Origin: Occultella gossypii
GTDB lineage: Bacteria > Actinomycetota > Actinomycetes > Actinomycetales > Beutenbergiaceae
Assembly: GCF_019947135.1 (NCBI RefSeq)
Contig: NZ_JAGSHT010000010.1
Location: forward strand, 434,001 to 498,000
Length of the DNA stretch: 64,000 bases
Direction of reading: 5' to 3'
The translations under genes and the position numbers were made by a program. The stretch's first letter is position 1. Each line of letters opens with the position of its first letter. Below the pieces are notes generated by a model that saw nothing but the letters and a program-made list of their open reading frames with translations, did no database searches and was not told where the DNA came from. This document shows positions 1-64,000 of this stretch, piece by piece.

Positions 1-1938
1 CGCGAGCACGGCACGGTCGTTGTCCCCCGTGCGTTCGTACTCCTCCCGGATGCGGGACACCATGAACACCTCGTAGTCCATCGAGAGCCCGTAGACGACG
101 CAGAACATCAGGATCGGGAAGGCCGGGTCGAGGGTGCCGATCGGCGTGAAGCCGATCACGTCCGCGAGGAAGCCGTTCTGGAACACCGCGGTCAGCACGC
201 CGAACATCACCCCGACGCTGAGCAGGTTCAGCACCGTGGCCTTGAGCGGGATCAGCAGGCTTCCGGTGAGGAGGAACAGCAGCACGAAGGTGACGAGCAG
301 GATGAGGCCGGCGATGAGCGGAAGCCGCTCCAGCAGAGCTTCCCGGAAGTCGACGAGCTGGGCCGGGTAGCCGCCCACCAGGACCTGTTCGAACGGGCTC
401 CCCAACGAGCGCACCTCGCCGACGATCCGATCCGCGTCGTCGTCGAGATCGGCGCGCACCGGAACCGCCTCGAGACGCTGCCGGTGCCCGGACTCGAGCC
501 GTTCGTCACCGTCCCCGACCCTGGTCCCATCGACGTAGACGCCGACCGCGGAGTTCACCTGGGCGACCCCGTCGATACGGGACATCTCGGCGGCATAGAC
601 CTCCACCTCTGCGTCCGCGGGTGCCCCGGCACCGGTCTGGACCACCTGGAGCGCATCGTTGGCCTCGGCACCGAAGTCGGCACGCAACTGCTCATAGGTG
701 GCGCGCACCGAGGATCCCTGAGCGAGCACTCGATCGTCGGGGACGCCGATCTGTACGCCGAGGGCGGGAGCGGCCAGGGCGAGCAGCGCGAGCAGGGCTA
801 CCCCGCCCCAGATCACCGGTCGGCGCATGACCCGCTGACCGAGCCGGTACCAGCGGCCCTGCTCGATCGGCATCTGCGCGGGGACCGTGACACCCCTGCG
901 CGTCATCCGTTCACCCAGGACCGCGAGCGCAGCGGGGAGGATGACGAGCGCCCCGACGGCGGCCGTGATCACGGTGAGCACGCCGGCGAAGGCGAAGGAG
1001 CGCAGGAACGGGAACGGCAGCGCGAGTAGGACCGCGACCGAGGCGGCCACCGTCAGTCCGCTGAAGACCACCGTGCGGCCGGCCGTGTTGAGCGTCTCCC
1101 GCAGGGCCAGGCGGACGGTCGCACCTCGGGCGAGCGCCTCACGGAACCGGGAGATCACGAACATGCTGTAGTCCACCCCGAGCCCGATGCCCATGACGAG
1201 CACGATGTTGGAGGCGAAGCTCGCGATCTCGACCACGGCGGTGAGCGCCCGCAGCCCGGCCAGCGTCGCGATCACCGAGAACAGGCCCACACCGAGTGTG
1301 AGCAGCGCCGAACTGACGCGTCGGTAGATGAGCACGAGCAGGACGAGCATGAGCGGGATGATGATGAGCTCCGCCCGCACGAAGTCCTGCGTGGCCTGGG
1401 CGCTGATCTGCGTCGAGGCCGCCTCCGAGCCCGCCACCTGCACGGTGATCGCCGCGTCCTGGCGGGTGTAGTCCGGGATGTACTCGGCGATGGCCGCACG
1501 AGCGTGGGTCGCATCACCGGTCACGTGGGCGAGCACCAGAGCCGAGGCGCCGTCGTCGCTGCGTAACGTGGCATCGCCACCCAGCGACCAGTACGACCAC
1601 ACATCGCCCACGGCGTCCTCGCGGGACAACTCGTCGGCGACGACCGTCGCGGACTCCACCACGGCCGCATCGTCGACGTCGCCGTCCACGGCCGTGATCA
1701 GGAGGATCAGGTTGGAGTTGCCGGTGGCGAACTCCTCCCGCAGCACCTCCTGCGCTGCGACTGACTCACTCCCGGCCGCCTCCCAGCGATTCAGCACGAA
1801 CGATGACAGTGCGCCGGCGGCGACCGCGACGAGTCCGGTGAGCACGACGAGCGCGCCGATCAGCACCGGCCAGCGGCGGCGATAGGTCACCTCGCCGAGG
1901 CGTTCGAGGACGGTGTCGGACGGCGGTGCCACGGTCAC
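1..1938 (-). CDS. MmpL/RND-superfamily membrane transporter (3' end outside window)
   Basis: Inner-membrane exporter of the MMPL family, which moves lipids or drugs using the proton gradient. Translation from a GTG at 1938 (GGAG five bases upstream) stays open to the window edge, giving at least 645 residues. A first transmembrane helix follows a short cytosolic tail (RRRWPVLIGALVVL), then a large external loop, then a helix bundle holding GLGVDYSMFVISR. The second half repeats the plan and ends in GLSMDYEVFMVSRIREE. The two DY-containing helices are the hallmark proton-relay segments of the family. Only the last part of the second MMPL domain is missing. It is divergent from a TetR gene with tandem operators at 2007-2048, so it is probably the main target of that repressor. 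The substrate cannot be told from the sequence. Confidence 0.9.
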   Translation of the reverse strand, partial: MTVAPPSDTVLERLGEVTYRRRWPVLIGALVVLTGLVAVAAGALSSFVLNRWEAAGSESVAAQEVLREEFATGNSNLILLITAVDGDVDDAAVVESATVVADELSREDAVGDVWSYWSLGGDATLRSDDGASALVLAHVTGDATHARAAIAEYIPDYTRQDAAITVQVAGSEAASTQISAQATQDFVRAELIIIPLMLVLLVLIYRRVSSALLTLGVGLFSVIATLAGLRALTAVVEIASFASNIVLVMGIGLGVDYSMFVISRFREALARGATVRLALRETLNTAGRTVVFSGLTVAASVAVLLALPFPFLRSFAFAGVLTVITAAVGALVILPAALAVLGERMTRRGVTVPAQMPIEQGRWYRLGQRVMRRPVIWGGVALLALLALAAPALGVQIGVPDDRVLAQGSSVRATYEQLRADFGAEANDALQVVQTGAGAPADAEVEVYAAEMSRIDGVAQVNSAVGVYVDGTRVGDGDERLESGHRQRLEAVPVRADLDDDADRIVGEVRSLGSPFEQVLVGGYPAQLVDFREALLERLPLIAGLILLVTFVLLFLLTGSLLIPLKATVLNLLSVGVMFGVLTAVFQNGFLADVIGFTPIGTLDPAFPILMFCVVYGLSMDYEVFMVSRIREEYERTGDNDRAVLA

Positions 1939-2002
1939 GGGGTCTCCAGTGGTCTCTGGGCGGCGCTCGGGCAGACGATGCCGGCGTCCAGCCCTGCTAA
2001 CG

Positions 2003-2032
2003 TTGTACGAGCAGATGCTCGTGTTCTAAAAT
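2003..2032 (+). promoter_or_regulatory. Predicted promoter of the TetR gene
   Basis: A TTGTAC box (2003-2008) and a TAAAAT box (2027-2032) are 18 bases apart, on the strand of the TetR gene. One TetR-type palindrome lies between the boxes and a second directly after the -10 box, an arrangement expected for autorepression. Confidence 0.55.
2007..2022. promoter_or_regulatory. TetR-type operator 1
   Basis: ACGAGCAGATGCTCGT: seven-base arms around a two-base centre. An identical copy lies at 2033-2048, 26 bp away centre to centre. It sits between the divergent mmpL and TetR genes, inside the predicted -35/-10 spacer. Confidence 0.7.
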
Positions 2033-2048
2033 ACGAGCAGATGCTCGT
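2033..2048. promoter_or_regulatory. TetR-type operator 2
   Basis: Exact second copy of the 16-bp palindrome ACGAGCAGATGCTCGT, just downstream of the predicted -10 box of the TetR gene. Including flanks, the shared unit is 19 bases, ending in GTT. Confidence 0.7.
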
Positions 2049-2077
2049 GTTGTCTAGGCTTCGGGAGGCGAGGATTC

Positions 2078-2752
2078 ATGGCGAGCCAGAACGCGGTCAC
2101 CGAAGGCACGCCTGCGCGGCCGCGCCGACAGGCCCGCGGTCAGCAGCGGATCGAGGAGATCCTGCACGCCGCCGCCGCCGTCTTCGGCGAGCAGGGCTAC
2201 GACGCGACCACCACCAATTCGATCGCCAAGCGGGCGGGGATCTCACCGGGCTCGCTGTACCAGTTCTTCAAGAACAAGGACGACATCGCCCGCGCCCTGG
2301 CCGAGCACTACGCCACCCAGCTCACCGCTCTACGCGCGGGAGTGTTCACGATCGAGAACCTCGACGGCGCCGGCCTCGAGGACACCGTCGATGCCGTGCT
2401 CGGGCCGCTCGTGGCCTTCAACCTGGCCCACCCGGGCTTCAAGGCGCTCTTCGCCAGGACGGACATGCCCGCCGGGCTCCGCGACGCCGTCACCCCCATC
2501 CAGGTGACGATCCATCACCGCGTGGCCGACCTCATCGCTCACTTCATGCCGGACCGCGCGCTGGACGACATCGCTCGCATCGCGACCGTCTCCATCCAGC
2601 TCGTGCGCGGTATGACACCGCTGATCACCGAGGCGGACGGACCGGAACGAGACGCTTTGACAGCGGAGCTCCGCACCGCCGTCATCAGTTACCTGAGCCA
2701 GCAGGTGGCCCGAGTCCCGCAGCACACCCGTCCTCGAGCAGCGCGAGCCTAG
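2078..2752 (+). CDS. TetR/AcrR-family transcriptional repressor
   Basis: A 224-residue DNA-binding repressor. The N-terminal TetR helix-turn-helix is clear at about residues 25-70 (TTTNSIAKRAGISPGSLYQF then KNKDDI). The rest is an all-helical ligand-binding and dimerisation domain ending in an arginine-rich tail. GGGAGG at 2062-2067 places the start at 2078. The gene is divergent from the mmpL transporter and follows two identical palindromes, so it likely represses both itself and the exporter until a ligand binds. The ligand is unknown. Its TAG stop shares the tetranucleotide CTAG (2749-2752) with the stop of the convergent MarR gene. Confidence 0.9.
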   Translation: MASQNAVTEGTPARPRRQARGQQRIEEILHAAAAVFGEQGYDATTTNSIAKRAGISPGSLYQFFKNKDDIARALAEHYATQLTALRAGVFTIENLDGAGLEDTVDAVLGPLVAFNLAHPGFKALFARTDMPAGLRDAVTPIQVTIHHRVADLIAHFMPDRALDDIARIATVSIQLVRGMTPLITEADGPERDALTAELRTAVISYLSQQVARVPQHTRPRAARA

Positions 2753-3303
2753 GCCTGCGCCGGCCCGCCGGCCTCGCCGCTGACCGGAGCCCTGCTCGGG
2801 GAGCGCCGGGCCGCCGCGGACCGGGGCGGCTCGGCCCGCATGTGGTCCCGGACGCGGGCCATCATCTCTGCGAGCCGCCGCACGTCGTCGTCGGAGAGCT
2901 GATCGAGCAGGCTCCGGCGGACGACGTCGATATGGCCGGGCAGCACCCGGGAGATCACGGCGACCCCCTCGTCCGTGATCGTGACCACGACGGCCCGTTC
3001 GTCCTGCTCGCTCGGCGCCCGCGTGACCAGGCCGGCCTTCTCGAGCAGGCCGGCCTGGTAGGTCAAGCCGCTACGGCTGTGGACCAGCCCGTCCGCCAGT
3101 TCGGTCATCGTGGCCCGGCCGTCGCCCGACGCGAGCCGCATCAGGATCTGGAACTGCACGCCGCTGAGATCGCCCTCGCCGCGCAGGTGCCGCTCCACGC
3201 GGTGCTGGAGCAGGCTCGCCGCTTCCGTCAGCGCGAAGTACGCCTGTAGCCGCTCGGGTTCGAGCGGCTCGGCTCCGCTGAGGTCGATCAGTGGCCCTGT
3301 CAT
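2749..3303 (-). CDS. MarR-family transcriptional regulator
   Basis: A 184-residue winged-helix regulator. The central region (SGVQFQILMRLASGDG, then MTELADGLVHSRSGLTYQAG, then a wing around DERAVVVTITDEG) is typical of MarR dimers. The ATG at 3303 starts MTGPLIDLSG; an in-frame extension further upstream would run through the shared promoter and is unlikely. A TACGAT box at 3312-3317 ends eight bases before the start and there is no Shine-Dalgarno, suggesting a leaderless message. The gene is divergent from the oxidoreductase at 3438, and repeated TTCGAAGCA motifs lie between them, so it probably controls both in response to a phenolic or electrophilic ligand (family inference). Confidence 0.88.
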   Translation of the reverse strand: MTGPLIDLSGAEPLEPERLQAYFALTEAASLLQHRVERHLRGEGDLSGVQFQILMRLASGDGRATMTELADGLVHSRSGLTYQAGLLEKAGLVTRAPSEQDERAVVVTITDEGVAVISRVLPGHIDVVRRSLLDQLSDDDVRRLAEMMARVRDHMRAEPPRSAAARRSPSRAPVSGEAGGPAQA

Positions 3304-3331
3304 GAGTGCCCATCGTACGGATGCGCTGCGG

Positions 3332-3341
3332 ATTCGAAGCA
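3332..3341. promoter_or_regulatory. MarR-type operator half-element A
   Basis: ATTCGAAGCA, identical to the copy at 3413-3422 and to one arm of the 18-bp palindrome at 3368-3385. It overlaps the likely -35 region of the minus-strand marR promoter. Confidence 0.5.
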
Positions 3342-3367
3342 CCGACCACCGTGACGCGGGGGGGTTG

Positions 3368-3385
3368 TGCTTCGAACTCGAAGCA
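3368..3385. promoter_or_regulatory. MarR-type palindromic operator
   Basis: TGCTTCGAACTCGAAGCA: eight-base inverted arms around AC, central in the 134-bp divergent region between marR (start 3303) and the oxidoreductase (start 3438). MarR dimers usually bind 16-20 bp palindromes of this kind. Confidence 0.65.
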
Positions 3386-3412
3386 TATACGGTTGCCACG
3401 ACATTGCTACCA

Positions 3413-3422
3413 ATTCGAAGCA
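3413..3422. promoter_or_regulatory. MarR-type operator half-element B
   Basis: Second ATTCGAAGCA copy, immediately before the ribosome-binding site (GGAGG, 3426-3430) of the oxidoreductase gene. Confidence 0.5.
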
Positions 3423-3437
3423 TCTGGAGGAAACATC

Positions 3438-4370
3438 ATGAAGGCAGTCCGATTCCACTCCCACGGCGACAGCAGCGTGCTGCGCTACGAGGACGCCGCG
3501 ACGCCCACCGCGGCACCGGGGCAGGTGGTCATCCGCGTGGCCGGGACATCGTTCAACTTCCTGGACGTCGCGATCCGGCTCGGTGCGATGGCGGACGTCA
3601 TGCCCGTCACGTTGCCGCACATCCCAGGCATCGACGTCGCCGGCGTGGTGACCGAGGTTGGCGACGGCGTGTCCGGCTGGAGCGCCGGCGACGCGGTCAT
3701 CGCGTTCCTGCCGGCCACGGACGACGGCGCGGCTGCGGAGTACGTCGCCGTGCCGGCGGCCATCCTCGCCCGAGCTCCCCACTCGGTCGCGCTCGCCGAC
3801 TCCGCGACGCTGCCGGTCGGCGGGCTGACGGCGCGGCAGGCACTGTTCGACCACGCCGGCCTGACGTCCGGGCAGCGCATCCTGGTCAACGGGGCCGGTG
3901 GCGGGGTGGGTGGCTACGCCGTCCAGCTCGCCGCAGCGACCGGCGCCAAGGTGACTGCGACCGCGAGCCCACGGAGCGCCGAACGCGTCCGAGCCCAGGG
4001 CGCGGAACGCGTCGTCGACTACACCGAGACGTCGGTCGAAGACGCCCTGGCCGGCGACCGGTTCGACGTGGTGCTGCACCTGGTGCGCACCAGCCCCGAG
4101 GAGGCCGCACGCCTCATCGACCTGGTCGCGGACGGCGGCACGTTCGTCAGCACGACGACGCCCGGACCGGCCGATCCCGGCCGCGGCATCCACGTCCAGC
4201 AGGTCTTCGTCCGCAGCGACGCCGACCAGCTGACCGAACTCGTCGCACGCGTCGACGCCGGAGAGCTCACCGTCGACGTCGCCGAACGCCATGCCCTCAG
4301 CGAGTTGGCCGCCGTGCAGGACCGCGCCGTGGCCGGCCAGCTGCTGGGCAAGACCATCCTCACCCCCTGA
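3438..4370 (+). CDS. NADP-dependent quinone-oxidoreductase-like alcohol dehydrogenase (MDR family)
   Basis: A 310-residue zinc-independent medium-chain dehydrogenase/reductase. The N-terminal GroES-like domain (MKAVRFHSHGDSSVLRYED, PHIPGIDVAGVVTEVGDGV) is followed by a Rossmann fold with the nucleotide loop GAGGGVGGYAVQLA near residue 155. The zinc-binding Cys/His residues of classical alcohol dehydrogenases are absent, which points to a quinone- or enone-reducing enzyme. GGAGG seven bases upstream fixes the ATG at 3438. It is divergent from a MarR regulator and shares its operator region, so it is probably induced by electrophiles or quinones. The exact substrate is unknown. Confidence 0.88.
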   Translation: MKAVRFHSHGDSSVLRYEDAATPTAAPGQVVIRVAGTSFNFLDVAIRLGAMADVMPVTLPHIPGIDVAGVVTEVGDGVSGWSAGDAVIAFLPATDDGAAAEYVAVPAAILARAPHSVALADSATLPVGGLTARQALFDHAGLTSGQRILVNGAGGGVGGYAVQLAAATGAKVTATASPRSAERVRAQGAERVVDYTETSVEDALAGDRFDVVLHLVRTSPEEAARLIDLVADGGTFVSTTTPGPADPGRGIHVQQVFVRSDADQLTELVARVDAGELTVDVAERHALSELAAVQDRAVAGQLLGKTILTP

Positions 4371-4388
4371 GCGACGCGAGCGCCGCCA

Positions 4389-5321
4389 CTACTCGGAGTC
4401 GCGCACCGACTCCACCAGCCGGGCCCCGTGCGCCGGGCCGCTCACCACGAGCACCTCGTCCGCCACGTCGGCGCGCTCGACCGCGGCGGCGATGGCGAGC
4501 GCGGCCGCGTGGTCCGGCGCCAGCGCGGCCACGGTGGGGCCCGATCCGGAGACGAGTGCGCGCAGGGCGCTCGTGTCGTCGAATGCCTTGAACACGTCGC
4601 GCAGCCGCGGCTGCAGCTCGATCGCGGCGATCTGCAGGTCGTTGCGCAGGTGCCCGGCGAGCCGCCGCGGATCCCCCGCCACCAGGGCCTGCATCAGAGC
4701 GTCGGAGATCCGGGGCGCGAGCCGGGCGCCCGAGTTCAGCTGGTCCCAGGCACGGAACACCTCGGGGGTGGTCAGCCCGTCCTCGATGATCGCGAGCACC
4801 CAGTGGAACCGGCCGCGAGCCAGGGCCGGGGTGAGCGCGTCACCACGTCCGAGCCCGACGGCGGTCTGCCCGGTGAGCGCGAACGGTACGTCGGCGCCGA
4901 GCTCGGCGGCGAGGTGACCGAGCTCCTCCCGGGCGAGCCCGGTGCCCCAGAGCAGGTCGCACGCGAGCAGCGCCGCGGCGGCGTCTGCGGACCCGCCGCC
5001 CATGCCACCGGCCGTGGGTACCCCCTTCGTGATCTGCAGGTGCACGCCGGCGTCGATGCCGGTGGCCTCGGCGAGCAGGGTGGCCGCGCGGTGTGCGAGG
5101 TTGCGGGAGTCGGTGGGGACCCGGTCCGCGTGCCGCCCGGTCACGCTGACCCGGATGACCTCGTCCGGGACCGCGAGCACCTCCTCGTACAGCGTGACCG
5201 CCTGGAACACGGTGGCCAGCGGGTGATAGCCGTCCTCCCCCTTCGGGCCGACGGCGAGGGACAGGTTGATCTTGCCGGGGGCGCGCACGTGCACGGCGCC
5301 AGCCGGGCGCGGTTCAGTCAT
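4389..5321 (-). CDS. ispE: 4-(cytidine 5'-diphospho)-2-C-methyl-D-erythritol kinase
   Basis: Cytosolic GHMP-family kinase of the MEP isoprenoid pathway. It phosphorylates the 2-hydroxyl of CDP-methylerythritol with ATP. The 310-residue length is normal. The substrate motif [12 protein letters not shown] is at residues 14-25 and the glycine-rich ATP loop [16 protein letters not shown] at 102-117. It overlaps the end of ksgA by 8 bp and is read from the same strand, so the two are translationally coupled; the ksgA-ispE order is conserved in actinobacteria. It ends 18 bp from the convergent oxidoreductase gene. Confidence 0.96.
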
Positions 5322-6207
5322 CGCCTCGGTCCTGGGCCTGCGGCCGGTGCGCGGCGATCGCGGCGAACTGTGTGATGTCCAGCCGCTCGCCGCGGAGCTC
5401 GGGGTCCACCCCGGCGGCCCGGATCGCTTCCTCGGCGGCTGCGGCCGAGCCCGCCCAGGACGCCAGAGCCGAGCGCAGCATCTTGCGGCGCTGGGAGAAG
5501 GCGGCGTCGATGCAGGCGAACACGGCTGCCCGGTCCACGGTCGCCTCCGGCGGGTCCCGGCGGACCAGACGCACCAGCGCGGAGTCCACGTTCGGCACCG
5601 GCCAGAAGATGCTCCGCCCGATGGACCCGGCCCGGGTGGCCTCGGCGTACCAGGCCGCCTTCGCCGACGGAACCCCGTAGGTCCGCGACCCGGGCCCGGC
5701 GGCCAGCCGGTCGGCCACCTCGGACTGGACCATCACCAGCACCTCGCGCAGTGTGGGCTGGTGCTCGAGGAACGTGAGCAGCACCGGGACGGCCACGTTG
5801 TAGGGCAGGTTGGCCACCATCGCGGTGGGCGCCGTGGGCAGCTCGCGCACGGTCATGGCGTCGGCGCCGATCACCGTGAGCCGGTCCGCGGCGTCCGGCG
5901 CGTGCTCGGCGATGGTCCGGGGCAGCCGAGCCGCCAGCACCGGGTCGATCTCGACGGCGGTCACCCGCGCACCGGTCTCCAGCAGGCCGAGCGTGAGGGA
6001 CCCGAGCCCGGGCCCGACCTCGACGATCGTGTCCGTGGCGCTCACGTCCGCGACGCGGACGATCCGCCGGACCGTGCCGCCGTCGATGACGAAGTTCTGC
6101 CCGAGGGTCTTGGTGGGCCGCAGCCCGAGCTCGCCGGCGAGGGCGCGAACGTCCGAGGCCGTCAGCAGCCGCACACCGGAGTCGGCAGGGGCCGCTGGGT
6201 CAGTCAC
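5314..6207 (-). CDS. ksgA: 16S rRNA (adenine1518/1519-N6)-dimethyltransferase
   Basis: RsmA/KsgA, a 297-residue SAM-dependent enzyme that dimethylates two adjacent adenines in the 3' hairpin of 16S rRNA late in 30S assembly. Visible motifs are the N-terminal [10 protein letters not shown], the SAM loop [14 protein letters not shown] and the catalytic NLPYNVAVP (IV motif). The C-terminal helical domain carries [11 protein letters not shown]. The GTG at 6207 starts seven bases after TAGGCT (6215-6220), so its own message may be leaderless. It lies downstream of rpfB but a hairpin at 6246-6275 separates them. ispE follows with an 8-bp overlap. Confidence 0.97.
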
Positions 6208-6245
6208 GACTGAGAGCCTAGGGGAAAGTCCGCAGAACGCGACGC

Positions 6246-6275
6246 GGGCCGCCCCTGCTTGTGCAGGGACGGCCC
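6246..6275 (-). terminator. Stem-loop terminator after rpfB
   Basis: GGGCCG and CGGCCC outer arms plus CCCTGC and GCAGGG inner arms, with one C/A mismatch, close a TTGT loop. It starts 22 bp after the rpfB stop. No U-run follows, which is usual in high-GC actinobacteria. Confidence 0.6.
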
Positions 6276-6297
6276 GGGACGGGTCGGTGGATGTGGG

Positions 6298-7767
6298 TCA
6301 GCGCAGGCCGAGCACGCTCGAGCAGTGCGGCCACTGGCCCCAACCGGAGCGCGCTTGGAGGGCTTGCGCGCGCTGGGTCTGCTCGGCCGGGGAGGCCTGG
6401 GACGGCAGGCCGGAGCCGCCGACCGACTGCCAGGTGCCCACCGAGAACTGGTAGAGGCCGTGGTAGAGCCCGTTCGAGCTCACGATTGTCGGGTTGCCAC
6501 CGGACTCACACTGGGCCAGAGCGGCCCAGACGTCGCCACCCACGGTGCTCGCCGGCGGGTCGGGCTCGGTGGAGCCGGAGGAACCGCCGGAGGAGCCACC
6601 CGAGGACGGGGCGGGCGCCGGTGGTGCGACCGGTCGCTCGGCTGTGCCCACCTCGGTGATCTCGGCGACCGCGTCGGTGACCTCGGTGCGCAGGAGCTTC
6701 GTGGAGACCACCACGCCGTCGACGATCTGGTTGGTGAAGGTCGACGTGGTGACGCCGTCCGCACCCTCCTGGACCACGCGGGACTGGCCGACGTAGAGGT
6801 CATCGGTCTCGCGCTCGACGCTCTCGAAGGCGATCGGCGCGGTGGTGACGGAGGGCTCGTAGGACCGACGCGTGATCGTGACCACCGGGGTCCCGTCCTC
6901 GCGAGCGGTCACGGCGACCGTGTCCTGCAGGGAGAGGGTGAGCCCGGCCTGCACGAGCGCCTCGTCCAGGGTGGCCTCACCCTCGATCTCGACCGTCGTG
7001 CTGGCGCCGTCGACCTCGAACACCACGGGGCCGTCGGTGACGAGCGGGAGCTCGAGCTCGGCGCGGCCGTCAACGGAGCGCGACGCGGTGATCTGGATGT
7101 CGCGGCCGGCGCCGGCGACGTCGGCGACGGCCTGCCCGGCCGTGGTCGCGGTGGTCCACAGGTCGGTGGTCTCGCCGTTGACCTCGAACGTGACCTCCTG
7201 GGCGGTACGGACCACGACGTCGGAACCGTCGACGAGCGCCTCGTCGAGCGACGGCACGATCAGGTCGTGCTCACCGGTGGTGATGCCCTCCTGCTCGAGC
7301 ACGCCCGCGATGTCACCCGAGTAGGTGGTCACCGTGCGGATCTCACCGTTGACGTCGACGTCGATGGTCTTGTGGGCCGAGGCGAACACGGCGCCACCGG
7401 TCCCCACGACGAGCGCGAAGGCGGCGGCGATCCCGATGATCGCCCGGCGGGACCGGCGACGGGGCTTGGCCCCGGCAGCCGCAGCATCGTGCTCGGAGCC
7501 GGACCCGGCGTCATCGGTGTCGAACTCGGCGGTCGTGCCGGCGTCCGGGGTCGCAGAGGCGGCGTAGCCGGCGACCACGTCGTCGAACGAGCCGGCCGGC
7601 GCCTCGGCGCCGGTCTCGTCTGCCGCGTCCGCGGCCGCATCGGCCGACGACGCCTCGCCGACGGACGCTGCGCCGTCGGGCTCGACGGCGGAGGTCGCCT
7701 CGATCTCGGCCGTCTCGTCGGTCGGCTCTGGGGTGGGCTCGGGTTGCTTCTTGGAGAACAGGCTCAC
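6298..7767 (-). CDS. rpfB: Resuscitation-promoting factor, RpfB type (peptidoglycan lytic enzyme)
   Basis: A 489-residue secreted or membrane-anchored wall hydrolase that cleaves peptidoglycan and promotes exit from dormancy (family knowledge). Order: a long acidic, Ala-rich cytosolic N-terminus (1-100), basic RRRSRRAI and a membrane anchor (about 108-128), three DUF348-like repeats (IDVDVNGEIRTVTTYSGDI and two more), a G5 domain (residues about 315-395), a Ser/Gly/Pro linker, and the C-terminal Rpf lysozyme-like domain starting WAALAQCESGGNPTI. The likely catalytic Glu is in QCESG. AGGA precedes the GTG at 7767. It lies between tatD/lytic-transglycosylase and ksgA-ispE, as rpfB does in mycobacteria. 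The N-terminal acidic tail is longer than in M. tuberculosis RpfB. Confidence 0.95.
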   Translation of the reverse strand: MSLFSKKQPEPTPEPTDETAEIEATSAVEPDGAASVGEASSADAAADAADETGAEAPAGSFDDVVAGYAASATPDAGTTAEFDTDDAGSGSEHDAAAAGAKPRRRSRRAIIGIAAAFALVVGTGGAVFASAHKTIDVDVNGEIRTVTTYSGDIAGVLEQEGITTGEHDLIVPSLDEALVDGSDVVVRTAQEVTFEVNGETTDLWTTATTAGQAVADVAGAGRDIQITASRSVDGRAELELPLVTDGPVVFEVDGASTTVEIEGEATLDEALVQAGLTLSLQDTVAVTAREDGTPVVTITRRSYEPSVTTAPIAFESVERETDDLYVGQSRVVQEGADGVTTSTFTNQIVDGVVVSTKLLRTEVTDAVAEITEVGTAERPVAPPAPAPSSGGSSGGSSGSTEPDPPASTVGGDVWAALAQCESGGNPTIVSSNGLYHGLYQFSVGTWQSVGGSGLPSQASPAEQTQRAQALQARSGWGQWPHCSSVLGLR

Positions 7768-7928
7768 AGACGTCCTAGGTCAGGCGGGTCCGATCGGGGG
7801 GAGGGAGGATCCGCACACGGTGCGTTCGCCCGGGCCTCGTGGTCGCCTCCTCGGAGCGAGGGAGGACGCTCCAGCGGTGGTGACCGACCCGTGGTCACGC
7901 ATGGTTCGACCCGTAGGGCCGGGTTGAC

Positions 7929-7945
7929 TGTAACTCAATCGTTAT
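7929..7945 (-). promoter_or_regulatory. MtrA-box-like direct repeat upstream of rpfB
   Basis: On the minus strand ATAACG-N5-GTTACA, 162 bases before the rpfB start. The same hexamer pair with the same five-base spacing occurs before the neighbouring transglycosylase gene (9125-9141). Assignment to MtrA is inference from the known GTMACG-type recognition of the actinobacterial MtrA regulator, which controls rpf genes. The 263-bp gap 7768-8030 otherwise holds a GC-rich leader with a hairpin (GGAGCG / CGCTCC) and no gene. Confidence 0.45.
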
Positions 7946-8030
7946 GCAACGCGCCAGAAGGGCTACTTGTGAGGCGACACACGTCGTGATACGGAGTCGG
8001 TCGGGGGTCGCCGGCCGGCCCCGATCCGGG

Positions 8031-9071
8031 TCAGTACCAGCCGACCGACTGCGAGTGGCCCCAGGCGCCACAGGGGGTGCCGTAGCGGCCGGAGATGTAG
8101 TTCAGGCCCCAGGTGATCTGGGTGGCCGGGTTCGTCCGCCAGTCCGAGCCGGCGCTCGCCATCTTCGACCCGGGCAGCGACTGTGGGATGCCGTAGGCAC
8201 CGGAGCCTGCGTTCTGCGCGTACGGGTTCCAGTTGCTCTCCTTCTGCCACAAACGGTCGAGGCAGGACCACTGGCTGGAGTCCCAGCCGCGAGCCGCGAC
8301 CATCTGCTGGGCGATCCCGCGCGGGTCGGTGCCGCTGTAGCTGCCGCTCGGCGCCGAGGAGGAGCCCGAGTCCTCGGGCGAGGCGGCCGTGGTGGTGCGG
8401 CCGGTGCCGACCAGGACGACCTCGTCCACGGGCTCGGAGACGAGGATCACGGCGCTGTTGGTGCGTGAGACCTCGACGCCGTTCTCGTACGTGGCGGTGA
8501 ACGCGGTGACCTGGGAACCCTCGACGCCCTCGGTGTCCACGCGGGTGGTCCCGGCCGGCAGTGCGGAAGTCTCCCGCTCGACTGTCTCGAACGGGATCGT
8601 CGCGGTCTCGGCCCCGTACTGGGTGCCGACCCGGGCGATCGTCACGGTGTCGCCGTCGGTGGCCTGCTGGTTCATCTCGGAACTGACCTGGTCGTCGACA
8701 CCGACGACGATGCCGTTGTCGATCAGGGCGTCCGCGAGGGTGAGCGCGTTCGAGGTGATCTCGAGGTCCTGTCCGTCCACGGTGACGGTGAAGGTGACCT
8801 CGTTCTCGGCCTCGAGTGCGGTGCGCGGCAGTTCGCCGCGGGAGACCTGGGCCCAGACGTTGTCGCGACCGGTGACCTCGGGGGCCGCACCGGCGTCGCC
8901 GACGACGCTCTGGGGGTCGAGGTCATCCGCCTGGGTAGTGGCGAAGGCAAGGCTGCCGGCGAGGACGACGACGAGGCCACCGACACCGATCAGGCGGCGA
9001 AGCGGGCGGGGAATCTCGGTTGTTGCGGGCGAGTCGGCGCGGTGGCGCGACCCGGTCTTGTCAACTGACAC
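8031..9071 (-). CDS. Secreted G5-domain lytic transglycosylase-like protein
   Basis: A 346-residue exported wall enzyme. A signal anchor (residues about 25-47, PLRRLIGVGGLVVVLAGSLA) is followed by a DUF348-like repeat (VTFTVTVDGQDLEITSNA), a G5 domain (about 140-215), a Ser-rich linker, and a C-terminal lysozyme-like domain with WSCLDRLWQKESNWNP and GAYGIPQSLPGSKMA, typical of aggregation-promoting-factor/SLT-like transglycosylases. The Glu of QKESNW is the probable catalytic acid. GAGGA six bases before the GTG at 9071 supports this start over an in-frame ATG at 9182. It is a paralogue in plan of the adjacent rpfB but with a different catalytic domain. Its promoter carries the same direct repeat. 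Confidence 0.9.
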   Translation of the reverse strand: MSVDKTGSRHRADSPATTEIPRPLRRLIGVGGLVVVLAGSLAFATTQADDLDPQSVVGDAGAAPEVTGRDNVWAQVSRGELPRTALEAENEVTFTVTVDGQDLEITSNALTLADALIDNGIVVGVDDQVSSEMNQQATDGDTVTIARVGTQYGAETATIPFETVERETSALPAGTTRVDTEGVEGSQVTAFTATYENGVEVSRTNSAVILVSEPVDEVVLVGTGRTTTAASPEDSGSSSAPSGSYSGTDPRGIAQQMVAARGWDSSQWSCLDRLWQKESNWNPYAQNAGSGAYGIPQSLPGSKMASAGSDWRTNPATQITWGLNYISGRYGTPCGAWGHSQSVGWY

Positions 9072-9124
9072 AGGGAGTCCTCTTCTGACTGCATTCGGCC
9101 TAGGAGGGGTTGGCCGAGTTCGAC

Positions 9125-9141
9125 CGTAACCGATCCGTGAC
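9125..9141 (-). promoter_or_regulatory. MtrA-box-like direct repeat upstream of the transglycosylase gene
   Basis: On the minus strand GTCACG-N5-GTTACG, 54 bases before the GTG at 9071. It matches the element before rpfB in hexamer sequence, spacing and orientation. Confidence 0.5.
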
Positions 9142-9231
9142 CTCATTGGCCACACAGGAGGGGTCGGGGTGTGGACGTTCACACCTCCTCCACAGGCTCG
9201 AAGTACCGCCCGCGGACGTCACTCCGACCTC

Positions 9232-10137
9232 TCACCAGGGCCCGTAGAGCTCCTCCGACGTGGCGGTGAGCGCCTCGCACAGCGTGGCCGGATCGACGTC
9301 GCGCACCTGTGCCAGCGCCCGCACCGTGAGCGGCAGCAGGTAGGGCGCGTTCGGTCGGCCCCGCCACGGATGCGCGGTCAGATACGGGGCGTCGGTCTCC
9401 ACCAGCAGCAGCTCCTGCGGGACCACCCGGGCTGCCTCGCGCAGGTCCTCGGAGTTGGAGAACGTCAGCGTGCCGGCGAAGGACAGGTAGTAGCCCCGGT
9501 CGGCGCAGTAGCGGGCCATCTGCGCGTCGCCGGAGAAGCAGTGGAACACGGTGCGCTCGGGGGCGCCGTCGGCCTCGAGCACCTCGAGCACCTCGGCGTG
9601 GGCGTCCCGGTCGTGGATCTGCATGGGCAGGTCCAGTTCCTTCGCCAGGGCGATGTGCGTGCGGAACGCCTCCCGTTGGGCGGCGCGCCCCCGCGGCCCG
9701 GCCCGGAAGTGGTCCAGGCCGGTCTCGCCGATCGTGCGTACCCGTGGGTCGGCGGCGAGGCGGGCGATCTCGGCGATCGCGTCATCGAGCCCGACGTCAT
9801 GACGGGCCAGCGGCGCCGGTTCCATTCCGTCCGGTGCCACCTCGTGGATCCCGGCGTGCAGCACTGCCTCGTTCGGGTGGATCGCCACGCCGGCCACGAC
9901 CTGTGGGTGCGCCCGGGCCATCTCGACGCTGACCCCCGCCGAGTCGAGGTCGCACCCGATCTGCACGATCGCGCGCACGCCCACCCCGGCCGCCCGCTCG
10001 AGGTGACCGGCCACGCCAGGGTCACCGACGCCGTCGGCCAGTACCCCGGCGATGGACTCGAGATGGGTGTGGTTGTCGATCACCTCGGCCGGCAGCGGCT
10101 CGGGTGCCTCCGGCCAGTCCCGGCGTCGTTTGCTCAT
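9232..10137 (-). CDS. tatD: TatD-family metal-dependent DNase/hydrolase
   Basis: A 301-residue TIM-barrel metallohydrolase acting in the cytosol, linked to 3'-5' exonuclease and DNA-repair activity in other bacteria. Metal ligands are visible in IDNHTHLES (start of barrel), GETGLDHFRAG, IHDRDAHAEV, and HCFSG, with LVETDAPYL near the C-terminus. The ATG at 10137 (MSKRRRDWPEAP) lies 10 bp after the metG stop, so metG and tatD form one transcription unit. Ending with EELYGPW, it has the normal family length. Confidence 0.94.
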   Translation of the reverse strand: MSKRRRDWPEAPEPLPAEVIDNHTHLESIAGVLADGVGDPGVAGHLERAAGVGVRAIVQIGCDLDSAGVSVEMARAHPQVVAGVAIHPNEAVLHAGIHEVAPDGMEPAPLARHDVGLDDAIAEIARLAADPRVRTIGETGLDHFRAGPRGRAAQREAFRTHIALAKELDLPMQIHDRDAHAEVLEVLEADGAPERTVFHCFSGDAQMARYCADRGYYLSFAGTLTFSNSEDLREAARVVPQELLLVETDAPYLTAHPWRGRPNAPYLLPLTVRALAQVRDVDPATLCEALTATSEELYGPW

Positions 10138-10147
10138 CGCCGTCGGC

Positions 10148-11944
10148 CTACGCCCGGCTCCGCAGCCGGTCCAGCTCCTCCTCGACGATGCCGTCGTCGA
10201 GCTTGGTGAACACCGGGGTCGCCGGCCCGACCGGCGTGCCGGCCACGACCGGGCTGCGCTCCCACGCGGCCAGCGTCTCGCCGAGCCGGTAGTCACCGGT
10301 GATGATCGGGTAGTGCCGGCTCGGGTCGTCCAGGTCGGTCACCTCATCGATCCGCGGCTGCGGGGCGACGGCGGAGGTTCCGCCGAACGCGGCGTGCACG
10401 GCCTGGGCGGAGTGCGGCAAGTAGGGGGCCAGCATCGTGTTCAGGTCGCCGATCGCCTGCGCCGCCGTGTGCAGCACGGTGCCCTGACGCTCGCGGTCCT
10501 CCTTGAGCTTCCAGGGGGCCGCCTCGGACAGGTACCGGTTCGCCTCCCCGACCAGACGCATCGCCTCGTTGATGCCGGCGCGCTGACGCTGGCCGGCGAT
10601 CGCCGTGCCCACCGTGTCGAAGCCGGCGGAGGTCTGGGCGAGCAGGTCGCGGTCCAGCTCGGTCAGCTCGCCGGCGGCCGGGATCTCGCCGAAGTTCTTG
10701 TGGACGAGGTTCGCGGTGCGGTTCACCAGGTTGCCCCAGCCGGCCACGAGCTCGTCGTTCGTGCGGCGCTTGAACTCGGCCCAGGTGAAGTCGCTGTCCG
10801 CGGACTCCGGCCCGGCGACGGCGATGAAGTACCGCAGCGCGTCCGGCTGGTACCGGGCGAGCATGTCCCGCACGTAGATGACCACGCCGCGCGAGGACGA
10901 GAACTGCTTGCCCTCCATGGTGAGGTACTCGCTGGAGACCACCTCGGTCGGCAGCTGCAGCTTCCCGAACTTCCCCGGGGCACCGCCCTTGTCCCCGAGC
11001 CCGTCGTAGGCGAGGAGCTCGGCGGGCCAGATCTGGGAGTGGAACGTGATGTTGTCCTTGCCCATGAAGTAGTACTGCATCGCCGCGGGGTCACCCCACC
11101 ACTGTTGCCACTCCTCGCCGGTGCCGAACCGGCGGGCCCACTCCACGCTCGCGGACAGGTAGCCGATGACCGCGTCGAACCAGACGTACAGACGCTTCGC
11201 GCCGTTCTCCTCCCAGCCCGGCAGCGGCACCGGGATCCCCCAGTCGATGTCCCGGGTCATGGCCCGCGGGCGCAGGTCCTCGAGCAGGTTCTGGGAGAAC
11301 TTCAGGACGTTCGGACGCCAGTCGGTGCGGGTGCCGAGCCACTGTCCGAGTGCCGTGGACAGCGCAGGCAGGTCGAGGAAGAAGTGCTCGGTCTCGATGA
11401 ATTTCGGGACCTCGCCGTTGATCCGGCTGTGCGGGTTGATCAGCTCGATGGCGTCGAGCTGGTTGCCGCAGTTGTCGCACTGGTCGCCGCGGGCGCCGTC
11501 GTAGCCGCAGATCGGGCAGGTGCCCTCGATGTAGCGGTCGGGCAGGGTGCGGCCGGTCGACGGCGAGATCGCACCCTTGGTGGTCTGCTCGATCATGTAC
11601 CCGTTCTTGTGCACCGTGCGGAACATCTCCTGCACCACGGCGTAGTGGTTGCGGGTGGTGGTGCGGGTGAACAGGTCGTAGGTGAGCCCCAGCTGGGTGA
11701 GGTCCTCGACGATGACCCGGTTGTACCGGTCGGCGAGCTCCTGCGGGCTCACGCCCTCCTGCTCGGCCTGGACCAGGATCGGGGTGCCGTGCTCGTCGGT
11801 GCCGGACACCATGAGCACGTCGTGACCCGCCATCCGCATGTGCCGGGAGAACACGTCGGAGGGAACGCCGAAGCCGGCGACATGGCCGATGTGCCGGGGG
11901 CCGTTGGCGTAGGGCCAGGCCACGGCGGAGAGGATGCGGGTCAT
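10148..11944 (-). CDS. metG: Methionyl-tRNA synthetase
   Basis: Class I synthetase charging initiator and elongator tRNA-Met. The 598 residues include the HIGH box [11 protein letters not shown] (11-21), a zinc knuckle with Cys 143, 146, 156 and 159 ([17 protein letters not shown]), and a KMSKS-like loop GKQFSSSRG (345-353). The anticodon-binding helical domain follows. No C-terminal tRNA-binding EMAP domain is present. TAAGAT (11952-11957) ends seven bases before the ATG, without a Shine-Dalgarno, suggesting a leaderless transcript. tatD follows after 10 bp. Confidence 0.97.
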
Positions 11945-12021
11945 GCGTCCGATCTTAGGGCGCGCCGTGGTCGCGCCGATCCCTCCCGAGGGCGACGGTG
12001 GTGAGGCAGTGCCTCGCGCCT

Positions 12022-12049
12022 GAGCAAGGCCGTTCCACCCTCCTTGCTC
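12022..12049 (-). terminator. Stem-loop between regulator and metG
   Basis: GAGCAAGG and CCTTGCTC arms (8 bp) around a 12-base loop, 50 bp past the end of the winged-helix regulator gene and before metG. It could end the regulator transcript; no U-run is present. Confidence 0.5.
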
Positions 12050-12061
12050 TGGGCGCAGGCT

Positions 12062-12092
12062 CTGCGTGAGCGCGTCAGGTACTGCGTGAGCG
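12062..12092. repeat. Direct repeat CTGCGTGAGCG, two copies
   Basis: CTGCGTGAGCG occurs at 12062-12072 and 12082-12092, exactly 20 bp apart, in the gap between metG and the regulator stop. Purpose unknown; the two-turn spacing would suit a dimeric DNA-binding protein. Confidence 0.4.
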
Positions 12093-12098
12093 TTTGCG

Positions 12099-12782
12099 TC
12101 AGCTCGCGATCTTGAGCCGGTACCCGATGCCGCGCACGGACGCGACCTCCAGGCCCTCGGCCGAGAGCAGGCGCCGGCGTAGCCGCTTGACCGTCGAGAC
12201 CACCACGTCGGAGTCCCCCAGGTAGCCGGTCCGCCACACGTTCGCGGTCAGCTCGGCGAAGGACCAGACCCGGTCCGTCTCGGAGGCGAGCGCGGCGAGC
12301 AGGTCGAACTCCCGGATGGACAGGTGCACGCGGCGGCCGCGGATGGTGACCTCACGAGTAGCCAGGTTCACCTGGAGCGGTCCGCGGGTGAAGATCCGGG
12401 CCGCCCGACCGACCGCGCCGGGCCGCTCGGCCACATCTCGCCGGCCCGGCGGTCCGGCCGCTGCCCAGTCACCGACCGTGTGGCTGCCGGCTCCCTGGTC
12501 CGCGTTCGTCCGGTTGCCGGTTGCCGGGTCGGCGTTCGTCCGGCTGGTCGTCGCTCGCACCATGTCCCCGCCGTCGGGAGCGCTCCCACCTGCGGCGGCG
12601 CTCCCACCTGCGGCGGCGCCGTACCGGTCGTGGGCGAGCAGCTCCCTGGCCGCGTGCGTGTCGGCCGCGGCCACCACGACTGCGTGCGGCCCCACCAGCC
12701 GAGCAACCTCGCTGCACACCTCGAGCGGCACCCCGATGCACAGCACGTAATTGCGTTCGGTCTCAAGATCCCCAATAGACAC
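12099..12782 (-). CDS. Orphan OmpR/PhoB-type winged-helix transcriptional regulator
   Basis: A 227-residue cytosolic regulator. The C-terminal 100 residues are a clear OmpR-type effector domain: [20 protein letters not shown] (platform strands), [20 protein letters not shown], the recognition helix region [15 protein letters not shown], and the wing VRGIGYRL. The N-terminal 55 residues ([20 protein letters not shown]) look like the start of a receiver fold but lack a recognisable phospho-Asp and the rest of the domain. In between is a low-complexity linker with RTNAD and AAAGGSA repeats. No kinase gene is adjacent. GGAGG precedes the GTG at 12782; a TTGACC-N17-AAGGAT promoter lies at 12818-12846. 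The 11-bp-phased repeats at 12934-13026 between it and the subtilase gene are its likely target. Confidence 0.82.
12580..12615. repeat. 18-bp tandem repeat inside the regulator gene
   Basis: Two exact copies of an 18-base unit (12580-12597 and 12598-12615; unit begins GCGCTCCCACC) encode the AAAGGS repeats of the regulator linker. Slippage here would add or remove six residues without a frameshift. Confidence 0.7.
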
Positions 12783-12817
12783 CTGACTGCTACCTCCCCC
12801 GAGTGCGGTCTGCCGTG

Positions 12818-12846
12818 ATCCTTTCCAATTGCGCAGGTCAGGTCAA
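12818..12846 (-). promoter_or_regulatory. Predicted promoter of the winged-helix regulator gene
   Basis: On the minus strand TTGACC (12841-12846) and AAGGAT (12818-12823) are separated by 17 bases. The -35 box is close to consensus. The -35 element runs into CCTGA-like sequence, so the regulator could bind its own promoter. Confidence 0.45.
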
Positions 12847-12933
12847 GGGTTCGGCCGTTTCGGGCCCGCCCCCGCCCGGCGTGGCGCCTCCAACACACCG
12901 CCCGGCCGCCGGTTGAACAGCGATCGACGAGCA

Positions 12934-13026
12934 CCTGACCATCACCTGAACGTTGCCTGATCCCCACCTGACGACAGGGTGACGAGGGCCTGACCGTGAC
13001 CTGACCGCAACCTGACCGTGTTCTGG
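12934..13026 (+). promoter_or_regulatory. Array of 11-bp-phased CCTGA direct repeats
   Basis: CCTGA occurs at 12934, 12945, 12956, 12967, 12989, 13000 and 13011, each step 11 bp except one of 22 where the skipped slot (12978) still reads GGTGA. A degenerate unit follows at 13022, and TTGA sits in phase at 12912. The commonest 11-mer is ACCTGACCGTG. One-turn phased direct repeats are how OmpR/PhoB-type winged-helix proteins bind. The array lies between such a regulator and the subtilase gene. The remaining sequence of the 364-bp gap is the regulator promoter and a GATCCCC / GGGGATC hairpin at 13074-13094; no gene is seen. Confidence 0.75.
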
Positions 13027-13146
13027 CCGGGTGCCGTCCTTGTCCGGCTCCACCGTTCGCGGCAGCGTGGCGGGATCCCCTGATCCGGGGGATCACATAC
13101 GCGTACCCGAGCACCGCCCGGGCACGCGTCGTCATATGGAGGCACA

Positions 13147-16100
13147 GTGCGTACACCCCTGATGTTCGCCAGACGACTGGTGGTCGCCGCCTCTGCGGCA
13201 GCGGCGATGGTCGCGACGATGGCCGTCGCAATCATCCCCGCTGCCGCGGAGCCGACGACTCCGGCCGTCCCGGCCACAGCCGACGAGAAGTTCACGGAAG
13301 AGGCGATGTCGACATTGTCGGCAGCCGACTCCGCGGACTTCTGGATCCGCTTCGCCGACCGCGCAGACCTGAGCGCGGCCGCGGCGACCGCCGACTGGGA
13401 CGCCCGCGGCGTCGCCGTCCACGACGCCCTCGTCCAGACCGCCGAGGCCGCCCAGGCCGGCGTGGTCGCCGACCTCACCGCGGCCGGCGCCACCTTCGAG
13501 ACCCATTGGATCTCGAACGCGATCCTGGTCCAGGGCGGCTCCCTCGACCTGGCCCGCCAGGCCGCGTCCAGCAGCGAGGTCCTCGAGATCCGGCAGACCA
13601 CCACCTACCCGGCCGAGGAACCCGTCGCCGGGCTCACGGTCGAGACCTCCTCGATGGGCCGCAACGTCCTCGAATGGGGCGTCAGCGCCATCAACGCCGA
13701 TGACGTCTGGGCCGAGTACGGCGTGACCGGCGAAGGCATCACGGTCGCGAACATCGACTCCGGCGTCCAGGGAGACCACCCCGCACTCGCCGCGCACTAC
13801 CGCGGCCTCCAGCCCGACGGCACCGTGGTCGACGACTACAACTGGTTCGACGTCGCCGGCGCCTGTGACGGCTCCCCGTGTGACACCGACGGTCACGGCA
13901 CCCACACCATGGGCACGATGATCGGCAGCGACGGTGGCGCCAACCAGGTCGGCGTCGCCCCCGGCGCCGACTGGATCGCCGCGAACGGCTGCTCCACCTG
14001 CGCCGACGCCGACCTGATCGCCTCCGGCGAGTGGGTCATCGCGCCGACCGACTCCGCGGGTGAGAACGCCGACCCGACGAAGCGCCCGCACATCGTGAAC
14101 AACTCCTGGGGCTCACGGACCCCCTCGAACGACCCGTTCATGGAGGACGTCATCGCCGCGTGGGAGGCCGCCGGCATCTTCGGCACCTGGTCCAACGGCA
14201 ACAGCGGACCGTCCTGCTCCACGTCCGGGTCACCGGGCAGCCGGACCATCACCTACTCCGTCGGCGCGTTCGACATCAGCGGCGACATCGCGTCCTACTC
14301 CGCGCGCGGCCCCGGTCAGGACGGCGAGATCAAGCCGAACATCGCAGCCCCCGGCTCGAACGTGCGCTCGTCCCTGCCGGGCGACTCCTACGGCACCGGC
14401 TCGGGCACCTCGATGGCGGCCCCGCACCTGGCCGGAGCGATCGCCCTGCTGTGGAGCGCGGCACCGTCGCTGATCGGTGACATCGCCGGCACCCAGGCCC
14501 TTCTGAACGCCACGGCCGTGGACGTCGACGACACCACCTGCGGCGGCACCGCCGAGGACAACAACGTCTGGGGCGAGGGTCGTCTCGACGCCCTCGCGCT
14601 CGTGCAGGCGGCACCCACCGCCGAGGCGGGCACCCTCTCCGGCACGGTCACCGGCTCCGACGGCGGCCCGATCGCGGGTGCGACCGTCACCGTCACCGGT
14701 GAGAGCGAGCGGGTCCTGACCACCGACGAGGAGGGCGCCTTCACGGGCACCTTCGTCGCCGGGCCCTACACCGTGACCGCGACCGCGTTCGGGTACGCCC
14801 CGGCCACTGCCGACGTCACCGTCGTGGCCGAGGAGACGGTCGGCGTGGACCTGGTACTGGAGGCAGCGACGTCGTTCGCGGTCGCCGGGACCGTCACGAA
14901 CGAGGCCGACGGCGCACCCGTAGCAGGCGCGACCGTCGCCTTCACAGGTGCTCCGATCGAGCCGGTCACCACCGGCGCGGACGGCACCTACGCCGTCGCC
15001 GACGTGCCGGCCGGCACCTACACCGTCACCATCACCGGTGACCGGTGCAGCGCCCCGTTCTCGACCGAGATCGTGGTCGACGGTGACGAGACGCTCGATG
15101 CGGCGCTCGTCGGCCTCCAGGACGACTACGGGTACTTCTGCTCCGTGGGCACCGACGGCTACCGACAGGGCGACACCCCGCTCAGCCTGACCGGTGACGA
15201 CGCGGCCACGGCCGTGGAGCTGCCGTTCGCGTTCCCGTTCTACGGCGGCTCGTACTCCACGGCGTACGTGTCGACGAACGGGCACGTGAACTTCCTCGCC
15301 GCGGTCACCGCGTACTCCAACGCGGCGCTGCCGACCACGGCCGCACCGAACGCGGCCGTCTACGGGTTCTGGGACGACTTCACCTTCAACAATGGCGGCA
15401 CCGCCCACACGGCGAGCACCACCATCGACGGTGAGGACGCGTTCGTCATCGAGTACCGGGACGTCAGCCCGTTCTCGAGCACGGACACCGTGAGCTTCTC
15501 GATCACCCTGTTCGCCGGCGGCGACGTGGAGATCGGCTACGGCCCGGCCTCCAACGCGGAGAACCCGCGCCTGCTCGGCGACTCGGCCACGGTCGGCATC
15601 GAGAACGAGGCCGGCACGGTCGCGAGCCAGTACTCGTTCAACGAGGCCGTCCTGGCGACGGGCTCCTCGGTGCGGTACGAACTGCCGCCGAACGGCACCG
15701 TGTTCGGGAACGTGACGGACCTCAACGACGGCCTGGCCGTTGCTGGGGCGACGGTCACGGCCACCCCGGACGACGGCGGTGAGCCGCGGACGGTCACCAC
15801 CGACTTCGGCGGCGACTACAACCTGTTGCTGTTCTTCGGCGCCTACACCGTCGACATCGAGGCCCCGGGGTACACCACCCGCACGCGGGACGTCGTGATC
15901 GACGTGGACGGCGAGACCAACCGGTTCTCCCCGAAGCTGAAGACGGGCATCGCAACGGTTGCTCCGCCGTCGTACTCCTGGACCCTCACCGAGGGCCAGA
16001 CCCGCACGGCGGACCTGACCATCGCCAACACCGGCTCGGCACCGCTCACCTACACCATCGGTGAGCTCCCGCGGGCGGTCAACGAGGCGGCGGCCGTTCC

Positions 16101-17649
16101 GGCGCTGTCGACGGCGGCTGTGGACGCTGCCGTGGTGCCCGCGGGCAACACCTCGCTGGCGCAGGTCAACTCGGCCTTCGCCGAACTCGAGGAGGCGGCC
16201 GCACAGACGGACCCGAACGCCCGCACGGCGCTGGGTCTGTACTCCGACGACCAGCTCGACCAGCTGGCCGCACCGGTCACGCCGGACGCGGTCGGGGACA
16301 TCCTGGCCCAGTGGGACTCCAACCTTGCCGGGGTCGCCTGGGGCGTCGGGTACACCGGCGACGTGTGGATCTCCGACGCGGAACAGGTCGTCAACCAGCA
16401 GTACTCGACGGCCGGCGCACCGGGCAGCCAGTTCCCGGCGAACTGGGGCGGCACCTGGTCCGGCGACCTCGCGCAGGACTCCACGACCGGGGACCTGTGC
16501 CAGGTGAACGTCGGTGGGGACAACGGGATCCACTGCTTCGAGGAGGCGACGGGGGCGGCGACCACCACCCTCACCGGCTCGCCGTGGTCGTCCGTGTCCC
16601 AGCGCGGGCTGGCCTACAACGCGGCCGAGGACGTGTTCTACACCGGCGGTTGGAACGAGGGCATCATCTACACGGTGGCGGGCACCACGCACGCCACCCC
16701 GGGTGAGACCCTGGCCCAGTGCACGCCGGAGGACCCGTCCATCGCGGGCATCGCGTACAACCCCACCTCGAACACGATCTGGTACGTGAACAGCGCGCTG
16801 GTCACGTCGTTCTTCCAGATCTCGCCCGAGGACTGCTCGACGATCAGCACGGTCGCCTACCCGGTGGCCGGTGAAGGCCCGGGCTCCGGTCTGGACCTGG
16901 ACGCCACCGGCGCCCTCTGGACGGCGAACCAGCTGACCGGCGAGGTGTACCTCGTGGACGTCGGCGACCCGAACGTCACGGACGTGCCGTGGCTGACGGT
17001 CACCCCGGCCGAGGGCACCGTGCGGGCCGGTCGGTCCGCCACGCTGGACGTCACGGTGGACACCACGGGCCTGGCGCCCGGGGTGTACGGCGCGAACATC
17101 CTGGTGCAGACGAACGCCGGGCGGGTCTCGACGATCACGGTCCCGGTGACCCTGATCGTCTCCGCCTACCAGGTCGGGGTGAACGCCGGCGGCGGCGCCT
17201 ACACCGACGCCGGGGAGTTCGCCTGGTCCGCCGATCAGCCGCTCTCCGCGGGCGACTGGGGCTGGACCGGTCAGCGCACCGAGACCGAGGCAACCGACCT
17301 CGCGATCGGCGGGACCATGGAGGACACGCTGTTCCAGACCCGGCGCACCGGGATCTTCAGCTACGTGTTCACCGACGCACCGGCCGGGACGTACGCGATC
17401 GACCTCGGGTTCGCCGAGTTCGACGCGGACTACCCCGAGCGTGACCGTCTGTTCGACGTGCTCGTCAACGGCGAGTACGCGTTGGTCGCCGTGGACGTCG
17501 CGGAGGAGGCCGGCGGCCTGTGGGCCGACCAGCACACCGTGATCGTCGAGCACGAGGGCGGTGATCTGGAGGTCGAGCTGGCCAACCGGCGCAGCTACGA
17601 GTACCCGATCCTGAACACGCTGGCGGTCACCGAACGGGGTGATCTGTGA
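13147..17649 (+). CDS. Large secreted S8 subtilisin-like protease with carboxypeptidase-regulatory and malectin domains
   Basis: A 1500-residue exported serine protease. A signal peptide covers residues 1-34 (FARRLVVAASAAAAMVAT, cleavage near AAAEP). A propeptide-like region follows. The catalytic triad is Asp204 (NIDSGVQGDHP), His250 (DTDGHGTHTMG) and Ser422 (GTSMAAPHLAG), with oxyanion Asn352 in SNGNSGP. Downstream are two tandem carboxypeptidase-regulatory-like beta domains (about 495-655), a beta-rich region with FPFYGGSYSTAYVSTNGHVN, a third such domain (about 849-925), a propeller-like segment, and a C-terminal malectin-like carbohydrate-binding domain (about 1340-1498). There is no sorting signal. 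GGAGG precedes the GTG by four bases. The 11-bp-phased repeats upstream suggest tight control, probably by the neighbouring regulator. A role in extracellular glycoprotein or wall-protein breakdown is inference. Confidence 0.92.
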   Translation: MRTPLMFARRLVVAASAAAAMVATMAVAIIPAAAEPTTPAVPATADEKFTEEAMSTLSAADSADFWIRFADRADLSAAAATADWDARGVAVHDALVQTAEAAQAGVVADLTAAGATFETHWISNAILVQGGSLDLARQAASSSEVLEIRQTTTYPAEEPVAGLTVETSSMGRNVLEWGVSAINADDVWAEYGVTGEGITVANIDSGVQGDHPALAAHYRGLQPDGTVVDDYNWFDVAGACDGSPCDTDGHGTHTMGTMIGSDGGANQVGVAPGADWIAANGCSTCADADLIASGEWVIAPTDSAGENADPTKRPHIVNNSWGSRTPSNDPFMEDVIAAWEAAGIFGTWSNGNSGPSCSTSGSPGSRTITYSVGAFDISGDIASYSARGPGQDGEIKPNIAAPGSNVRSSLPGDSYGTGSGTSMAAPHLAGAIALLWSAAPSLIGDIAGTQALLNATAVDVDDTTCGGTAEDNNVWGEGRLDALALVQAAPTAEAGTLSGTVTGSDGGPIAGATVTVTGESERVLTTDEEGAFTGTFVAGPYTVTATAFGYAPATADVTVVAEETVGVDLVLEAATSFAVAGTVTNEADGAPVAGATVAFTGAPIEPVTTGADGTYAVADVPAGTYTVTITGDRCSAPFSTEIVVDGDETLDAALVGLQDDYGYFCSVGTDGYRQGDTPLSLTGDDAATAVELPFAFPFYGGSYSTAYVSTNGHVNFLAAVTAYSNAALPTTAAPNAAVYGFWDDFTFNNGGTAHTASTTIDGEDAFVIEYRDVSPFSSTDTVSFSITLFAGGDVEIGYGPASNAENPRLLGDSATVGIENEAGTVASQYSFNEAVLATGSSVRYELPPNGTVFGNVTDLNDGLAVAGATVTATPDDGGEPRTVTTDFGGDYNLLLFFGAYTVDIEAPGYTTRTRDVVIDVDGETNRFSPKLKTGIATVAPPSYSWTLTEGQTRTADLTIANTGSAPLTYTIGELPRAVNEAAAVPALSTAAVDAAVVPAGNTSLAQVNSAFAELEEAAAQTDPNARTALGLYSDDQLDQLAAPVTPDAVGDILAQWDSNLAGVAWGVGYTGDVWISDAEQVVNQQYSTAGAPGSQFPANWGGTWSGDLAQDSTTGDLCQVNVGGDNGIHCFEEATGAATTTLTGSPWSSVSQRGLAYNAAEDVFYTGGWNEGIIYTVAGTTHATPGETLAQCTPEDPSIAGIAYNPTSNTIWYVNSALVTSFFQISPEDCSTISTVAYPVAGEGPGSGLDLDATGALWTANQLTGEVYLVDVGDPNVTDVPWLTVTPAEGTVRAGRSATLDVTVDTTGLAPGVYGANILVQTNAGRVSTITVPVTLIVSAYQVGVNAGGGAYTDAGEFAWSADQPLSAGDWGWTGQRTETEATDLAIGGTMEDTLFQTRRTGIFSYVFTDAPAGTYAIDLGFAEFDADYPERDRLFDVLVNGEYALVAVDVAEEAGGLWADQHTVIVEHEGGDLEVELANRRSYEYPILNTLAVTERGDL

Positions 17650-17675
17650 GGTAGTTCCGTAGCGGAAGCAGGCGA

Positions 17676-17708
17676 CGGCGGCCGGGCACCTCGCGTGTCC
17701 GGCCGCCG
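17676..17708. terminator. Bidirectional stem-loop terminator
   Basis: CGGCGGCCGG and CCGGCCGCCG pair as a perfect 10-bp stem between the convergent subtilase (stop 17649) and sugar dehydrogenase (stop 17753) genes. Confidence 0.7.
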
Positions 17709-17752
17709 CCGCGTCCGGGGTCGGCCGGGCCGACCGTCGCCTGGGGCGAGGG

Positions 17753-18943
17753 CTACGAGACGTCGAGCTCGACGACCCGGTCGTCGCCGTCGCGGACCTC
17801 GCCACGGCCGTCGGTGTTCGACGTCGCCACCCACAGCTCGCCGTCGGGCGTGAGCGTGACGGCCCGCAGCCTGCCCAGGTCCAGATACGAGCTCGGCTCG
17901 CCCACGCCGTCGGGCGTGATCGGCACGTACCAGAGCCGCTCGCCGCGCAGCGCGGCGAGCCAGACGCCGGTGTCCGTCACCGCGAGGCCCGACGGTGAGG
18001 CCTCCGACGTCGGCCAGGTCACCACGGGATCGACGTACTCGCCGGTCCCGGCCCAGCCCTCGACGTGCGGCCAGCCGTAGTTGCCGCCCGCGGTGATGAC
18101 GTTGAGCTCATCGAGGTCGTGCTGCCCGAACTCGGAGGCGTACAGCCGTCCGTCGCTGGTCCAGCCGAGGCCCTGCACGTTGCGGTGGCCGTAGCTGTAG
18201 ATCTCGGTGCCGAACGGGTTGCCGGGTGCCGGGTCGCCGGTCGTGGTGAGGCGCAGGATCTTGCCGCCGAGGCTGTCCAGATCCTGCGCCCGGGACGTCC
18301 GCCCGGCGTCACCGGTGCTCACGTACAGGAAGCCGTCCGGGCCGAACGCGAGCCGGCCGCCGTTGTGGTTCCCGGCCGCCGGGATGCCCTCCAGGACCAC
18401 CCGCGGGCCCACCAGGGCGTCGCCGTCGAGGTCCATCCGGATCACCCGGTTGTCGGTGCGCGTGGTCAGGTACAGGTACACGCCGCCGTCGGGCCCGACG
18501 GCGATCCCGAGCAGGCCGCCCTCGCCGCCGTGCTGGACGTCCGGCACTGCGCCGTCGGCCCCGCCGGCATCCAGCGGCGTGACGGCGCCGCCGGTGACCC
18601 GCAGCACCCGCCCGGAGTCCCGCTCGGTGATGAGCGCGGAGCCGTCCGGTGCGAACGCGACGCCCCACGGCGTCTGCAGGCCGGTCGCGACCGTGGCGCC
18701 GACGCGCACGTCGGTGACGTCGGCCGGAGGGCCCGACGGCGGGGGTGTCGCGGGCGTGGATGCGCCGGGTTCGGAGGTGGTCGCCTCGGGCTCGGTGGGG
18801 GCGGTCGGGGTGATCGCGCTCGGCTCCGGCACGGGGCCGCCCTCGCGGTCGGTGGTGCAGCCGGCCGCGAGCGCGAGCATGACGGCCAGGAGCAGCACAC
18901 GTGCAGGTCGGACGCTCCGAAAGGGCCGGATGGTCCGTCGCAT
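17753..18943 (-). CDS. PQQ-type glucose/sorbosone dehydrogenase-like lipoprotein
   Basis: A 396-residue exported lipoprotein of the GSDH/aldose sugar dehydrogenase family, a six-bladed propeller that oxidises sugars with PQQ. The signal peptide ends in lipobox LALAAGC (about residues 23-29), followed by a Thr/Pro/Glu spacer. Family motifs include LQTPWGVAFAPDGSALITER, HGGEGGLLGIAV, AAGNHNGGRLAFGPDG, YSYGHRNVQGLGW and GGNYGWPHVEG. AGGAG five bases upstream fixes the ATG at 18943. No PQQ synthesis genes are in the window, so the cofactor state is uncertain. Its stop faces the subtilase across a terminator. Confidence 0.9.
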   Translation of the reverse strand: MRRTIRPFRSVRPARVLLLAVMLALAAGCTTDREGGPVPEPSAITPTAPTEPEATTSEPGASTPATPPPSGPPADVTDVRVGATVATGLQTPWGVAFAPDGSALITERDSGRVLRVTGGAVTPLDAGGADGAVPDVQHGGEGGLLGIAVGPDGGVYLYLTTRTDNRVIRMDLDGDALVGPRVVLEGIPAAGNHNGGRLAFGPDGFLYVSTGDAGRTSRAQDLDSLGGKILRLTTTGDPAPGNPFGTEIYSYGHRNVQGLGWTSDGRLYASEFGQHDLDELNVITAGGNYGWPHVEGWAGTGEYVDPVVTWPTSEASPSGLAVTDTGVWLAALRGERLWYVPITPDGVGEPSSYLDLGRLRAVTLTPDGELWVATSNTDGRGEVRDGDDRVVELDVS

Positions 18944-18951
18944 CGTCGCTC

Positions 18952-19734
18952 CTAGGCGTCTTGGCGCTGGTACCTCAGGAACAGCATGTCACCGGCGGAG
19001 AGCACGTGCGCGAGTCGCATGTCCAGCGTGCGCTGCGGGCCACCGCGGGCGATCCGGCCGGCCGGGCCGCCCTCGAGGACGGGGCTGACGGTGAGGCACA
19101 CCTCGTCCACGGCGTCGGCGCCGATCAGGGTGCCGAACAGGTGCGGGCCGCCCTCGCAGAGCATCTGAGTCAGGCCGCGGCCGGCGAGCTCGCGGCGCAT
19201 GGCGTGCGCGTCGATGCCCCCGGGCACGCCGGCCCCGCTCGTCACCGGCGCACTGCCGGGACCTTCGCACACGATGACGTCGGCGACCTGCGCCAGGGCC
19301 GCACGCTGCGGCTCGGGCGCAGCCGGGCCGGTGAACACGATCGGGCGCACCGGTGCGTCGGTGAACACCGGCGACGCCGGATCCAGGGCAAGGCGTGCGG
19401 AGACGATCGCGAACACGGGGTGCTCGGCCAGCCCGTGCTCCCGGCGCCAGGCGGCATCCGGCTCGGGCAGCCGCATCCCCACGTACCCCTCGGCACGGAC
19501 GGTCCCGGCGCCGACGATCACGACGTCGCAGAGCCGGCGCAAGGTGTCGAAGACCTGCTTGTCGGCCGCGTTGTTCAAGGCACCGGAGAGTCCGTCGTGG
19601 GTCGCGGCGCCGTCGATGCTGGAGATGAAGTTGACCCGCAGGTGGGGGCGGTCGCGGTCGGCGACGGCGTACGCGGCGAGCAGGTCGCCGGTGTCGAAGG
19701 CCGGCTCGTCGGCGGGCTCAGGTGCAGTGCTCAT
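18952..19734 (-). CDS. RibD C-terminal-domain (dihydrofolate-reductase-fold) reductase
   Basis: A 260-residue NADPH-dependent reductase of the RibD-C/DHFR fold. Motifs include RPHLRVNFISSIDGAATHDG, DVVIVGAGTVRAEGY, and the C-terminal LTQMLCEGGPHLFGTLI. The zinc deaminase domain of full-length RibD is absent. The ATG at 19734 (MSTAPEPADE) lies 10 bp beyond the folP-type gene, with which it forms an operon including folE. Such stand-alone proteins may act in riboflavin, folate or other pteridine reduction; in this context a pteridine or dihydrofolate role is inferred. Confidence 0.82.
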   Translation of the reverse strand: MSTAPEPADEPAFDTGDLLAAYAVADRDRPHLRVNFISSIDGAATHDGLSGALNNAADKQVFDTLRRLCDVVIVGAGTVRAEGYVGMRLPEPDAAWRREHGLAEHPVFAIVSARLALDPASPVFTDAPVRPIVFTGPAAPEPQRAALAQVADVIVCEGPGSAPVTSGAGVPGGIDAHAMRRELAGRGLTQMLCEGGPHLFGTLIGADAVDEVCLTVSPVLEGGPAGRIARGGPQRTLDMRLAHVLSAGDMLFLRYQRQDA

Positions 19735-19744
19735 CGGGAACCCG

Positions 19745-20647
19745 TCACATGTTGTGCCGGGTCCAGGCGGGCTCACGCAGCCCGAGCACGGCCTCGGCCA
19801 TCCGGATCGTCTGCACGGTCGGCGCGACGTTGTGGGCCCGCACGATCCGGGCGCCCCGCTCGATGCACATCACGGTCACGGCCAGGGTGCCGATCAGCCG
19901 CTCCCCGCGCGGTGCGTCGAGGGTCTCCCCCACGAAGTCCTTGTTGGACAGCGCCACCAGGGTGGGCAGCCCGATCTCGGTGATCTCGGCCAGGCGGCGG
20001 GTGATCTCCAGGGAGTGCAGCGTGTTCTTGTTCAGGTCGTGGCCCGGGTCGATCACGATCCGGTCCGGCGCGATCCCGGCCGCGAGCGCCGCCTCGACCT
20101 TGGCGCGCAGGAACTGCGCGATCTCGGCCACGACGTCACCGTAGGTGGGTCTGGGATGGTGCCGGTGCGGCTGCGCGATCGAGTGGGCGATCACCACGGT
20201 GGCGCCGGTCTCGGCGACGGCCTCGGCCATGCCGTCCACCCGCAGGCCCATCGTGTCGTTGATGACGTCGGCGCCGGCGGCCACGCAGGCCCGGGCCACC
20301 TCCGGGCGGTAGGTGTCCACGGAGATCACCACGTCGGACGCCGCCCGGATCCCCTCGATCACGCCGAGCACCCGGTCGAGCTCCTCCGCGACGCTCAGCT
20401 CCGGGGTGTCCGGCGAGAACGCCATGCCGCCCACGTCCACCCAGTCCGCGCCGTCGTCCGCGGCACGCACCGCCGCGGACACCGCCGCGTCGAGCGCGAA
20501 CGTCGCTCCGCCGTCGTAGAAGGAGTCCGGGGTGCGGTTCACGATGGCCATCACGGCCACCCGGTTCGCGAAGTCGAACGTGCGGGGCCCGATCGTGCGG
20601 GGCGCCAGGCGGCGGACCGGGTCCGGGCAGAGCGTTGCGTGCGTCAT
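19745..20647 (-). CDS. folP2: Dihydropteroate-synthase-family protein, FolP2 type
   Basis: A 300-residue TIM-barrel protein of the pterin-binding family. Retained motifs: MAIVNRTPDSFYDGG (pterin diphosphate loop), DPGHDLNKNT and ALSNKDFVGETL. The canonical loop GGESTRPG is replaced by VGGMAFSPDTPEL, as in the mycobacterial FolP2 paralogue, whose dihydropteroate synthase activity is doubtful (family knowledge). The ATG at 20647 begins MTHATLCPDPVRR. A separate canonical folP probably exists outside the window. It is clustered with folE and a RibD-C-like reductase, so it may work on a pterin other than the folate precursor. Confidence 0.87.
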   Translation of the reverse strand: MTHATLCPDPVRRLAPRTIGPRTFDFANRVAVMAIVNRTPDSFYDGGATFALDAAVSAAVRAADDGADWVDVGGMAFSPDTPELSVAEELDRVLGVIEGIRAASDVVISVDTYRPEVARACVAAGADVINDTMGLRVDGMAEAVAETGATVVIAHSIAQPHRHHPRPTYGDVVAEIAQFLRAKVEAALAAGIAPDRIVIDPGHDLNKNTLHSLEITRRLAEITEIGLPTLVALSNKDFVGETLDAPRGERLIGTLAVTVMCIERGARIVRAHNVAPTVQTIRMAEAVLGLREPAWTRHNM

Positions 20648-20753
20648 CGTGGCGCGGTCCTCCATGCCGGGGTCCCCGGGTACGCGTCCCATCGTGCCAT
20701 CCCGCCCCGGTCCGACCGAGCAGACATGGCTGCCACCACAGCACTCTCGACGC

Positions 20754-22007
20754 TCAGAGATCCGCGATCGCGACGTCCGGGTCGGCCAGCCGGGCCACGT
20801 CCACCCCACGGCCGGACGCGATCAGGGCGTCGATCTGCTCGTTGACGTCCCACACGTTGACGTTCATCCCAGCGACCACGCGGGCGTCGTTATCGGGTCC
20901 GGTGACCCAGAACGCGATGAACTCGCCGCCTCCCACGTCGCCGCGGTAGACCACCCGGGAGCCGGACATGAGGTCGCCGTACCCGGAGAACTCCATACCC
21001 AGATCGAACTGGTCGGTGTAGAAGTACGGCACCCGGTCGAAGCTGAGGTCCTGGCCGAGCATGGACCGCGCCGCCGCGGCACCCTGACGTTCGGCGTTCG
21101 CCCAGTGGTCCACGTGCAGGTGCTTGCCGAGCACCGGGTGGAACGCGCTCGCGACGTCGCCGGCCGCGAAGACGTCCGCGAGTCCGTCGGCGTCGCCCTC
21201 GGCGCGCAGCGCGGCGTCCACGACCACGCCGCCCTCGACCCGCAGCCCGGCGGCCTGCGCCAGCTCGGTGTTGGGCACGGCGCCGACCCCGACCACGACC
21301 ACGTCGGCGCCGACCACCTCGCCGTCGGCCAGGCGCACCCCGGTCACATCGGACTCCCCCTCAAACCCGGCGACCTCGACCTGCATCCGCACGTCCACAC
21401 CGTTGCGGGCGTGCAGCGCGCCGAAGTACGCGCCGAGCTCCGCGCCCAGCGCGGGCTCGAGCGGGACGTCCTCCCGGCCGAGCACGGTCACCTCGTTGCC
21501 GTAGCCGCGGGCGGCCGCGGCCACCTCGAGCCCGATCCAACCGGCACCGACGATGACGACCCGACGGCCGCCGTCGGCCAGGGCGGCGCGCAGCGCCTCC
21601 GACTCGGCGAACGTGCGCAGGTAGTACACCCCGCGCAGGTCCGGGTACGCCTCCCCGCGCAGGCGCCGCGAGGACGCACCCGTGGCGAGCAGCACCTTGT
21701 CGTAGCCGAGCGTCTCACCGTCGTCCAGCAGCACCTCGTGCGCGGCCGGGCGCAGCTCGCGCACCGGCGTGCCGCGGCGCAGCTCCACGGAGTTCTCCGC
21801 ATACCAGGGCTCTGGGTGCACCTGCGGCTCGGCCCGGTCCGCCGAGCCGGCAAGGAACTCCTTCGACAGCGGCGGGCGGATGTAGGGCACCTCGTCCTCG
21901 CCGGCGAACAGCACCACCCGGCCGGTGAAGCCCTGCTCCCGAAGGGTGGTCGCGGCGGTGGCCCCGGCCAGCCCGCCTCCGATGATCACGAACGTCTGCT
22001 CAGCCAT
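20754..22007 (-). CDS. FAD-dependent NAD(P)H oxidoreductase (ferredoxin-reductase type)
   Basis: A 417-residue pyridine-nucleotide-disulphide-family flavoprotein. Two dinucleotide folds are visible: FVIIGGGLAGATAATTLRE at the N-terminus for FAD, and VVIVGAGWIGLEVAAAARG near residue 150 for NAD(P)H. The FAD ribityl motif is GLADVFAAGDVAS. There is no redox-active CxxxxC pair, which fits ferredoxin or rubredoxin reductases. AAGGATGAG upstream favours the ATG at 22007; an ATG nine bases earlier is possible. It lies between folE and folP2 on the same strand, so it may feed electrons to pterin chemistry, but this is conjecture. Confidence 0.88.
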   Translation of the reverse strand: MAEQTFVIIGGGLAGATAATTLREQGFTGRVVLFAGEDEVPYIRPPLSKEFLAGSADRAEPQVHPEPWYAENSVELRRGTPVRELRPAAHEVLLDDGETLGYDKVLLATGASSRRLRGEAYPDLRGVYYLRTFAESEALRAALADGGRRVVIVGAGWIGLEVAAAARGYGNEVTVLGREDVPLEPALGAELGAYFGALHARNGVDVRMQVEVAGFEGESDVTGVRLADGEVVGADVVVVGVGAVPNTELAQAAGLRVEGGVVVDAALRAEGDADGLADVFAAGDVASAFHPVLGKHLHVDHWANAERQGAAAARSMLGQDLSFDRVPYFYTDQFDLGMEFSGYGDLMSGSRVVYRGDVGGGEFIAFWVTGPDNDARVVAGMNVNVWDVNEQIDALIASGRGVDVARLADPDVAIADL

Positions 22008-22034
22008 GGCACTCATCCTTATCGGTATCGGTAC

Positions 22035-22709
22035 TCAGCGCAGCCCGGTGAGGGCGAGGAACTCGCTGCGCGAGCGCGCGTCGTCGCGCAACACGCCGTG
22101 CAGGGCGCTGGTCACGGTCCGCGCACCCCGCGCCCCGACGCCGCGCAGCGACATGCACTCGTGCTCGGCATCGAGGACCACCCCCACCCCGCGGGGGTCG
22201 AGCCGCTCGGCGAGGAAGTCGGCGATCTGCTGGGTGAGGCGCTCCTGGACCTGCAGGTCACGCGCGAAATGCTCCACCACCCGGGCCAGCTTGGACAGGC
22301 CCACGAGCCGCGACCCGGGCAGGTAGGCGACGTGCGCGACTCCGGTGAACGGCAGCAGGTGATGCTCGCACAGGGAGTGGAACGGGACGTCGCGGACCAG
22401 CACGAGCTCGTTGTAGTGCTCGTCGTTGCCGAACGTGGTGAGGGTGAACTCACGTGGGGTGAGCATCTCCAGGTAGGCGTCCACGACCCGCCGGGGCGTG
22501 TCCTGCAGGTGCGGTCCGCGCACGTCGCGGCCGAGGGCCGTGAGGAGGTCGCCGACGGCGGTGATCGCCTTCGCGCGATCGATCGGTTGGTGGTCGGTCG
22601 CCACATGCTCGAGGTCGACGGCGTCGCGTCCGTGAGCTGTCCCGCTCGGTTGCTCGAGTGCGAACCGAGGGCTCGGCGGCTCCGCGGTGAGGGTGGTCAG
22701 GTCGTCCAT
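22035..22709 (-). CDS. folE: GTP cyclohydrolase I
   Basis: A 224-residue zinc enzyme that converts GTP to 7,8-dihydroneopterin triphosphate, the entry to folate and other pterins. Zinc and substrate motifs include FHSLCEHHLLPFTGVAHVAY and GLSKLARVVEHFARDLQVQE, and the late Cys in LDAEHECMSLRGV. The N-terminal 45 residues are a variable extension. TACCGT (22716-22721) ends six bases before the ATG and there is no Shine-Dalgarno, suggesting a leaderless message. It heads a minus-strand set with an FAD oxidoreductase, FolP2 and a RibD-C-like reductase. In many actinobacteria folE lies with ftsH-folP-folB instead. Confidence 0.95.
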   Translation of the reverse strand: MDDLTTLTAEPPSPRFALEQPSGTAHGRDAVDLEHVATDHQPIDRAKAITAVGDLLTALGRDVRGPHLQDTPRRVVDAYLEMLTPREFTLTTFGNDEHYNELVLVRDVPFHSLCEHHLLPFTGVAHVAYLPGSRLVGLSKLARVVEHFARDLQVQERLTQQIADFLAERLDPRGVGVVLDAEHECMSLRGVGARGARTVTSALHGVLRDDARSRSEFLALTGLR

Positions 22710-22733
22710 GCAACGACGGTAGATCCGTTCCCG

Positions 22734-22753
22734 AACTTTCGTCCAGCAAAGTT
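22734..22753. promoter_or_regulatory. Inverted repeat between folE and the SufR-like regulator
   Basis: AACTTT-N8-AAAGTT in the 70-bp divergent gap. The sequence is AT-rich against a GC-rich background. It is a likely operator for the adjacent regulator. Confidence 0.55.
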
Positions 22754-22779
22754 GTTTTTAGAAGCGTAGGGTGGTGGTC

Positions 22780-23448
22780 ATGGTCGAGGACACCACGCAT
22801 CGGCTCGCCGCGCTGGACCATCCGACGCGCCGCGCGCTGTACGACCTGATCGCCGGGCAGGACGAGCCCGTCGGGCGGGAGGCCGCCGCGAGCGCGCTCG
22901 GGCTGAGCCGCAGCACCGCCGCCTTCCACCTGGAGGCGCTGGCCGCCGCCGGCCTGCTCGGCGTGGAGTTCCGCCGGCTCGGCGGGCGCCGCGGTCCCGG
23001 TGCCGGCCGCCCGACGAAGCTCTACACCCGCGCCGCCGAGGAGATCTCGGTGTCCGTGCCGCCCCGGCACTACGAGCTGGCCGCGGACCTGTTCGCCGGG
23101 GCGATCGCCGAGTCCGCACGGACCGGCGCCGGCGTCCGGGACGTGCTCCGCGAGCGCGCCGCGGCCGACGGTCGCGCCCGTGGCGAGCGTGCGGGCACGT
23201 TCGAGGCGGCCCTGGCCGGCGTGGGCTTCACCCCGCGGGAGGAGCCGGCCGGCGACCTGGTGATGGGCAACTGCCCGTTCCACCAGCTCGCGCAGGCGCA
23301 CACGGAGCTGGTCTGCGAGCTCAACTACTCGCTCGTGCGAGGCATGGCCGAGGGCGCCGCGTGTGGCCGGCGGGTGGTCGCCGATCCGGGCGCCGGGCGC
23401 TGCTGCGTGCGGGCCGAGGCCCGGCCCGAAGAGGCCGGCCCGCCGTGA
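22780..23448 (+). CDS. SufR-like ArsR-fold transcriptional regulator with a C-terminal Cys cluster
   Basis: A 222-residue regulator. The N-terminal winged helix (HRLAALDHPTRRALYDLI, SRSTAAFHLEALAAAGLL) is ArsR-like. The C-terminal part has the pattern NCPFHQLAQAH, then VCELN, CGRR and RCCV. This matches the iron-sulphur ligand spacing of SufR-type sensors, so it may bind a cluster and sense iron, oxygen or nitric oxide. No suf operon lies nearby; the divergent neighbour is folE. The ATG at 22780 has AGGG nine bases upstream; a GTG at 22771 is the alternative. It ends 15 bp before the convergent SDR gene. Confidence 0.8.
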   Translation: MVEDTTHRLAALDHPTRRALYDLIAGQDEPVGREAAASALGLSRSTAAFHLEALAAAGLLGVEFRRLGGRRGPGAGRPTKLYTRAAEEISVSVPPRHYELAADLFAGAIAESARTGAGVRDVLRERAAADGRARGERAGTFEAALAGVGFTPREEPAGDLVMGNCPFHQLAQAHTELVCELNYSLVRGMAEGAACGRRVVADPGAGRCCVRAEARPEEAGPP

Positions 23449-23463
23449 CCGACCACCCGGACG

Positions 23464-24234
23464 TCAGTCCCGGTCCTCGGAGTTGATCGACGACGCCAGT
23501 CGGCGCACCACCGACCGCGGCGCCGCCCGGGACAGGAACGCGATCGCGCGGTAGAGGGCACCCGGCACGCTCATCACGACGCCGCGCTCGAGGTCCCGCA
23601 GCGAGGTGGCGACGAGGTGGTCGACGTCCACGTACATCCAGTCGGGCATCCTCGACATGTCGATCTCGGCGCGGTCGTGGAACTCGGTGCGCACGAACCC
23701 CGGACAGAGCGCCTGGACACGGACGCCGTGGGCGGCGACGTCGGTCGCGAGCCCCTCGGAGAACTGCAGCACCCAGGCCTTCGAGGCCGAGTACGTGCTG
23801 CCTCGGCCGGGCAGCATGGACGCGATCGAGGCGACGTTGATGATCGCGCCGTTGCCGCGCTCGACGAGGCCGGGCAGCGCGGCGTGGGTCAGCCGCAGCA
23901 CGGCCTCGACGTTCACGGCGAGCTGGCGGCGCAGGTCCGCCTCGTCGGCGTTCAGGAACGGCGTGCCGACGGCGAGGCCTGCGTTGTTGACGAGGGTGCG
24001 GATGTCGGGGTGGCGGAGTCGGGCGGCGACGGCGTCCACACCGGCCGAGGTCGCCAGGTCGGCCCCGAGCACCTCAACACTCGGGGCGCCGGTGGCCCGG
24101 CACTCGGCAGCGATCTCCTCGAGTCGACCGGTGCTGCGGGCGACCAGCACCAGGCCGTTGCCCCGCCGCGCGAGGTGCCGGGCGAACGCGAGGCCGATGC
24201 CGGACGAGGCGCCGGTGATGAGAGCGGTGGGCAT
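23464..24234 (-). CDS. Short-chain dehydrogenase/reductase
   Basis: A 256-residue classical SDR. The cofactor loop TGASSGIG is at residues 7-14, NNAG near 88, the catalytic Ser in INVASIASM, and YSASKAW gives the Tyr-x-x-x-Lys pair. PGFVRTEFHD is the usual post-catalytic segment. The family reduces or oxidises alcohol/ketone groups with NAD(P). TACGCT (24241-24246) stops six bases before the ATG. It follows the aminotransferase on the same strand with a 40-bp gap. The substrate is not predictable. Confidence 0.92.
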   Translation of the reverse strand: MPTALITGASSGIGLAFARHLARRGNGLVLVARSTGRLEEIAAECRATGAPSVEVLGADLATSAGVDAVAARLRHPDIRTLVNNAGLAVGTPFLNADEADLRRQLAVNVEAVLRLTHAALPGLVERGNGAIINVASIASMLPGRGSTYSASKAWVLQFSEGLATDVAAHGVRVQALCPGFVRTEFHDRAEIDMSRMPDWMYVDVDHLVATSLRDLERGVVMSVPGALYRAIAFLSRAAPRSVVRRLASSINSEDRD

Positions 24235-24274
24235 GCCGCCAGCGTAAGGCCGGGCACCCGCCGTCGGCCCGTCG

Positions 24275-25465
24275 TCAGCCCGTCGTGAGCCTGGTCAGGC
24301 CGCGCTTGATGCCGCGGACCGCCTGCCCGATGCGCTGTTCGTTCTCGATGAGCGCGAACCGCACGAACCCCTCCCCGCCAGGGCCGAAGCCGACGCCGGG
24401 TGATACGGCCACGTCGCAAGCGTTGACCAGGTGCGTGGCGAACTCGATCGAGTCCATCTCCCGGTAGGGCTCGGGGATCCGCGCCCACGCGAACATGGTG
24501 CCCTTCGGCTTGAGGATGTCCCAGCCGATGCGGGCGAGCCCGTCGTAGAGGGTGTCCCGGCGGGACTCGTAGATCGCGCTGAGCTCGGCCGGGTACTCGG
24601 TGGCCTCGTTCAGGGTGACGGTGGCGGCGATCTGGATCGGCTGGAAGGTGCCGTAGTCGAGGTAGCTCTTCAGCTGGGACAGCGCCTTAATGACGTCCCG
24701 GCGGCCGACCATGAACGCGACCCGCCAGCCGGCCATCGAGTAGGACTTCGTCATCGAGTACAGCTCGACGGCCACCTCGGTGGCACCTTCGCACTGCATG
24801 ATCGACGGCGGCGTCCAGCCGTCGAAGCACATGTCCGCGTAGGCGAGGTCGTGGACCAGGGCGACGTCGCGGTCCCGGGCCCAGTCGACGAGGCGCTGCA
24901 GGTCCGCCAGCTCCACGGTGGAGGTGGTCGGGTTGTGCGGGAAGGACAGCACCACCACCCGTGGCTTGGGCCAGCCCAGCTCCCAGGCCTCCATGACCCG
25001 GTCGATGTAGCCGCCGCCGTCGGTACCGTCGCCGATCGGGACCTGCCGGGTGTCGGCGCCGGCGAAGTACGGCCCCCAGATGTGGATCGGGTAGCTCGGC
25101 GTGGGCACGATCGCGGCGTCGCCGGGGGCCAGCAGCACCCACATCAGGTGGCTGAAGCCCTCCTTCGCGCCGATCGTGGAGAGCACCTCGGCGTCCGGGT
25201 CGAGGGTGACGCCGAACCGCCGCTGGTACAGGTTCGCCACCGCCAGGCGCAGGTTCGGGATGCCGCGCGAGGAGGAGTACCGGTGGTTGCGGGCGTTGTG
25301 GGCGGCCTCGGCCAGCTTGTCGACGGCGATCTGCGGGGACGGCAGGTCCGGGTTGCCGAAGCCGAGGTCGATGACGTCCCGGCCGGCGCGCCGGGCCTCC
25401 AGCTTGAGCCCGTCGATGATCGTGAACACGTACGGGGGCAGACCCTCGATGCGGCGGAAGTCCAT
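24275..25465 (-). CDS. Class I/II PLP-dependent aminotransferase (AlaC-like)
   Basis: A 396-residue fold-type I aminotransferase. PLP-binding features include IDLGFGNPDLPSP, SFPHNPTT, and the Schiff-base lysine in YSMTKSYSMAGWR (about residue 240). The C-terminal FVRFALIENEQRI carries the carboxylate-binding Arg. Sequence style is that of glutamate-pyruvate (alanine) transaminases AlaC/AlaA and related methionine-type enzymes. TAACGT (25472-25477) is six bases from the ATG, suggesting leaderless initiation. It is divergent from a nicotinamidase-like gene. Confidence 0.9.
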   Translation of the reverse strand: MDFRRIEGLPPYVFTIIDGLKLEARRAGRDVIDLGFGNPDLPSPQIAVDKLAEAAHNARNHRYSSSRGIPNLRLAVANLYQRRFGVTLDPDAEVLSTIGAKEGFSHLMWVLLAPGDAAIVPTPSYPIHIWGPYFAGADTRQVPIGDGTDGGGYIDRVMEAWELGWPKPRVVVLSFPHNPTTSTVELADLQRLVDWARDRDVALVHDLAYADMCFDGWTPPSIMQCEGATEVAVELYSMTKSYSMAGWRVAFMVGRRDVIKALSQLKSYLDYGTFQPIQIAATVTLNEATEYPAELSAIYESRRDTLYDGLARIGWDILKPKGTMFAWARIPEPYREMDSIEFATHLVNACDVAVSPGVGFGPGGEGFVRFALIENEQRIGQAVRGIKRGLTRLTTG

Positions 25466-25525
25466 GGCGAAACGTTACCGCCGCGTGCTGTCGAGGCGCC
25501 GCGTGGGAGTGGCACAGTGGGAGTC

Positions 25526-26107
25526 ATGAGCACCGGCAGAGCACTCCTGGTCGTGGACGTCCAACCCACCTTCTGCGAGGGCGGCGCCCTGGCCGTCGAC
25601 GGCGGCAATGCCGTCGCCGATCGGGTCGCCGAGTTCGCCCGCAACCACCGGGACGCCTACGACCTCGTGGTCACCACCCAGGACTGGCACATCGACCCGG
25701 GTGAGCACTTCTCGGACACCCCGGACTTCATCGACTCCTGGCCCCCGCACGGCGTGGCCGGCACCCCCGAGGCGGAACTGCATCCGGCGCTGGCGGACCT
25801 GAACGCGGACGTGGCGGTCAAGAAGGGCGCCTACGAGGCGGCCTACTCCGGATTCGAGGGCACGGACGCCGAGGGCCGCTCGCTCGCCGAGATCCTCACC
25901 GCCGCGGGCATCGCGGACGTGGACGTGGTCGGCATCGCGGAGTCCCACTGCGTCAAGGAGACCGCTCTCGACGCGCTCGACCAGCACCTGCGGACCCGCC
26001 TCTTCACGGACCTGACGGTGCCGGTGAGCCCGCAGCAGGGTGAGGCCGCTCGCGCCGAGCTGGCCGCCGCCGGGGTCGAGCTGTTGCGCTCGGACGAACT
26101 CGGCTAG
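25526..26107 (+). CDS. pncA: Nicotinamidase-like isochorismatase-family hydrolase
   Basis: A 193-residue cysteine hydrolase. The triad is visible as Asp in LLVVDVQPTF, Lys in AVKKGAYEAAYSGF, and Cys in ESHCVKETALDAL. TQDWHIDPGEHF carries metal-binding residues typical of nicotinamidase (Asp, His, His). The enzyme would deamidate nicotinamide to nicotinate for NAD salvage. The usual TDYCV segment reads ESHCV, a small deviation. GGGAG precedes the ATG at 25526. Its TAG stop overlaps the convergent GNAT stop in the shared tetranucleotide CTAG. Confidence 0.85.
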   Translation: MSTGRALLVVDVQPTFCEGGALAVDGGNAVADRVAEFARNHRDAYDLVVTTQDWHIDPGEHFSDTPDFIDSWPPHGVAGTPEAELHPALADLNADVAVKKGAYEAAYSGFEGTDAEGRSLAEILTAAGIADVDVVGIAESHCVKETALDALDQHLRTRLFTDLTVPVSPQQGEAARAELAAAGVELLRSDELG

Positions 26108-26565
26108 ACGCGTTCGGTGGTGGTACGCACCCCGAGGACCTGGCCGAAGACCCGTTCCCCGGTCGGCACGAAACCGCACCGGAGGTAGAACTCCTCGGGC
26201 CCACCCTCGCCCTCCACCCACAGGACGGTGATCCGGTCCCGGCCCCGCCGCCGAGCCTCGCGGGCGACCTCCTCGACCGCGAAGCGGCCCACGCCTCGCC
26301 GCTGCGCGCCCGCCGCGACGTTCAGTCGCCAGATCCCGCACCGAAACGCCTCGAGCTCGTTGTCCGGGTCGAAGTTCGCCATGACGAACCCGACGACCTC
26401 GTCCCCGTCGACGATGGCCCGCGGCCAGGCCGTCGGCGTCACGTACGCCTCGGCGATCGAGTGCACCACCGGGGCGACGAACTGGTCCTGACCGGGGCGG
26501 AGGGGGAACTCGGTGAGGGCGCGCAGGTTCTTCTCGGTCACGTCGTGAAGCTCGAGTCGGCTCAT
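26104..26565 (-). CDS. GNAT-family N-acetyltransferase
   Basis: A 153-residue acetyl-CoA-dependent acetyltransferase. Motif A is visible as IWRLNVAAGAQRRGVGRFAV (the Q/R-x-x-G-x-G/A loop), followed by YLRCGFVPTGE. FDPDNELEAF and WPRAIVDGDEVVGFV form the central sheet. It resembles spermidine/diamine acetyltransferase-type GNATs. The ATG at 26565 starts seven bases after TAGGTT (26573-26578). It overlaps the convergent pncA by four bases. The acceptor is unknown. Confidence 0.88.
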   Translation of the reverse strand: MSRLELHDVTEKNLRALTEFPLRPGQDQFVAPVVHSIAEAYVTPTAWPRAIVDGDEVVGFVMANFDPDNELEAFRCGIWRLNVAAGAQRRGVGRFAVEEVAREARRRGRDRITVLWVEGEGGPEEFYLRCGFVPTGERVFGQVLGVRTTTERV

Positions 26566-26676
26566 CCACCGAAACCTAGCGGCGAGCACCGACACGCGAC
26601 CGGGGGCCGGGTGCGGCGATCGAGGGCGGCCCAAGCTGAGCGTCGGGGGCGATCGAGTGCCGCCGCCGGAGCGGGT

Positions 26677-27135
26677 CTACGCCTCGTCCGACCCGGCCGG
26701 CCCGTCGAGCTCGGGCACCCGACCGATCCCCTGGGCGTCCTCGCCGTGCTCGGCGATGAACGCGGTGAAGATCTCAGTCCGCAGCGTGGCCACCCGCGCC
26801 GCCAACGCCTTGCGCTCGTCCTTCGTGGTGCCTGGCGCGGTGAGCAGTTGGGCCGCGTGCTCGCAATGGGTCAGGCGCTTCGACCACGCCTCGGCGCGGC
26901 GCGACTCGTCGGTGTCGTCGGCGGACTCGGCGAGGTAGGCGACCTGGTCACGGAGCACCTCGATCGTGGCCAGCACATCCTGCGTGGCCGTGCCCTTGCG
27001 CCGGGCGAGCCGGTTGGCCTGGTCCTGGACGCTCTGCCAGATCTCCGGGTTCTGCTTGATCAGTTCGAGCGCCTTCGGCAGGAACGGTCCGATCCACTTG
27101 ATCGTCGCGACGATCGTCTTGCGGTCCACGGCCAT
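26677..27135 (-). CDS. Conserved-looking helical protein of unknown function
   Basis: A 152-residue soluble protein that I do not recognise. It opens with MAVDRKTIVATIKWIGPFLP, followed by long charged helices with heptad-like spacing (WQSVQDQANRLARRKG, EVLRDQVAYLAESADDTDES). There is a single Cys and no signal peptide. The length and codon use fit a real gene. AAGGGGG upstream supports the ATG at 27135. It lies between a GNAT gene and rsmI, all on the minus strand. Confidence 0.7.
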   Translation of the reverse strand: MAVDRKTIVATIKWIGPFLPKALELIKQNPEIWQSVQDQANRLARRKGTATQDVLATIEVLRDQVAYLAESADDTDESRRAEAWSKRLTHCEHAAQLLTAPGTTKDERKALAARVATLRTEIFTAFIAEHGEDAQGIGRVPELDGPAGSDEA

Positions 27136-27197
27136 GGCGGCCCCCTTCCTCCTCCGGGGTGCCCGCGACACCCGACTGGGCCAAGGCTACGTCGTGC

Positions 27198-28067
27198 CTA
27201 CCGGGCCCGCAGGGCAGCCTCGTACAGTTCGCGCCGGCTCACCCCGTGCGCGGCGGCGACGGCGGTGGCCGCCTCCTTGAGCCGCTCCCCCGCCTCGATC
27301 CGGGTCAGCACCTCGGCCACGTGGTCAGCGGGCTCGGAGACCGGCGGCGGCGCTCCTGCGACCACGATCGTGATCTCGCCGCGCACACCTTCGGTGGCCC
27401 ACTCGGCCAGCTCGGCCACGGGTCCGCGGCGCACCTGCTCGTAGGTCTTCGTCAGTTCCCGGCAGACGGCGGCGGCCCGGTCGCCGCCGAACGCGTCGGC
27501 CATCGCGGCGAGCGTGTCCGCGATCCGGTGCGGCGACTCGAAGAACACCATCGTGCGCGGCTCCGCGGCGAGCGCAGCCAGGGCCCGGCCCCGCTCCCCC
27601 GGCTTGCGGGCCACGAAGCCCTCGAACGTGAACCGGTCGCTGGCCAGCCCGGACAGGGCGATGGCGGTGAGGACGGCGCTCGGGCCGGGCACCGCGGTGA
27701 CCCGGACGTCGGCGTCCGCGGCGGCCCGGACCACGCGGAAGCCCGGGTCGGAGACGCCCGGCATGCCGGCGTCGGAGACCACCAGCACGGTGGCGCCCTC
27801 CTGCGCGGCGGCGACGAGGACCTGCGCCCGCTCGGACTCGTTGTGCTCGTGGTAGCTGATCACCCTGGCGGTGAGGGTGACCCCGAGCCGGCCCGCGAGC
27901 GCCCGCAGCCGCCGGGTGTCCTCGGCGGCGATCAGGTCCGCCCGGCCGAGCAGGTCCACCAGGCGCGGCGGAGCGTCCCCGGTGTCCCCGATCGGGGTTG
28001 CCGCGAGCACGATCACCCCGGCTCCGCCGTCGGGATCGGGACCCTCGGACTCGCGATCGATTGCCAC
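27198..28067 (-). CDS. rsmI: 16S rRNA (cytidine1402-2'-O)-methyltransferase
   Basis: A 289-residue SAM-dependent tetrapyrrole-methylase-fold enzyme that 2'-O-methylates C1402 in the ribosomal P site. Motifs: VIVLAATPIGDTGDAPPRLV, ADLIAAEDTRRLRAL, SYHEHNE, VSDAGMPGVSDPG, VPGPSAVLTA, and FFESPHRI. The GTG at 28067 is 33 bp from the divergent pmt start. The rsmI/pmt pair is conserved in actinobacteria, including M. tuberculosis. Confidence 0.95.
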   Translation of the reverse strand: MAIDRESEGPDPDGGAGVIVLAATPIGDTGDAPPRLVDLLGRADLIAAEDTRRLRALAGRLGVTLTARVISYHEHNESERAQVLVAAAQEGATVLVVSDAGMPGVSDPGFRVVRAAADADVRVTAVPGPSAVLTAIALSGLASDRFTFEGFVARKPGERGRALAALAAEPRTMVFFESPHRIADTLAAMADAFGGDRAAAVCRELTKTYEQVRRGPVAELAEWATEGVRGEITIVVAGAPPPVSEPADHVAEVLTRIEAGERLKEAATAVAAAHGVSRRELYEAALRAR

Positions 28068-28087
28068 GCATGCCAGTCTGCCCCACT

Positions 28088-28093
28088 TACACT
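28088..28093 (+). promoter_or_regulatory. -10 box of the pmt promoter (leaderless)
   Basis: TACACT ends seven bases before the GTG at 28101, and no ribosome-binding site is present. Transcription would begin at or next to the start codon. A TTGCCA at 28061-28066 could be the -35 box but the 21-bp spacer is long. Confidence 0.5.
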
Positions 28094-28100
28094 CGTGCGG

Positions 28101-29915
28101 GTGAGCCGGTCAGCAGAGGGGGCGCCCGACGTCGAGGAGGACGCCGGCGCGACCCGGCACACGGACGCGACCGACCTCGACGCTAGCGAGCGCACGGCTG
28201 CGACGGGGGCCACCGGCCCGGGCCACGAGGACCGGACGGAAACTCACCCGCACCACGCAGCCCCCGCCGTCGGGTGGTCCACCCGCGTGCGCCAAGCGCT
28301 GCGCGCGCCGAAGCTGCAGTACGCGGGCCGCACCCAGGAGCAGATCGAGCGGAGCCTGCTCGGCCGGCTGCAGGTGACCTCGATCCCCGGCTCACGGCTG
28401 TGGGCGTGGCTCGGTCCAGCCCTGGTGACGGCGTTCGCGGCGGTGCTCCGGCTGGCGTACCTGGACCGGCCGGCCCGGCTCGTGTTCGACGAGACCTACT
28501 ACGTCAAGCAGGCCTACTCGCTGCTCGCGCTCGGCTACGAGGGCGACTGGAACGAGGAGCCCGACGAGAACTTCGCGGCCGGCGACTACTCCGACCTGCA
28601 GACCACCGCGGACTACGTGGTGCACCCGTCGGTCGGCAAGTGGATGATCGCCGCCGGGATCCGGCTGCTCGGGGTGGACAGCCCGTGGGGCTGGCGGATC
28701 AGCGCCGCGGTCATCGGCATCATCAGCGTGTTCATGCTCGCCCGGATCGGGCGGCGGCTGTTCTCGTCGACGCTGCTCGGCTGCACCGCAGCCCTGTTCC
28801 TGGCGATCGACGGCATCCACATCGTGATGTCCCGGATCTCGATCCTCGACATCTTCCTGTCCTTCTGGGTCCTCGCCGCGTTCGGAGCGCTGCTGCTCGA
28901 CCGGGAGCGACATCGGCGCCGGCTCGCCCGGGCGGCCTCGGTCGAGATCGCCCAACACGGCTCGCTGCGGGACCCGTGGGGCCCGAAGGTCGGCGTGCGC
29001 TGGTGGCTGCTCGTGGCCGGCGTGTGCCTCGGCCTGGCGTGTGGCGTGAAGTGGTCGGGCATCTACGCGGTCGCCGTGTTCGGGTTGTTCGCGGTCGCCT
29101 GGACGATCAGCGCCCGCCGGGCGGTCGGGGTGCGCCTGTGGGTGGGGGCCGGTGCCCTGCGCGACGGCGTACCGGCCTTCCTCGCCATGGTGCCGACGGC
29201 GGCGCTCACCTATGTGCTCACGTGGCTGCCGTGGTGGCTTAACCCGAACTCCTACAACCGCCAGTGGGCCACCGAGGTGAACGCGCTCGCCGACGTGCCC
29301 GAGCGCCCGTGGCTGCCGGACTGGCTGAACTCCTGGTGGGAGTACCACCTGAAGATGTGGGACTTCCACAACAACCTCACGTCCGAGCACACCTACATGT
29401 CGCAGCCGTGGGGATGGCTGATCCAGTGGCGGCCGACCTCGTTCGCATGGCGGTCGGTCGAGTCCGACGCGGGCGCGATGGACCTGTGCGGTGCCGAGCG
29501 GTGCGCGGGGGCGATCCTGGCCGTGGGCAACCCGATCATCTGGTGGGGCGCGGCCCTGGCTCTGGTCCTGGGGGTCTGGGCGGCGCTGCGGCGCCGTGAC
29601 TGGCGGGCCTGGGCGATCCTCGCGGGCTATCTCGCGATGTACGTGCCGTGGTTCGCGTACTCGGAGCGCACCATCTTCACGTTCTACACGGTCGCGTTCG
29701 TGCCGTTCGTGGTGCTGGCGCTGACCTACGTGATCGCCGAGCTGATCGGCCCTGCGGACGTGCCGCTGCGGGAGCGCCGGCCGGGGATCTGGACGGCGGC
29801 GGTGATCGTGGTCCTCGCGCTCGTGGTGTCCGCGTTCTACTGGCCGATCTGGAGCAACCAGTGGGTGCCGTACACGTTCTGGCGCCTGCACATGCTGCTG
29901 CCCACCTGGGTCTGA
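28101..29915 (+). CDS. pmt: Dolichyl-phosphate-mannose-type protein O-mannosyltransferase
   Basis: A 604-residue polytopic membrane enzyme of the GT39/PMT family. It transfers mannose from polyprenyl-phosphate-mannose to secreted proteins on the outer face of the membrane. The first extracellular loop has the essential Asp-Glu in VFDETYYVKQAYSL (D130, E131). About ten hydrophobic segments follow, with the PMT signatures VHPSVGKWMI and AIDGIHIVMSRISILDIFLS. The N-terminal 60 residues are an acidic cytosolic extension. Substrates could include the secreted proteins in this window with Thr/Ser-rich linkers. It starts from GTG at 28101 and ends 10 bp before the convergent nucleotidyltransferase gene. 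Confidence 0.94.
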   Translation: MSRSAEGAPDVEEDAGATRHTDATDLDASERTAATGATGPGHEDRTETHPHHAAPAVGWSTRVRQALRAPKLQYAGRTQEQIERSLLGRLQVTSIPGSRLWAWLGPALVTAFAAVLRLAYLDRPARLVFDETYYVKQAYSLLALGYEGDWNEEPDENFAAGDYSDLQTTADYVVHPSVGKWMIAAGIRLLGVDSPWGWRISAAVIGIISVFMLARIGRRLFSSTLLGCTAALFLAIDGIHIVMSRISILDIFLSFWVLAAFGALLLDRERHRRRLARAASVEIAQHGSLRDPWGPKVGVRWWLLVAGVCLGLACGVKWSGIYAVAVFGLFAVAWTISARRAVGVRLWVGAGALRDGVPAFLAMVPTAALTYVLTWLPWWLNPNSYNRQWATEVNALADVPERPWLPDWLNSWWEYHLKMWDFHNNLTSEHTYMSQPWGWLIQWRPTSFAWRSVESDAGAMDLCGAERCAGAILAVGNPIIWWGAALALVLGVWAALRRRDWRAWAILAGYLAMYVPWFAYSERTIFTFYTVAFVPFVVLALTYVIAELIGPADVPLRERRPGIWTAAVIVVLALVVSAFYWPIWSNQWVPYTFWRLHMLLPTWV

Positions 29916-29925
29916 GCGGCGCCGG

Positions 29926-30711
29926 TCAGTAGTACTCGGCCGGCAGCGCGCCGGTGAGCCACGGAAGCTCGTTGTCCCGGATGAAGGTCGAGAGCGTCTC
30001 CTCCCGGGGCAGGACCCGTGGCAGCCACACCTCGAGCGACCCGATCAGCGCCGCCGCGTCGGCGGGGTCCGCCTGCGCGAGGACCCGCTGCCAGCGCGGG
30101 AGGAACCCGGTTGGCAGGTCCGGCAGGTTGGTGAGGGTGTCGGTGACGTACTTGGGGCCCCGGAGCAGGGTCCGGTTGGCGGCGAGCACGCACCGGGCCG
30201 CAGCCAGCCCCAGGTGCAGGGCGGCGTGCCGGCGCAGGAACTCGTCACCGGACGCGTGCGCCTGCCCGAGGAAGTAGCGACCGTGCAGCCGGGCCTGGGC
30301 GAGGTGGGCGTCCACGCGCCGGTCCCACTCCTGTTCCGGAAGCGTGGCCAGGCCCGCGATGGACGCCTCGATCCCGGGCAGGGCGCTGAACACCACCCGG
30401 GCGCCGGCGAACGAGGCACGGGTGGGGTCGTCCCCGCGGTCCGCCGCGGCCGCGAGGTAACTCGGGCTGGCGAGTTTGATGTCCACGTAGCCGCCCGGGT
30501 AGTCCTCATCGTGACGTTCGCTCCAGGCCAGCCTGTTCGCCTCGGCCGCCGCATCCCAGGCGTCGTCGTCGACCACGAGGTAGACGTCGAGGTCGCTGTC
30601 GGGCCGTTCGGTCCCGCGGGCTACGGAGCCGACGAGCACGACGGCGAGGGTCGTCTCCTGCGCGGCGGCGTCCCGCACGTACCGCGTGAGTGCCGCCTCG
30701 TGGTGCTCCAC
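29926..30711 (-). CDS. MNT-type nucleotidyltransferase-domain protein
   Basis: A 261-residue protein. The N-terminal polymerase-beta-like fold shows the motif LVGSVARGTERPDSDLDVYL, with the G-S and D-x-D metal residues intact, so an active nucleotidyl or adenylyl transferase is plausible. The C-terminal half is helical (HLAQARLHGRYFLGQAHASG, HAALHLGLAAARCVLA), like the HEPN-related part of kanamycin-nucleotidyltransferase-type proteins. The GTG at 30711 is nine bases after the stop of the sugar permease, so it is likely the last gene of the ABC operon. Function and substrate are unknown; it is not an obvious resistance enzyme. Confidence 0.75.
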   Translation of the reverse strand: MEHHEAALTRYVRDAAAQETTLAVVLVGSVARGTERPDSDLDVYLVVDDDAWDAAAEANRLAWSERHDEDYPGGYVDIKLASPSYLAAAADRGDDPTRASFAGARVVFSALPGIEASIAGLATLPEQEWDRRVDAHLAQARLHGRYFLGQAHASGDEFLRRHAALHLGLAAARCVLAANRTLLRGPKYVTDTLTNLPDLPTGFLPRWQRVLAQADPADAAALIGSLEVWLPRVLPREETLSTFIRDNELPWLTGALPAEYY

Positions 30712-30719
30712 CGGCAGCG

Positions 30720-31553
30720 TCAGCCCTTGACCGCGCCGGACGTCATCCCGGCCACGATCTGCCGGTTGAAGACGATGTACATCACCAGCGGCGGGATCGT
30801 GATCAGGAAGATGTTCATGAACAGAAGGTTCCACTGGTTCAGGGTCTGGCTCTGGAAGTTGTACAGCGTGAGCTGGACGGTGGCGTTGTCGCTTCCGGGC
30901 AGGAAGTACAGCGGCCCGGTGAAGTCGTTGAAGACGGCCACGGCCTGCACCACGACGACGGTGACCACCACCGGCTTGAGCAGCGGCAGCACCACCTGGA
31001 AGAAGAGTCGCAGGGGTCCGGCGCCGTCGATGACCGCGGCCTCGTCCAGCTCCTTGGGGATCGTCGAGACGAACGCGCGGAACAGCAGGATGCAGAACGA
31101 GAGGCCGAAGGTGGCCTCGATGAAGATCATCCCGGGCATCGTCTTGAACAGCCCGATGGTCTGCAGCACCCAGATGGTCGGCACCACGGCGGGGGGCACG
31201 ATCAGACCGGCCAGCACGAGGACGTTGACCATCGGGTTCCATCGCGAGGACCGCCGCTGCAGCACGTAGCCCACCATCGCAGCCATGACCACCATGAGGA
31301 CCACCGACGTCACCGTGAGCACGGTGCTGTTCACGAACGCCCGCACCAGCATGTAGTCGCGGGTCTGCATCACGTCGACGACGTTCTGCCACAGCAGCCA
31401 CTCGCTCGGAAGCGAGAGGTCCAGCAGGGACGCCTCCGGCGCGGACTTCGCGGCGGTCAGCACGATGAACGCGAACGGGACCAGGAACACCACGATCGAG
31501 ACGAGCACCGCGACGGCCCCGGTCAGGTTGCGGCGCAGCGCCTTCGCCTTCAT
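30720..31553 (-). CDS. Carbohydrate ABC transporter permease (MalG type)
   Basis: A 277-residue inner-membrane permease of the CUT1 family with six hydrophobic segments. The EAA loop reads ELDEAAVIDGAGPLRLFFQV and docks the ATPase. The C-terminal signature QIVAGMTSGAVKG is typical of MalG-type subunits. Its ATG overlaps the stop of the MalF-type gene (ATGA, 31550-31553), showing translational coupling. No ATP-binding subunit is encoded nearby, so a shared MsiK/UgpC-type ATPase is expected elsewhere. Confidence 0.93.
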   Translation of the reverse strand: MKAKALRRNLTGAVAVLVSIVVFLVPFAFIVLTAAKSAPEASLLDLSLPSEWLLWQNVVDVMQTRDYMLVRAFVNSTVLTVTSVVLMVVMAAMVGYVLQRRSSRWNPMVNVLVLAGLIVPPAVVPTIWVLQTIGLFKTMPGMIFIEATFGLSFCILLFRAFVSTIPKELDEAAVIDGAGPLRLFFQVVLPLLKPVVVTVVVVQAVAVFNDFTGPLYFLPGSDNATVQLTLYNFQSQTLNQWNLLFMNIFLITIPPLVMYIVFNRQIVAGMTSGAVKG

Positions 31554-32470
31554 CGCTCCACCTCCCTCTTGTTGAACCAGATCGCGATGGGCACGATGAT
31601 CGCCGTCACCACCACGAACAGCACCACGTTGCCGGCGGTCGAGAGCCCGTAGAAGCCGGCCTGGTACTGCTTGTAGATGACCGAGCCGATCACGTCGCTG
31701 GTGAACCCCGGGCCGCCGCGGGTCATCGCCCAGATCAGGTCGAACGCGCGCAGCCCGCCGATCAGGGAGAGCAGCACCACGGTGGTGGTCGCCGGCCGGA
31801 CCAGCGGCACCGTGATCCGCCAGAAGCGCTGCCAGCCGTTCGCGCCGTCCACCCGCGCGGCCTCGTAGTACTCCGGCGGGATGGCGGCGATCCCGGCGAT
31901 GTAGATCAGGGTCGCGATGCCGACGCCCTTCCAGACGTCCACCAGGGCGATCGAGAACAGCGCCAGGGAGGGGTCGGTGAGCCAGCCGGGTCCGGTGATG
32001 CCGAACAGGGCGAGCCCGGAGTTGATCAACCCGTCGAACGGGTCCATGAGCACCTTGAACGTGATGCCGACGCCGATCGTGGAGACCAGCACCGGGAAGA
32101 ACACGACCGAGCGCAGGTACCCCCGGGCAGCGATCTGCGAGGTGAGGAACACCCCGAGCAGCAAGCCGAGCACCACCTTCGCCCCCGACGTCAGGAACCC
32201 GTAGATGAACGTGTTCGTGAACCCGCGCAGCAGCATCGGCTCGCTGAAGAACTGGACGAAGTTGTCCAGGCCGATGAACTCGGTGTCGAACAGGGTCCAC
32301 CGGGTCAGGCTGAAGTACAGCGAGGCGAAGGTGGGCACCGCGAACAGGACGAGGTAGAACACCCCCGCCGGGATGTAGAACCAGGTGGGGTAGGAGCTCT
32401 TGATCGGGCGGCGTTTGGGTGGCTTCAGGGCATCATCGGCGCTGGGACGGCTCGCGACCAGGGTCGTCAT
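31550..32470 (-). CDS. Carbohydrate ABC transporter permease (MalF type)
   Basis: A 306-residue inner-membrane permease of the CUT1 family. After a basic tail (KPPKRRPIKSSYPTW) come six hydrophobic helices, and the EAA motif PEYYEAARVDGANGWQRFWR lies before the last two. GGAGAT precedes the ATG at 32470. It is second in the operon, separated from the binding-protein gene by a strong stem-loop at 32491-32525, and overlaps the next permease by four bases. Confidence 0.93.
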   Translation of the reverse strand: MTTLVASRPSADDALKPPKRRPIKSSYPTWFYIPAGVFYLVLFAVPTFASLYFSLTRWTLFDTEFIGLDNFVQFFSEPMLLRGFTNTFIYGFLTSGAKVVLGLLLGVFLTSQIAARGYLRSVVFFPVLVSTIGVGITFKVLMDPFDGLINSGLALFGITGPGWLTDPSLALFSIALVDVWKGVGIATLIYIAGIAAIPPEYYEAARVDGANGWQRFWRITVPLVRPATTTVVLLSLIGGLRAFDLIWAMTRGGPGFTSDVIGSVIYKQYQAGFYGLSTAGNVVLFVVVTAIIVPIAIWFNKREVER

Positions 32471-32490
32471 GCGATCTCCATTGATCTCCG

Positions 32491-32525
32491 GCGGCCGCCT
32501 CACGTGGCTGGCGTGAGGCGGCCGC
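32491..32525 (-). promoter_or_regulatory. Intercistronic stem-loop between binding-protein and permease genes
   Basis: Perfect 14-bp stem, GCGGCCGCCTCACG with its complement, and a seven-base loop (32505-32511). It lies in the 89-bp gap of the ABC operon. Such structures protect the upstream message from 3' decay or partly terminate transcription, giving more binding protein than permease. Confidence 0.75.
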
Positions 32526-32559
32526 ACGCGACGGTGTGGGTGTCAGGACTCCGAGGCCG

Positions 32560-33873
32560 CTACCACCCCTCGAGGCCGAGCTGTTGGGCCTGCTTCTCGA
32601 CGTCCACGTCATAGAGTGCAGCTCCGTCCGCGGCCGGCCGGATGCCCGAACCGACCTCGACCGTGATCTGTTCCAGGCTCGGCCCCTTGATCGGGGACAG
32701 GAATTCCAGCGCCGGGGACGTCAGGCCCGCGTCGAAGTAGGTCTGCACGTCGGTCAGCGTGGGGGCCGCGTCCTCAGGCAACTCGCACAGGTCCGTGGTG
32801 AACGGGCCGCTCGGGACGAGCACCTCGTTCTGGATCCGGCAGCCCTCCTCGGACAGTGCGAACGCGATGAAGCGCTGCGCGGCCTCGAGCTCTTCGCCCT
32901 CGGTGGTGTTCGGGATGTACATGGCGTTGGGCAGCCACACCGTCAGCCGGGTGTCGGCGGCGTCCTGTGCGGGGAGTGCGAACACCCCGATGTCCTGGAG
33001 GTTGTCCGGATAGTTCTGCGCCACGGCGGCTCCCGCCCCGGTGAGGATCGGGTAGTGCGCGCCCTCTCCGGTGGCGAGCATCCGGATGCCGTCGTCATAT
33101 AGGGCGGACGCGAAATCCTCGTTGAAGTAGCCGGCTTCGAAGGCCTCCTGCTGGTTCTCGAACGCCTGCAGGGCCGGCTGATCGGCGTAGAAGCGGTTGT
33201 GCGCGGTGTACTCCGCCGCCCAGTCCGGGTCCTGCGCCGTGACGTTCGCGAAGTCTGCCAGCACGAACAACTGGCTCGTCCAGGTGTCACCGTAGGTCTG
33301 GATGATGGGGGCGGCGGTGCCCGCGTCGAGGATGGCCTGGTTGTTGGCCATGAAGCCGGCCCAGTCCGTGGGCACCTCGAGGCCAAGCTCTTCGTAGATG
33401 GGCTTGTTGTACATCACGGCACCCGCCTGGGTGGTGCCCCAGGGCGCCCCGTACATGCCGTTGTCGGTGGAGACGACGGTACGCATGTCCTCCACCAGGG
33501 AGTCGGCCCACTCCTGGTCGGAGAGGTCCACGAGGTTCTGGTCCGGGTTCAGGGCCTGCAGCAGGGACCCGGAGTTGTAGTGGAAGACGTCCGCCATCTC
33601 GCCGGTGGCGAGCTTGGTCTTCATCAGGTTGTCACCCTCGGCACCCGGGGGCTGCGTCTCGAGATTCACGACCACGTCCTCGTTCGCGGCCATGAACGCA
33701 TCGACCAGCTCCTGCGCCGCGGTGGCGCCCGGTTCACCGTTCTGGGTGAGGAACGTGATCTCGACCTGGTCACCGCCGGAACCACCTCCGGAACTGCAGG
33801 CGGCCATGCCTGCCACCAGTGCTGCCGCCGCGAGGACGACCGAGCCCTTGCGGGCACCTAGACGCATGCTCAT
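32560..33873 (-). CDS. Extracellular sugar-binding lipoprotein of an ABC transporter
   Basis: A 437-residue solute-binding lipoprotein (SBP family 1). The signal peptide ends in a lipobox at VAGMAACSS (Cys26), followed by a Gly/Ser linker. The mature part starts VEITFLTQNGEPGATAAQEL and contains the usual two-lobe features, including GAPWGTTQAGAVMYNKPIYE and the hinge-proximal WLPNAMYIPNTTEGEELEAA. GAGGAGG seven bases upstream fixes the ATG at 33873. It heads the operon SBP-permease-permease-nucleotidyltransferase. The divergent rhamnosidase suggests that it binds a rhamnose-containing oligosaccharide. Confidence 0.93.
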   Translation of the reverse strand: MSMRLGARKGSVVLAAAALVAGMAACSSGGGSGGDQVEITFLTQNGEPGATAAQELVDAFMAANEDVVVNLETQPPGAEGDNLMKTKLATGEMADVFHYNSGSLLQALNPDQNLVDLSDQEWADSLVEDMRTVVSTDNGMYGAPWGTTQAGAVMYNKPIYEELGLEVPTDWAGFMANNQAILDAGTAAPIIQTYGDTWTSQLFVLADFANVTAQDPDWAAEYTAHNRFYADQPALQAFENQQEAFEAGYFNEDFASALYDDGIRMLATGEGAHYPILTGAGAAVAQNYPDNLQDIGVFALPAQDAADTRLTVWLPNAMYIPNTTEGEELEAAQRFIAFALSEEGCRIQNEVLVPSGPFTTDLCELPEDAAPTLTDVQTYFDAGLTSPALEFLSPIKGPSLEQITVEVGSGIRPAADGAALYDVDVEKQAQQLGLEGW

Positions 33874-33927
33874 CCTTTACCTCCTCGTAAAGTCACCGTC
33901 CACCATGACGGCACAGCACGGACCCGA

Positions 33928-33941
33928 TTGAATCGGTTCAA
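33928..33941. promoter_or_regulatory. LacI-type operator in the ABC-operon promoter
   Basis: TTGAATCGGTTCAA: TTGAA arms with TTCAA and a central CG, the hallmark of LacI/GalR operators. It lies right at the predicted transcription start of the minus-strand promoter (33952-33980). Confidence 0.65.
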
Positions 33942-33951
33942 ACGTACCGCT

Positions 33952-33980
33952 ACTCTACGTGCGATTCGGTCTGCCGTCAA
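33952..33980 (-). promoter_or_regulatory. Predicted promoter of the sugar ABC operon
   Basis: On the minus strand TTGACG (33975-33980) and TAGAGT (33952-33957) are spaced by 17 bases. The start site would be near 33945, giving a leader of about 70 bases that contains the LacI-type operator. Confidence 0.65.
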
Positions 33981-34052
33981 CGACTCCGGGCAACAATTCG
34001 ACAACGGGCCCGCAGCCCCCGGGCATTCGCGGGCCGGCCCCCGTCCGAGGCA

Positions 34053-34081
34053 TTGACAACCCACTTGTAACGATTCAGGAT
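34053..34081 (+). promoter_or_regulatory. Predicted promoter of the rhamnosidase gene with LacI-type operator
   Basis: TTGACA (34053-34058, perfect) and CAGGAT (34076-34081) are 17 bases apart. Inside lies TTGTAACGATTCAG (34065-34078), a degenerate 14-bp element with central CG resembling the operator at 33928. The 328-bp gap 33874-34201 holds these two promoters and no gene. Confidence 0.55.
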
Positions 34082-34201
34082 GGCTGCGGAAGGCAGGCGC
34101 ACCCGGCGGAAGACTCCGAGGCCCGGCCACGGCGGACCTCGGACCGCACCCCCGAATCACCCGGCCCTGGTGGCCGGCACCGCAAAGGAGCAGTGGACCC
34201 C

Positions 34202-37009
34202 ATGACCGCAGCACGCCCGGTGGCGCTCGACGCCGAGGTCCCACGTGGCACGTCCTTCGTCGCCACGCCGACGCCCCGGCTGAGCTGGCGGACCGAGACC
34301 GACGCGAGCGACTGGACCCAGCGGTCCGCCGAGCTCGAGTTCACCTCGGCCGGCGCGACCAACACCGTCACGGTCGACTCGGGCGACTCGGTCCTGGTGC
34401 CGTGGCCGTTCGAGGCGCTCACGCCCGGCCAGGACGGCGAGGTCCGGGTGCGGGTCACCGGCGCCGACGGCGTCACCTCCGACTGGAGCGAAGCGCTCAC
34501 CGTGCGCGCCGGCTTCCTGGCGCCGGGCCGGTGGCGCGCCGAGCCGATCGGGCTCACCGCGCCCACCAAGCCCGCCGAGCCCGGCCTGGTCCGGACCGAG
34601 TTCGAGCTGCCCGCCCCGGTCCGCCGGGCCACCCTGTTCGCGACCGCGACCGGCGCCTACCAGGTCGCCATCAACGGCACCGACGTCGACGACGAGGTCC
34701 TCAAGCCCGGCTGGACGCCCTACCAGTACCGGCTCATCCACGAGACCACGGACGTGACCGCCCTGCTGGCCGCGGGCGCCAACGCCGTCGGGATCCGCTT
34801 CGCCGGCGCCTGGGCCACCGAGCAGTACGGCTTCCGCGACCGCGCCCACCGCGTCTACGCCGAGCAGCCGTCGGTCGCGCTCCAGCTGATCGTCGAGCAC
34901 ACCGACGGCACCACCACCGAACTCGTCACCGACGGTACCTGGCGGGCCGGCCACGGGCCGATCACCGCGAGCGGGATCTACCCGGGCGAGTCCCACGATG
35001 CCCGGCTCGCCCAGCCCGGCTGGTCCGCCGCAGGCTTCGACGACGGCGGGTGGTCGCCCGCGCGTACGGCCGAGCCGACCGTCGTCCCCGAACCGCGCAC
35101 GTCCCCGCCGGTCCGCCGGATCGAGGAGCTGGCCGTCACCGAGGTCATCACCACCCCGTCCGGGCGCACGATCCTCGACTTCGGGCAGAACCTGGTCGGG
35201 CGGCTGCGGATCACGGTCGGCGGCCCGGAGGGGCACATCATCACGCTGCGGCACGCGGAGGTGCTCGAGCACGGTGAACTCGGGGTGCGTCCGCTGCGCG
35301 CGGCCGCCGCCACCGACACCGTCACGCTCGCCGGGACCGGCGAGCAGACCTGGGAGCCTGAGTTCACTTTCCACGGGTTCCGGTACGCGGAGGTGTCCGG
35401 CTGGCCCGGTGAGTTCGATCCGGCGTCCGTCGTTGCCGTGGTGATCCACAGCGACATGGAGCGCACCGGCTGGTTCACGAGCTCGCACGACCTGGTGAAC
35501 CGCCTGCACGAGAACGTCGTCTGGGGCCAGCGCGGCAACTTCCTCTACCTGCCCACCGACTGCCCCCAGCGGGACGAACGGCTCGGCTGGACCGGGGACA
35601 TCCAGGTGTTCGCGCCGACGGCGACCTTCCTGTTCGACTCCAGGACGTTCCTGTCCTCCTGGCTCGCCGACCTCGCCCTCGAACAGCACGCCGCCGGCGG
35701 CGTGGTCCCGTTCATCGTGCCGAACGTGCTCGGGCCCGCCCGGCCGGCCGCGGCCTGGGGTGACGCCGCCACCGTGGTGCCCTCGGTGCTGCTGGAGCGG
35801 TTCGCGGACCGCGGCACCCTGGAGGCGCAGTACGAGTCGATGACGGCGTGGACGGACCACCTCCTCGACCTCGCCGGCGATCGGCACCTGTGGGAGGGCC
35901 GGTTCCAGTTCGGGGACTGGCTGGACCCGACGGCGCCGCCCGAGAGTCCCGCCGACGCGAAGGCCCACCCGGACATCGTGGCCAGTGCCTACGTGTTCCG
36001 CTCGGCCGACCTTGCCGCGCACGCCGCCGCCGTCCTCGGGCGCGATGCGGACGCGCAGCGCTATCGCGACCGGGCCGAGCAGGTCCGGGCGGCGTTCCTG
36101 GCCGAGTACGTGACCCCGGCCGGCCGGATGATGTCCGACGCGCAGACCGCGTACGCGCTGGCCATCGTGTTCGACATCGCCCCGGTGCCCCAGCACGACG
36201 CGTTGGGGCGGCGCCTGGCCGAACTGGTCCGCGAGAGCGGGTACCGGATCGGCACCGGGTTCGTCGGCACGCCGATCATCGCCGACGCCCTGACCCGGAC
36301 CGGACACCTGGACGTGGCGACCCGGCTGCTCACCCAGACCGAGTGCCCGTCCTGGCTGTACCCGGTCACGATGGGCGCCACGACGATCTGGGAGCGCTGG
36401 GACAGCACCCTCCCCGACGGGTCCATCAACCCCGGCCAGATGACGTCGTTCAACCATTACGCGCTCGGCGCCATCGCCGACTGGCTGCACCGCGTCGTGG
36501 CGGGCCTGGCCCCGGCCGAGCCGGGCTACCGCACCCTGCTCGTCCAGCCCCGGCCGCTGCCCGGCTTCACCCACGCCCGGGCTGAGCACCGCACACCGTA
36601 CGGAACGGCCGCCGTCGGCTGGCGTCGCGACGGCGACACGGTGACCGTCACCGCCACGGTGCCGCCGAACACCCGGGCCCGGGTGGTCCTGCCGGGCACC
36701 GGCGAGGAACTGACGGTCTCCTCCGGCAGCCACGAGTGGTCGGTGCCGGCGCCGGTCGCCACAGCGGCCCCCGGCCCGGTCGACCTGGACACGAGCCTCG
36801 CCGCCGTGATCGACGACGAGCAGGCCTACGCGACCCTGCTCCGGGTACTCGGCGAGGCGAGCCCCGACGCCGCCGAGGAGGTCCGCGCGCACACCACCTG
36901 GGTGCCCGGGCGGACCCTGCGCGAGCGGCTGGATCATGCCGCCGGCCCGGACACCACGGACCGGGTGGCCGCAGCCTTCGCAGAGCTGAGCGCCGGGCGC
37001 GGGCGCTGA
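34202..37009 (+). CDS. Alpha-L-rhamnosidase (GH78)
   Basis: A 935-residue glycoside hydrolase releasing terminal alpha-L-rhamnose. Domain order matches the family: N-terminal beta domains (about 1-320, with LKPGWTPYQYR and GRTILDFGQNLVGRL), then the (alpha/alpha)6 catalytic barrel. The catalytic segment is TDCPQRDERLGWTGD (452-466). GATTIWERWDS and MTSFNHYALGAIADW follow. A C-terminal beta domain is extended by about 90 residues (VIDDEQAYATLLRVLGEASP onward) that I do not recognise. No signal peptide, so rhamnosides are probably imported first by the divergent ABC system. The ATG at 34202 has AAGGAG 12 bases upstream; a GTG at 34193 is possible. Confidence 0.93.
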   Translation: MTAARPVALDAEVPRGTSFVATPTPRLSWRTETDASDWTQRSAELEFTSAGATNTVTVDSGDSVLVPWPFEALTPGQDGEVRVRVTGADGVTSDWSEALTVRAGFLAPGRWRAEPIGLTAPTKPAEPGLVRTEFELPAPVRRATLFATATGAYQVAINGTDVDDEVLKPGWTPYQYRLIHETTDVTALLAAGANAVGIRFAGAWATEQYGFRDRAHRVYAEQPSVALQLIVEHTDGTTTELVTDGTWRAGHGPITASGIYPGESHDARLAQPGWSAAGFDDGGWSPARTAEPTVVPEPRTSPPVRRIEELAVTEVITTPSGRTILDFGQNLVGRLRITVGGPEGHIITLRHAEVLEHGELGVRPLRAAAATDTVTLAGTGEQTWEPEFTFHGFRYAEVSGWPGEFDPASVVAVVIHSDMERTGWFTSSHDLVNRLHENVVWGQRGNFLYLPTDCPQRDERLGWTGDIQVFAPTATFLFDSRTFLSSWLADLALEQHAAGGVVPFIVPNVLGPARPAAAWGDAATVVPSVLLERFADRGTLEAQYESMTAWTDHLLDLAGDRHLWEGRFQFGDWLDPTAPPESPADAKAHPDIVASAYVFRSADLAAHAAAVLGRDADAQRYRDRAEQVRAAFLAEYVTPAGRMMSDAQTAYALAIVFDIAPVPQHDALGRRLAELVRESGYRIGTGFVGTPIIADALTRTGHLDVATRLLTQTECPSWLYPVTMGATTIWERWDSTLPDGSINPGQMTSFNHYALGAIADWLHRVVAGLAPAEPGYRTLLVQPRPLPGFTHARAEHRTPYGTAAVGWRRDGDTVTVTATVPPNTRARVVLPGTGEELTVSSGSHEWSVPAPVATAAPGPVDLDTSLAAVIDDEQAYATLLRVLGEASPDAAEEVRAHTTWVPGRTLRERLDHAAGPDTTDRVAAAFAELSAGRGR

Positions 37010-37062
37010 ACCGCTGACCTCCGGGGTTCACCCGGACCATGACGGCGTCCATACTGGCGACC

Positions 37063-38097
37063 ATGAGCCGCCTGGAGGGCAATGGGCCGGACCGGGCGCG
37101 CGATCCTTCGGACCTGGCCCGGGCTCGCGCGGGTGACGAGGACGCGTTCGCCCGGCTGGTCGGCCCCACGCTCGCCGAGCTCCACACGCATAGCTACCGC
37201 ATGCTCGGGTCCGTCCATGACGCCGAGGACATCGTGCAGGAGACCCTGGTCCGGGCCTGGCGCAGCCTCCCGAGGTACCAGGACCGTGGGTCGTTGCGGG
37301 CGTGGCTGTGCACCATCGCGACGAACCGGTGCCTGAGTTTCATCGCGCGCCGCGCACGCCGCGAACTGCCGACCGACCTGAGCCCGGGGCATGCGCCCGT
37401 CGCCGAGACTGCCTGGCTCGAGCCCTACCCTGACGCGCGACTGGGGTGGGCGGCCGAACTCGGCCCGGAGGCGCGCACCCTGGCCCGGGAGAGCGTCGAG
37501 CTCGCCTTCGTCGCCGCCCTCCAGCACCTGCCGGCACGCCAGCGGGCGGTGCTCCTGCTGCGCGACGTCCTCGACTTCAGAGCCGCAGAGGTCGCCGACC
37601 TGCTGGGAACCACGGTCGCCGCCGTCAACAGCGCACTCCAGCGCGCCCGGGGTGCGCTCACCACCCTCCCGGAGGGTACCCAGCAGACCACCTACGCCGA
37701 CATCGGCACCGATGCGCTGCGCGAGGTCGCCGCGCGGTACACGGCCGCGTGGGAGTCCGGTGATGTCGACGCCATCGTCGCGATGCTCACGCACGACGCG
37801 ACCTACTCGATGCCGCCCCTGCCACGGTGGTACCGGGGACACGAGGACATCCGGACGTTCCTCGCCGTGGCCGCCCCCGGGCGCTGGCGGTTCCTACCGG
37901 CGGCCGCGAACGGGCAGCTCGCCTTCGGCACCTACCTGCGCGAACCGGCCGGGACTCGCTACGCCGCAGCCGGCCTGGACGTCCTGACCCTGCGCGGCCC
38001 CATGGTGGCCGGCGTCGTGTCCTTCCTCTCCCCCGAGTTGTTCCCGCTCTTCGGTCTCCCTCTGGATCTCCCGGACCGATCGTCGCGGCACCGATGA
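37063..38097 (+). CDS. Sigma-70-family (ECF, SigG/SigX5-like) factor with SnoaL domain
   Basis: A 344-residue extracytoplasmic-function sigma factor. Region 2 runs from [20 protein letters not shown] to [17 protein letters not shown], and region 4 from [20 protein letters not shown] to [13 protein letters not shown]. The linker has WLEPYPD, diagnostic of the SigX5-like group. A C-terminal SnoaL/NTF2-like domain (about 225-335) replaces the need for a separate anti-sigma factor in such proteins. I prefer the ATG at 37063, since TTCACC-N17-CATACT (37027-37055) ends seven bases before it. The earlier ATG at 37039 has no ribosome-binding site. Another SnoaL-like gene follows at 38164, a common pairing for these sigma factors. 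Confidence 0.88.
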
Positions 38098-38163
38098 GTT
38101 CACCGTCGTCCCCGGGTTGGAAGAGGTGACAGCACCACCACCCAGTGACGGGCAGGGACAACC

Positions 38164-39015
38164 ATGCACACCGACGAAGTGCAGATCAGAGATCTCATCG
38201 AGAGGTGGGCCGTGGCGGTCCACCGCGGCGACCTCGACGCGGTCCTCGCGGACCATTCCGACGACGTCACGATGTTCGACGTGCCACCGCCCAGCCAGGG
38301 TCCTCGCGGGCTCCGGGCCTACCGCGACGTCTGGCCACCGTTCTTCGAGTGGCAGCGCAGCGGCGCCTCCTTCGAACTCACGTCCTTGGAGGTCACGGCC
38401 GGGGACGACGTCGCCTACGCATCCGCACTCGTTCGTTGTGGGACGCCCGCCGAGCTCGCCGCGGACCCGCAGAACCTGCTTCGGCTCACCATCGGACTGC
38501 GTAAGGAGCAGGGCCGGTGGATCGTCGCCCATGAGCACCACTCCTTCCCGTCCGCGCCCGACCCGGTGCCCGACGCCACCGACGTGGCCGGTGCCGATGA
38601 GCGCGAGCTGCGCCGGATCCACGAGGACTGGTTCGATCGCACCCCGGCCAAGGACCTGGACGGCCTGATGGCCCACATCGCCGAGGACGTGGTCTCCTAC
38701 GAGCACGACCAGCCACTCCAGCACGTCGGGCTGCCGGCCGTCCGGGAGGTCTGCCGAACCGGCCTGGAAGCCGCCGGGGCCAGCACGCCGGTGTGGACCG
38801 TCCCCGACCTCACGATCCTCACCGAGGGCGACCTGGCCGTCGCGTGGGGGCTCAACCGGATGGGCATCCGCGGGCCGGACGGCGAGCAGGCGAGCTGGTC
38901 ACGCGGCACCCGGATCTTCCAGCGACGCCGAGGTGAGTGGGAACTGGTGCACCAGCACCTCTCCTATCCCTACGACCCCGAGACCGGTGCGGCGCAGACC
39001 GACCGCCAGCCGTGA
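38164..39015 (+). CDS. Tandem SnoaL/DUF4440-like (NTF2-fold) protein
   Basis: A 283-residue cytosolic protein with two NTF2-like domains in tandem. The first starts EVQIRDLIERWAVAVHRGDL and the second ELRRIHEDWFDRTPAKDLDG. Both have the cone-shaped fold pattern ending in W-x-L/I-V-x-x-x-H-S (GRWIVAHEHHSFP; GEWELVHQHLSYP). Such domains bind small hydrophobic ligands or act as isomerases. AGGGA lies seven bases before the ATG. It follows a SnoaL-containing sigma factor by 66 bp and may be co-transcribed. No substrate can be assigned. Confidence 0.82.
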   Translation: MHTDEVQIRDLIERWAVAVHRGDLDAVLADHSDDVTMFDVPPPSQGPRGLRAYRDVWPPFFEWQRSGASFELTSLEVTAGDDVAYASALVRCGTPAELAADPQNLLRLTIGLRKEQGRWIVAHEHHSFPSAPDPVPDATDVAGADERELRRIHEDWFDRTPAKDLDGLMAHIAEDVVSYEHDQPLQHVGLPAVREVCRTGLEAAGASTPVWTVPDLTILTEGDLAVAWGLNRMGIRGPDGEQASWSRGTRIFQRRRGEWELVHQHLSYPYDPETGAAQTDRQP

Positions 39016-39030
39016 TCGGCGCGGCGCCCA

Positions 39031-40200
39031 TCAGGTCCCGGTCAGCACCCGGTCGATCACATCGGCCCCCCGTGTCGCGCCCCCGGCGGCGACGCTCTCG
39101 TCGCGCATCCGGGCGAGAGCGTCGCGCACGACGTCGTCTCCGGCCACCGCGTCGATGGCCGCCCAGACGGTATCCGCATCGAGTCGCTGCGGGCTGAGGG
39201 TCCGGCCGAGTCCGAGCTCGGCGATCCGGTCGGCGTTGGCCCGCTGCTCCGCCATCTGTGGGAGCGCCACCATCGGGACCCGGTACTGGATGGCCTCCAT
39301 CGTGCTGCCCATGCCGGCGTGGGTCACGAACGCGTCGGCGTGACGCAGCACCGCCAGTTGCGGCACCCGCTCGTGGATCTCCACGTTGTCCGGGGCGTCC
39401 TCGAAGAGGCCGGGGTCGACCTGGTCACCGATCGCGAGCACCATGTGCCAGCGGCGGTCGGCGGCCGAGTCGACCATCATCCGGAAGAAGTCGGGCCGGT
39501 CGTTGTAGGCGGTGCCGAGGGAGACCAGCACGACCGGATCGCCACCCGTCGGAGGCGTCCAGTCGGACTGGAACTCCCGCTCGGTCAGGCCCGGCCCGAT
39601 GAAGTCCCAACCCTCGAAGGTCTCGCCCGCGAACTGGAACGCCCGCGGGATCGTGACCAGCCTCGCCGCCGCCGATCTGCCCTGCATGAATGCGCCCACG
39701 TCACCGATGCCCTGACCGCGCAGGTACCTCGCGATCCGGATCATCTGCCACAGGAACCGCGGGTCGACCGGGTTGATCCTGGTGTAGGCGTTCATCGACC
39801 AGTGCTCGTTGCCCACGAAGTTGGGCCACGTCTCCACTGCCGGCACCTGCCACTGGTGCGCGAGCACCCTGCCCCACCAGGCCAGGGTCCCGTCGTGCAG
39901 CACGAGGTCCGGGGCCGGTGCATCGGCGAGCGCGGGGACCATGGCGGCGGTCTCGTCCAGCAGCAGCCCCATCGCCCGGATCAGTTCCTTGCCGTGCATC
40001 TGCGGCGGCCCACCGCCGATGCGTTCCCAGGTGGAGGTGACCGGCTCGAACCGAGCACCGGTCTCGGCGATCCGGTCCTCGAACATGCGAGGCGCCCAGT
40101 ACGTCACGTCGTGGCCCCGCCGGACGAGTTCGGTCACCACCCCGAGGGTGGGATTGACGTGTCCTGCTCCGAGGGGCCCGTAGGCATAGATGGTCGACAC
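39031..40200 (-). CDS. MGT-type UDP-glycosyltransferase (GT1)
   Basis: A 389-residue GT-B glycosyltransferase of the macrolide-glycosyltransferase group. The N-terminal acceptor domain begins VSTIYAYGPLGAGHVNPTLG with the catalytic-type His in GAGHVNP. The C-terminal donor domain carries the signature THAGMGSTMEAIQYRVPMVA then LPQMAEQRANADRI. These enzymes glucosylate macrolides or other small hydrophobic molecules, often for detoxification. The GTG at 40200 is chosen since the extension beyond it is low-complexity. It is convergent with the SnoaL gene (15-bp gap). Confidence 0.88.
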   Translation of the reverse strand: MSTIYAYGPLGAGHVNPTLGVVTELVRRGHDVTYWAPRMFEDRIAETGARFEPVTSTWERIGGGPPQMHGKELIRAMGLLLDETAAMVPALADAPAPDLVLHDGTLAWWGRVLAHQWQVPAVETWPNFVGNEHWSMNAYTRINPVDPRFLWQMIRIARYLRGQGIGDVGAFMQGRSAAARLVTIPRAFQFAGETFEGWDFIGPGLTEREFQSDWTPPTGGDPVVLVSLGTAYNDRPDFFRMMVDSAADRRWHMVLAIGDQVDPGLFEDAPDNVEIHERVPQLAVLRHADAFVTHAGMGSTMEAIQYRVPMVALPQMAEQRANADRIAELGLGRTLSPQRLDADTVWAAIDAVAGDDVVRDALARMRDESVAAGGATRGADVIDRVLTGT

Positions 40201-40270
40201 GGACGACCATGCTAGGCGCACGCTCGATCCTCGCCCCGGGACCGGAGGCGACCACCCCGCAGAACGCAGC

Positions 40271-40312
40271 GACCGCCGTCGGCCCGGCATGAAAGGCGGG
40301 CCGACGGCGGTC
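40271..40312 (-). terminator. Strong stem-loop terminator after the aldo/keto reductase gene
   Basis: Perfect 15-bp stem (GACCGCCGTCGGCCC and its complement) with a 12-base loop, 37 bp after the reductase stop and before the start of the glycosyltransferase gene. Confidence 0.75.
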
Positions 40313-40349
40313 GGTGCGTCTGCCTACGAGGAGGCGACGGCGGGGCTGC

Positions 40350-41213
40350 TCAGGCGAGGTGCGCGGGCTTGCCCCAGGTCACGTTGTCCGGGTTGCCGCC
40401 GTAGCGGTGGTTGCGGTCGAGCTCGGCGATCCGGGCGAGGTCGTCGCCGGAGAGGCGCACGTCGGCGGCGGCGAGGTTCTCCGCGATCCGGGACGGCGTC
40501 ACGGACTTCGGGATCACCACGTTGCCGACGGCAAGGTGCCAGGCGAGGACCACCTGGGCCGGGGTGACCTGGTGCGCGGCGGCGATCTCGGCGAACACCG
40601 GGTCCTCGAGCAGGCCACGCCCGGAGCCCAGCGGCGACCATGCCTCGGTCGCGATGTTGTGCTCGGCGTGGAACGCCTTGAGCTCGTTCTGCTGCAGGTA
40701 CGGGTGGGACTCGACCTGGTTCAGCACCGGGGTGACGCCGGTCTCGCCGATGATCCGCTCGAGGTGCGGGATCTGGAAGTTCGAGACGCCGATGGAGCGG
40801 ACCCGGCCCTCGTTCAGGAGGGTCACGAACGCCTTCCAGGTGTCCGAGTACTGGTCCCACGCGGGCGCGGCCCAGTGGATCAGGTACAGATCGACGGTCT
40901 CCAGGCCGAGCCTGGCGAGGCTGACGTCGTAGGCGCGCAGGGTGGAGTCGTAGCCCTGGTCCGGGTTGTTCAGCTTGGTGGTCACGTACACCTCGTCGCG
41001 GCCGAGACCGGACTCGGCGAGCGCGCGGCCCACGCCGGCCTCGTTCCCGTAGGCGGCGGCCGTGTCGATCAGGCGGTAGCCGACGCGCAGGGCCTCGGCG
41101 ACGGCGGTGTGCGCCTCGTCATCGGGAACCTGCCAGACGCCGAACCCGAGCTGCGGGATGGTCGATCCGTCGGAGAGGGAGTGTGCGGGGACGTTTGCGG
41201 GGTAGCTGGTCAC
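40350..41213 (-). CDS. Aldo/keto reductase (AKR5-like)
   Basis: A 287-residue NADPH-dependent TIM-barrel reductase. The catalytic tetrad is visible: Asp in RLIDTAAAYGNE with Tyr five residues later, Lys in VYVTTKLNN, and His in LYLIHWAAP. The NADPH segment VVIPKSVTPSRIAEN is present. The closest style is 2,5-diketo-D-gluconate reductase. TAGGCT (41222-41227) ends eight bases before the GTG at 41213. A clear terminator follows. It probably reduces aldehydes or sugar ketones. Confidence 0.92.
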   Translation of the reverse strand: MTSYPANVPAHSLSDGSTIPQLGFGVWQVPDDEAHTAVAEALRVGYRLIDTAAAYGNEAGVGRALAESGLGRDEVYVTTKLNNPDQGYDSTLRAYDVSLARLGLETVDLYLIHWAAPAWDQYSDTWKAFVTLLNEGRVRSIGVSNFQIPHLERIIGETGVTPVLNQVESHPYLQQNELKAFHAEHNIATEAWSPLGSGRGLLEDPVFAEIAAAHQVTPAQVVLAWHLAVGNVVIPKSVTPSRIAENLAAADVRLSGDDLARIAELDRNHRYGGNPDNVTWGKPAHLA

Positions 41214-41264
41214 GGTCGTTCAGCCTAGCGCGGGGCGTGCGTGGGCCGCACCGCGGGACGCCCG

Positions 41265-41936
41265 TCAGACCCGCGGCACCCAGCGCCGCCCGACCTCCTC
41301 GGGCGTCGGCCCCGGCCCAGGGAGGTCGGCGGCGCCGCGGCCGGTGGCGCCCGCCGGTGCGCCGTCGCCGGCGATGCCGTCGAACCAGATGGTCAGGTAC
41401 CTCCTGCGCAGGGCCTGGGTGCGCTCGGGGTCCACCCCGAGCACCGCGGTGACCTGGTCGAAGAGCAGCGTCAGGTCCTCGGCCACGAGCCCGGGGCGCA
41501 GCACCCCGGCGTCGCGGGCCGCCTCGAAGATCCGCACCCCGAGCGCTGAGGCCTCCCGGGCGAGCTGCCCCAGGTCCTCCGACGGCGTGAACGTACCGGC
41601 CAGGTTCACGGTCAGGGCGTGCACGTCGGCGTCGATGATGCCGGTGACGAACTCCGTGAACGTGGTCCACGGGTCCGTGCCCGCGTCCAGGCACGCCTGC
41701 GCGATCTCGGCGAACCGCTCGAGCCCGTCCGCGCAAAGCCGGCGGAGCAGGTCCTCCTTGCCCTCGTAGCGGTGGTAGAGGGCGCTGATGCCGACGCCCG
41801 CCTCCTTCGCGACCGCCGCCATGGGTGCGGCCGCGTCCCGCAGGAACACGGTGCGCGCGGCGAGCAGGATGAGTCCGTCGTTGCGAGCGGCCTGGGCGCG
41901 CCGGCCGCTGAGGGCGGGGGTGGGGGTCTGATCCAT
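41265..41936 (-). CDS. TetR-family transcriptional repressor
   Basis: A 223-residue repressor. The helix-turn-helix reads MAAVAKEAGVGISALYHRYE then KEDLLRRL, at about residues 38-68. The C-terminal helical domain ends in a Gly/Pro-rich tail. AAGG lies eight bases before the ATG at 41936. It is divergent from the DinB-like/epoxide-hydrolase gene and shares two 17-bp CGGAA...TTCCG palindromes with it, so it likely represses both genes. Confidence 0.9.
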   Translation of the reverse strand: MDQTPTPALSGRRAQAARNDGLILLAARTVFLRDAAAPMAAVAKEAGVGISALYHRYEGKEDLLRRLCADGLERFAEIAQACLDAGTDPWTTFTEFVTGIIDADVHALTVNLAGTFTPSEDLGQLAREASALGVRIFEAARDAGVLRPGLVAEDLTLLFDQVTAVLGVDPERTQALRRRYLTIWFDGIAGDGAPAGATGRGAADLPGPGPTPEEVGRRWVPRV

Positions 41937-41952
41937 AACCACACCTTACCTC

Positions 41953-41981
41953 TTGTGCGGAACGGAGCGTTCCGTTACACT
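41953..41981 (+). promoter_or_regulatory. Predicted promoter of the DinB-like/epoxide-hydrolase gene
   Basis: TTGTGC (41953-41958) and TACACT (41976-41981) are 17 bases apart. The operator at 41958-41974 fills the spacer, so a bound repressor would block RNA polymerase. Confidence 0.6.
41958..41974. promoter_or_regulatory. TetR-type operator 1
   Basis: CGGAACGGAGCGTTCCG: perfect seven-base arms around GAG. A related site with the same length lies 33 bp downstream, three helical turns. Confidence 0.7.
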
Positions 41982-41990
41982 TCAATCATG

Positions 41991-42007
41991 CGGAACAAAT
42001 CATTCCG
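41991..42007. promoter_or_regulatory. TetR-type operator 2
   Basis: CGGAACAAATCATTCCG: CGGAA/TTCCG arms as in operator 1, with a less symmetric centre. It lies just after the predicted transcription start. Confidence 0.65.
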
Positions 42008-42029
42008 TTCCAACCTTGAGGAGAGTCAG

Positions 42030-42636
42030 ATGACCGCACCGGCCACCACCACCTGGACCGTTCTCACGCAAGCCCACACCGCGCTGCGGAACGCTGCCAC
42101 CGCAGCGAGCGAGTCCCCGGCCGAGCTGTGGGACGCCCCCCACCCCGTGCCAGGACTGGACCGTGGCCCAGGTCCTCACCCACGCGACGGGCGACCAGCG
42201 GGCCTACGCCGCGGCCCTCACCGGAACCGGCGGCCCGACCGAGGACCCGTTCTCGCCGTCGGCCACTCGCGCGGCGGACCCGGTCGCCGAGGTGACCGCG
42301 GCCACCGAGGCCTCCGCGACGGCGTTCGCCGCAGTGGCACCGGGCACCGAGGAGGTCCCGAACCCGCTCCCCCAGGGACCGATGAGCGCGGAGCTCGCGG
42401 TCGGCGCGGCGGCGCTGGACGCCGCGGTGCACGCCTGGGACGTCGCGATGGCGATCGGCGCGCCCAGCCCGCTCACGGCGGACCTGGCGGCGGCACTGCT
42501 TCCCACCGCCCACGCGCTCGTGGAGCCGCTGCGGGCCTGGGGCGCCTATGCCCCGGTCGTGCCCGGCGCCAGCGCGGACCCCGCCGACGAACTGCTCCGG
42601 TTCCTCGGCCGCAACCCCGAATGGAAGGCCCGACCC
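42030..42636 (+). pseudogene. Frameshifted DinB-like (TIGR03086-type) domain, fused in frame to the epoxide hydrolase
   Basis: The ATG at 42030 has GAGGAG upstream and encodes MTAPATTTWTVLTQAHTALR, running into ELWDAP. At a run of six C (42136-42141) the frame changes. With five C, translation continues DAPTPCQDWTVAQVLTHATG and on through AVHAWDVAMAIGAP to LLRFLGRNPEW, a complete mycothiol-dependent-isomerase-like DinB domain. As given, the first frame leaves the family immediately. There is no stop between this domain and the epoxide hydrolase ATG at 42637, so the repaired gene would be a fusion of 569 residues. The lesion may be a sequencing error, a real mutation, or a slippage site. Confidence 0.8.
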
Positions 42637-43740
42637 ATGTCCGAGATCACCCCCACCACGATCGACATCCCCCAAGCAGACCTCGACGACCTCGCGGACC
42701 GGTTGGCGCGGACCCGCTGGGCGGACGAGATCGAGGGATCCGGCTCCGAGTACGGCACCAGCCTGGCCCAGGTGCGCGAGTGGGCCGAGTACTGGCGCAC
42801 CTCGTTCGACTGGCGCGCGCTCGAGGCCCGGCTGAACGCCTACCCGCAGTTCACCACCGAGATCGACGGGCAGCGCATCCACTTCCTGCACGTGCGCTCA
42901 CCCCGCCCGGACGCCACCGCGCTGATCCTCACGCACGGTTGGCCGGGCTCGGTCCTGGAGTACCTGGACGTGATCGACCCGCTCGTCGCGGCCGGGTTCG
43001 ACCTGGTCATCCCGTCGCTGCCCGGGTTCGGCTTCTCCGGGCCCACCACCGAGCGCGGCTGGGGCGTGCAGCGCATCGCGGCCGCCTGGGTGGAGCTCAT
43101 GGGCCGCCTCGGCTACGACCGCTACGGGGCGGTGGGCAACGACGCGGGGTCGATGATCTCGCCCGAGGTGGGCCGGCTCGCCCCCGAGTCGGTCATCGGC
43201 GTGCACGTCACCCAGCTGTTCTCGTTCCCGTCCGGCGACCCGGCCGAGCTGGCGGACCTGACGCCCGAGGAGCAGGCCGGCATGGAACGGCTGAGCTGGT
43301 TCTGGGAGAACATGGGCGCCTTCAACGTGCTCCAGACCCAGGCCCCGCAGACGCTGGCGCACGCCCTCGCCGACTCCCCCGTCGGCCTGCTCGGCTGGAA
43401 CGGGCAGCTCCTGGTGGGACTGGATGCGGAGTTCGTGGTCGCGAATGCGGCGGTCTACTGGCTCACCGGCACCAGCGGGTCGTCGATCCGGATGTACCGG
43501 GAGATGGCCGCCGATGCCAGGCCCACCGGGCCCACCACCACGCCGACGGCGCTGGCGGCCGGCGCGAAGGACTTCCTCTCGATCCGCCGGTTCGCCGACC
43601 GCGACCACGCCGCGATCGTGCGCTGGCACGTGTTCGACGTGCCCGGGCACTACACGGCGCACGAGGCGCCGCGGGTGATCGTCGACGACGTCACCGCGTT
43701 CTTCGGTGATCTCGCCTCGGGCGTGGGCCGGGCCGGCTGA
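42637..43740 (+). CDS. Epoxide hydrolase (alpha/beta hydrolase with EHN domain)
   Basis: A 367-residue hydrolase if started at the ATG at 42637, which has GGAAGG nine bases upstream. The N-terminal EHN lid domain is at about 1-100 (RTRWADEIEGSGSEYGTSLA, EIDGQRIHFLHVRS). The oxyanion motif HGWPGS follows, then the nucleophile Asp in GAVGNDAGS, and the catalytic His in DVPGHYTAHEAP. It opens epoxides to diols. It is in frame with the upstream DinB-like domain without a stop, so it may also be made as a fusion or by internal initiation. The TetR operators upstream suggest induction by a xenobiotic. Confidence 0.88.
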   Translation: MSEITPTTIDIPQADLDDLADRLARTRWADEIEGSGSEYGTSLAQVREWAEYWRTSFDWRALEARLNAYPQFTTEIDGQRIHFLHVRSPRPDATALILTHGWPGSVLEYLDVIDPLVAAGFDLVIPSLPGFGFSGPTTERGWGVQRIAAAWVELMGRLGYDRYGAVGNDAGSMISPEVGRLAPESVIGVHVTQLFSFPSGDPAELADLTPEEQAGMERLSWFWENMGAFNVLQTQAPQTLAHALADSPVGLLGWNGQLLVGLDAEFVVANAAVYWLTGTSGSSIRMYREMAADARPTGPTTTPTALAAGAKDFLSIRRFADRDHAAIVRWHVFDVPGHYTAHEAPRVIVDDVTAFFGDLASGVGRAG

Positions 43741-43781
43741 GGCCCGACGGCGTCCGCTCGCTCGCGCGGGTCGGTTCCGCT

Positions 43782-43806
43782 CCCCGGTGGGTCACGCCCA
43801 CCGGGG
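43782..43806. terminator. Bidirectional stem-loop terminator
   Basis: CCCCGGTGGG and CCCACCGGGG form a perfect 10-bp stem with a TCACG loop, between the convergent epoxide hydrolase (stop 43740) and hexosaminidase (stop 43815) genes. Confidence 0.75.
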
Positions 43807-43814
43807 ACGGCGGA

Positions 43815-45218
43815 TCAGCCGACCGGCGCGAGCGCGTCCGCGTCGTGGGGGTACCCGGCGGCGCCCCAGAACGGTTCCTGGGCGGCCAGGCGCGGCGCGA
43901 ACGTCTCCCAGTCCCGGTCGGACTGGGCGGACCAGGCCACCTCCGCGACGGCGGCCAGCCGCGGCAGCAGCATCGTGAACAGGTCCTCCTCGGTGAGGAT
44001 CGTCTCGGTCCACAGGGCGGCCTCGACGCCCACGATCGCGGCCGGGTCCACGCCGGGCAGGTACTGCTCGGGGTCCCAGTCGTAGCTGTCCCGGACGCCG
44101 ACGGTGCCGGCCCAGTCCAGGCCGAGCGGGTAGCCGTCGTGGTACTTCATGTCCAGGTACACGTGCTTGGCCGGGCTCAGGATCACGCCGATGCCGCGCT
44201 GGGCCGCGGCCGCGATCGGCGCCGGGTCCGAGTTCGTGTCCCACAACTGCACCAGGGCGCCCTCGGGCAGGTCCGCCACCGCGCCCTCGCCCCAGACGAT
44301 CGGGGCCTTGCCGGCGGCGACCGTGAGCGCCGCCGCGGCCTCGATGAACTCGACGTACTCGTCGCGCTCCATGGTGTGCACCTCGTCGCCGCCGATGTGC
44401 AGGTACGGGCCCGGGGTGAGCGCCGCCAGGTCCCCGATCACGTCGGTCAGGAAGCCGGTGGTGGCCGGCAGGGCGAGGGTGAGCTGCGAGAAGCCCACCT
44501 CGGTGCCCGTGTAGACCTCGGTCGCGACGCCGCTGGAGTTGAGCTCGGGCACGGCGTGCAGGGCCGCGTTGGTGTGCCCGGGCAGGTCGATCTCGCCGAC
44601 CACCTCGATACCGCGCTGGGCCGCGTACTCGGTGAGGCCGGCCAGATCCGCGGCGCTCAGGTGGCCGCCGGCAGCGCCGTCGACGGCGGTGCCGCTGGAC
44701 TGCTCGGTCAGTTCCGGGCGGCTCGCCGACTCGAAGCGCCAGCCCTGGTCGTCGGTGAGGTGCAGGTGCAGCACGTTCAGCTTGTAGGCGGCCATCAGGT
44801 CGATGACCCGGCGCAGCGTCGGCACCCCGAAGAAGTGCCGGACCACATCGATCATGAGCCCTCGGCGGGCGAACCGTGGGGCGTCCTCGATCCGCAGCGC
44901 CGGGACGGCGCCGTCGGCGGCGCGCACGCGCAGCTGGGCCAGGGTGGCCAGCCCGCGGACGAGTCCGGCGGTGCTGCCCTCGATGAGGATCCGGTCGGCG
45001 TCGACGGTGAGCGTGTACGCCTCACCGGGCTGCGCACCCAGGGTGAGCTCGACGGTGTCGGAGGCATCGCCGTCGGCGTCCAGGCCGAGGCCGAGCAGCC
45101 GCGCGGCGTACCGGGCCACCCCCGGCGGCGCGACCAGCGCCGTGTTCTCGGTGAAGACGAACCCGTCACCGGGGCGGGTCTCGAGGTGGGTGGGGGCCGG
45201 GACGAGCAGCAGGCTCAC
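43815..45218 (-). CDS. Beta-N-acetylhexosaminidase (GH20)
   Basis: A 467-residue glycoside hydrolase removing terminal beta-linked GlcNAc or GalNAc. The N-terminal GH20b-like alpha/beta domain (1-110) precedes the TIM barrel beginning RFARRGLMIDVVRHFF. Catalytic Asp278 and Glu279 lie in YLHIGGDEVHTM; YKLNVLHLHLTDDQGWR and ALWTET are further family motifs. AAGGAG six bases before the GTG at 45218 fixes the start. No signal peptide, so it probably acts on imported chitobiose or wall-derived disaccharides. Confidence 0.93.
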   Translation of the reverse strand: MSLLLVPAPTHLETRPGDGFVFTENTALVAPPGVARYAARLLGLGLDADGDASDTVELTLGAQPGEAYTLTVDADRILIEGSTAGLVRGLATLAQLRVRAADGAVPALRIEDAPRFARRGLMIDVVRHFFGVPTLRRVIDLMAAYKLNVLHLHLTDDQGWRFESASRPELTEQSSGTAVDGAAGGHLSAADLAGLTEYAAQRGIEVVGEIDLPGHTNAALHAVPELNSSGVATEVYTGTEVGFSQLTLALPATTGFLTDVIGDLAALTPGPYLHIGGDEVHTMERDEYVEFIEAAAALTVAAGKAPIVWGEGAVADLPEGALVQLWDTNSDPAPIAAAAQRGIGVILSPAKHVYLDMKYHDGYPLGLDWAGTVGVRDSYDWDPEQYLPGVDPAAIVGVEAALWTETILTEEDLFTMLLPRLAAVAEVAWSAQSDRDWETFAPRLAAQEPFWGAAGYPHDADALAPVG

Positions 45219-45309
45219 GCGGAACTCCTTGGCGGAACGTGTGGGGATAGGACCCACGCTACTAGGACGGAGCGGACCGGCGACCAGTGCACCGAAGGCG
45301 GACGGCCCC

Positions 45310-45338
45310 TTGCCGGACAGCGGCACCGTTTGTACCAT
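45310..45338 (+). promoter_or_regulatory. Predicted leaderless promoter of the TetR gene
   Basis: TTGCCG (45310-45315) and TACCAT (45333-45338) are 17 bases apart. Seven bases separate the -10 box from the ATG at 45346, so the transcript should begin at the start codon. Confidence 0.6.
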
Positions 45339-45345
45339 TTGGTAC
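45332..45345. promoter_or_regulatory. TetR-type operator touching the start codon
   Basis: GTACCATTTGGTAC: six-base arms around TT. It covers the -10 box and ends one base before the ATG, so binding would block transcription start. Confidence 0.65.
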
Positions 45346-45927
45346 ATGGCGATGACAGGGCGGGACCGGCTGCTCCGCGCGGCGATCGAACACTTCGCGC
45401 GCACCGGCGTCGGCGACCAGAGCCTGCGCGCCATCGCGGCCGCGATCGGCACCAGCCACCGCATGCTCATCTATCACTTCGGCTCCCGCGAGGGCCTTCT
45501 CGCCGAGGTGGTGGCCGCCGTCGAGGCCGAGCAGCGGAGCACCCTCGCCGCGCTCATGGCCGAGGACGCCGCGCCGGGCGACTGGATCAGGCAGTTCTGG
45601 TCGGAGGTGTCGTCCGCGGCCCGGAGCTACGGGCCGTTCTTCTTCGAGCTCTCCGCGCACGCGATGCAGGGTCGGGGCCATGCCGCGGGGCTGCGCACCA
45701 GCCTCGTCGAGCCGTGGCTGGAGCCGATCACGGCCATGCTCGTCCGGGCCGGGTCCGACCCCGCGCAGGCGCAGGCGCGGGCCCGGCTAGGCCTCGGTAC
45801 CACCCGCGGACTCCTCCACGACGCGCTCGTCACCGGCGACTTCGAGGGGGCCGACGCCGCCATGGAGCTCTTCATCGACCTCGCGGTCGCCGACCTCCCG
45901 GCGCCCGAGCCCCACAGGAAGGCTTGA
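45346..45927 (+). CDS. TetR-family transcriptional repressor
   Basis: A 193-residue repressor. The helix-turn-helix is SLRAIAAAIGTSHRMLIYHF followed by REGLLAEV. A helical ligand domain follows (WIRQFWSEVSSAARSYGPFF). The ATG at 45346 is directly preceded by a 14-bp palindrome that overlaps its -10 box; a second ATG two codons later is possible. The SRPBCC gene starts two bases after its stop, so the pair is an autoregulated operon. Confidence 0.9.
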   Translation: MAMTGRDRLLRAAIEHFARTGVGDQSLRAIAAAIGTSHRMLIYHFGSREGLLAEVVAAVEAEQRSTLAALMAEDAAPGDWIRQFWSEVSSAARSYGPFFFELSAHAMQGRGHAAGLRTSLVEPWLEPITAMLVRAGSDPAQAQARARLGLGTTRGLLHDALVTGDFEGADAAMELFIDLAVADLPAPEPHRKA

Positions 45928-45929
45928 CC

Positions 45930-46370
45930 ATGTCTGACCCGAACATCACCGTCGAGACGCGCATCGCCGCGCCGCCCGAGCGGGTCTGGCGCCTCGTCGG
46001 CGACCTGGACCGGTGGGCCGAGATGCTGCCCACCGTCGATTCGGTCCAGCGCGCCGACCCGGGCGCCGAGGTCGGCGTCGGCGCCCGGTTCCGGGTGCGC
46101 CAGCCCGGGCTCCCGCCGGCCACCTACGAGCTCACCCGGTGGCTCCCGGGCCGGGCCTTCGACTGGGTCGCCGAGTCGCCCGGCGTGCGCACGGTCGGCA
46201 CGCACGAGGTGCGTGACGACGGCTCGGGCGACACCGTGCTCGTGCTGGGACTCGCCTGGCAGGGCCCGCTGGCCGGGCTCGTGCGGGCGCTGCTGACATC
46301 CAGGGCCCGCCGGTACGTCGAGCAGGAGGCCGTGGCGTTCACGCGGCTCGCCGAGGTGCCGGTCACCTGA
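45930..46370 (+). CDS. SRPBCC (START/Bet v1-like) ligand-binding protein
   Basis: A 146-residue protein with the helix-grip fold: ITVETRIAAPPERVWRLVGD, WAEMLPTVDSVQRAD, YELTRWLPGRAFDWVAESPG and a C-terminal helix RARRYVEQEAVAFTRL. It resembles the polyketide-cyclase/dehydrase subgroup, binding a hydrophobic ligand in a deep cavity. AGGAAGG precedes the ATG at 45930. It is co-transcribed with the TetR gene two bases upstream, so its ligand may be the inducer. No enzymatic role can be assigned. Confidence 0.88.
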   Translation: MSDPNITVETRIAAPPERVWRLVGDLDRWAEMLPTVDSVQRADPGAEVGVGARFRVRQPGLPPATYELTRWLPGRAFDWVAESPGVRTVGTHEVRDDGSGDTVLVLGLAWQGPLAGLVRALLTSRARRYVEQEAVAFTRLAEVPVT

Positions 46371-46466
46371 CGCTCAGACGGACCGCCCGCAACGGCCACG
46401 CCAGACCAGCCTCGCCCAAGAGAGGCAGGTCATGAGGTTCTCCGGTCTCGCTGAGGCGGACCAGCC

Positions 46467-47276
46467 CTACGCGCCGCGGAGCACGCGCTTGAGTCCGTCA
46501 ATCTCATCCGGGGTCATGCCTCCGGTGCGCAGGTAGCCCGTGACGTCGCCGTGTTCTGACGAGATCCAGTCCAGTGCCGCTTCGATCGCAGACGCAGGCG
46601 ATTCCGTCGCAAGAGTCTTCAGACGCGGCGTGAGTGGAACACCGAGGCTCGTGATGAGCGCGGTGAGGCTTTCAGCGAAGCCGCCGGCGAGGTTCCCACC
46701 CGTCTGGGTGTAGTCCTCGACGATCTCGTCGCGAGACACATCCGCGACGAGCAGAAGCAGCGCCGCCGCGATGCCGGTGCGGTCCTTACCGGCCGTGCAG
46801 TGGAACAGCACACCTGGCCGCGCAGAGCCCGAAGCCGCCACCACCGCACGCCCCAGCTCAACGAACTGCGTCGCACTGCTGCCCAGGATCGCAACGTACA
46901 GATCCTCCAACGTGGGCACCGTCTCCGCGAGCGCCGATATCTGGTCCTCGGACAACCCGGCGTCCTCGCTGGAGGGCAACAACTTCTGCACCATCTCGTC
47001 CATCGCGCCTCCCTGCACGGGCAGCGGAACCAGCCGCACACTGCCGTCGGAGGGGAGCAGGTCAGCCGCCCGTGCCCGCTCGCCGTCGGTGCGGAGATCG
47101 ATGATCGTGCCGATCCGCTGATCGGAGAGTGCCTGAAGCCCTGCCTCGTTGAGGGTGGAAAGAGCATCCGACCGGTAGAGGATTCCGGATGCTACGACGC
47201 CACCGTCCGCCGTCGGCAGTCCGCCGAGTGCACGAGAGTTGTACGTCACCTGGAGCAAGGAAGTCATGCCGGTCAT
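46467..47276 (-). CDS. Tyrosine-protein phosphatase (Y_phosphatase3/PtpB type)
   Basis: A 269-residue protein phosphatase. The P-loop HCTAGKDRTG has the nucleophilic Cys160 and Arg. An Asp-containing loop lies upstream, and TIIDLRTDGERARA is the family N-terminal motif. This group, including mycobacterial PtpB, can also remove phosphate from lipids. AGAGGA six bases upstream fixes the ATG at 47276. Third-position GC looks lower than in the neighbours, which may indicate recent acquisition. It is convergent with the SRPBCC gene. Confidence 0.9.
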   Translation of the reverse strand: MTGMTSLLQVTYNSRALGGLPTADGGVVASGILYRSDALSTLNEAGLQALSDQRIGTIIDLRTDGERARAADLLPSDGSVRLVPLPVQGGAMDEMVQKLLPSSEDAGLSEDQISALAETVPTLEDLYVAILGSSATQFVELGRAVVAASGSARPGVLFHCTAGKDRTGIAAALLLLVADVSRDEIVEDYTQTGGNLAGGFAESLTALITSLGVPLTPRLKTLATESPASAIEAALDWISSEHGDVTGYLRTGGMTPDEIDGLKRVLRGA

Positions 47277-47423
47277 GAAGAGTCCTCTCGTCCGCGTCCT
47301 GTCAGGGTATCGGCGCCGAAGGACACCACCAGGGTGATGCCGTCATGGAACGACGCGTGTGCACACTCGGACTCCACTCGCCGGCCTGGGCATCGGCAAG
47401 ATGCCGTAGCTAGAGTGACGGAC

Positions 47424-48455
47424 ATGAGCGAGGACCAACAGGGCTCCTACGTGTTGCCCGGCCAGGAGTACACGCGCGACACCACCTACATCGAGACCCG
47501 GATCACGGCGGACGGCCGTGACGGCTACCCGGTCGAGGCCGGGCGGTACCGGCTCGTGGTGGCCCGGGCCTGCCCCTGGGCCAACCGGGCGATCATCGTG
47601 CGCCGCCTGCTCGGCCTCGAGGACGCCCTGTCCATGGGGATGTGCGGGCCCACCCACGATGTCCGGTCGTGGACGTTCGACCTCGATCCCGGCGGGGTGG
47701 ACCCGGTGCTCGGCATCGAGCGACTGCAGGAGGCGTACTTCAAGCGCACCCCGGACTACCCGCGTGGGATCACGGTTCCGGCGATCGTGGACGTCCCCAC
47801 CGGCGCGGTGGTCACGAACGACTTCGCGCAGATGACCCTGGACCTGTCCACCGAGTGGACCGCATTCCACCGCGACGGCGCGCCCGAGCTCTACCCGGAG
47901 CGGCTGCGCGAGGAGATCGACGAGGTCGCCCAGCTCGTGTACGCCGATGTGAACAACGGTGTCTACCGGTGCGGGTTCGCCGGGTCGCAGCGCTCCTACG
48001 AGTTCGCCTTCGACCGCCTGTTCGCGCGGCTGGACTGGCTCAGCGAGCGGCTCGCCACGCAGCGCTACCTGGTCGGGGACACGATCACCGAGGCGGACGT
48101 GCGGCTGTTCACCACCCTGGCCCGGTTCGACCCCGTCTACCACGGTCACTTCAAGACGAACCGGTCCAAGCTCAGCGAGATGCCGGTGCTGTGGGCCTAC
48201 GCCCGGGACCTGTTCCAGACCCCCGGGTTCGGGGACACCATCGACTTCGCGCAGATCAAGGAGCACTACTACGTGGTGCACTCCGACGTGAACCCGAACC
48301 GGATCGTGCCCAAGGGCCCGGACCTGGCGAACTGGCTCACCCCGCACCACCGCGAGGAGCTCGGCGGCCGGCCGTTCGGCGAGGGCACCCCGCCGCCGCC
48401 CCCGCGGCCGGGTGAGGTGGTCCCGGAGGAGGGGACGCCGCTGCGGGTCGGCTGA
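47424..48455 (+). CDS. Xi-class glutathione-S-transferase / glutathionyl-hydroquinone reductase homologue
   Basis: A 343-residue cytosolic enzyme of the ECM4/GSTO group. The active-site motif is VARACPWANRAIIVRRLLGL, with the nucleophilic Cys near residue 51. GITVPAIVDVPTG and LVGDTITEADVRLFTTLARF are thioredoxin-fold and helical-domain signatures, and YHGHFKTN is specific for this group. These enzymes reduce thiol-quinone conjugates. Actinobacteria generally use mycothiol rather than glutathione, so the thiol used here is uncertain. TAGAGT (47411-47416) ends seven bases before the ATG. Confidence 0.92.
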   Translation: MSEDQQGSYVLPGQEYTRDTTYIETRITADGRDGYPVEAGRYRLVVARACPWANRAIIVRRLLGLEDALSMGMCGPTHDVRSWTFDLDPGGVDPVLGIERLQEAYFKRTPDYPRGITVPAIVDVPTGAVVTNDFAQMTLDLSTEWTAFHRDGAPELYPERLREEIDEVAQLVYADVNNGVYRCGFAGSQRSYEFAFDRLFARLDWLSERLATQRYLVGDTITEADVRLFTTLARFDPVYHGHFKTNRSKLSEMPVLWAYARDLFQTPGFGDTIDFAQIKEHYYVVHSDVNPNRIVPKGPDLANWLTPHHREELGGRPFGEGTPPPPPRPGEVVPEEGTPLRVG

Positions 48456-48500
48456 ATATCGGTTCGGTCATCGCGGGCGCGTCCGCATACCCTGACCATC

Positions 48501-50171
48501 ATGTCTGCCACGCTCCAGGTGATCGGGTTCGGTGCTGCCCACGGCGCCCGCGAACTGTTCACCGATCTCACGTTCACGATCGCACCAGGGGACGTCTGGG
48601 GTCTCGTCGGGGCGAACGGGGCCGGGAAATCGACCCTGCTGGCCGCGCTCGCGGCGCGCTCGGAAGACCCTGCGAGTAGCGGCGGGGCGGAGCTGACCGG
48701 GCGCACCGTGCTCGCTCCCCCGCAGGCGACCGTCGGCCACCTCGTCCAGGAACCCGAGCGACTGGCCGGGGAGGACATCCTGGCGTTCCTGCGTCGGCGT
48801 ACCGGCGTGGACCGGGCCGGCGTGGCGATGGACGCGGCGGCTCACGCCATGGCCGACAACCCCGACGACGGCGCAAGGGCCGACGCCTATAGCCTCGCCC
48901 TGGAGCGGTGGTTGGGTCTGGGCGGGGCCGACCTGGATGAGCGAGTACCCAGCGTGGCCGCCGACATCGGCCTGAAGGTCGCGCTCGACGCGCAGATGAC
49001 GTCACTCTCGGGCGGCGAGGCGGCCCGGGTGGGCCTCGCGGCGCTGCTGCTGCAGCGTTACGACGTGCTCCTGCTGGACGAGCCGACGAACGACCTCGAC
49101 CTGGCCGGCCTCGACCGACTGGAGCAGTTCGTGCGTGGCTCGCGAGCGCCCATGGTGATCGTCTCCCACGACCGCGAGTTCCTCGCCCGGACGGTCACCG
49201 GGATCGTCGAACTGGACCTGGCCCAGCGTCAGGTGAACGTCTTCGACGGCAGCTATGACGCCTACCTGGCCGAGCGTGAGGTGGCCCGGGCACGGGCACG
49301 CGAGGCGTACGAGGAGTACGCGGACACCCTCGGCTCGCTCAAGTCCCGGGCGCAGACGCAGAAGACCTGGGTGGACAAGGGCGTGCGGAACGCCCGCAAG
49401 AAGGCCAAGGACGGCGACAAGCACATCATCAACGCGGCGGTCGCCCGGTCGGAGAAGCAGGCCGCGAAGGTCAGCCAGTCCGAGCGTGCGATCGAACGCC
49501 TCGAGGTGGTCGAGGAGCCACGCAAGGAGTGGCAGCTGCAGATGTCCATCGCCACGGCGTCCCGGTCCGGGTCCGTGGTGGCCACACTCGATGCGGCGGT
49601 GGTCCGCCGTGGCGACTTCACGCTGGGTCCGGTGACCGCGCAGGTCGACGCCGGGGACCGGATCGTCATCACCGGGGCGAACGGGTCCGGCAAGACCACG
49701 CTGCTCGGCCTGCTGCTCGGGCGGATCGCGCCCGACTCGGGGCGGGCGGCCCTGGGCTCCGGGGTCGAGATCGGTGAGGTGGACCAGGCCAGGGCCCTGT
49801 TCGACGAGCCCGATTCGGTGCCGGTGCTGTTCGGTCGGCTGGTCCCGGACTGGGCCGAGGCGGACGTGCGCACCCTGTTGGCGAAGTTCGGACTCGGCGG
49901 GGAGCACGTGCGCCGCCCGGCGGCGTCCCTCTCCCCTGGCGAACGCACCCGCGCCGCGCTCGCCCTGCTACAGGCCCGCGGCGTGAATCTCCTGGTCCTG
50001 GACGAACCGACGAACCACCTGGACCTGCCCGCCATCGAGCAGCTCGAACAGGCCGTGGAGTCGTTCGCGGGAACCGTGCTGCTGGTCACCCACGACCGTC
50101 GGATGCTTGCCGAGGTGCGGGCCACCCGGCGCTGGCAGCTGGACGCCGGGCGACTCACCGAACTCGACTGA
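48501..50171 (+). CDS. ABC-F family ATPase
   Basis: A 556-residue soluble protein with two ABC ATPase domains and no membrane part. Domain 1 has Walker A GANGAGKST (37-45), signature LSGGEAARV and Walker B LLLDEPTNDLD. Domain 2 has GANGSGKTT, LSPGERTRA and LVLDEPTNHLD. The charged interdomain linker (REVARARAREAYEEYADTLG to KEWQLQM) is the ribosome-contacting P-site tRNA-interaction motif of the family. Members act on ribosomes in translation control or antibiotic protection. TACCCT (48488-48493) ends seven bases before the ATG, suggesting a leaderless message. Confidence 0.92.
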   Translation: MSATLQVIGFGAAHGARELFTDLTFTIAPGDVWGLVGANGAGKSTLLAALAARSEDPASSGGAELTGRTVLAPPQATVGHLVQEPERLAGEDILAFLRRRTGVDRAGVAMDAAAHAMADNPDDGARADAYSLALERWLGLGGADLDERVPSVAADIGLKVALDAQMTSLSGGEAARVGLAALLLQRYDVLLLDEPTNDLDLAGLDRLEQFVRGSRAPMVIVSHDREFLARTVTGIVELDLAQRQVNVFDGSYDAYLAEREVARARAREAYEEYADTLGSLKSRAQTQKTWVDKGVRNARKKAKDGDKHIINAAVARSEKQAAKVSQSERAIERLEVVEEPRKEWQLQMSIATASRSGSVVATLDAAVVRRGDFTLGPVTAQVDAGDRIVITGANGSGKTTLLGLLLGRIAPDSGRAALGSGVEIGEVDQARALFDEPDSVPVLFGRLVPDWAEADVRTLLAKFGLGGEHVRRPAASLSPGERTRAALALLQARGVNLLVLDEPTNHLDLPAIEQLEQAVESFAGTVLLVTHDRRMLAEVRATRRWQLDAGRLTELD

Positions 50172-50188
50172 CCTGCCAAGATCGTGCC

Positions 50189-52705
50189 GTGGCAGACATC
50201 GACACCCTGGCAGCCGTCGCACTGAACGAGCAGGGTCGGCGGGTGCTGGCCGAGGCCAGCGCGTACCTGGCACAGGTGGGACCGGAGCAGTTCGGCGAGA
50301 GCTACCCGGACCTGGCCGACGACTTCTCCGACGAAGCGCCGGCCCCGATCACGCTGCTGCTGGGGGTGGGCCAGGCGCCGTACCCGGTGACGATCGGCTG
50401 GTGCGACTGGTCGGGTGAGGACGATCCGGGGCAGGTCCGCCGCTTCGTCGACACGGCGTGCGGCAATCTCGGGCTGACTCCCCCGGCCTGGGACTCCGGC
50501 ACCGAGGACCGGGTGATCACTGAACTCGGGGCAGGTGTCAAGGCCGGGCAGTATGTGCCCGCGCTGCTGGTCGATGTCGACATCCAGCTGCGGGCGGCTG
50601 GGCTGCGCCTGCTCCTGATCGACACCGACTCGGACACCTATCAGTTCGTGCCGGTGACCACCGAGGCCTTCCGTGCCCTCGAGGGCGCTCAGGGTGCCGG
50701 ATTCACCCTCACCGGGGTCGGCTCGCTGACCGCGCCGGCCTCGACGCAGCCGCCCCACCCGCCGCAGGAGTCCGCGCCGGGCAACCCCGATCTCTACGCC
50801 CGGGACGCCCGGGGACCGGTCTGTGCCGTGGCGGTCGAGCTGGACGGGAAGGTGATGGGCTACCTCTTCCACGGCCTCGATGGCGAAGAGAACAAGGGCG
50901 GACTGCTCTGGTCCGCCACCGATCGGGCGCACCACGCGAACCGGAACCTCGGGCCCTGGACCGGCCGGATCAAGGAACTGCGGGCGGCAGGCATCGCGCC
51001 GGCGCAGGGTGTGGCCTCGCTGCTCGGTGTCGAGGACCCGGCCGGCGCCGGCCGCGTCGGCGCGCAGTTGCAACGGTACGAGAGCACCACCGTCCTGGAC
51101 CGCTTCCTCAACCCGGGCACCTACCAGCGGCTCGAGAACGAGCGGCGTGCGGCCGAGCAGCGTGCGCGCGACCTGAGCGGCTACGGGCCACTCGCCCGAC
51201 CGGTGATCGATGCGACGCTGCGCGGCGAGATCCGGATCACCGAAGCCTGGGCCGCACAGATCCACGAACTCGACACCGAACTGCGCCAGCACCCTGCGGC
51301 CCAGACCCTCGACGCCGTCGCTGTCACGAGCACCGCGGCCATCGACCGGAACGCTCGGATCGGCAGCCGGGTCCGGGAACCGAGCTACCTGCGCACCTAT
51401 CGCCGGACACCGGACCTCGACCTGACCGGGGCCGAGGTCGTGGTGGAGCTGACAATCCCGGCGGGGACGGCCGCGCTGACCGTCGCGGCCGGCCCCTTCG
51501 ATCCCGCCGAGGTCCTGCTGCTCGACCGGGGCACGATCTGGGAGGTCGAGAGCGTGTCCTCCGGTCCCGAGCCGCTGCGGGTCCGGGCGCACCTGGCCGG
51601 ACGCGAGCCGGATCAGCTCCTGGTGGGCCGGTTCCTGGGCGCGCAGCGCGTGCTTCGGGACCCCAGGGCCGATGAGGCCTACTTCGACGATCTGGTCGTC
51701 CACCAGGCGGTGGCCTGCCAGTCCGACGACCGCCGCCTGCGGAGGCCCGACGACGAGTGGCGCGACGTCAAGCACCTGGGCGTCGCCGCCGGGGACGCGA
51801 TGAAGCACCGCTGGGCCAGGTTCAGTGCGCTGTACTCGCAGGGAGCCTCCCCGGCGGTCCTGCGCGAGGAGTTCGACGCGATCCTGCGAGCGGCCGAACG
51901 AGCCGATCGACTGGCCCGCCAGACGCTTCCTCCGGAGACGCTCAAGGCCCGGTACCAGGTCGGCAGGAACAAGGACTTCTACCGGCAGTGGCTCTGGCTG
52001 GTCACCCTTGGCCTGACGTTCGACGTCGACGATCACACCTTCGACCGGGTGGTCGCGGCTGTGGAACTGGGCTGGGGCGACAGACTGTTGGACCGGCTCA
52101 TCGCCACCCGCCGGCCACAGCACCCGATCGGTGCGGAACTCGCCTTTCCCCGGATCGTCGGGCCGCTGGACCAGGCGATCGCCACCCGGGATCTCGCGAA
52201 GGCACGCAAGCAGGTGGCCGGCTACCTGTCGAAGTGGTACCCGGCCTGGAAGGGCACCTGGGGCTGGGGTGGGCACGACCTCATCCCGAAGCGTCACTAC
52301 TGGGGGTACTGGGCGTTCGAGGTGCCGGGCCTGGTGGCTGCGCTCGGTCTGGACGAGGCGACCCTGCGCGACGACGAGTACTACCCGGGCGCGCTCCTGG
52401 CGGCTGGCGAGCCGGAGCCCGTGACTCGGTCCGACCCGACGCCATCGGCAGGACCCTCTCGGGCCTCGGTCACAGCTGCCCCCGTATCGGCCGACCTCGG
52501 CGACGTCTGGGCCGCGCCCGCGTCGCGGCCGCCCGGACTCTACGCGCACTACCTCGGCGCCGAGTATCAGTTCACACCCGCCGCGCACGGCCGCGGGACG
52601 TTGCGCACCGCCGGCCCACCGCCCGGTCCAGGGTGGCGACCTGACGGGTGGACCTGGGTGCTGGAGGTCGACATCCACGAGGTGGAGTTGTTCATGGTCC
52701 AGTGA
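50189..52705 (+). CDS. Multidomain protein with ADP-ribosyltransferase-like region and PoNi-type (DUF1910/DUF1911) immunity domain
   Basis: An 838-residue cytosolic protein without signal peptide. Residues 1-180 and 195-330 are not recognised. Residues 331-457 resemble ADP-ribosyltransferase exoenzymes: an initial helix, VVVELTIPAGTAALTVAAGP, and the third motif PAEVLLLDRGTIWEV (Glu441). The STS position reads YLRTYRR and the expected early Tyr-Arg-Gly is missing, so activity is doubtful. Residues 490-740 match PoNi immunity proteins: a helical part with ALYSQGASPAVLREEF, then KWYPAWKGTW, RHYWGYWAFEVPGLVAALGL and YYPGALL. A 100-residue tail ends GWTWVLEVDIHEVELFMVQ. It follows the ABC-F gene by 17 bp. 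A role in toxin neutralisation is inference. Confidence 0.7.
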   Translation: MADIDTLAAVALNEQGRRVLAEASAYLAQVGPEQFGESYPDLADDFSDEAPAPITLLLGVGQAPYPVTIGWCDWSGEDDPGQVRRFVDTACGNLGLTPPAWDSGTEDRVITELGAGVKAGQYVPALLVDVDIQLRAAGLRLLLIDTDSDTYQFVPVTTEAFRALEGAQGAGFTLTGVGSLTAPASTQPPHPPQESAPGNPDLYARDARGPVCAVAVELDGKVMGYLFHGLDGEENKGGLLWSATDRAHHANRNLGPWTGRIKELRAAGIAPAQGVASLLGVEDPAGAGRVGAQLQRYESTTVLDRFLNPGTYQRLENERRAAEQRARDLSGYGPLARPVIDATLRGEIRITEAWAAQIHELDTELRQHPAAQTLDAVAVTSTAAIDRNARIGSRVREPSYLRTYRRTPDLDLTGAEVVVELTIPAGTAALTVAAGPFDPAEVLLLDRGTIWEVESVSSGPEPLRVRAHLAGREPDQLLVGRFLGAQRVLRDPRADEAYFDDLVVHQAVACQSDDRRLRRPDDEWRDVKHLGVAAGDAMKHRWARFSALYSQGASPAVLREEFDAILRAAERADRLARQTLPPETLKARYQVGRNKDFYRQWLWLVTLGLTFDVDDHTFDRVVAAVELGWGDRLLDRLIATRRPQHPIGAELAFPRIVGPLDQAIATRDLAKARKQVAGYLSKWYPAWKGTWGWGGHDLIPKRHYWGYWAFEVPGLVAALGLDEATLRDDEYYPGALLAAGEPEPVTRSDPTPSAGPSRASVTAAPVSADLGDVWAAPASRPPGLYAHYLGAEYQFTPAAHGRGTLRTAGPPPGPGWRPDGWTWVLEVDIHEVELFMVQ

Positions 52706-52744
52706 CGCCCGAGGCGGTGCGACCGCTTCCCGCGGACGCTGCGC

Positions 52745-54043
52745 TCAGTCGGCGGCCGGGACGGAAGCCGGTCGATGGGGCGGCAGCCAACGACGGGCAA
52801 GCACCGCCGTCGCCAGGCTCGGCACCGTCAGCAGGGCAAGGACCGTCACGATCGACCACCAGGTCGACCCGAGGGCCACGAACGCGAAGACCGCCAGTGA
52901 GAACACCTCGGCCCCGAGGCCGCTCACCGAGGTCACGGTGGCCCGTGCTGCCCCGGAGATGCTCTCCTGCAGGCGGGCCTCCCCGATGAGGAACGCGTTG
53001 TTGACCGCCCCGTACCCGAGCGCGATCGCCACGAACCCGGCCGGACCCCCGGCCAGGGCGCCGACACCGATGAGGACGGCTCCGGTGCCGTACAGCCACG
53101 CGATCCGGCGCTGGCTCCACCCGGTGGTCCGGCCGGCGAGCGCGGTGCCCAGCGCCTGCCCGGCCACGATGACCGCGAGCAGCACGGGGATCCGGTCCGC
53201 GGCGAAGCCGTGTTCGGCGAGCAGCAGCGGGAAGTACTCGTCGTAAGCGGTCAGGCCAAGCATGGCTGCGGCGATCACCGCGACCCGGCGTACCCGCGGA
53301 ACTCGGACGGCCTCGCCGAGCCCGGACCTGAGCATCGCCAGGTACTCGGCCAGTGCCTTGGTGCCCGACGGCGGTTGCTGGGTCTCGCGCTCGGGCTCGC
53401 CCGGGCGGTGGTCATCGGGGGCGGCCGACGCGTGGTCGCCCGTCGGTGCCGGGGCCGCCGCCCGGGACGGGGGTAGCGCCGCTGCGACGGCGGTGTGCAC
53501 GAGCGCCATCGCGACACTCACCGCCCCCACCAGGGCGTACCCGCCAAGGCTGACGAGGAGCCCGGCGGCCGCCATCGCGGCGAGCGTGGCGAGCAGCGCC
53601 GCGGTCTGCGCGCGACCCTTGATCGCGGCGTAGCGATGGGCGGCGCCGGTGGCGTTCAGGTGGTCGTACAGCAACGCCTCGAAGGTGCCGGACATCAGCG
53701 CAGACGAGACGCCCCAGCAGACGAAACCGATCAGGTAGCCCGCATACGCGGGCCAGGCCAGCCACAGGCCGAACGCGACCGCGTAGAGCAGTCCGCTCAG
53801 CACCAGCAGGCGTCGTCGATCGACCGTGTCCGCCCAGGCACCCGAGGGCACCTCGGCCACGAACGACGTCAGCGACCACACCACGAACAAGGACGAGATC
53901 TGCGCGGCCGAGAGTCCGCCGTCGGACATCGCGAGGGCGTAGACGGCGTAGAACGGGATGGCCTCCCGGGTGGCCAGGAAGGCGACCGCCCGGACCGTCA
54001 GGGTGCGGACGGTGAGTTACGGCTGCGCGGCGGGGTATCGCAT
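52745..54043 (-). pseudogene. MFS transporter gene with an in-frame stop at codon 9
   Basis: From the ATG at 54043 the frame reads MRYPAAQP, a TAA stop (54017-54019), then LTVRTLTVRAVAFLATREA, which is the first membrane helix of an MFS protein. Without the stop the product would be about 432 residues. The open frame from the internal ATG at 53929 gives 394 residues (MSDGGLSAAQISSLFVVWSL) that lack helix 1. Family features are EVPSGAWADTVDRRRLLV (loop 2-3 motif) and two helix bundles joined by a Pro/Glu-rich loop. TACGGT (54050-54055) ends six bases before 54043, supporting that start. The gene is either inactivated, started at a non-standard codon, or miscalled at one base. Confidence 0.75.
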
Positions 54044-54087
54044 CGATTCACCGTACCGGGCGAGCGCCGCCCGTGGAAGGGGATTTC

Positions 54088-54210
54088 TCAGGTGCGCGGG
54101 CAGGTGCACCGCTGGTCGTCGGGCACCCCGTTCAGCGCCTCGTCGACGTGGTCACCGCACCCGGCCCAGGTGGTCTTGTTGCAGTTGGCACAGGAAACGG
54201 GATAGCACAT
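54088..54210 (-). CDS. 40-residue Cys-rich (zinc-ribbon-like) small protein
   Basis: The ATG at 54210 has GGAG eight bases upstream and encodes 40 residues. The sequence has Cys at 2, 7, 10, 18, 35 and 37 (CANC, then GCGDHVDEAL, then CTC), which suggests binding of one or two metal ions. Similar very short CxxC...GCGxHVD...RCxC proteins are common in actinobacteria with no known function (family recollection, not searched). It lies between the two MFS genes. Confidence 0.75.
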   Translation of the reverse strand: MCYPVSCANCNKTTWAGCGDHVDEALNGVPDDQRCTCPRT

Positions 54211-54249
54211 CGGTTGAACTCCTGATCGGGGACGGGATCCGGAGCGATC

Positions 54250-55533
54250 CTACGCCGCCAGCCCGGGCAGTTCGTCGGGCCCGGTCGGCTCGGGCGTGGG
54301 GTCCGGGGCCTCGTCCGCGGTCTCCCCCGCCGCTGCAGGGGTCTGGGTCCGCCCGATCAGGAGCACCGCGGCGCAGCCGAGCAGCACCACGCCGGCGGCG
54401 ACCATGACCAGTCGGTAGTCCACCACGGTGATGAGCGCGGCACCGGCTGCGATCGAGGCCAGCTGCGGCAACGACATCGCCAGGTTCGTCGCGGCTGCGG
54501 TGCGGCCCTGCAGCCGGGGCGGGGTGAGCCGCTGCCGGGTGGTGATGAGCGCGACGACCAGCCACGGCACGCTGATCCCGGAGATGGCGATCGCCACCAC
54601 GGCCACCGGGAGCAGCGGGATCGGCAGCAGATCCGCGGCCAGGCCGAAGGCCGCCACGCCGAGCCCGAGCAGGGCGACGCCCACGGTGCGCGCGGGCCCG
54701 AGCCGGCGCAACGCCGTCGCCGAGGTCAACCCGCCCACGATCGCAGCCGCACCCTGGATGCTCATCAACACCCCGAAGAACGCGGCCTCCATACCCAGGC
54801 CCTTCTCGACCACCTCGAACAGGGCACTCTCGAACACGCCCAGCACACCGAACGCGATGGCCGTGACGATCACGATCCGAGCGAGCAGCGGGACGCTCGC
54901 AACGTGCCGGAACCCGCCCGCCGCCTCGGTCCAGAACCCGGCCCGCTCCTCGGCCGATTCCGGCGCGGACTCGACGACGTGCACGGTGAGCAGTGCGAGT
55001 GCGGTCAGAACCAGGATCGCGGCAACGCCCAGCCCGAGCGCACCGCCGCCCCACAGCACGTACAGGCCTGCGCCGATCGCCGGGGTGACGATCCGTAGCC
55101 CCTGATCAATCGTGGACAGCAGCGCGTTCGCGTTGTCCAGGTGCTCGTCCGGAAGCAGGTCGCGCAGCAACCCGGACTGGGCCGAGCCGTTCAGGATCCC
55201 GAGCGCCCCGTACGCGAACGCGACGACGTAGATGATCCAGAGGTCCGACGCGCCGTCGACGAGCACGAGGGAGGCGGCCACCACGGCGGCGGCGAGATTG
55301 GCCACGATCAGCAGCGACCGCCGTCGGGCCCGGTCGGCGAGCAGCCCGAGCAGAGGCGCGGTGAGAGCCGGGAGACCGAGGGCGAGGAACACCAGTCCGG
55401 CCGCGCCGGAACTTCCGGAGAGGTCCTTCGCCCAGATCGCAAGCGTGAGGAAGAGCGCACTGTCGGCGAGGTTGCCGATGGTCCAGGCCCCGAGGAGCCG
55501 GCGGAACGTGGCGATGCGTAGGACGTCCTTCAT
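54250..55533 (-). CDS. MFS transporter (drug-efflux type)
   Basis: A 427-residue inner-membrane transporter with about twelve hydrophobic segments. The loop 2-3 motif reads GLLADRARRRSLLIVANL, and FAYGALGILNGSAQSGLLRD and PDEHLDNANALLSTIDQGLR are typical of MFS_3/MacA-like efflux pumps. The C-terminus is a Pro/Glu-rich tail. Its ATG overlaps the stop of the ArsR gene by four bases (55530-55533), so the regulator and pump form a coupled operon. The substrate is unknown but likely the effector of that regulator. Confidence 0.92.
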   Translation of the reverse strand: MKDVLRIATFRRLLGAWTIGNLADSALFLTLAIWAKDLSGSSGAAGLVFLALGLPALTAPLLGLLADRARRRSLLIVANLAAAVVAASLVLVDGASDLWIIYVVAFAYGALGILNGSAQSGLLRDLLPDEHLDNANALLSTIDQGLRIVTPAIGAGLYVLWGGGALGLGVAAILVLTALALLTVHVVESAPESAEERAGFWTEAAGGFRHVASVPLLARIVIVTAIAFGVLGVFESALFEVVEKGLGMEAAFFGVLMSIQGAAAIVGGLTSATALRRLGPARTVGVALLGLGVAAFGLAADLLPIPLLPVAVVAIAISGISVPWLVVALITTRQRLTPPRLQGRTAAATNLAMSLPQLASIAAGAALITVVDYRLVMVAAGVVLLGCAAVLLIGRTQTPAAAGETADEAPDPTPEPTGPDELPGLAA

Positions 55534-56114
55534 GACTGGGCTCCGTCGGCTGTCTCGGACTGCTGCCCGGGCTCGGGCACCAGGTAGCTCGTGGCGAACA
55601 CCCGGACCAGGGCGCCGTCCTCGGGGCGCGTCTCGGGGTTCTTCCAGCGGGGCACGTGGCGCATGATGATCTCGCCGATCTCGTCACCGATCGCCCGGGC
55701 CTCCTCGGGCGTCACGTAGAGGGTGGCGCCGGACTGGAAGAGGTTGCCCTGCCAGCGTTCGGGCGGCGGGACGTGCTGCGCGGCCCTGACCCGGGTGGTC
55801 TCCCACTCCAGGAACGTCGCCCCGAGGGCCCGCACCGCGGCGGTGGACTCCTCATCGGGCCCGTAGTCGTCCCAGCTCTGCTCAATGTCGACCACCCGCC
55901 ACGGACGGTCCCGGCCGGTGTGCCCGGGCACGCGTTCGATATAGCCGAACTCGGCCAGGGTGCGCAGGTGGAAGGAGCAGTTCGACGGCGTCGAGTCGGT
56001 GAGCGCGGCGAGCTCCGTCGCGGTCGCCTCGCCCTCGATGGCGAGCCGCTCGAGCAGCGCGAAGCGCAACGGGTGCGCCAGTGCGCGCATGGCTCGGGGG
56101 TCCTCGATCTTCAT
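55530..56114 (-). CDS. ArsR-type (HTH_20) transcriptional regulator
   Basis: A 194-residue winged-helix regulator. The DNA-binding part reads MRALAHPLRFALLERLAIEG, TATELAALTDSTPSNCSFHL and RTLAEFGYIERVPG. The C-terminal domain carries LYVTPEEARAIGDEIGEI and a degenerate tail. The ATG at 56114 starts seven bases after TAGAGT, so the message is probably leaderless; an ATG at 56150 lies within the promoter and is rejected. It is followed by and coupled to the MFS pump. The palindrome in its own promoter spacer indicates autoregulation. Confidence 0.9.
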   Translation of the reverse strand: MKIEDPRAMRALAHPLRFALLERLAIEGEATATELAALTDSTPSNCSFHLRTLAEFGYIERVPGHTGRDRPWRVVDIEQSWDDYGPDEESTAAVRALGATFLEWETTRVRAAQHVPPPERWQGNLFQSGATLYVTPEEARAIGDEIGEIIMRHVPRWKNPETRPEDGALVRVFATSYLVPEPGQQSETADGAQS

Positions 56115-56121
56115 GTCGACG

Positions 56122-56150
56122 ACTCTAGACTTGAAAGACTTCTTTCGCAA
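56122..56150 (-). promoter_or_regulatory. Predicted leaderless promoter of the ArsR-MFS operon
   Basis: On the minus strand TTGCGA (56145-56150) and TAGAGT (56122-56127) are 17 bases apart, ending seven bases before the ATG at 56114. Confidence 0.65.
56133..56146. promoter_or_regulatory. ArsR-type operator
   Basis: GAAAGACTTCTTTC: six-base arms around CT, in the promoter spacer. A further TTCTTTC copy is at 56154-56160, 14 bp on. Confidence 0.6.
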
Positions 56151-56169
56151 GAGTTCTTTCAGATGAGAT

Positions 56170-57069
56170 TCAACGCCTCCCGAGCACCACGGCGAGGAAG
56201 TCCTCGATCGCCGCCGGCGGGCGCCATCCTCGGCGCCAGATCGCGTGCAGGGTCCGGGTCAGGTCCACGCCCGTCACCGGGACCGAGACGAGGCGCCCGT
56301 CCCGCAGCTCCGCGGCCACGGCGAGCTCGCTGATCACCGCGGGGTAGGCACCTGAGGCGACCACAACCTTGACGGCGGCGTTGGAGTCGAGCTCGACGCC
56401 GGGTTCGAGTTCGCGACCGAGGGCCCAGCCGAGAGCGTCCCTGGTGCCGGACCCCGCCTCGCGCGAGGCCAGGCGCAGCTCGGCCAGTTCCTCGGCGCCC
56501 ACCGGCCGGCGCCGCCGCGTCAGCGGGTGGCCGGGTGCGACCACCAGCAGGAGCCGGTCGGCACCGACCCGGCGCCGAACCAGGTCGGTCGGCACCGTCG
56601 GACCCTCCACGAATCCGAGGTCGATCTCCCTCCCTCGGAGCGCGGCGATCACGTCGCGGGAGTTCGCGACCCGCAGGCGCACCCGCGCCTCGGGGTCCAG
56701 CGCCCGGAACCGCGCCAGCCAGATCGGCACCAGGTACTCGGCGACGGTCTGGCTGGCCGCGATCGCCACGTCACCCTCGCTCTCGGCGGCCAGTGCCCGG
56801 GCCCCGGTGACGAGCACACCCGCGGCCTCGACGACGGCGCGGGCCCAGCCCGTCACCATCCGCCCATGCTCGGTGAGTTCGGCACCGCGGCTGCGCCGGT
56901 CCAGGAGCTCCAGGCCGAGGCGGCGCTCGAGCTGCTTGATCCGGTTGCTGGCCGAGGGCTGCGAGATCTGCTCGACGCGGGCCGCGGCGGAGATGCTGCC
57001 GTGGTCGGCGACCAGCACCAGCAGCCGCAGTGCGTCGAGGCTGAGGTCAGTAGGCACCGTGGTGGGCAT
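56170..57069 (-). CDS. LysR-family transcriptional regulator (CysL/YeiE-like)
   Basis: A 299-residue regulator. The N-terminal winged helix is SLDALRLLVLVADHGSISAA then QISQPSASNRIKQLERRLGL. A periplasmic-binding-like effector domain follows (VAIAASQTVAEYLVPIWLAR, VAPGHPLTRRRRPV, LASREAGSGTRDALG), with the Ser/Gly-rich pattern of anion-binding members such as CysL and YeiE. GGAGGAGGG precedes the ATG at 57069. It is divergent from a YeiH-type transporter, the same pairing as yeiE-yeiH in enterobacteria. Confidence 0.93.
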   Translation of the reverse strand: MPTTVPTDLSLDALRLLVLVADHGSISAAARVEQISQPSASNRIKQLERRLGLELLDRRSRGAELTEHGRMVTGWARAVVEAAGVLVTGARALAAESEGDVAIAASQTVAEYLVPIWLARFRALDPEARVRLRVANSRDVIAALRGREIDLGFVEGPTVPTDLVRRRVGADRLLLVVAPGHPLTRRRRPVGAEELAELRLASREAGSGTRDALGWALGRELEPGVELDSNAAVKVVVASGAYPAVISELAVAAELRDGRLVSVPVTGVDLTRTLHAIWRRGWRPPAAIEDFLAVVLGRR

Positions 57070-57092
57070 GGCCCTCCTCCCTGTCGTCTTGT

Positions 57093-57111
57093 CCATAGCC
57101 TATGCCTATGG
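57093..57111. promoter_or_regulatory. LysR-type operator in the divergent promoter
   Basis: CCATAG-N7-CTATGG, with a further overlapping CATAGCCTATG palindrome. It is AT-rich and lies between the regulator start (57069) and the transporter start (57167), the normal location of a LysR box. Confidence 0.6.
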
Positions 57112-57166
57112 ATATCTCGTGAACTGGTAGGTACCGCTCGGTCGCCGGTGGCGTCACGCTGGATCT

Positions 57167-58228
57167 GTGCTCCGCTCCCCCACGCCGACGGCGCAATCCG
57201 TTCGTTGGCACCGCTCCCGCCTCCCTGGGCTACTTCTCGCTGCCTTGATCGCCGTTGTGGCGACCGCCGTCGGGCAGGTGGTGCCGCTGGTCGGCGGTCC
57301 GGTGTTCGCGGTGCTGGTGGGCGCGCTGGTGGGCGTGTGCGCGCCGAAGGTCGCCCACCACCCAGCGATCGGGCCCGGGCTGACCACGGCGAGCCGCCTG
57401 TTGTTGCAGTGTGCGGTGGTGCTGCTCGGCGCGCAGCTCTCGATCCGGCAAGTTGTGGAGGTGGGCGCGAGCGGCCTGCCGGTGATGATCGGCACGCTCG
57501 TCGCCGCACTCGCCGGTGCCGCACTCCTCGGCCGGGCGCTGCGTGTGGACTCGGACCTGCGCACCCTGATCGGCGTCGGCACCGCGATCTGCGGCGCGTC
57601 GGCGATCGCCGCCGTCACCCCGGTGCTGCGGCCGACGGGGACGAAGGTGACCTACGCGCTGTCCACGGTGTTCGTGTTCAACATCGCAGCCGTGCTCGCC
57701 CTCCCGCCGCTCGGCCACCTTCTCGGGATGAGCCCGGAGGGCTTCGGGCTGCTCGCCGGGACCGCCGTGAATGACATGTCCTCGGTGGTGGCCGCCGCGA
57801 CCAGCTTCGGAGACGGGGCCGCGGACACGGCGGTGGTGGTCAAGCTGACCCGGACGCTTGCGATCATCCCGATCGTCGCCATCCTGGCGGCGCTGGTCAG
57901 CCGGCGCGACCGGCTCGCAGCGGATCCCGCCGAGCCAGGTGCAGCCACATCGCCCCGGTTGTGGCGCCTGGTGCCGTGGTTCCTGGTCGGCTTCCTCGCG
58001 GTGGCCGGAGGGAACGGGCTCGGCCTCATTCCTGCTGCCGCCCAGCCGACGATCGCGTCCGTCGCGGCCTTCCTGATCACCATGGCGCTAGCCGCGATAG
58101 GCCTGGGTACCGACCTGCCCGCGCTGCGCCGAGCGGGTGCTACCCCCCTGCTCCTCGGCGGCCTGCTGTGGCTGATCGTGATGGGCACGAGCCTCGGGTT
58201 GCAGGGACTGCTCGGCACGCTGGTCTGA
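57167..58228 (+). CDS. YeiH/UPF0324-family putative sulfate or sulfite exporter
   Basis: A 353-residue inner-membrane protein with about ten hydrophobic segments in two inverted repeats. Family signatures: LQCAVVLLGAQLSIRQV, IGVGTAICGASAIAAVTPVL, FGLLAGTAVNDMSSVVAAAT, VVKLTRTLAIIPIV and AAIGLGTDLPALR. It belongs to a family called putative sulfate exporters, but substrates are not established. The GTG at 57167 gives MLRSPTPTAQ with no clear ribosome-binding site. It is divergent from the LysR gene, which probably activates it. Confidence 0.92.
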   Translation: MLRSPTPTAQSVRWHRSRLPGLLLAALIAVVATAVGQVVPLVGGPVFAVLVGALVGVCAPKVAHHPAIGPGLTTASRLLLQCAVVLLGAQLSIRQVVEVGASGLPVMIGTLVAALAGAALLGRALRVDSDLRTLIGVGTAICGASAIAAVTPVLRPTGTKVTYALSTVFVFNIAAVLALPPLGHLLGMSPEGFGLLAGTAVNDMSSVVAAATSFGDGAADTAVVVKLTRTLAIIPIVAILAALVSRRDRLAADPAEPGAATSPRLWRLVPWFLVGFLAVAGGNGLGLIPAAAQPTIASVAAFLITMALAAIGLGTDLPALRRAGATPLLLGGLLWLIVMGTSLGLQGLLGTLV

Positions 58229-58312
58229 TCGGGATCGACTTGGAATCGGACCGCGAACGGCCCCCGAAGAAACAGCCCCACCTCCATACTTGAGCAAGTG
58301 AGGAGTCTACGA

Positions 58313-59581
58313 GTGGTTCTGGCCGGCGCTGCGATCGGCAATGGCAACCGGGGGGTCGAGGCGCTCGGTCGGTCAGTTGCCGATGCCGTCCAGCGGGAGT
58401 CACCGGGGAGTCGACTCACGATCCTCGACGATGGTTGGGGGCGTCGCGCGGAATCGAGCGGCCGGTACCCCGACGCGGACGTCGAGTACCTCGGCGTGCG
58501 GCTCTCCCGACGGTGGCACCGGCCCGAGAGCTGGGCGCAGATCCGCCTCGCGCAGCGGTTCGCCCCCCAGCTGAACCCGGCTGCACGTCGGTTCACGGAC
58601 GCGGACGCGATCCTGGACATCTCCGCCGGTGATAGCTTCACCGACCTCTACGGGCCGACCCGGCTCGCTTCGGTCTCTGAACCGAAGGAGGCAGCCCTCC
58701 GGGCCGGTCGGCCTTTGATCCTGCTGCCGCAGACGTACGGCCCGTTCACGACCCAGGAGGGACGCCGGAAGGCCGAGCGCCTGGTGCGGGCCTCGGCCAT
58801 CGCCTACGCGCGCGACGAGTGGAGTCATACCCAGTTGCTCGAACTGGCCGGTCCCGACGCCGACACGTCGCGGTTGCGCCGCGGCGTCGATGTGGCGTTC
58901 GCGCTCGAGCCACGCGAACCCGACAGTGAGGCCGTCCGGTCCCTCGCCGCCCTCGAAGGTGAGGTCCTCGCCGGCGTGAACGTGAGCGGACTCCTGCGCG
59001 ACCGATCGGGCCACGAACGCTTCGGCCTCGCGGGTGACTACATCGAGACGATGACGAGCCTGGTGCGGCAGCTGATCAAGGATGGCGCGCACGTGGTGTT
59101 CGTGCCGCACGTGCACCTGCCCGGCGGTGCGGGCGAGAGCGACGTGGCGGGCATCGAGGCCGTGCGGGCCGGCCTCGACGAGGCCGAGGTTGCGCGCACC
59201 AGCACCGTCCCGGCAACCCTCGACGCAGCCGAGCTGAAGTGGTGCATCTCCCGGATGGACTGGTTCGTCGGGAGCCGGATGCACTCCACGATCGGTTCTC
59301 TCTCGACCGGTACCCCGACCTTCGGTTACGCATACAGCGACAAGACCCAGGGCGTCTTCGACAGTTGCGGCATGGGCTCACAGGTCGCCGATGCGCGTCG
59401 CGTTGCGGGAGATAAGGCCGTCGCCGCGATGGCGGACTCCTTCACCTCACGTTCCCGGCTCCGCGACGAACTCGCCCGGACCATGCCCCCGGTCGTCGAT
59501 GAGTCGCAGCGACAGCTCCGGGACGTCCTGGCCGCCGTGGCCGGTTGGTCCAAGTCCGACGCCGTGAATGTGATCGCGTGA
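58313..59581 (+). CDS. Polysaccharide pyruvyl transferase family protein
   Basis: A 422-residue GT-B-like enzyme that adds ketal-pyruvate from phosphoenolpyruvate to a sugar of a surface polymer. It opens GAAIGNGNRGVEALGRSVAD, with AILDISAGDSFTDLYG in the middle and SRMHSTIGSLSTGTPTFGYA near the end, a well-conserved family motif. AGGAG seven bases before the GTG at 58313 is the better start; a GTG at 58298 following CATACT by seven bases is the leaderless alternative, adding five residues. It heads a polysaccharide cluster; its TGA overlaps the next GTG by four bases. Confidence 0.9.
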   Translation: MVLAGAAIGNGNRGVEALGRSVADAVQRESPGSRLTILDDGWGRRAESSGRYPDADVEYLGVRLSRRWHRPESWAQIRLAQRFAPQLNPAARRFTDADAILDISAGDSFTDLYGPTRLASVSEPKEAALRAGRPLILLPQTYGPFTTQEGRRKAERLVRASAIAYARDEWSHTQLLELAGPDADTSRLRRGVDVAFALEPREPDSEAVRSLAALEGEVLAGVNVSGLLRDRSGHERFGLAGDYIETMTSLVRQLIKDGAHVVFVPHVHLPGGAGESDVAGIEAVRAGLDEAEVARTSTVPATLDAAELKWCISRMDWFVGSRMHSTIGSLSTGTPTFGYAYSDKTQGVFDSCGMGSQVADARRVAGDKAVAAMADSFTSRSRLRDELARTMPPVVDESQRQLRDVLAAVAGWSKSDAVNVIA

Positions 59582-60813
59582 ACGCCCGCCTCGACAGCAT
59601 CGATGCCGTGGTCGACGCACACCTGTGCACGGGCTGCGGAGTGTGCGCCTACCTGCGCCCGGACGCCCTGCGGATGGCTGACGTCGACGGCGTCGGTATC
59701 CGCCCCCTGCCCATTGTCGGCATCACCTCCGGGGTAGCCGGAGACGCACTCGCTGCCTGCCCGGGCCGCGCGCTACAGCACGACGAGGCAACCCTCAAGG
59801 ACGCGCCGTTCGGTGGCGAGTGGGGGCCGATCCTCGACCTCTACGAATGCTGGGCCACGGACCCGGACGTCCGGCACCGAGGCTCGTCAGGTGGGGTCGT
59901 CAGCGCCCTGGCAGCGCATGCGGTGACCTCTGGGGCCGCCGTCGGAGCCCTGCAGGTGCAGGCACGCGCGGACGCGCCGATCCTCAACGAGACCCGGCTG
60001 AACCGCAGCTACGCGGACATCGTCTCGGCTGCGGGGTCCCGGTACTCGCCGGCCGACCCGTGCGAGCGCCTCGACCTGGTCGAGTCCGCCGAGGGACCGA
60101 GTGTCGTGGTCGGGAAGCCGTGCGATATCGCCGCGACTCGCGCAGCCGCGGATCGTCGCCCGGAACTGGCCGAGAAGGTCGGCCTGACGATCGGGATCTT
60201 CTGCGCCGGCACCCCCTCCACAGCCGGGACCGCGGACCTGGTCCGTGGTCTTGGTATCGATCCGGCGGACGTCGAACGCCTGGATTACCGAGGCGAAGGA
60301 TGGCCGGGCGAGTTCCGGCTTCGGACCCGCTCCGGAGACACCCGGTCGCTCAGCTACGCAGAGTCTTGGGGCTCGCTGACGAAGCGGCGTCAGTGGCGCT
60401 GCATGATCTGTCCGGACCACACCGGTGAGTTCGCCGATCTGTCCGTCGGCGACCCCTGGTATCGCCGCACCGAGGGCCAGGACGGTCGTTCGCTCGTCGT
60501 TGTGCGCACCGAGCGCGGACGCGCGGCCCTGCTCCAAGCGCTCGCAGACGGAGCAATCGAGGGCGGCCCGCTCCCGCTCGACAAACTGCCCGCGTCACAG
60601 CCGAGCCTCGAGTCCACCAGGGGCGCGCTCTGGGGACGTCTGCTGACGCTACGACTCGCCCGAGTGGGTACGCCCACCTTTCGCGGGCTCCCTACCTTCC
60701 GGCTGTGGCTCAAACTCGGGATGAGCCAGAAGGTCTCGTCCTTCGCGGGGACCGTGCGGCGGATCAAGGTGCGGGGCCTGCGCCGACCCGAGTTCATCCG
60801 AGAGGAACGCTGA
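59578..60813 (+). CDS. FrhB-like (coenzyme F420 hydrogenase beta subunit family) iron-sulphur protein
   Basis: A 411-residue protein. The N-terminal HLCTGCGVCAYLRPDALRM resembles a ferredoxin 4Fe-4S site, followed by the FrhB N-terminal domain (RGSSGGVVSALAAHA) and the FrhB C-terminal domain (VVVGKPCDIAATRAAA, IGIFCAGTPSTAG, CMICPDHTGEFADLSVGDPW). Such proteins in exopolysaccharide loci are often linked with pyruvylation genes and may reduce or modify sugars or isoprenoids; this is inference. It overlaps the pyruvyl transferase gene (GTGA) and runs into the GT2 gene. Confidence 0.88.
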   Translation: MNARLDSIDAVVDAHLCTGCGVCAYLRPDALRMADVDGVGIRPLPIVGITSGVAGDALAACPGRALQHDEATLKDAPFGGEWGPILDLYECWATDPDVRHRGSSGGVVSALAAHAVTSGAAVGALQVQARADAPILNETRLNRSYADIVSAAGSRYSPADPCERLDLVESAEGPSVVVGKPCDIAATRAAADRRPELAEKVGLTIGIFCAGTPSTAGTADLVRGLGIDPADVERLDYRGEGWPGEFRLRTRSGDTRSLSYAESWGSLTKRRQWRCMICPDHTGEFADLSVGDPWYRRTEGQDGRSLVVVRTERGRAALLQALADGAIEGGPLPLDKLPASQPSLESTRGALWGRLLTLRLARVGTPTFRGLPTFRLWLKLGMSQKVSSFAGTVRRIKVRGLRRPEFIREER

Positions 60814-60814
60814 C

Positions 60815-61660
60815 GTGTCACATCGGGCAGACATCCTGATGATCACCTACAAGAGTGCCGGGTACCTGCACCTGAGTCTGCCGAGGCTGCTCGAGACACT
60901 GGGTGAGCAGGACCGGGTCTGGCTCTGGCACAACGGAGACGACGAGGCAACGATCGAGGCCCTGCGACCGTTCACCACCGACCCGCGCGTGCACCGGTAC
61001 CACCACAGCCGCGAGAACGTGAAGCTTCGCGAGCCCACCACGTGGCTGTGGCGCGAGTCGACGGCTCGGTTCGTCTCCAAGGTCGACGACGACTGTCGGG
61101 TGGCACCGGGGTGGCTCGACACCTTCGCCGACGCGCACGAGGCCAACCCGGAGTTCGGCGTCATCGGAAGCTGGCGCCATCCAGCCGAAGACTCCCGACC
61201 GGAGTTGGCGAAGAAGAAGATCCAGACCTTCAACGGCGGCCATCAGCTGATGCGCAACCTGTGGGTGCAGGGAAGTGGCTACCTGCTGTCCCGAGCGCTC
61301 ACCGAACGGCACGGCTACTTGGGACCGGAGGAATCATTCACGGGCTACTGCATCCGGCTGGCTCGCGGTGGAGCCGTCAACGGGTTCTACTACCCGTTCG
61401 TCCCCGAGGACCACATGGATGACCCGCGGTCCGAGCACACGCTCATCCACACGGATGCCGACCTCCGTGAACGGATGCCGTTGTCCGCACAGGCCAACGG
61501 GGTGCAGACCGTCGCCGACTGGACCGCGCAACTCGTTCAGAGCGCCGCCGTGCTGCAGAGCGCCTCGCTCGACCCGCGGGCCTACAGCGGCTGGCGGAAG
61601 AAGTTGAAGTCGGCGCAGCGACGACTGAGAACGATGACGGGCAGGCCGGCTCAGTGGTGA
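60815..61660 (+). CDS. GT2-like glycosyltransferase
   Basis: A 281-residue GT-A-fold enzyme. The N-terminus HRADILMITYKSAGYLHLSL is the family start strand, and VSKVDDDCRVAPGWLDTFAD carries the DxD metal site. NGGHQLMRNLWVQGSGYLLS and VPEDHMDD lie in the acceptor part. AGAGGA nine bases before the GTG at 60815 fixes the start. It belongs to the polysaccharide cluster and is followed by a second GT2 gene that overlaps its stop. Donor and acceptor sugars are unknown. Confidence 0.87.
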   Translation: MSHRADILMITYKSAGYLHLSLPRLLETLGEQDRVWLWHNGDDEATIEALRPFTTDPRVHRYHHSRENVKLREPTTWLWRESTARFVSKVDDDCRVAPGWLDTFADAHEANPEFGVIGSWRHPAEDSRPELAKKKIQTFNGGHQLMRNLWVQGSGYLLSRALTERHGYLGPEESFTGYCIRLARGGAVNGFYYPFVPEDHMDDPRSEHTLIHTDADLRERMPLSAQANGVQTVADWTAQLVQSAAVLQSASLDPRAYSGWRKKLKSAQRRLRTMTGRPAQW

Positions 61661-62652
61661 CGCAGGTGCCGGTGCCCGCTCCTACATCGAACGAGGTCGG
61701 CACCGACAACGGTTCGGAGCCCCACGTTGTCGTGATCGCGGTGACGTACAACGCAGCCGACATCATCGAGGAGTTCCTGAGAGCACTCCCGGACGCGCTG
61801 CGCGGCATCGACTCCACGGCCGTCACCATCGTCGACAACGCGTCCAGTGACGGCACGGCGGACCTCGTCGAGACGATCGCCCCGTGGGTCCGGCTGGTGC
61901 GGTCCAACGAGAACCTGGGGTACGCCGGAGGCATCAACCTCGGCTATGCGCGTGGGCTCGGCAAACGCGGCACGTACATCCTCAATCCCGACGCGGTCCC
62001 GGCCGCGGACAGCGTCCGGGTCCTCCTCGACGTCGTCGAGAGCGACCCCATGGTCGGAGTCGCCGCCCCCATGATTCAGAACGCCGAGGGCAGGCTCAAG
62101 TTCTCACTCCGTCGCGAGCCCACCCTGCTCCGTGCTGTGGGTGAGTCCGTGCTCGGTGGTCATCGAGCAGCCCGTTACGCACCGCTTGGCGACATGATCC
62201 GCGACCCTTCTGCCTACACCGAAGGGGCCACGGCCGACTGGGCCACCGGTGCGGCCATGTTCCTCCCACGGCGTGCGATCGACGCTGTCGGGCCATGGGA
62301 CGAGCAGTTCTTCCTCTACTCCGAGGAGACTGACTACTCCCTCCGGATGCGGGACCTTGGATACCGGCTCTACTTCACGCCACGAGCAACTGTCCGACAC
62401 CCCGGCGGAGACATGAGCAGATCACCCTTCCTCTGGAGTCTTGTCGCCACGAGCCGGATGCGTCTGTACCGGAAGCGACATGATCCGATCCGATCGACGG
62501 CATACTGGATGGTTCAGGTCCTCAACGAAGGCGTCCGTGCCGCTCTGGGCAGACCCACGCATCGCGCCGCGTTCCGCGCGCTCCTGGGAATCGGCGGCGA
62601 TCCGCGGGACCGCCGACACGAAGCAATCCTTCAGTCACCGACCGGCGTCTGA
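61657..62652 (+). CDS. GT2 glycosyltransferase (rhamnosyltransferase-like)
   Basis: A 331-residue GT-A-fold glycosyltransferase. The N-terminal domain shows VVVIAVTYNAADIIEEFLRA, TIVDNASSDGTADLVE, ENLGYAGGINLGYARGLGK and YILNPDAVPAAD (DxD region). WATGAAMFLPRRAIDAVGPW and FFLYSEETDYSLRMRDLGYR are the acceptor-site motifs typical of WbbL/rhamnosyltransferase-like enzymes. The GTG at 61657 forms a GTGA overlap with the previous stop; the adjacent GTG at 61654 is equally possible. It is the last plus-strand gene of the cluster in the window. Confidence 0.9.
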   Translation: MTQVPVPAPTSNEVGTDNGSEPHVVVIAVTYNAADIIEEFLRALPDALRGIDSTAVTIVDNASSDGTADLVETIAPWVRLVRSNENLGYAGGINLGYARGLGKRGTYILNPDAVPAADSVRVLLDVVESDPMVGVAAPMIQNAEGRLKFSLRREPTLLRAVGESVLGGHRAARYAPLGDMIRDPSAYTEGATADWATGAAMFLPRRAIDAVGPWDEQFFLYSEETDYSLRMRDLGYRLYFTPRATVRHPGGDMSRSPFLWSLVATSRMRLYRKRHDPIRSTAYWMVQVLNEGVRAALGRPTHRAAFRALLGIGGDPRDRRHEAILQSPTGV

Positions 62653-63026
62653 GGAGTGCCCACCACTCGAACGCTGGTCGTCGTGACTACCCGTTTGGAG
62701 ACGATCTGATCCGAGGGGGAGCCACGAAGACGAGGAGTGCGGCTGCAGCCGTGGCAGCGATGCTCATGGGATCGCTGGCCAGGTGCTCCGACTCATCGAG
62801 CGAATGAGCCTGGGCGCGGGTCTCCGCCACGTTCGAGGTCTCCTAGGTGGACCCGCCCGGGCTCTGGATCTGGCACAGCAGCCGCAGTATCTGGGCTGAG
62901 ACCGACCACGCGGAGATCGATACTCCGATCGCCGAGGAACCGCCTGCCGGGAAGCCCCCACAGGGAGAGCATCAGCGACGCCTCCTCATTGGTAGACGTC
63001 ATCGACGCCGAAACCGCCGTGAACCG
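62653..63026. other. 374-bp convergent gap without a confident gene
   Basis: This stretch lies between two convergent genes. The only noteworthy reading frame is on the minus strand: an ATG at 62972 with GAGGAGG eight bases upstream encodes 59 residues (MLSLWGLPGRRFLGDRSIDL at its start) ending at 62793. An in-frame ATG at 63002 extends it by ten residues. It has no recognisable motif and may be spurious. No terminator hairpin is obvious, and no transposon remnant was seen. Confidence 0.4.
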
Positions 63027-64000
63027 CTACGTCAGCGCGGCGGCGCGGTTCTCGTAGTCCACGGACCACGCATGTGCCGTCGCGATCTTGGCGAGAGTTA
63101 GCGCCCCCACATTGGGACGCCCGCTCCGAACGCTTAGGACCGCTGATTCCAGAGCAGGTGCCGAGAAGATCGGGTTCGCTACGGCTCCCTCGACCAATTC
63201 CAGAAGTCGTTCGGAGTACGACGGACGCGTACGCAGCCAGAGGTCCGCCGGAAATACCGTACGCCGTGCCTCTACGCTACGCGCGGGGCCATCGACAGGC
63301 GTGTGGTCGCTGAGCCAGTCCGCGCCGACCTGCTCCACACGCCTGAGCGCCCGCCGAGCTCCGGAGATGGGGTGCGATCGAGTCAGCTCAGCCAATTGAC
63401 GGAGATAGGACGTGTCTCCGGACCAGTAGACATGGTCAAGTCCGTTCGGCGAGTTGCCGTCGTCGCTCCGGGGGATCCCGGCCGCCTTCCGGAACAGCTC
63501 CCGATGCGCGCGCAGGTACAAGTTCCCATTGCGGCGTTGGTCCGTTGTCAATCGAGCGGCAAATGTCAGGAAGCGAGCATCGAGGAACGGGGCCTCGGTG
63601 CGGATCCCGATTCGCCTGAGGGCGTTGATCAGCATGCCGCCCCATCTGGTTTGCCGGTTCGCGAACTTCCAGAAAATCACCATGTCGCCACGTGCGTCCA
63701 TATCCCAGTCCGACATCGAGTCGTTCAGACCGGACCTCACCAGCCCCGACAGGTCCCTGCCAAGGCTCGGTTCCACGAACCGGCCAATGGTGTTCGCCTC
63801 ACCGGCGTACCGATGCCACTGACGCTCGAGAGCCTCGCCCGCACCACGCACACCCAAGCCCTTGTCGTCGCCCCACAAAGGACCACCGGCGAGGCCGTTG
63901 ATGATCGAGCCGGTCATGCTTGCCAGTCTGTCCCGGAACCAGAGCTCGTACATCTCACCAGGGCTGTGGGCACCGTCGAGAAGAGAGAACGCTTCAGGGG
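63027..64000 (-). CDS. Asparagine-synthase-like protein (5' end outside window)
   Basis: The open frame runs off the right edge, so at least 323 C-terminal residues are present and the N-terminal glutaminase part is not visible. The visible part resembles the synthetase domain of AsnB relatives: GGPLWGDDKGLGVRG, MVIFWKFANRQTRWGGMLIN, EAPFLDARFLTFAARLTTDQ and YLRAHRELFRKAAGIPR. In polysaccharide clusters such proteins amidate uronic acids or transfer amino groups, and they also occur as lasso-peptide cyclases. The SGGxDS ATP-binding motif would lie outside the window, so activity cannot be judged. Confidence 0.8.
   Translation of the reverse strand, partial: PEAFSLLDGAHSPGEMYELWFRDRLASMTGSIINGLAGGPLWGDDKGLGVRGAGEALERQWHRYAGEANTIGRFVEPSLGRDLSGLVRSGLNDSMSDWDMDARGDMVIFWKFANRQTRWGGMLINALRRIGIRTEAPFLDARFLTFAARLTTDQRRNGNLYLRAHRELFRKAAGIPRSDDGNSPNGLDHVYWSGDTSYLRQLAELTRSHPISGARRALRRVEQVGADWLSDHTPVDGPARSVEARRTVFPADLWLRTRPSYSERLLELVEGAVANPIFSAPALESAVLSVRSGRPNVGALTLAKIATAHAWSVDYENRAAALT

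Follow-up and report, generated by a model that had tools for sequence, protein, structure and literature searches.

A phased array of 11-bp repeats upstream of a secreted protease gene, and its probable link to a divergent OmpR-type regulator

The window analysed here, a 64-kb stretch of Occultella gossypii DNA, contains nine consecutive 11-bp direct repeats that run up to the putative −35 element of a gene for an apparently secreted S8 (subtilisin-type) protease and lie in the intergenic region common to this gene and a divergently transcribed gene for an OmpR/PhoB-type regulator (Table 1). The array is unique in its genome, its phasing is conserved in the family, the two genes remain linked well beyond the family, and the repeats keep a common register to a −35 element chosen by eye. 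We consider it quite probable that the array is the operator of this regulator, which has no recognised kinase among the neighbouring genes tested, and that the regulator, once bound, would activate the protease gene.

Table 1. Features of the regulator-protease locus (positions in the window)
Feature	Position	Strand	Remarks
Regulator gene	12099..12782	-	227 aa; N-terminus 11-50, linker about 55-127, OmpR-type winged helix about 129-226
Putative regulator promoter	12818..12846	-	TTGACC-17-AAGGAT; good-looking
Two weak in-phase slots (GTTGAACAGCG, ATCGACGAGCA)	12912..12933	+	read from the sequence only
Array of nine 11-bp direct-repeat units, roughly nYYGvCCnnnn	12934..13032	+	seven CCTGA plus degenerate units at 12978 and 13022
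Putative protease −35, TTGTCC	13040..13045	+	18 bp past the start of the last array unit; anchor chosen by eye
Putative protease −10, CAGCGT	13063..13068	+	17-bp spacer from the −35
Stretch with inverted repeat TGATCCGGGGGATCA	13077..13096	+	at or just past the predicted protease transcription start
S8 (subtilisin-type) protease gene	13147..17649	+	1500 aa; apparently secreted, signal peptide by eye; three CarboxypepD_reg stretches, Malectin domain

Repeat units and their chance expectation

CCTGA recurs seven times in a single 11-bp phase, at 12934, 12945, 12956, 12967, 12989, 13000 and 13011, precisely as an earlier note on this DNA had read it; the copies at 12782, at the start of the regulator gene, and at 13079 are out of phase with the array. 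Because the slots at 12978 (GGTGACG) and 13022 (TCTGGCC) retain most of the core, they are counted as units here, which brings the number of consecutive units to nine, where at least eight had been claimed. The weaker slots at 12923 and 12912 read ATCGACG and GTTGAAC and, to judge by their letters, are possibly decayed units of the array. The note also placed the array between the two genes, facing the subtilase gene; the orientation stands, and the position is better described as abutting the protease gene's own putative −35, the last unit (13022-13032) ending 7 bp upstream of it. The putative −10 of this gene looks poor as a hexamer; in relatives, related −10 hexamers were read by eye 16-18 bp from the −35. 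The inverted repeat near the predicted transcription start may act as a further operator or form a 5' hairpin, and stretches resembling CCCTCACCTGGGG occur at a similar place in three genomes (G004, G011 and G012).

In dinucleotide-preserving shuffles of positions 12783-13146, the number of CCTGA copies sharing a phase never exceeded three, a value reached in one shuffle of 5000, compared with the seven observed, and the lag-11 self-similarity of the intergenic region (z = 6.9) was reached by none of 1000 shuffles. Across the 64-kb window and periods of 8-15 bp, exact runs of at least three phased CTGA occur at the array and nowhere else, and no period other than 11 yields one; 126.9 kb of window background, both strands counted, is likewise free of period-11 runs of three units. 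A search of the whole genome (5.84 Mb) for four CTGA at 11-bp steps with up to two mismatches yielded ten matches, seven of them at the array, including all six with zero or one mismatch; the remaining three, elsewhere, carry two mismatches each. Similar arrays are thus not scattered over this genome, a check that the note had called for, and the shuffles and the genome-wide search together led us to reject chance or scattered repeats as the source of the pattern.

Linkage, phase and register in relatives

In the family of the window (f1), regulator (E <= 1e-25) and protease (E <= 1e-60) were found in the same seven of 24 genomes. An order-level sample contained the regulator (E <= 1e-20) in nine of 396 genomes, adding G285 and G231, in both of which its divergent neighbour, by eye, is an S8 protease of the same type. 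At the level of the class, 15 of 394 genomes carry the regulator (E <= 1e-28) and 35 the protease (E <= 1e-90), all 15 falling within the 35. A broader profile (alignment A2, lowered threshold) matched generic OmpR proteins in 296 of the 394 genomes, and only its top-scoring groups were used; these set 17 genomes apart at 182-240 bits, and the coordinates place the two genes side by side and in divergent orientation in every one of the 17. The other 18 of the 35 protease-positive genomes have no top-scoring regulator. In G285 the pair stands, by eye, beside a dnaB-like gene and not beside metG, so the linkage does not simply reflect synteny.

The comparison of the pair covered 24 loci from six family-level groups: seven in f1, twelve in f38, two in f53 and one each in f9, f17 and f58, the twelve f38 genomes being close kin from two genera. 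All seven f1 genomes show strong lag-11 similarity (z 4.4-7.6); outside the family it is weak (z −0.0 to 2.7), although G285 is suggestive (17 of 1000 shuffles) and the top lag is 22 bp in five of the twelve f38 genomes. The best lag is 10 bp rather than 11 in the intergenic region of G231 (L052) and in G521, G467 and G576.

Phase becomes visible outside the family when the loci are aligned on the putative protease −35. At the 20 loci counted in this way, twelve of them close kin and all anchored on a TTG chosen by eye, 52 NYYGVCC half-sites fall in the expected 11-bp slots (−18, −29, −40 and so on), compared with six in the ten other phases together; for the 13 anchored loci outside f1, the counts are 23 and two. 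The slot that starts 18 bp upstream of the TTG is filled at 18 of the 20, the misses being G001 and G285. Left out of this count were G231, where the automatic anchor fell on a wrong TTG, and G623, G485 and G576, which had no automatic anchor; by eye only, these four fit the common layout. Strict half-sites number 3-5 per locus in f1, four in G285 and one or two in f38, and on these counts the long array is a feature of the f1 family. Its units vary in their spacers and keep CTGnCC; the G002 array comprises eight consecutive in-phase units whose letters differ. The expectation that phasing would be kept in relatives while the sequence drifts is thus clearly borne out in f1, and the anchored count extends this to G285 and f38.

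Two further comparisons approach the register differently. The anchor-free pattern CTGNCC-n5-CTGNCC-n11-TTG has exact matches in six of 12 genomes, once each and always at the pair locus; with one mismatch allowed, most genomes contain fewer matches to the pattern than to its reversed control, so weight is given to the exact matches alone. One of the six is in G485 (f53), where 1e-5 matches would be expected in the intergenic region, a match that is not blind because this region was known before the pattern was written.

The other comparison was a composite model trained on the seven f1 sequences. Measured against 828 background segments, drawn from the window and further loci within its genus and not from the genomes scored, eight loci (G285, G231, G521, G548, G530, G467, G502 and G434) had no segment scoring as well and four (G481, G573, G539 and G451) had one; the corresponding counts were four for G611, ten for G557, 59 for G485, 65 for G623 and 347 for G576. 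A shuffle test covered 13 of the 17 non-training loci, and the numbers of shuffles in 1000 that scored as well were 0 for G231, 29 for G623, 70 for G485 and 271 for G576. The best match is away from the by-eye TTG in G539, G285 and G623, in the last case by one unit. Among 13 controls nominally without a linked regulator, G401 and G595 scored at 3 and 4 of 300 shuffles, and G595 in fact carries one of these regulators roughly 1 kb away; control G455, a coding stretch, reached 22.4 on its reverse strand, above every non-training locus.

The regulator, its probable action and the alternatives

The sole Pfam match of the regulator is Trans_reg_C, the DNA-binding winged helix of OmpR/PhoB-type proteins, which ends four residues short of the C-terminus. 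Response_reg gave no match in the whole protein at E <= 0.001, no Pfam family matched four regulator N-termini at E <= 10, and the receiver domain with phospho-acceptor aspartate that marks two-component response regulators was not recognised. Structure models built from alignments of seven and 11 sequences (mean pLDDT 67.2 and 73.4) place a beta-alpha-beta-alpha segment at residues 11-50, followed by a low-confidence linker and the winged helix; from the order of its elements in these models, the N-terminus may resemble the first half of a receiver. In fold comparison every row is a winged helix, with residues 1-55 barely covered and no separate row for the N-terminus, which has no bearing on whether that segment is novel, and the DNA-binding domains of GlnR, PrrA, SaeR and PhoB match about equally, GlnR being top-ranked in a tie. 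A cysteine at residue 15, in the first N-terminal strand, is shared by 10 of the 11 regulators aligned and is a possible input site. The description of the regulator as lacking a kinase agrees with what we find, in that none of the six neighbouring genes tested, within 8-21 kb, encodes a kinase domain (a G5/SLT protein, TatD, methionyl-tRNA synthetase, glucose/sorbosone dehydrogenase, RibD_C and a pterin-binding enzyme). Upstream of the regulator gene, TTGAC and AAGGAT at a 17-18 bp spacer are present in all seven f1 genomes, and a looser test pattern had no match at the six other loci tested.

Several known systems come close, as described in the cited sources. PhoB and PhoP boxes are tandem 11-nt direct repeats bound head to tail by OmpR-type winged helices (PMC4415409), with E. 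coli PhoB (1gxp) and the PHO boxes of Streptomyces as examples; several PhoP protomers can load, and the activation complex of M. tuberculosis PhoP contains six (PDB 9ji5). The present array shares this period and type of domain, but its units read CTGNCC rather than CTGTCAT or the GTTCACC repeats of Streptomyces, its regulator has no Pfam receiver and no kinase among the six neighbours, and there is one array in the genome rather than a regulon. GlnR of actinomycetes (8hih, 8hig), whose DNA-binding domains line up head to tail, four at a time, on 22-nt boxes of two 11-nt repeats with a-b-a-b half-sites, is likewise an orphan OmpR-type regulator and shares the top of the fold search; unlike the regulator studied here, it has a tetramerising receiver domain, a GTnAC-n6-GnAAC box and a global nitrogen regulon (PMC10704036). 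The OmpR-type domain of the SARP protein AfsR binds two 11-bp direct repeats (PMC10936776), but the afs box, at −40 to −19, overlaps the −35 whereas the present array stops short of it, and the BTA domain that follows the winged helix in SARPs has no Pfam match here. BldC lines up head to tail on variable numbers of direct repeats, as an extended filament in the crystal (PMC5859096), although with a MerR-like fold and 9-bp repeats. The OmpR-type regulators RitR, ChxR and HP1043, with aspartate-less or otherwise atypical receivers, act without phosphorylation (PMC3960148, PMC4395418) and keep the receiver fold, in contrast to the roughly 40 structured residues that precede the linker here.

By the features tested, the array and its regulator are not GlnR, PhoP, SARP or BldC. 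The best reading, drawn by analogy, is that the array would work like the tandem boxes of PhoB, PhoP and GlnR, with a different motif and, in the f1 family, an unusual length, on a principle that is known. The claim of a possibly new circuit is accordingly fair for the gene pair and less so for the principle; in searches of open-licence PMC papers, no title or abstract opening that came up described the pair or such a regulator. The claim that the array is longer than usual is only relative, given the six-protomer PhoP complex and the variable repeats of BldC.

We favour head-to-tail binding by the linked regulator and activation of the protease gene because the array precedes the putative −35 and keeps register with it, because the −10 of the protease gene looks poor beside the good-looking regulator promoter, and because the winged helix matches the DNA-binding domains listed above. 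Regulator protomers would bind head to tail, one per 11-bp unit and on the same face of the DNA, and the promoter-proximal unit, fixed 18 bp upstream of the −35 TTG, would bring a bound protomer into contact with RNA polymerase, through sigma region 4 and/or the alpha-CTD, activating the gene. Since the regulator seems to have a good promoter of its own and has no recognised phosphorylation domain, the input may be its level, or a ligand or partner of its short N-terminal domain. The nine units need not all be occupied; the extra ones in the f1 family would steepen the response through cooperative loading, and cooperative, filament-like binding, which the note had proposed, is plausible by analogy. 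Far more tentatively, the regulator could represent an undescribed kinase-less class, with a minimal receiver-like head and a disordered linker, that forms a filament of up to nine protomers on the protease operator, the length of which would have been tuned in evolution at a fixed −35 register, with repeat number setting the steepness of the switch; we regard this as doubtful.

That the array is bound by another OmpR-family regulator, PhoP-, GlnR- or MtrA-like and encoded elsewhere, the neighbour being linked for other reasons, is unlikely. The genome does encode other OmpR-type proteins (11 matches at E <= 0.001, the regulator itself counted), 11-nt repeats are used by PhoP, GlnR and AfsR (PMC4415409, PMC10704036, PMC10936776), and the protease relative of G564 has an 11-bp CTCAC array with no linked regulator found there; yet a global regulator would have many boxes, whereas this array is unique in its genome, the upstream regions of most protease relatives without a linked regulator do not score with the composite model, and CTGNCC differs from the GTTCACC and GTnAC/GnAAC given for PhoP and GlnR in reviews (PMC4415409, PMC10704036). 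We consider it improbable that the regulator uses the array to repress or activate its own gene and that the protease gene is a bystander: the shared intergenic region, the presence of TGACCTGACC on the regulator's own strand within its putative promoter and the converging pairs of the same motif in G485 are compatible with such a role, but the array begins 88 bp from the regulator's putative −35 and its common register is to the −35 of the protease. Passive growth of a functionless tandem repeat by slippage, which could account for copy number within the genus, is highly improbable, since phase and register are held across genera with diverged letters, CTGnCC is kept where spacers differ, and the eight in-phase units of G002 have other letters. 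Within the operator reading itself, it is possible that the regulator represses, rather than activates, the protease gene.

If the array is the operator of its divergent neighbour, a likely target, a motif and a promoter geometry are obtained at once for an uncharacterised regulator group that spans six family-level groups within a single class, the actinomycetes to judge from the named relatives. The loci form a natural series of operators that differ in unit number at the same register, on which the relation between repeat number and cooperativity in OmpR-type activation can be tested, and the control of a regulator without a recognised phosphorylation domain becomes directly testable as well; the activity of a secreted protease as target is easily read from halos on casein or skim milk.

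Further runs, second sets and variant loci

The genus relatives of the window's species are Occultella aeris and O. glacieicola. G001, which like G002 belongs to this genus, has another run of four CTGA, with one mismatch, at C25:189664. In G002 there is a further exact run of four CTGA units in 11-bp phase (C11; L056, about 2685-2721 on the reverse strand). It is located at the 3' end of what we take for an Nramp-like transporter frame, and a small, presumably acetyltransferase-like frame follows the run on the same strand, about 140 bp on. By eye, no TTG stands 18 bp from any unit start of this run, which has no counterpart in the window's genome at up to two mismatches; it is possibly an extra target of the regulator in that species. 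In a plasmid search, none of 223 matching records reached 80% query coverage.

Second regulator-protease sets in f38 genomes (loci L130-L137) include, in five genomes (G539, G573, G557, G611 and G434), an additional member of the regulator group close to a protease paralogue; in G595 the regulator is found near the protease paralogue only, and in G521 and G451 no protease was found in the stretch examined around the second set. Perfect in-phase units number three before the G434 paralogue and four in G451. Runs of three perfect units are missing from the remaining six of these eight loci, though near-fits are readable in G539 and G595. Between array and regulator, G434 and G539 carry a presumably TrmB-like frame of 286-291 aa that is co-directional with the regulator gene.

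In G564, CTCAC occurs four times at 11-bp steps just upstream of the protease relative (L090, about 1387-1420), a different motif with the same period. Between the regulator and protease genes of G485 (L097, about 1256-1290) there are two GTCAGG and two CTGACC; the members of each pair are 11 bp apart and the two pairs converge, so there may be one pair per promoter.
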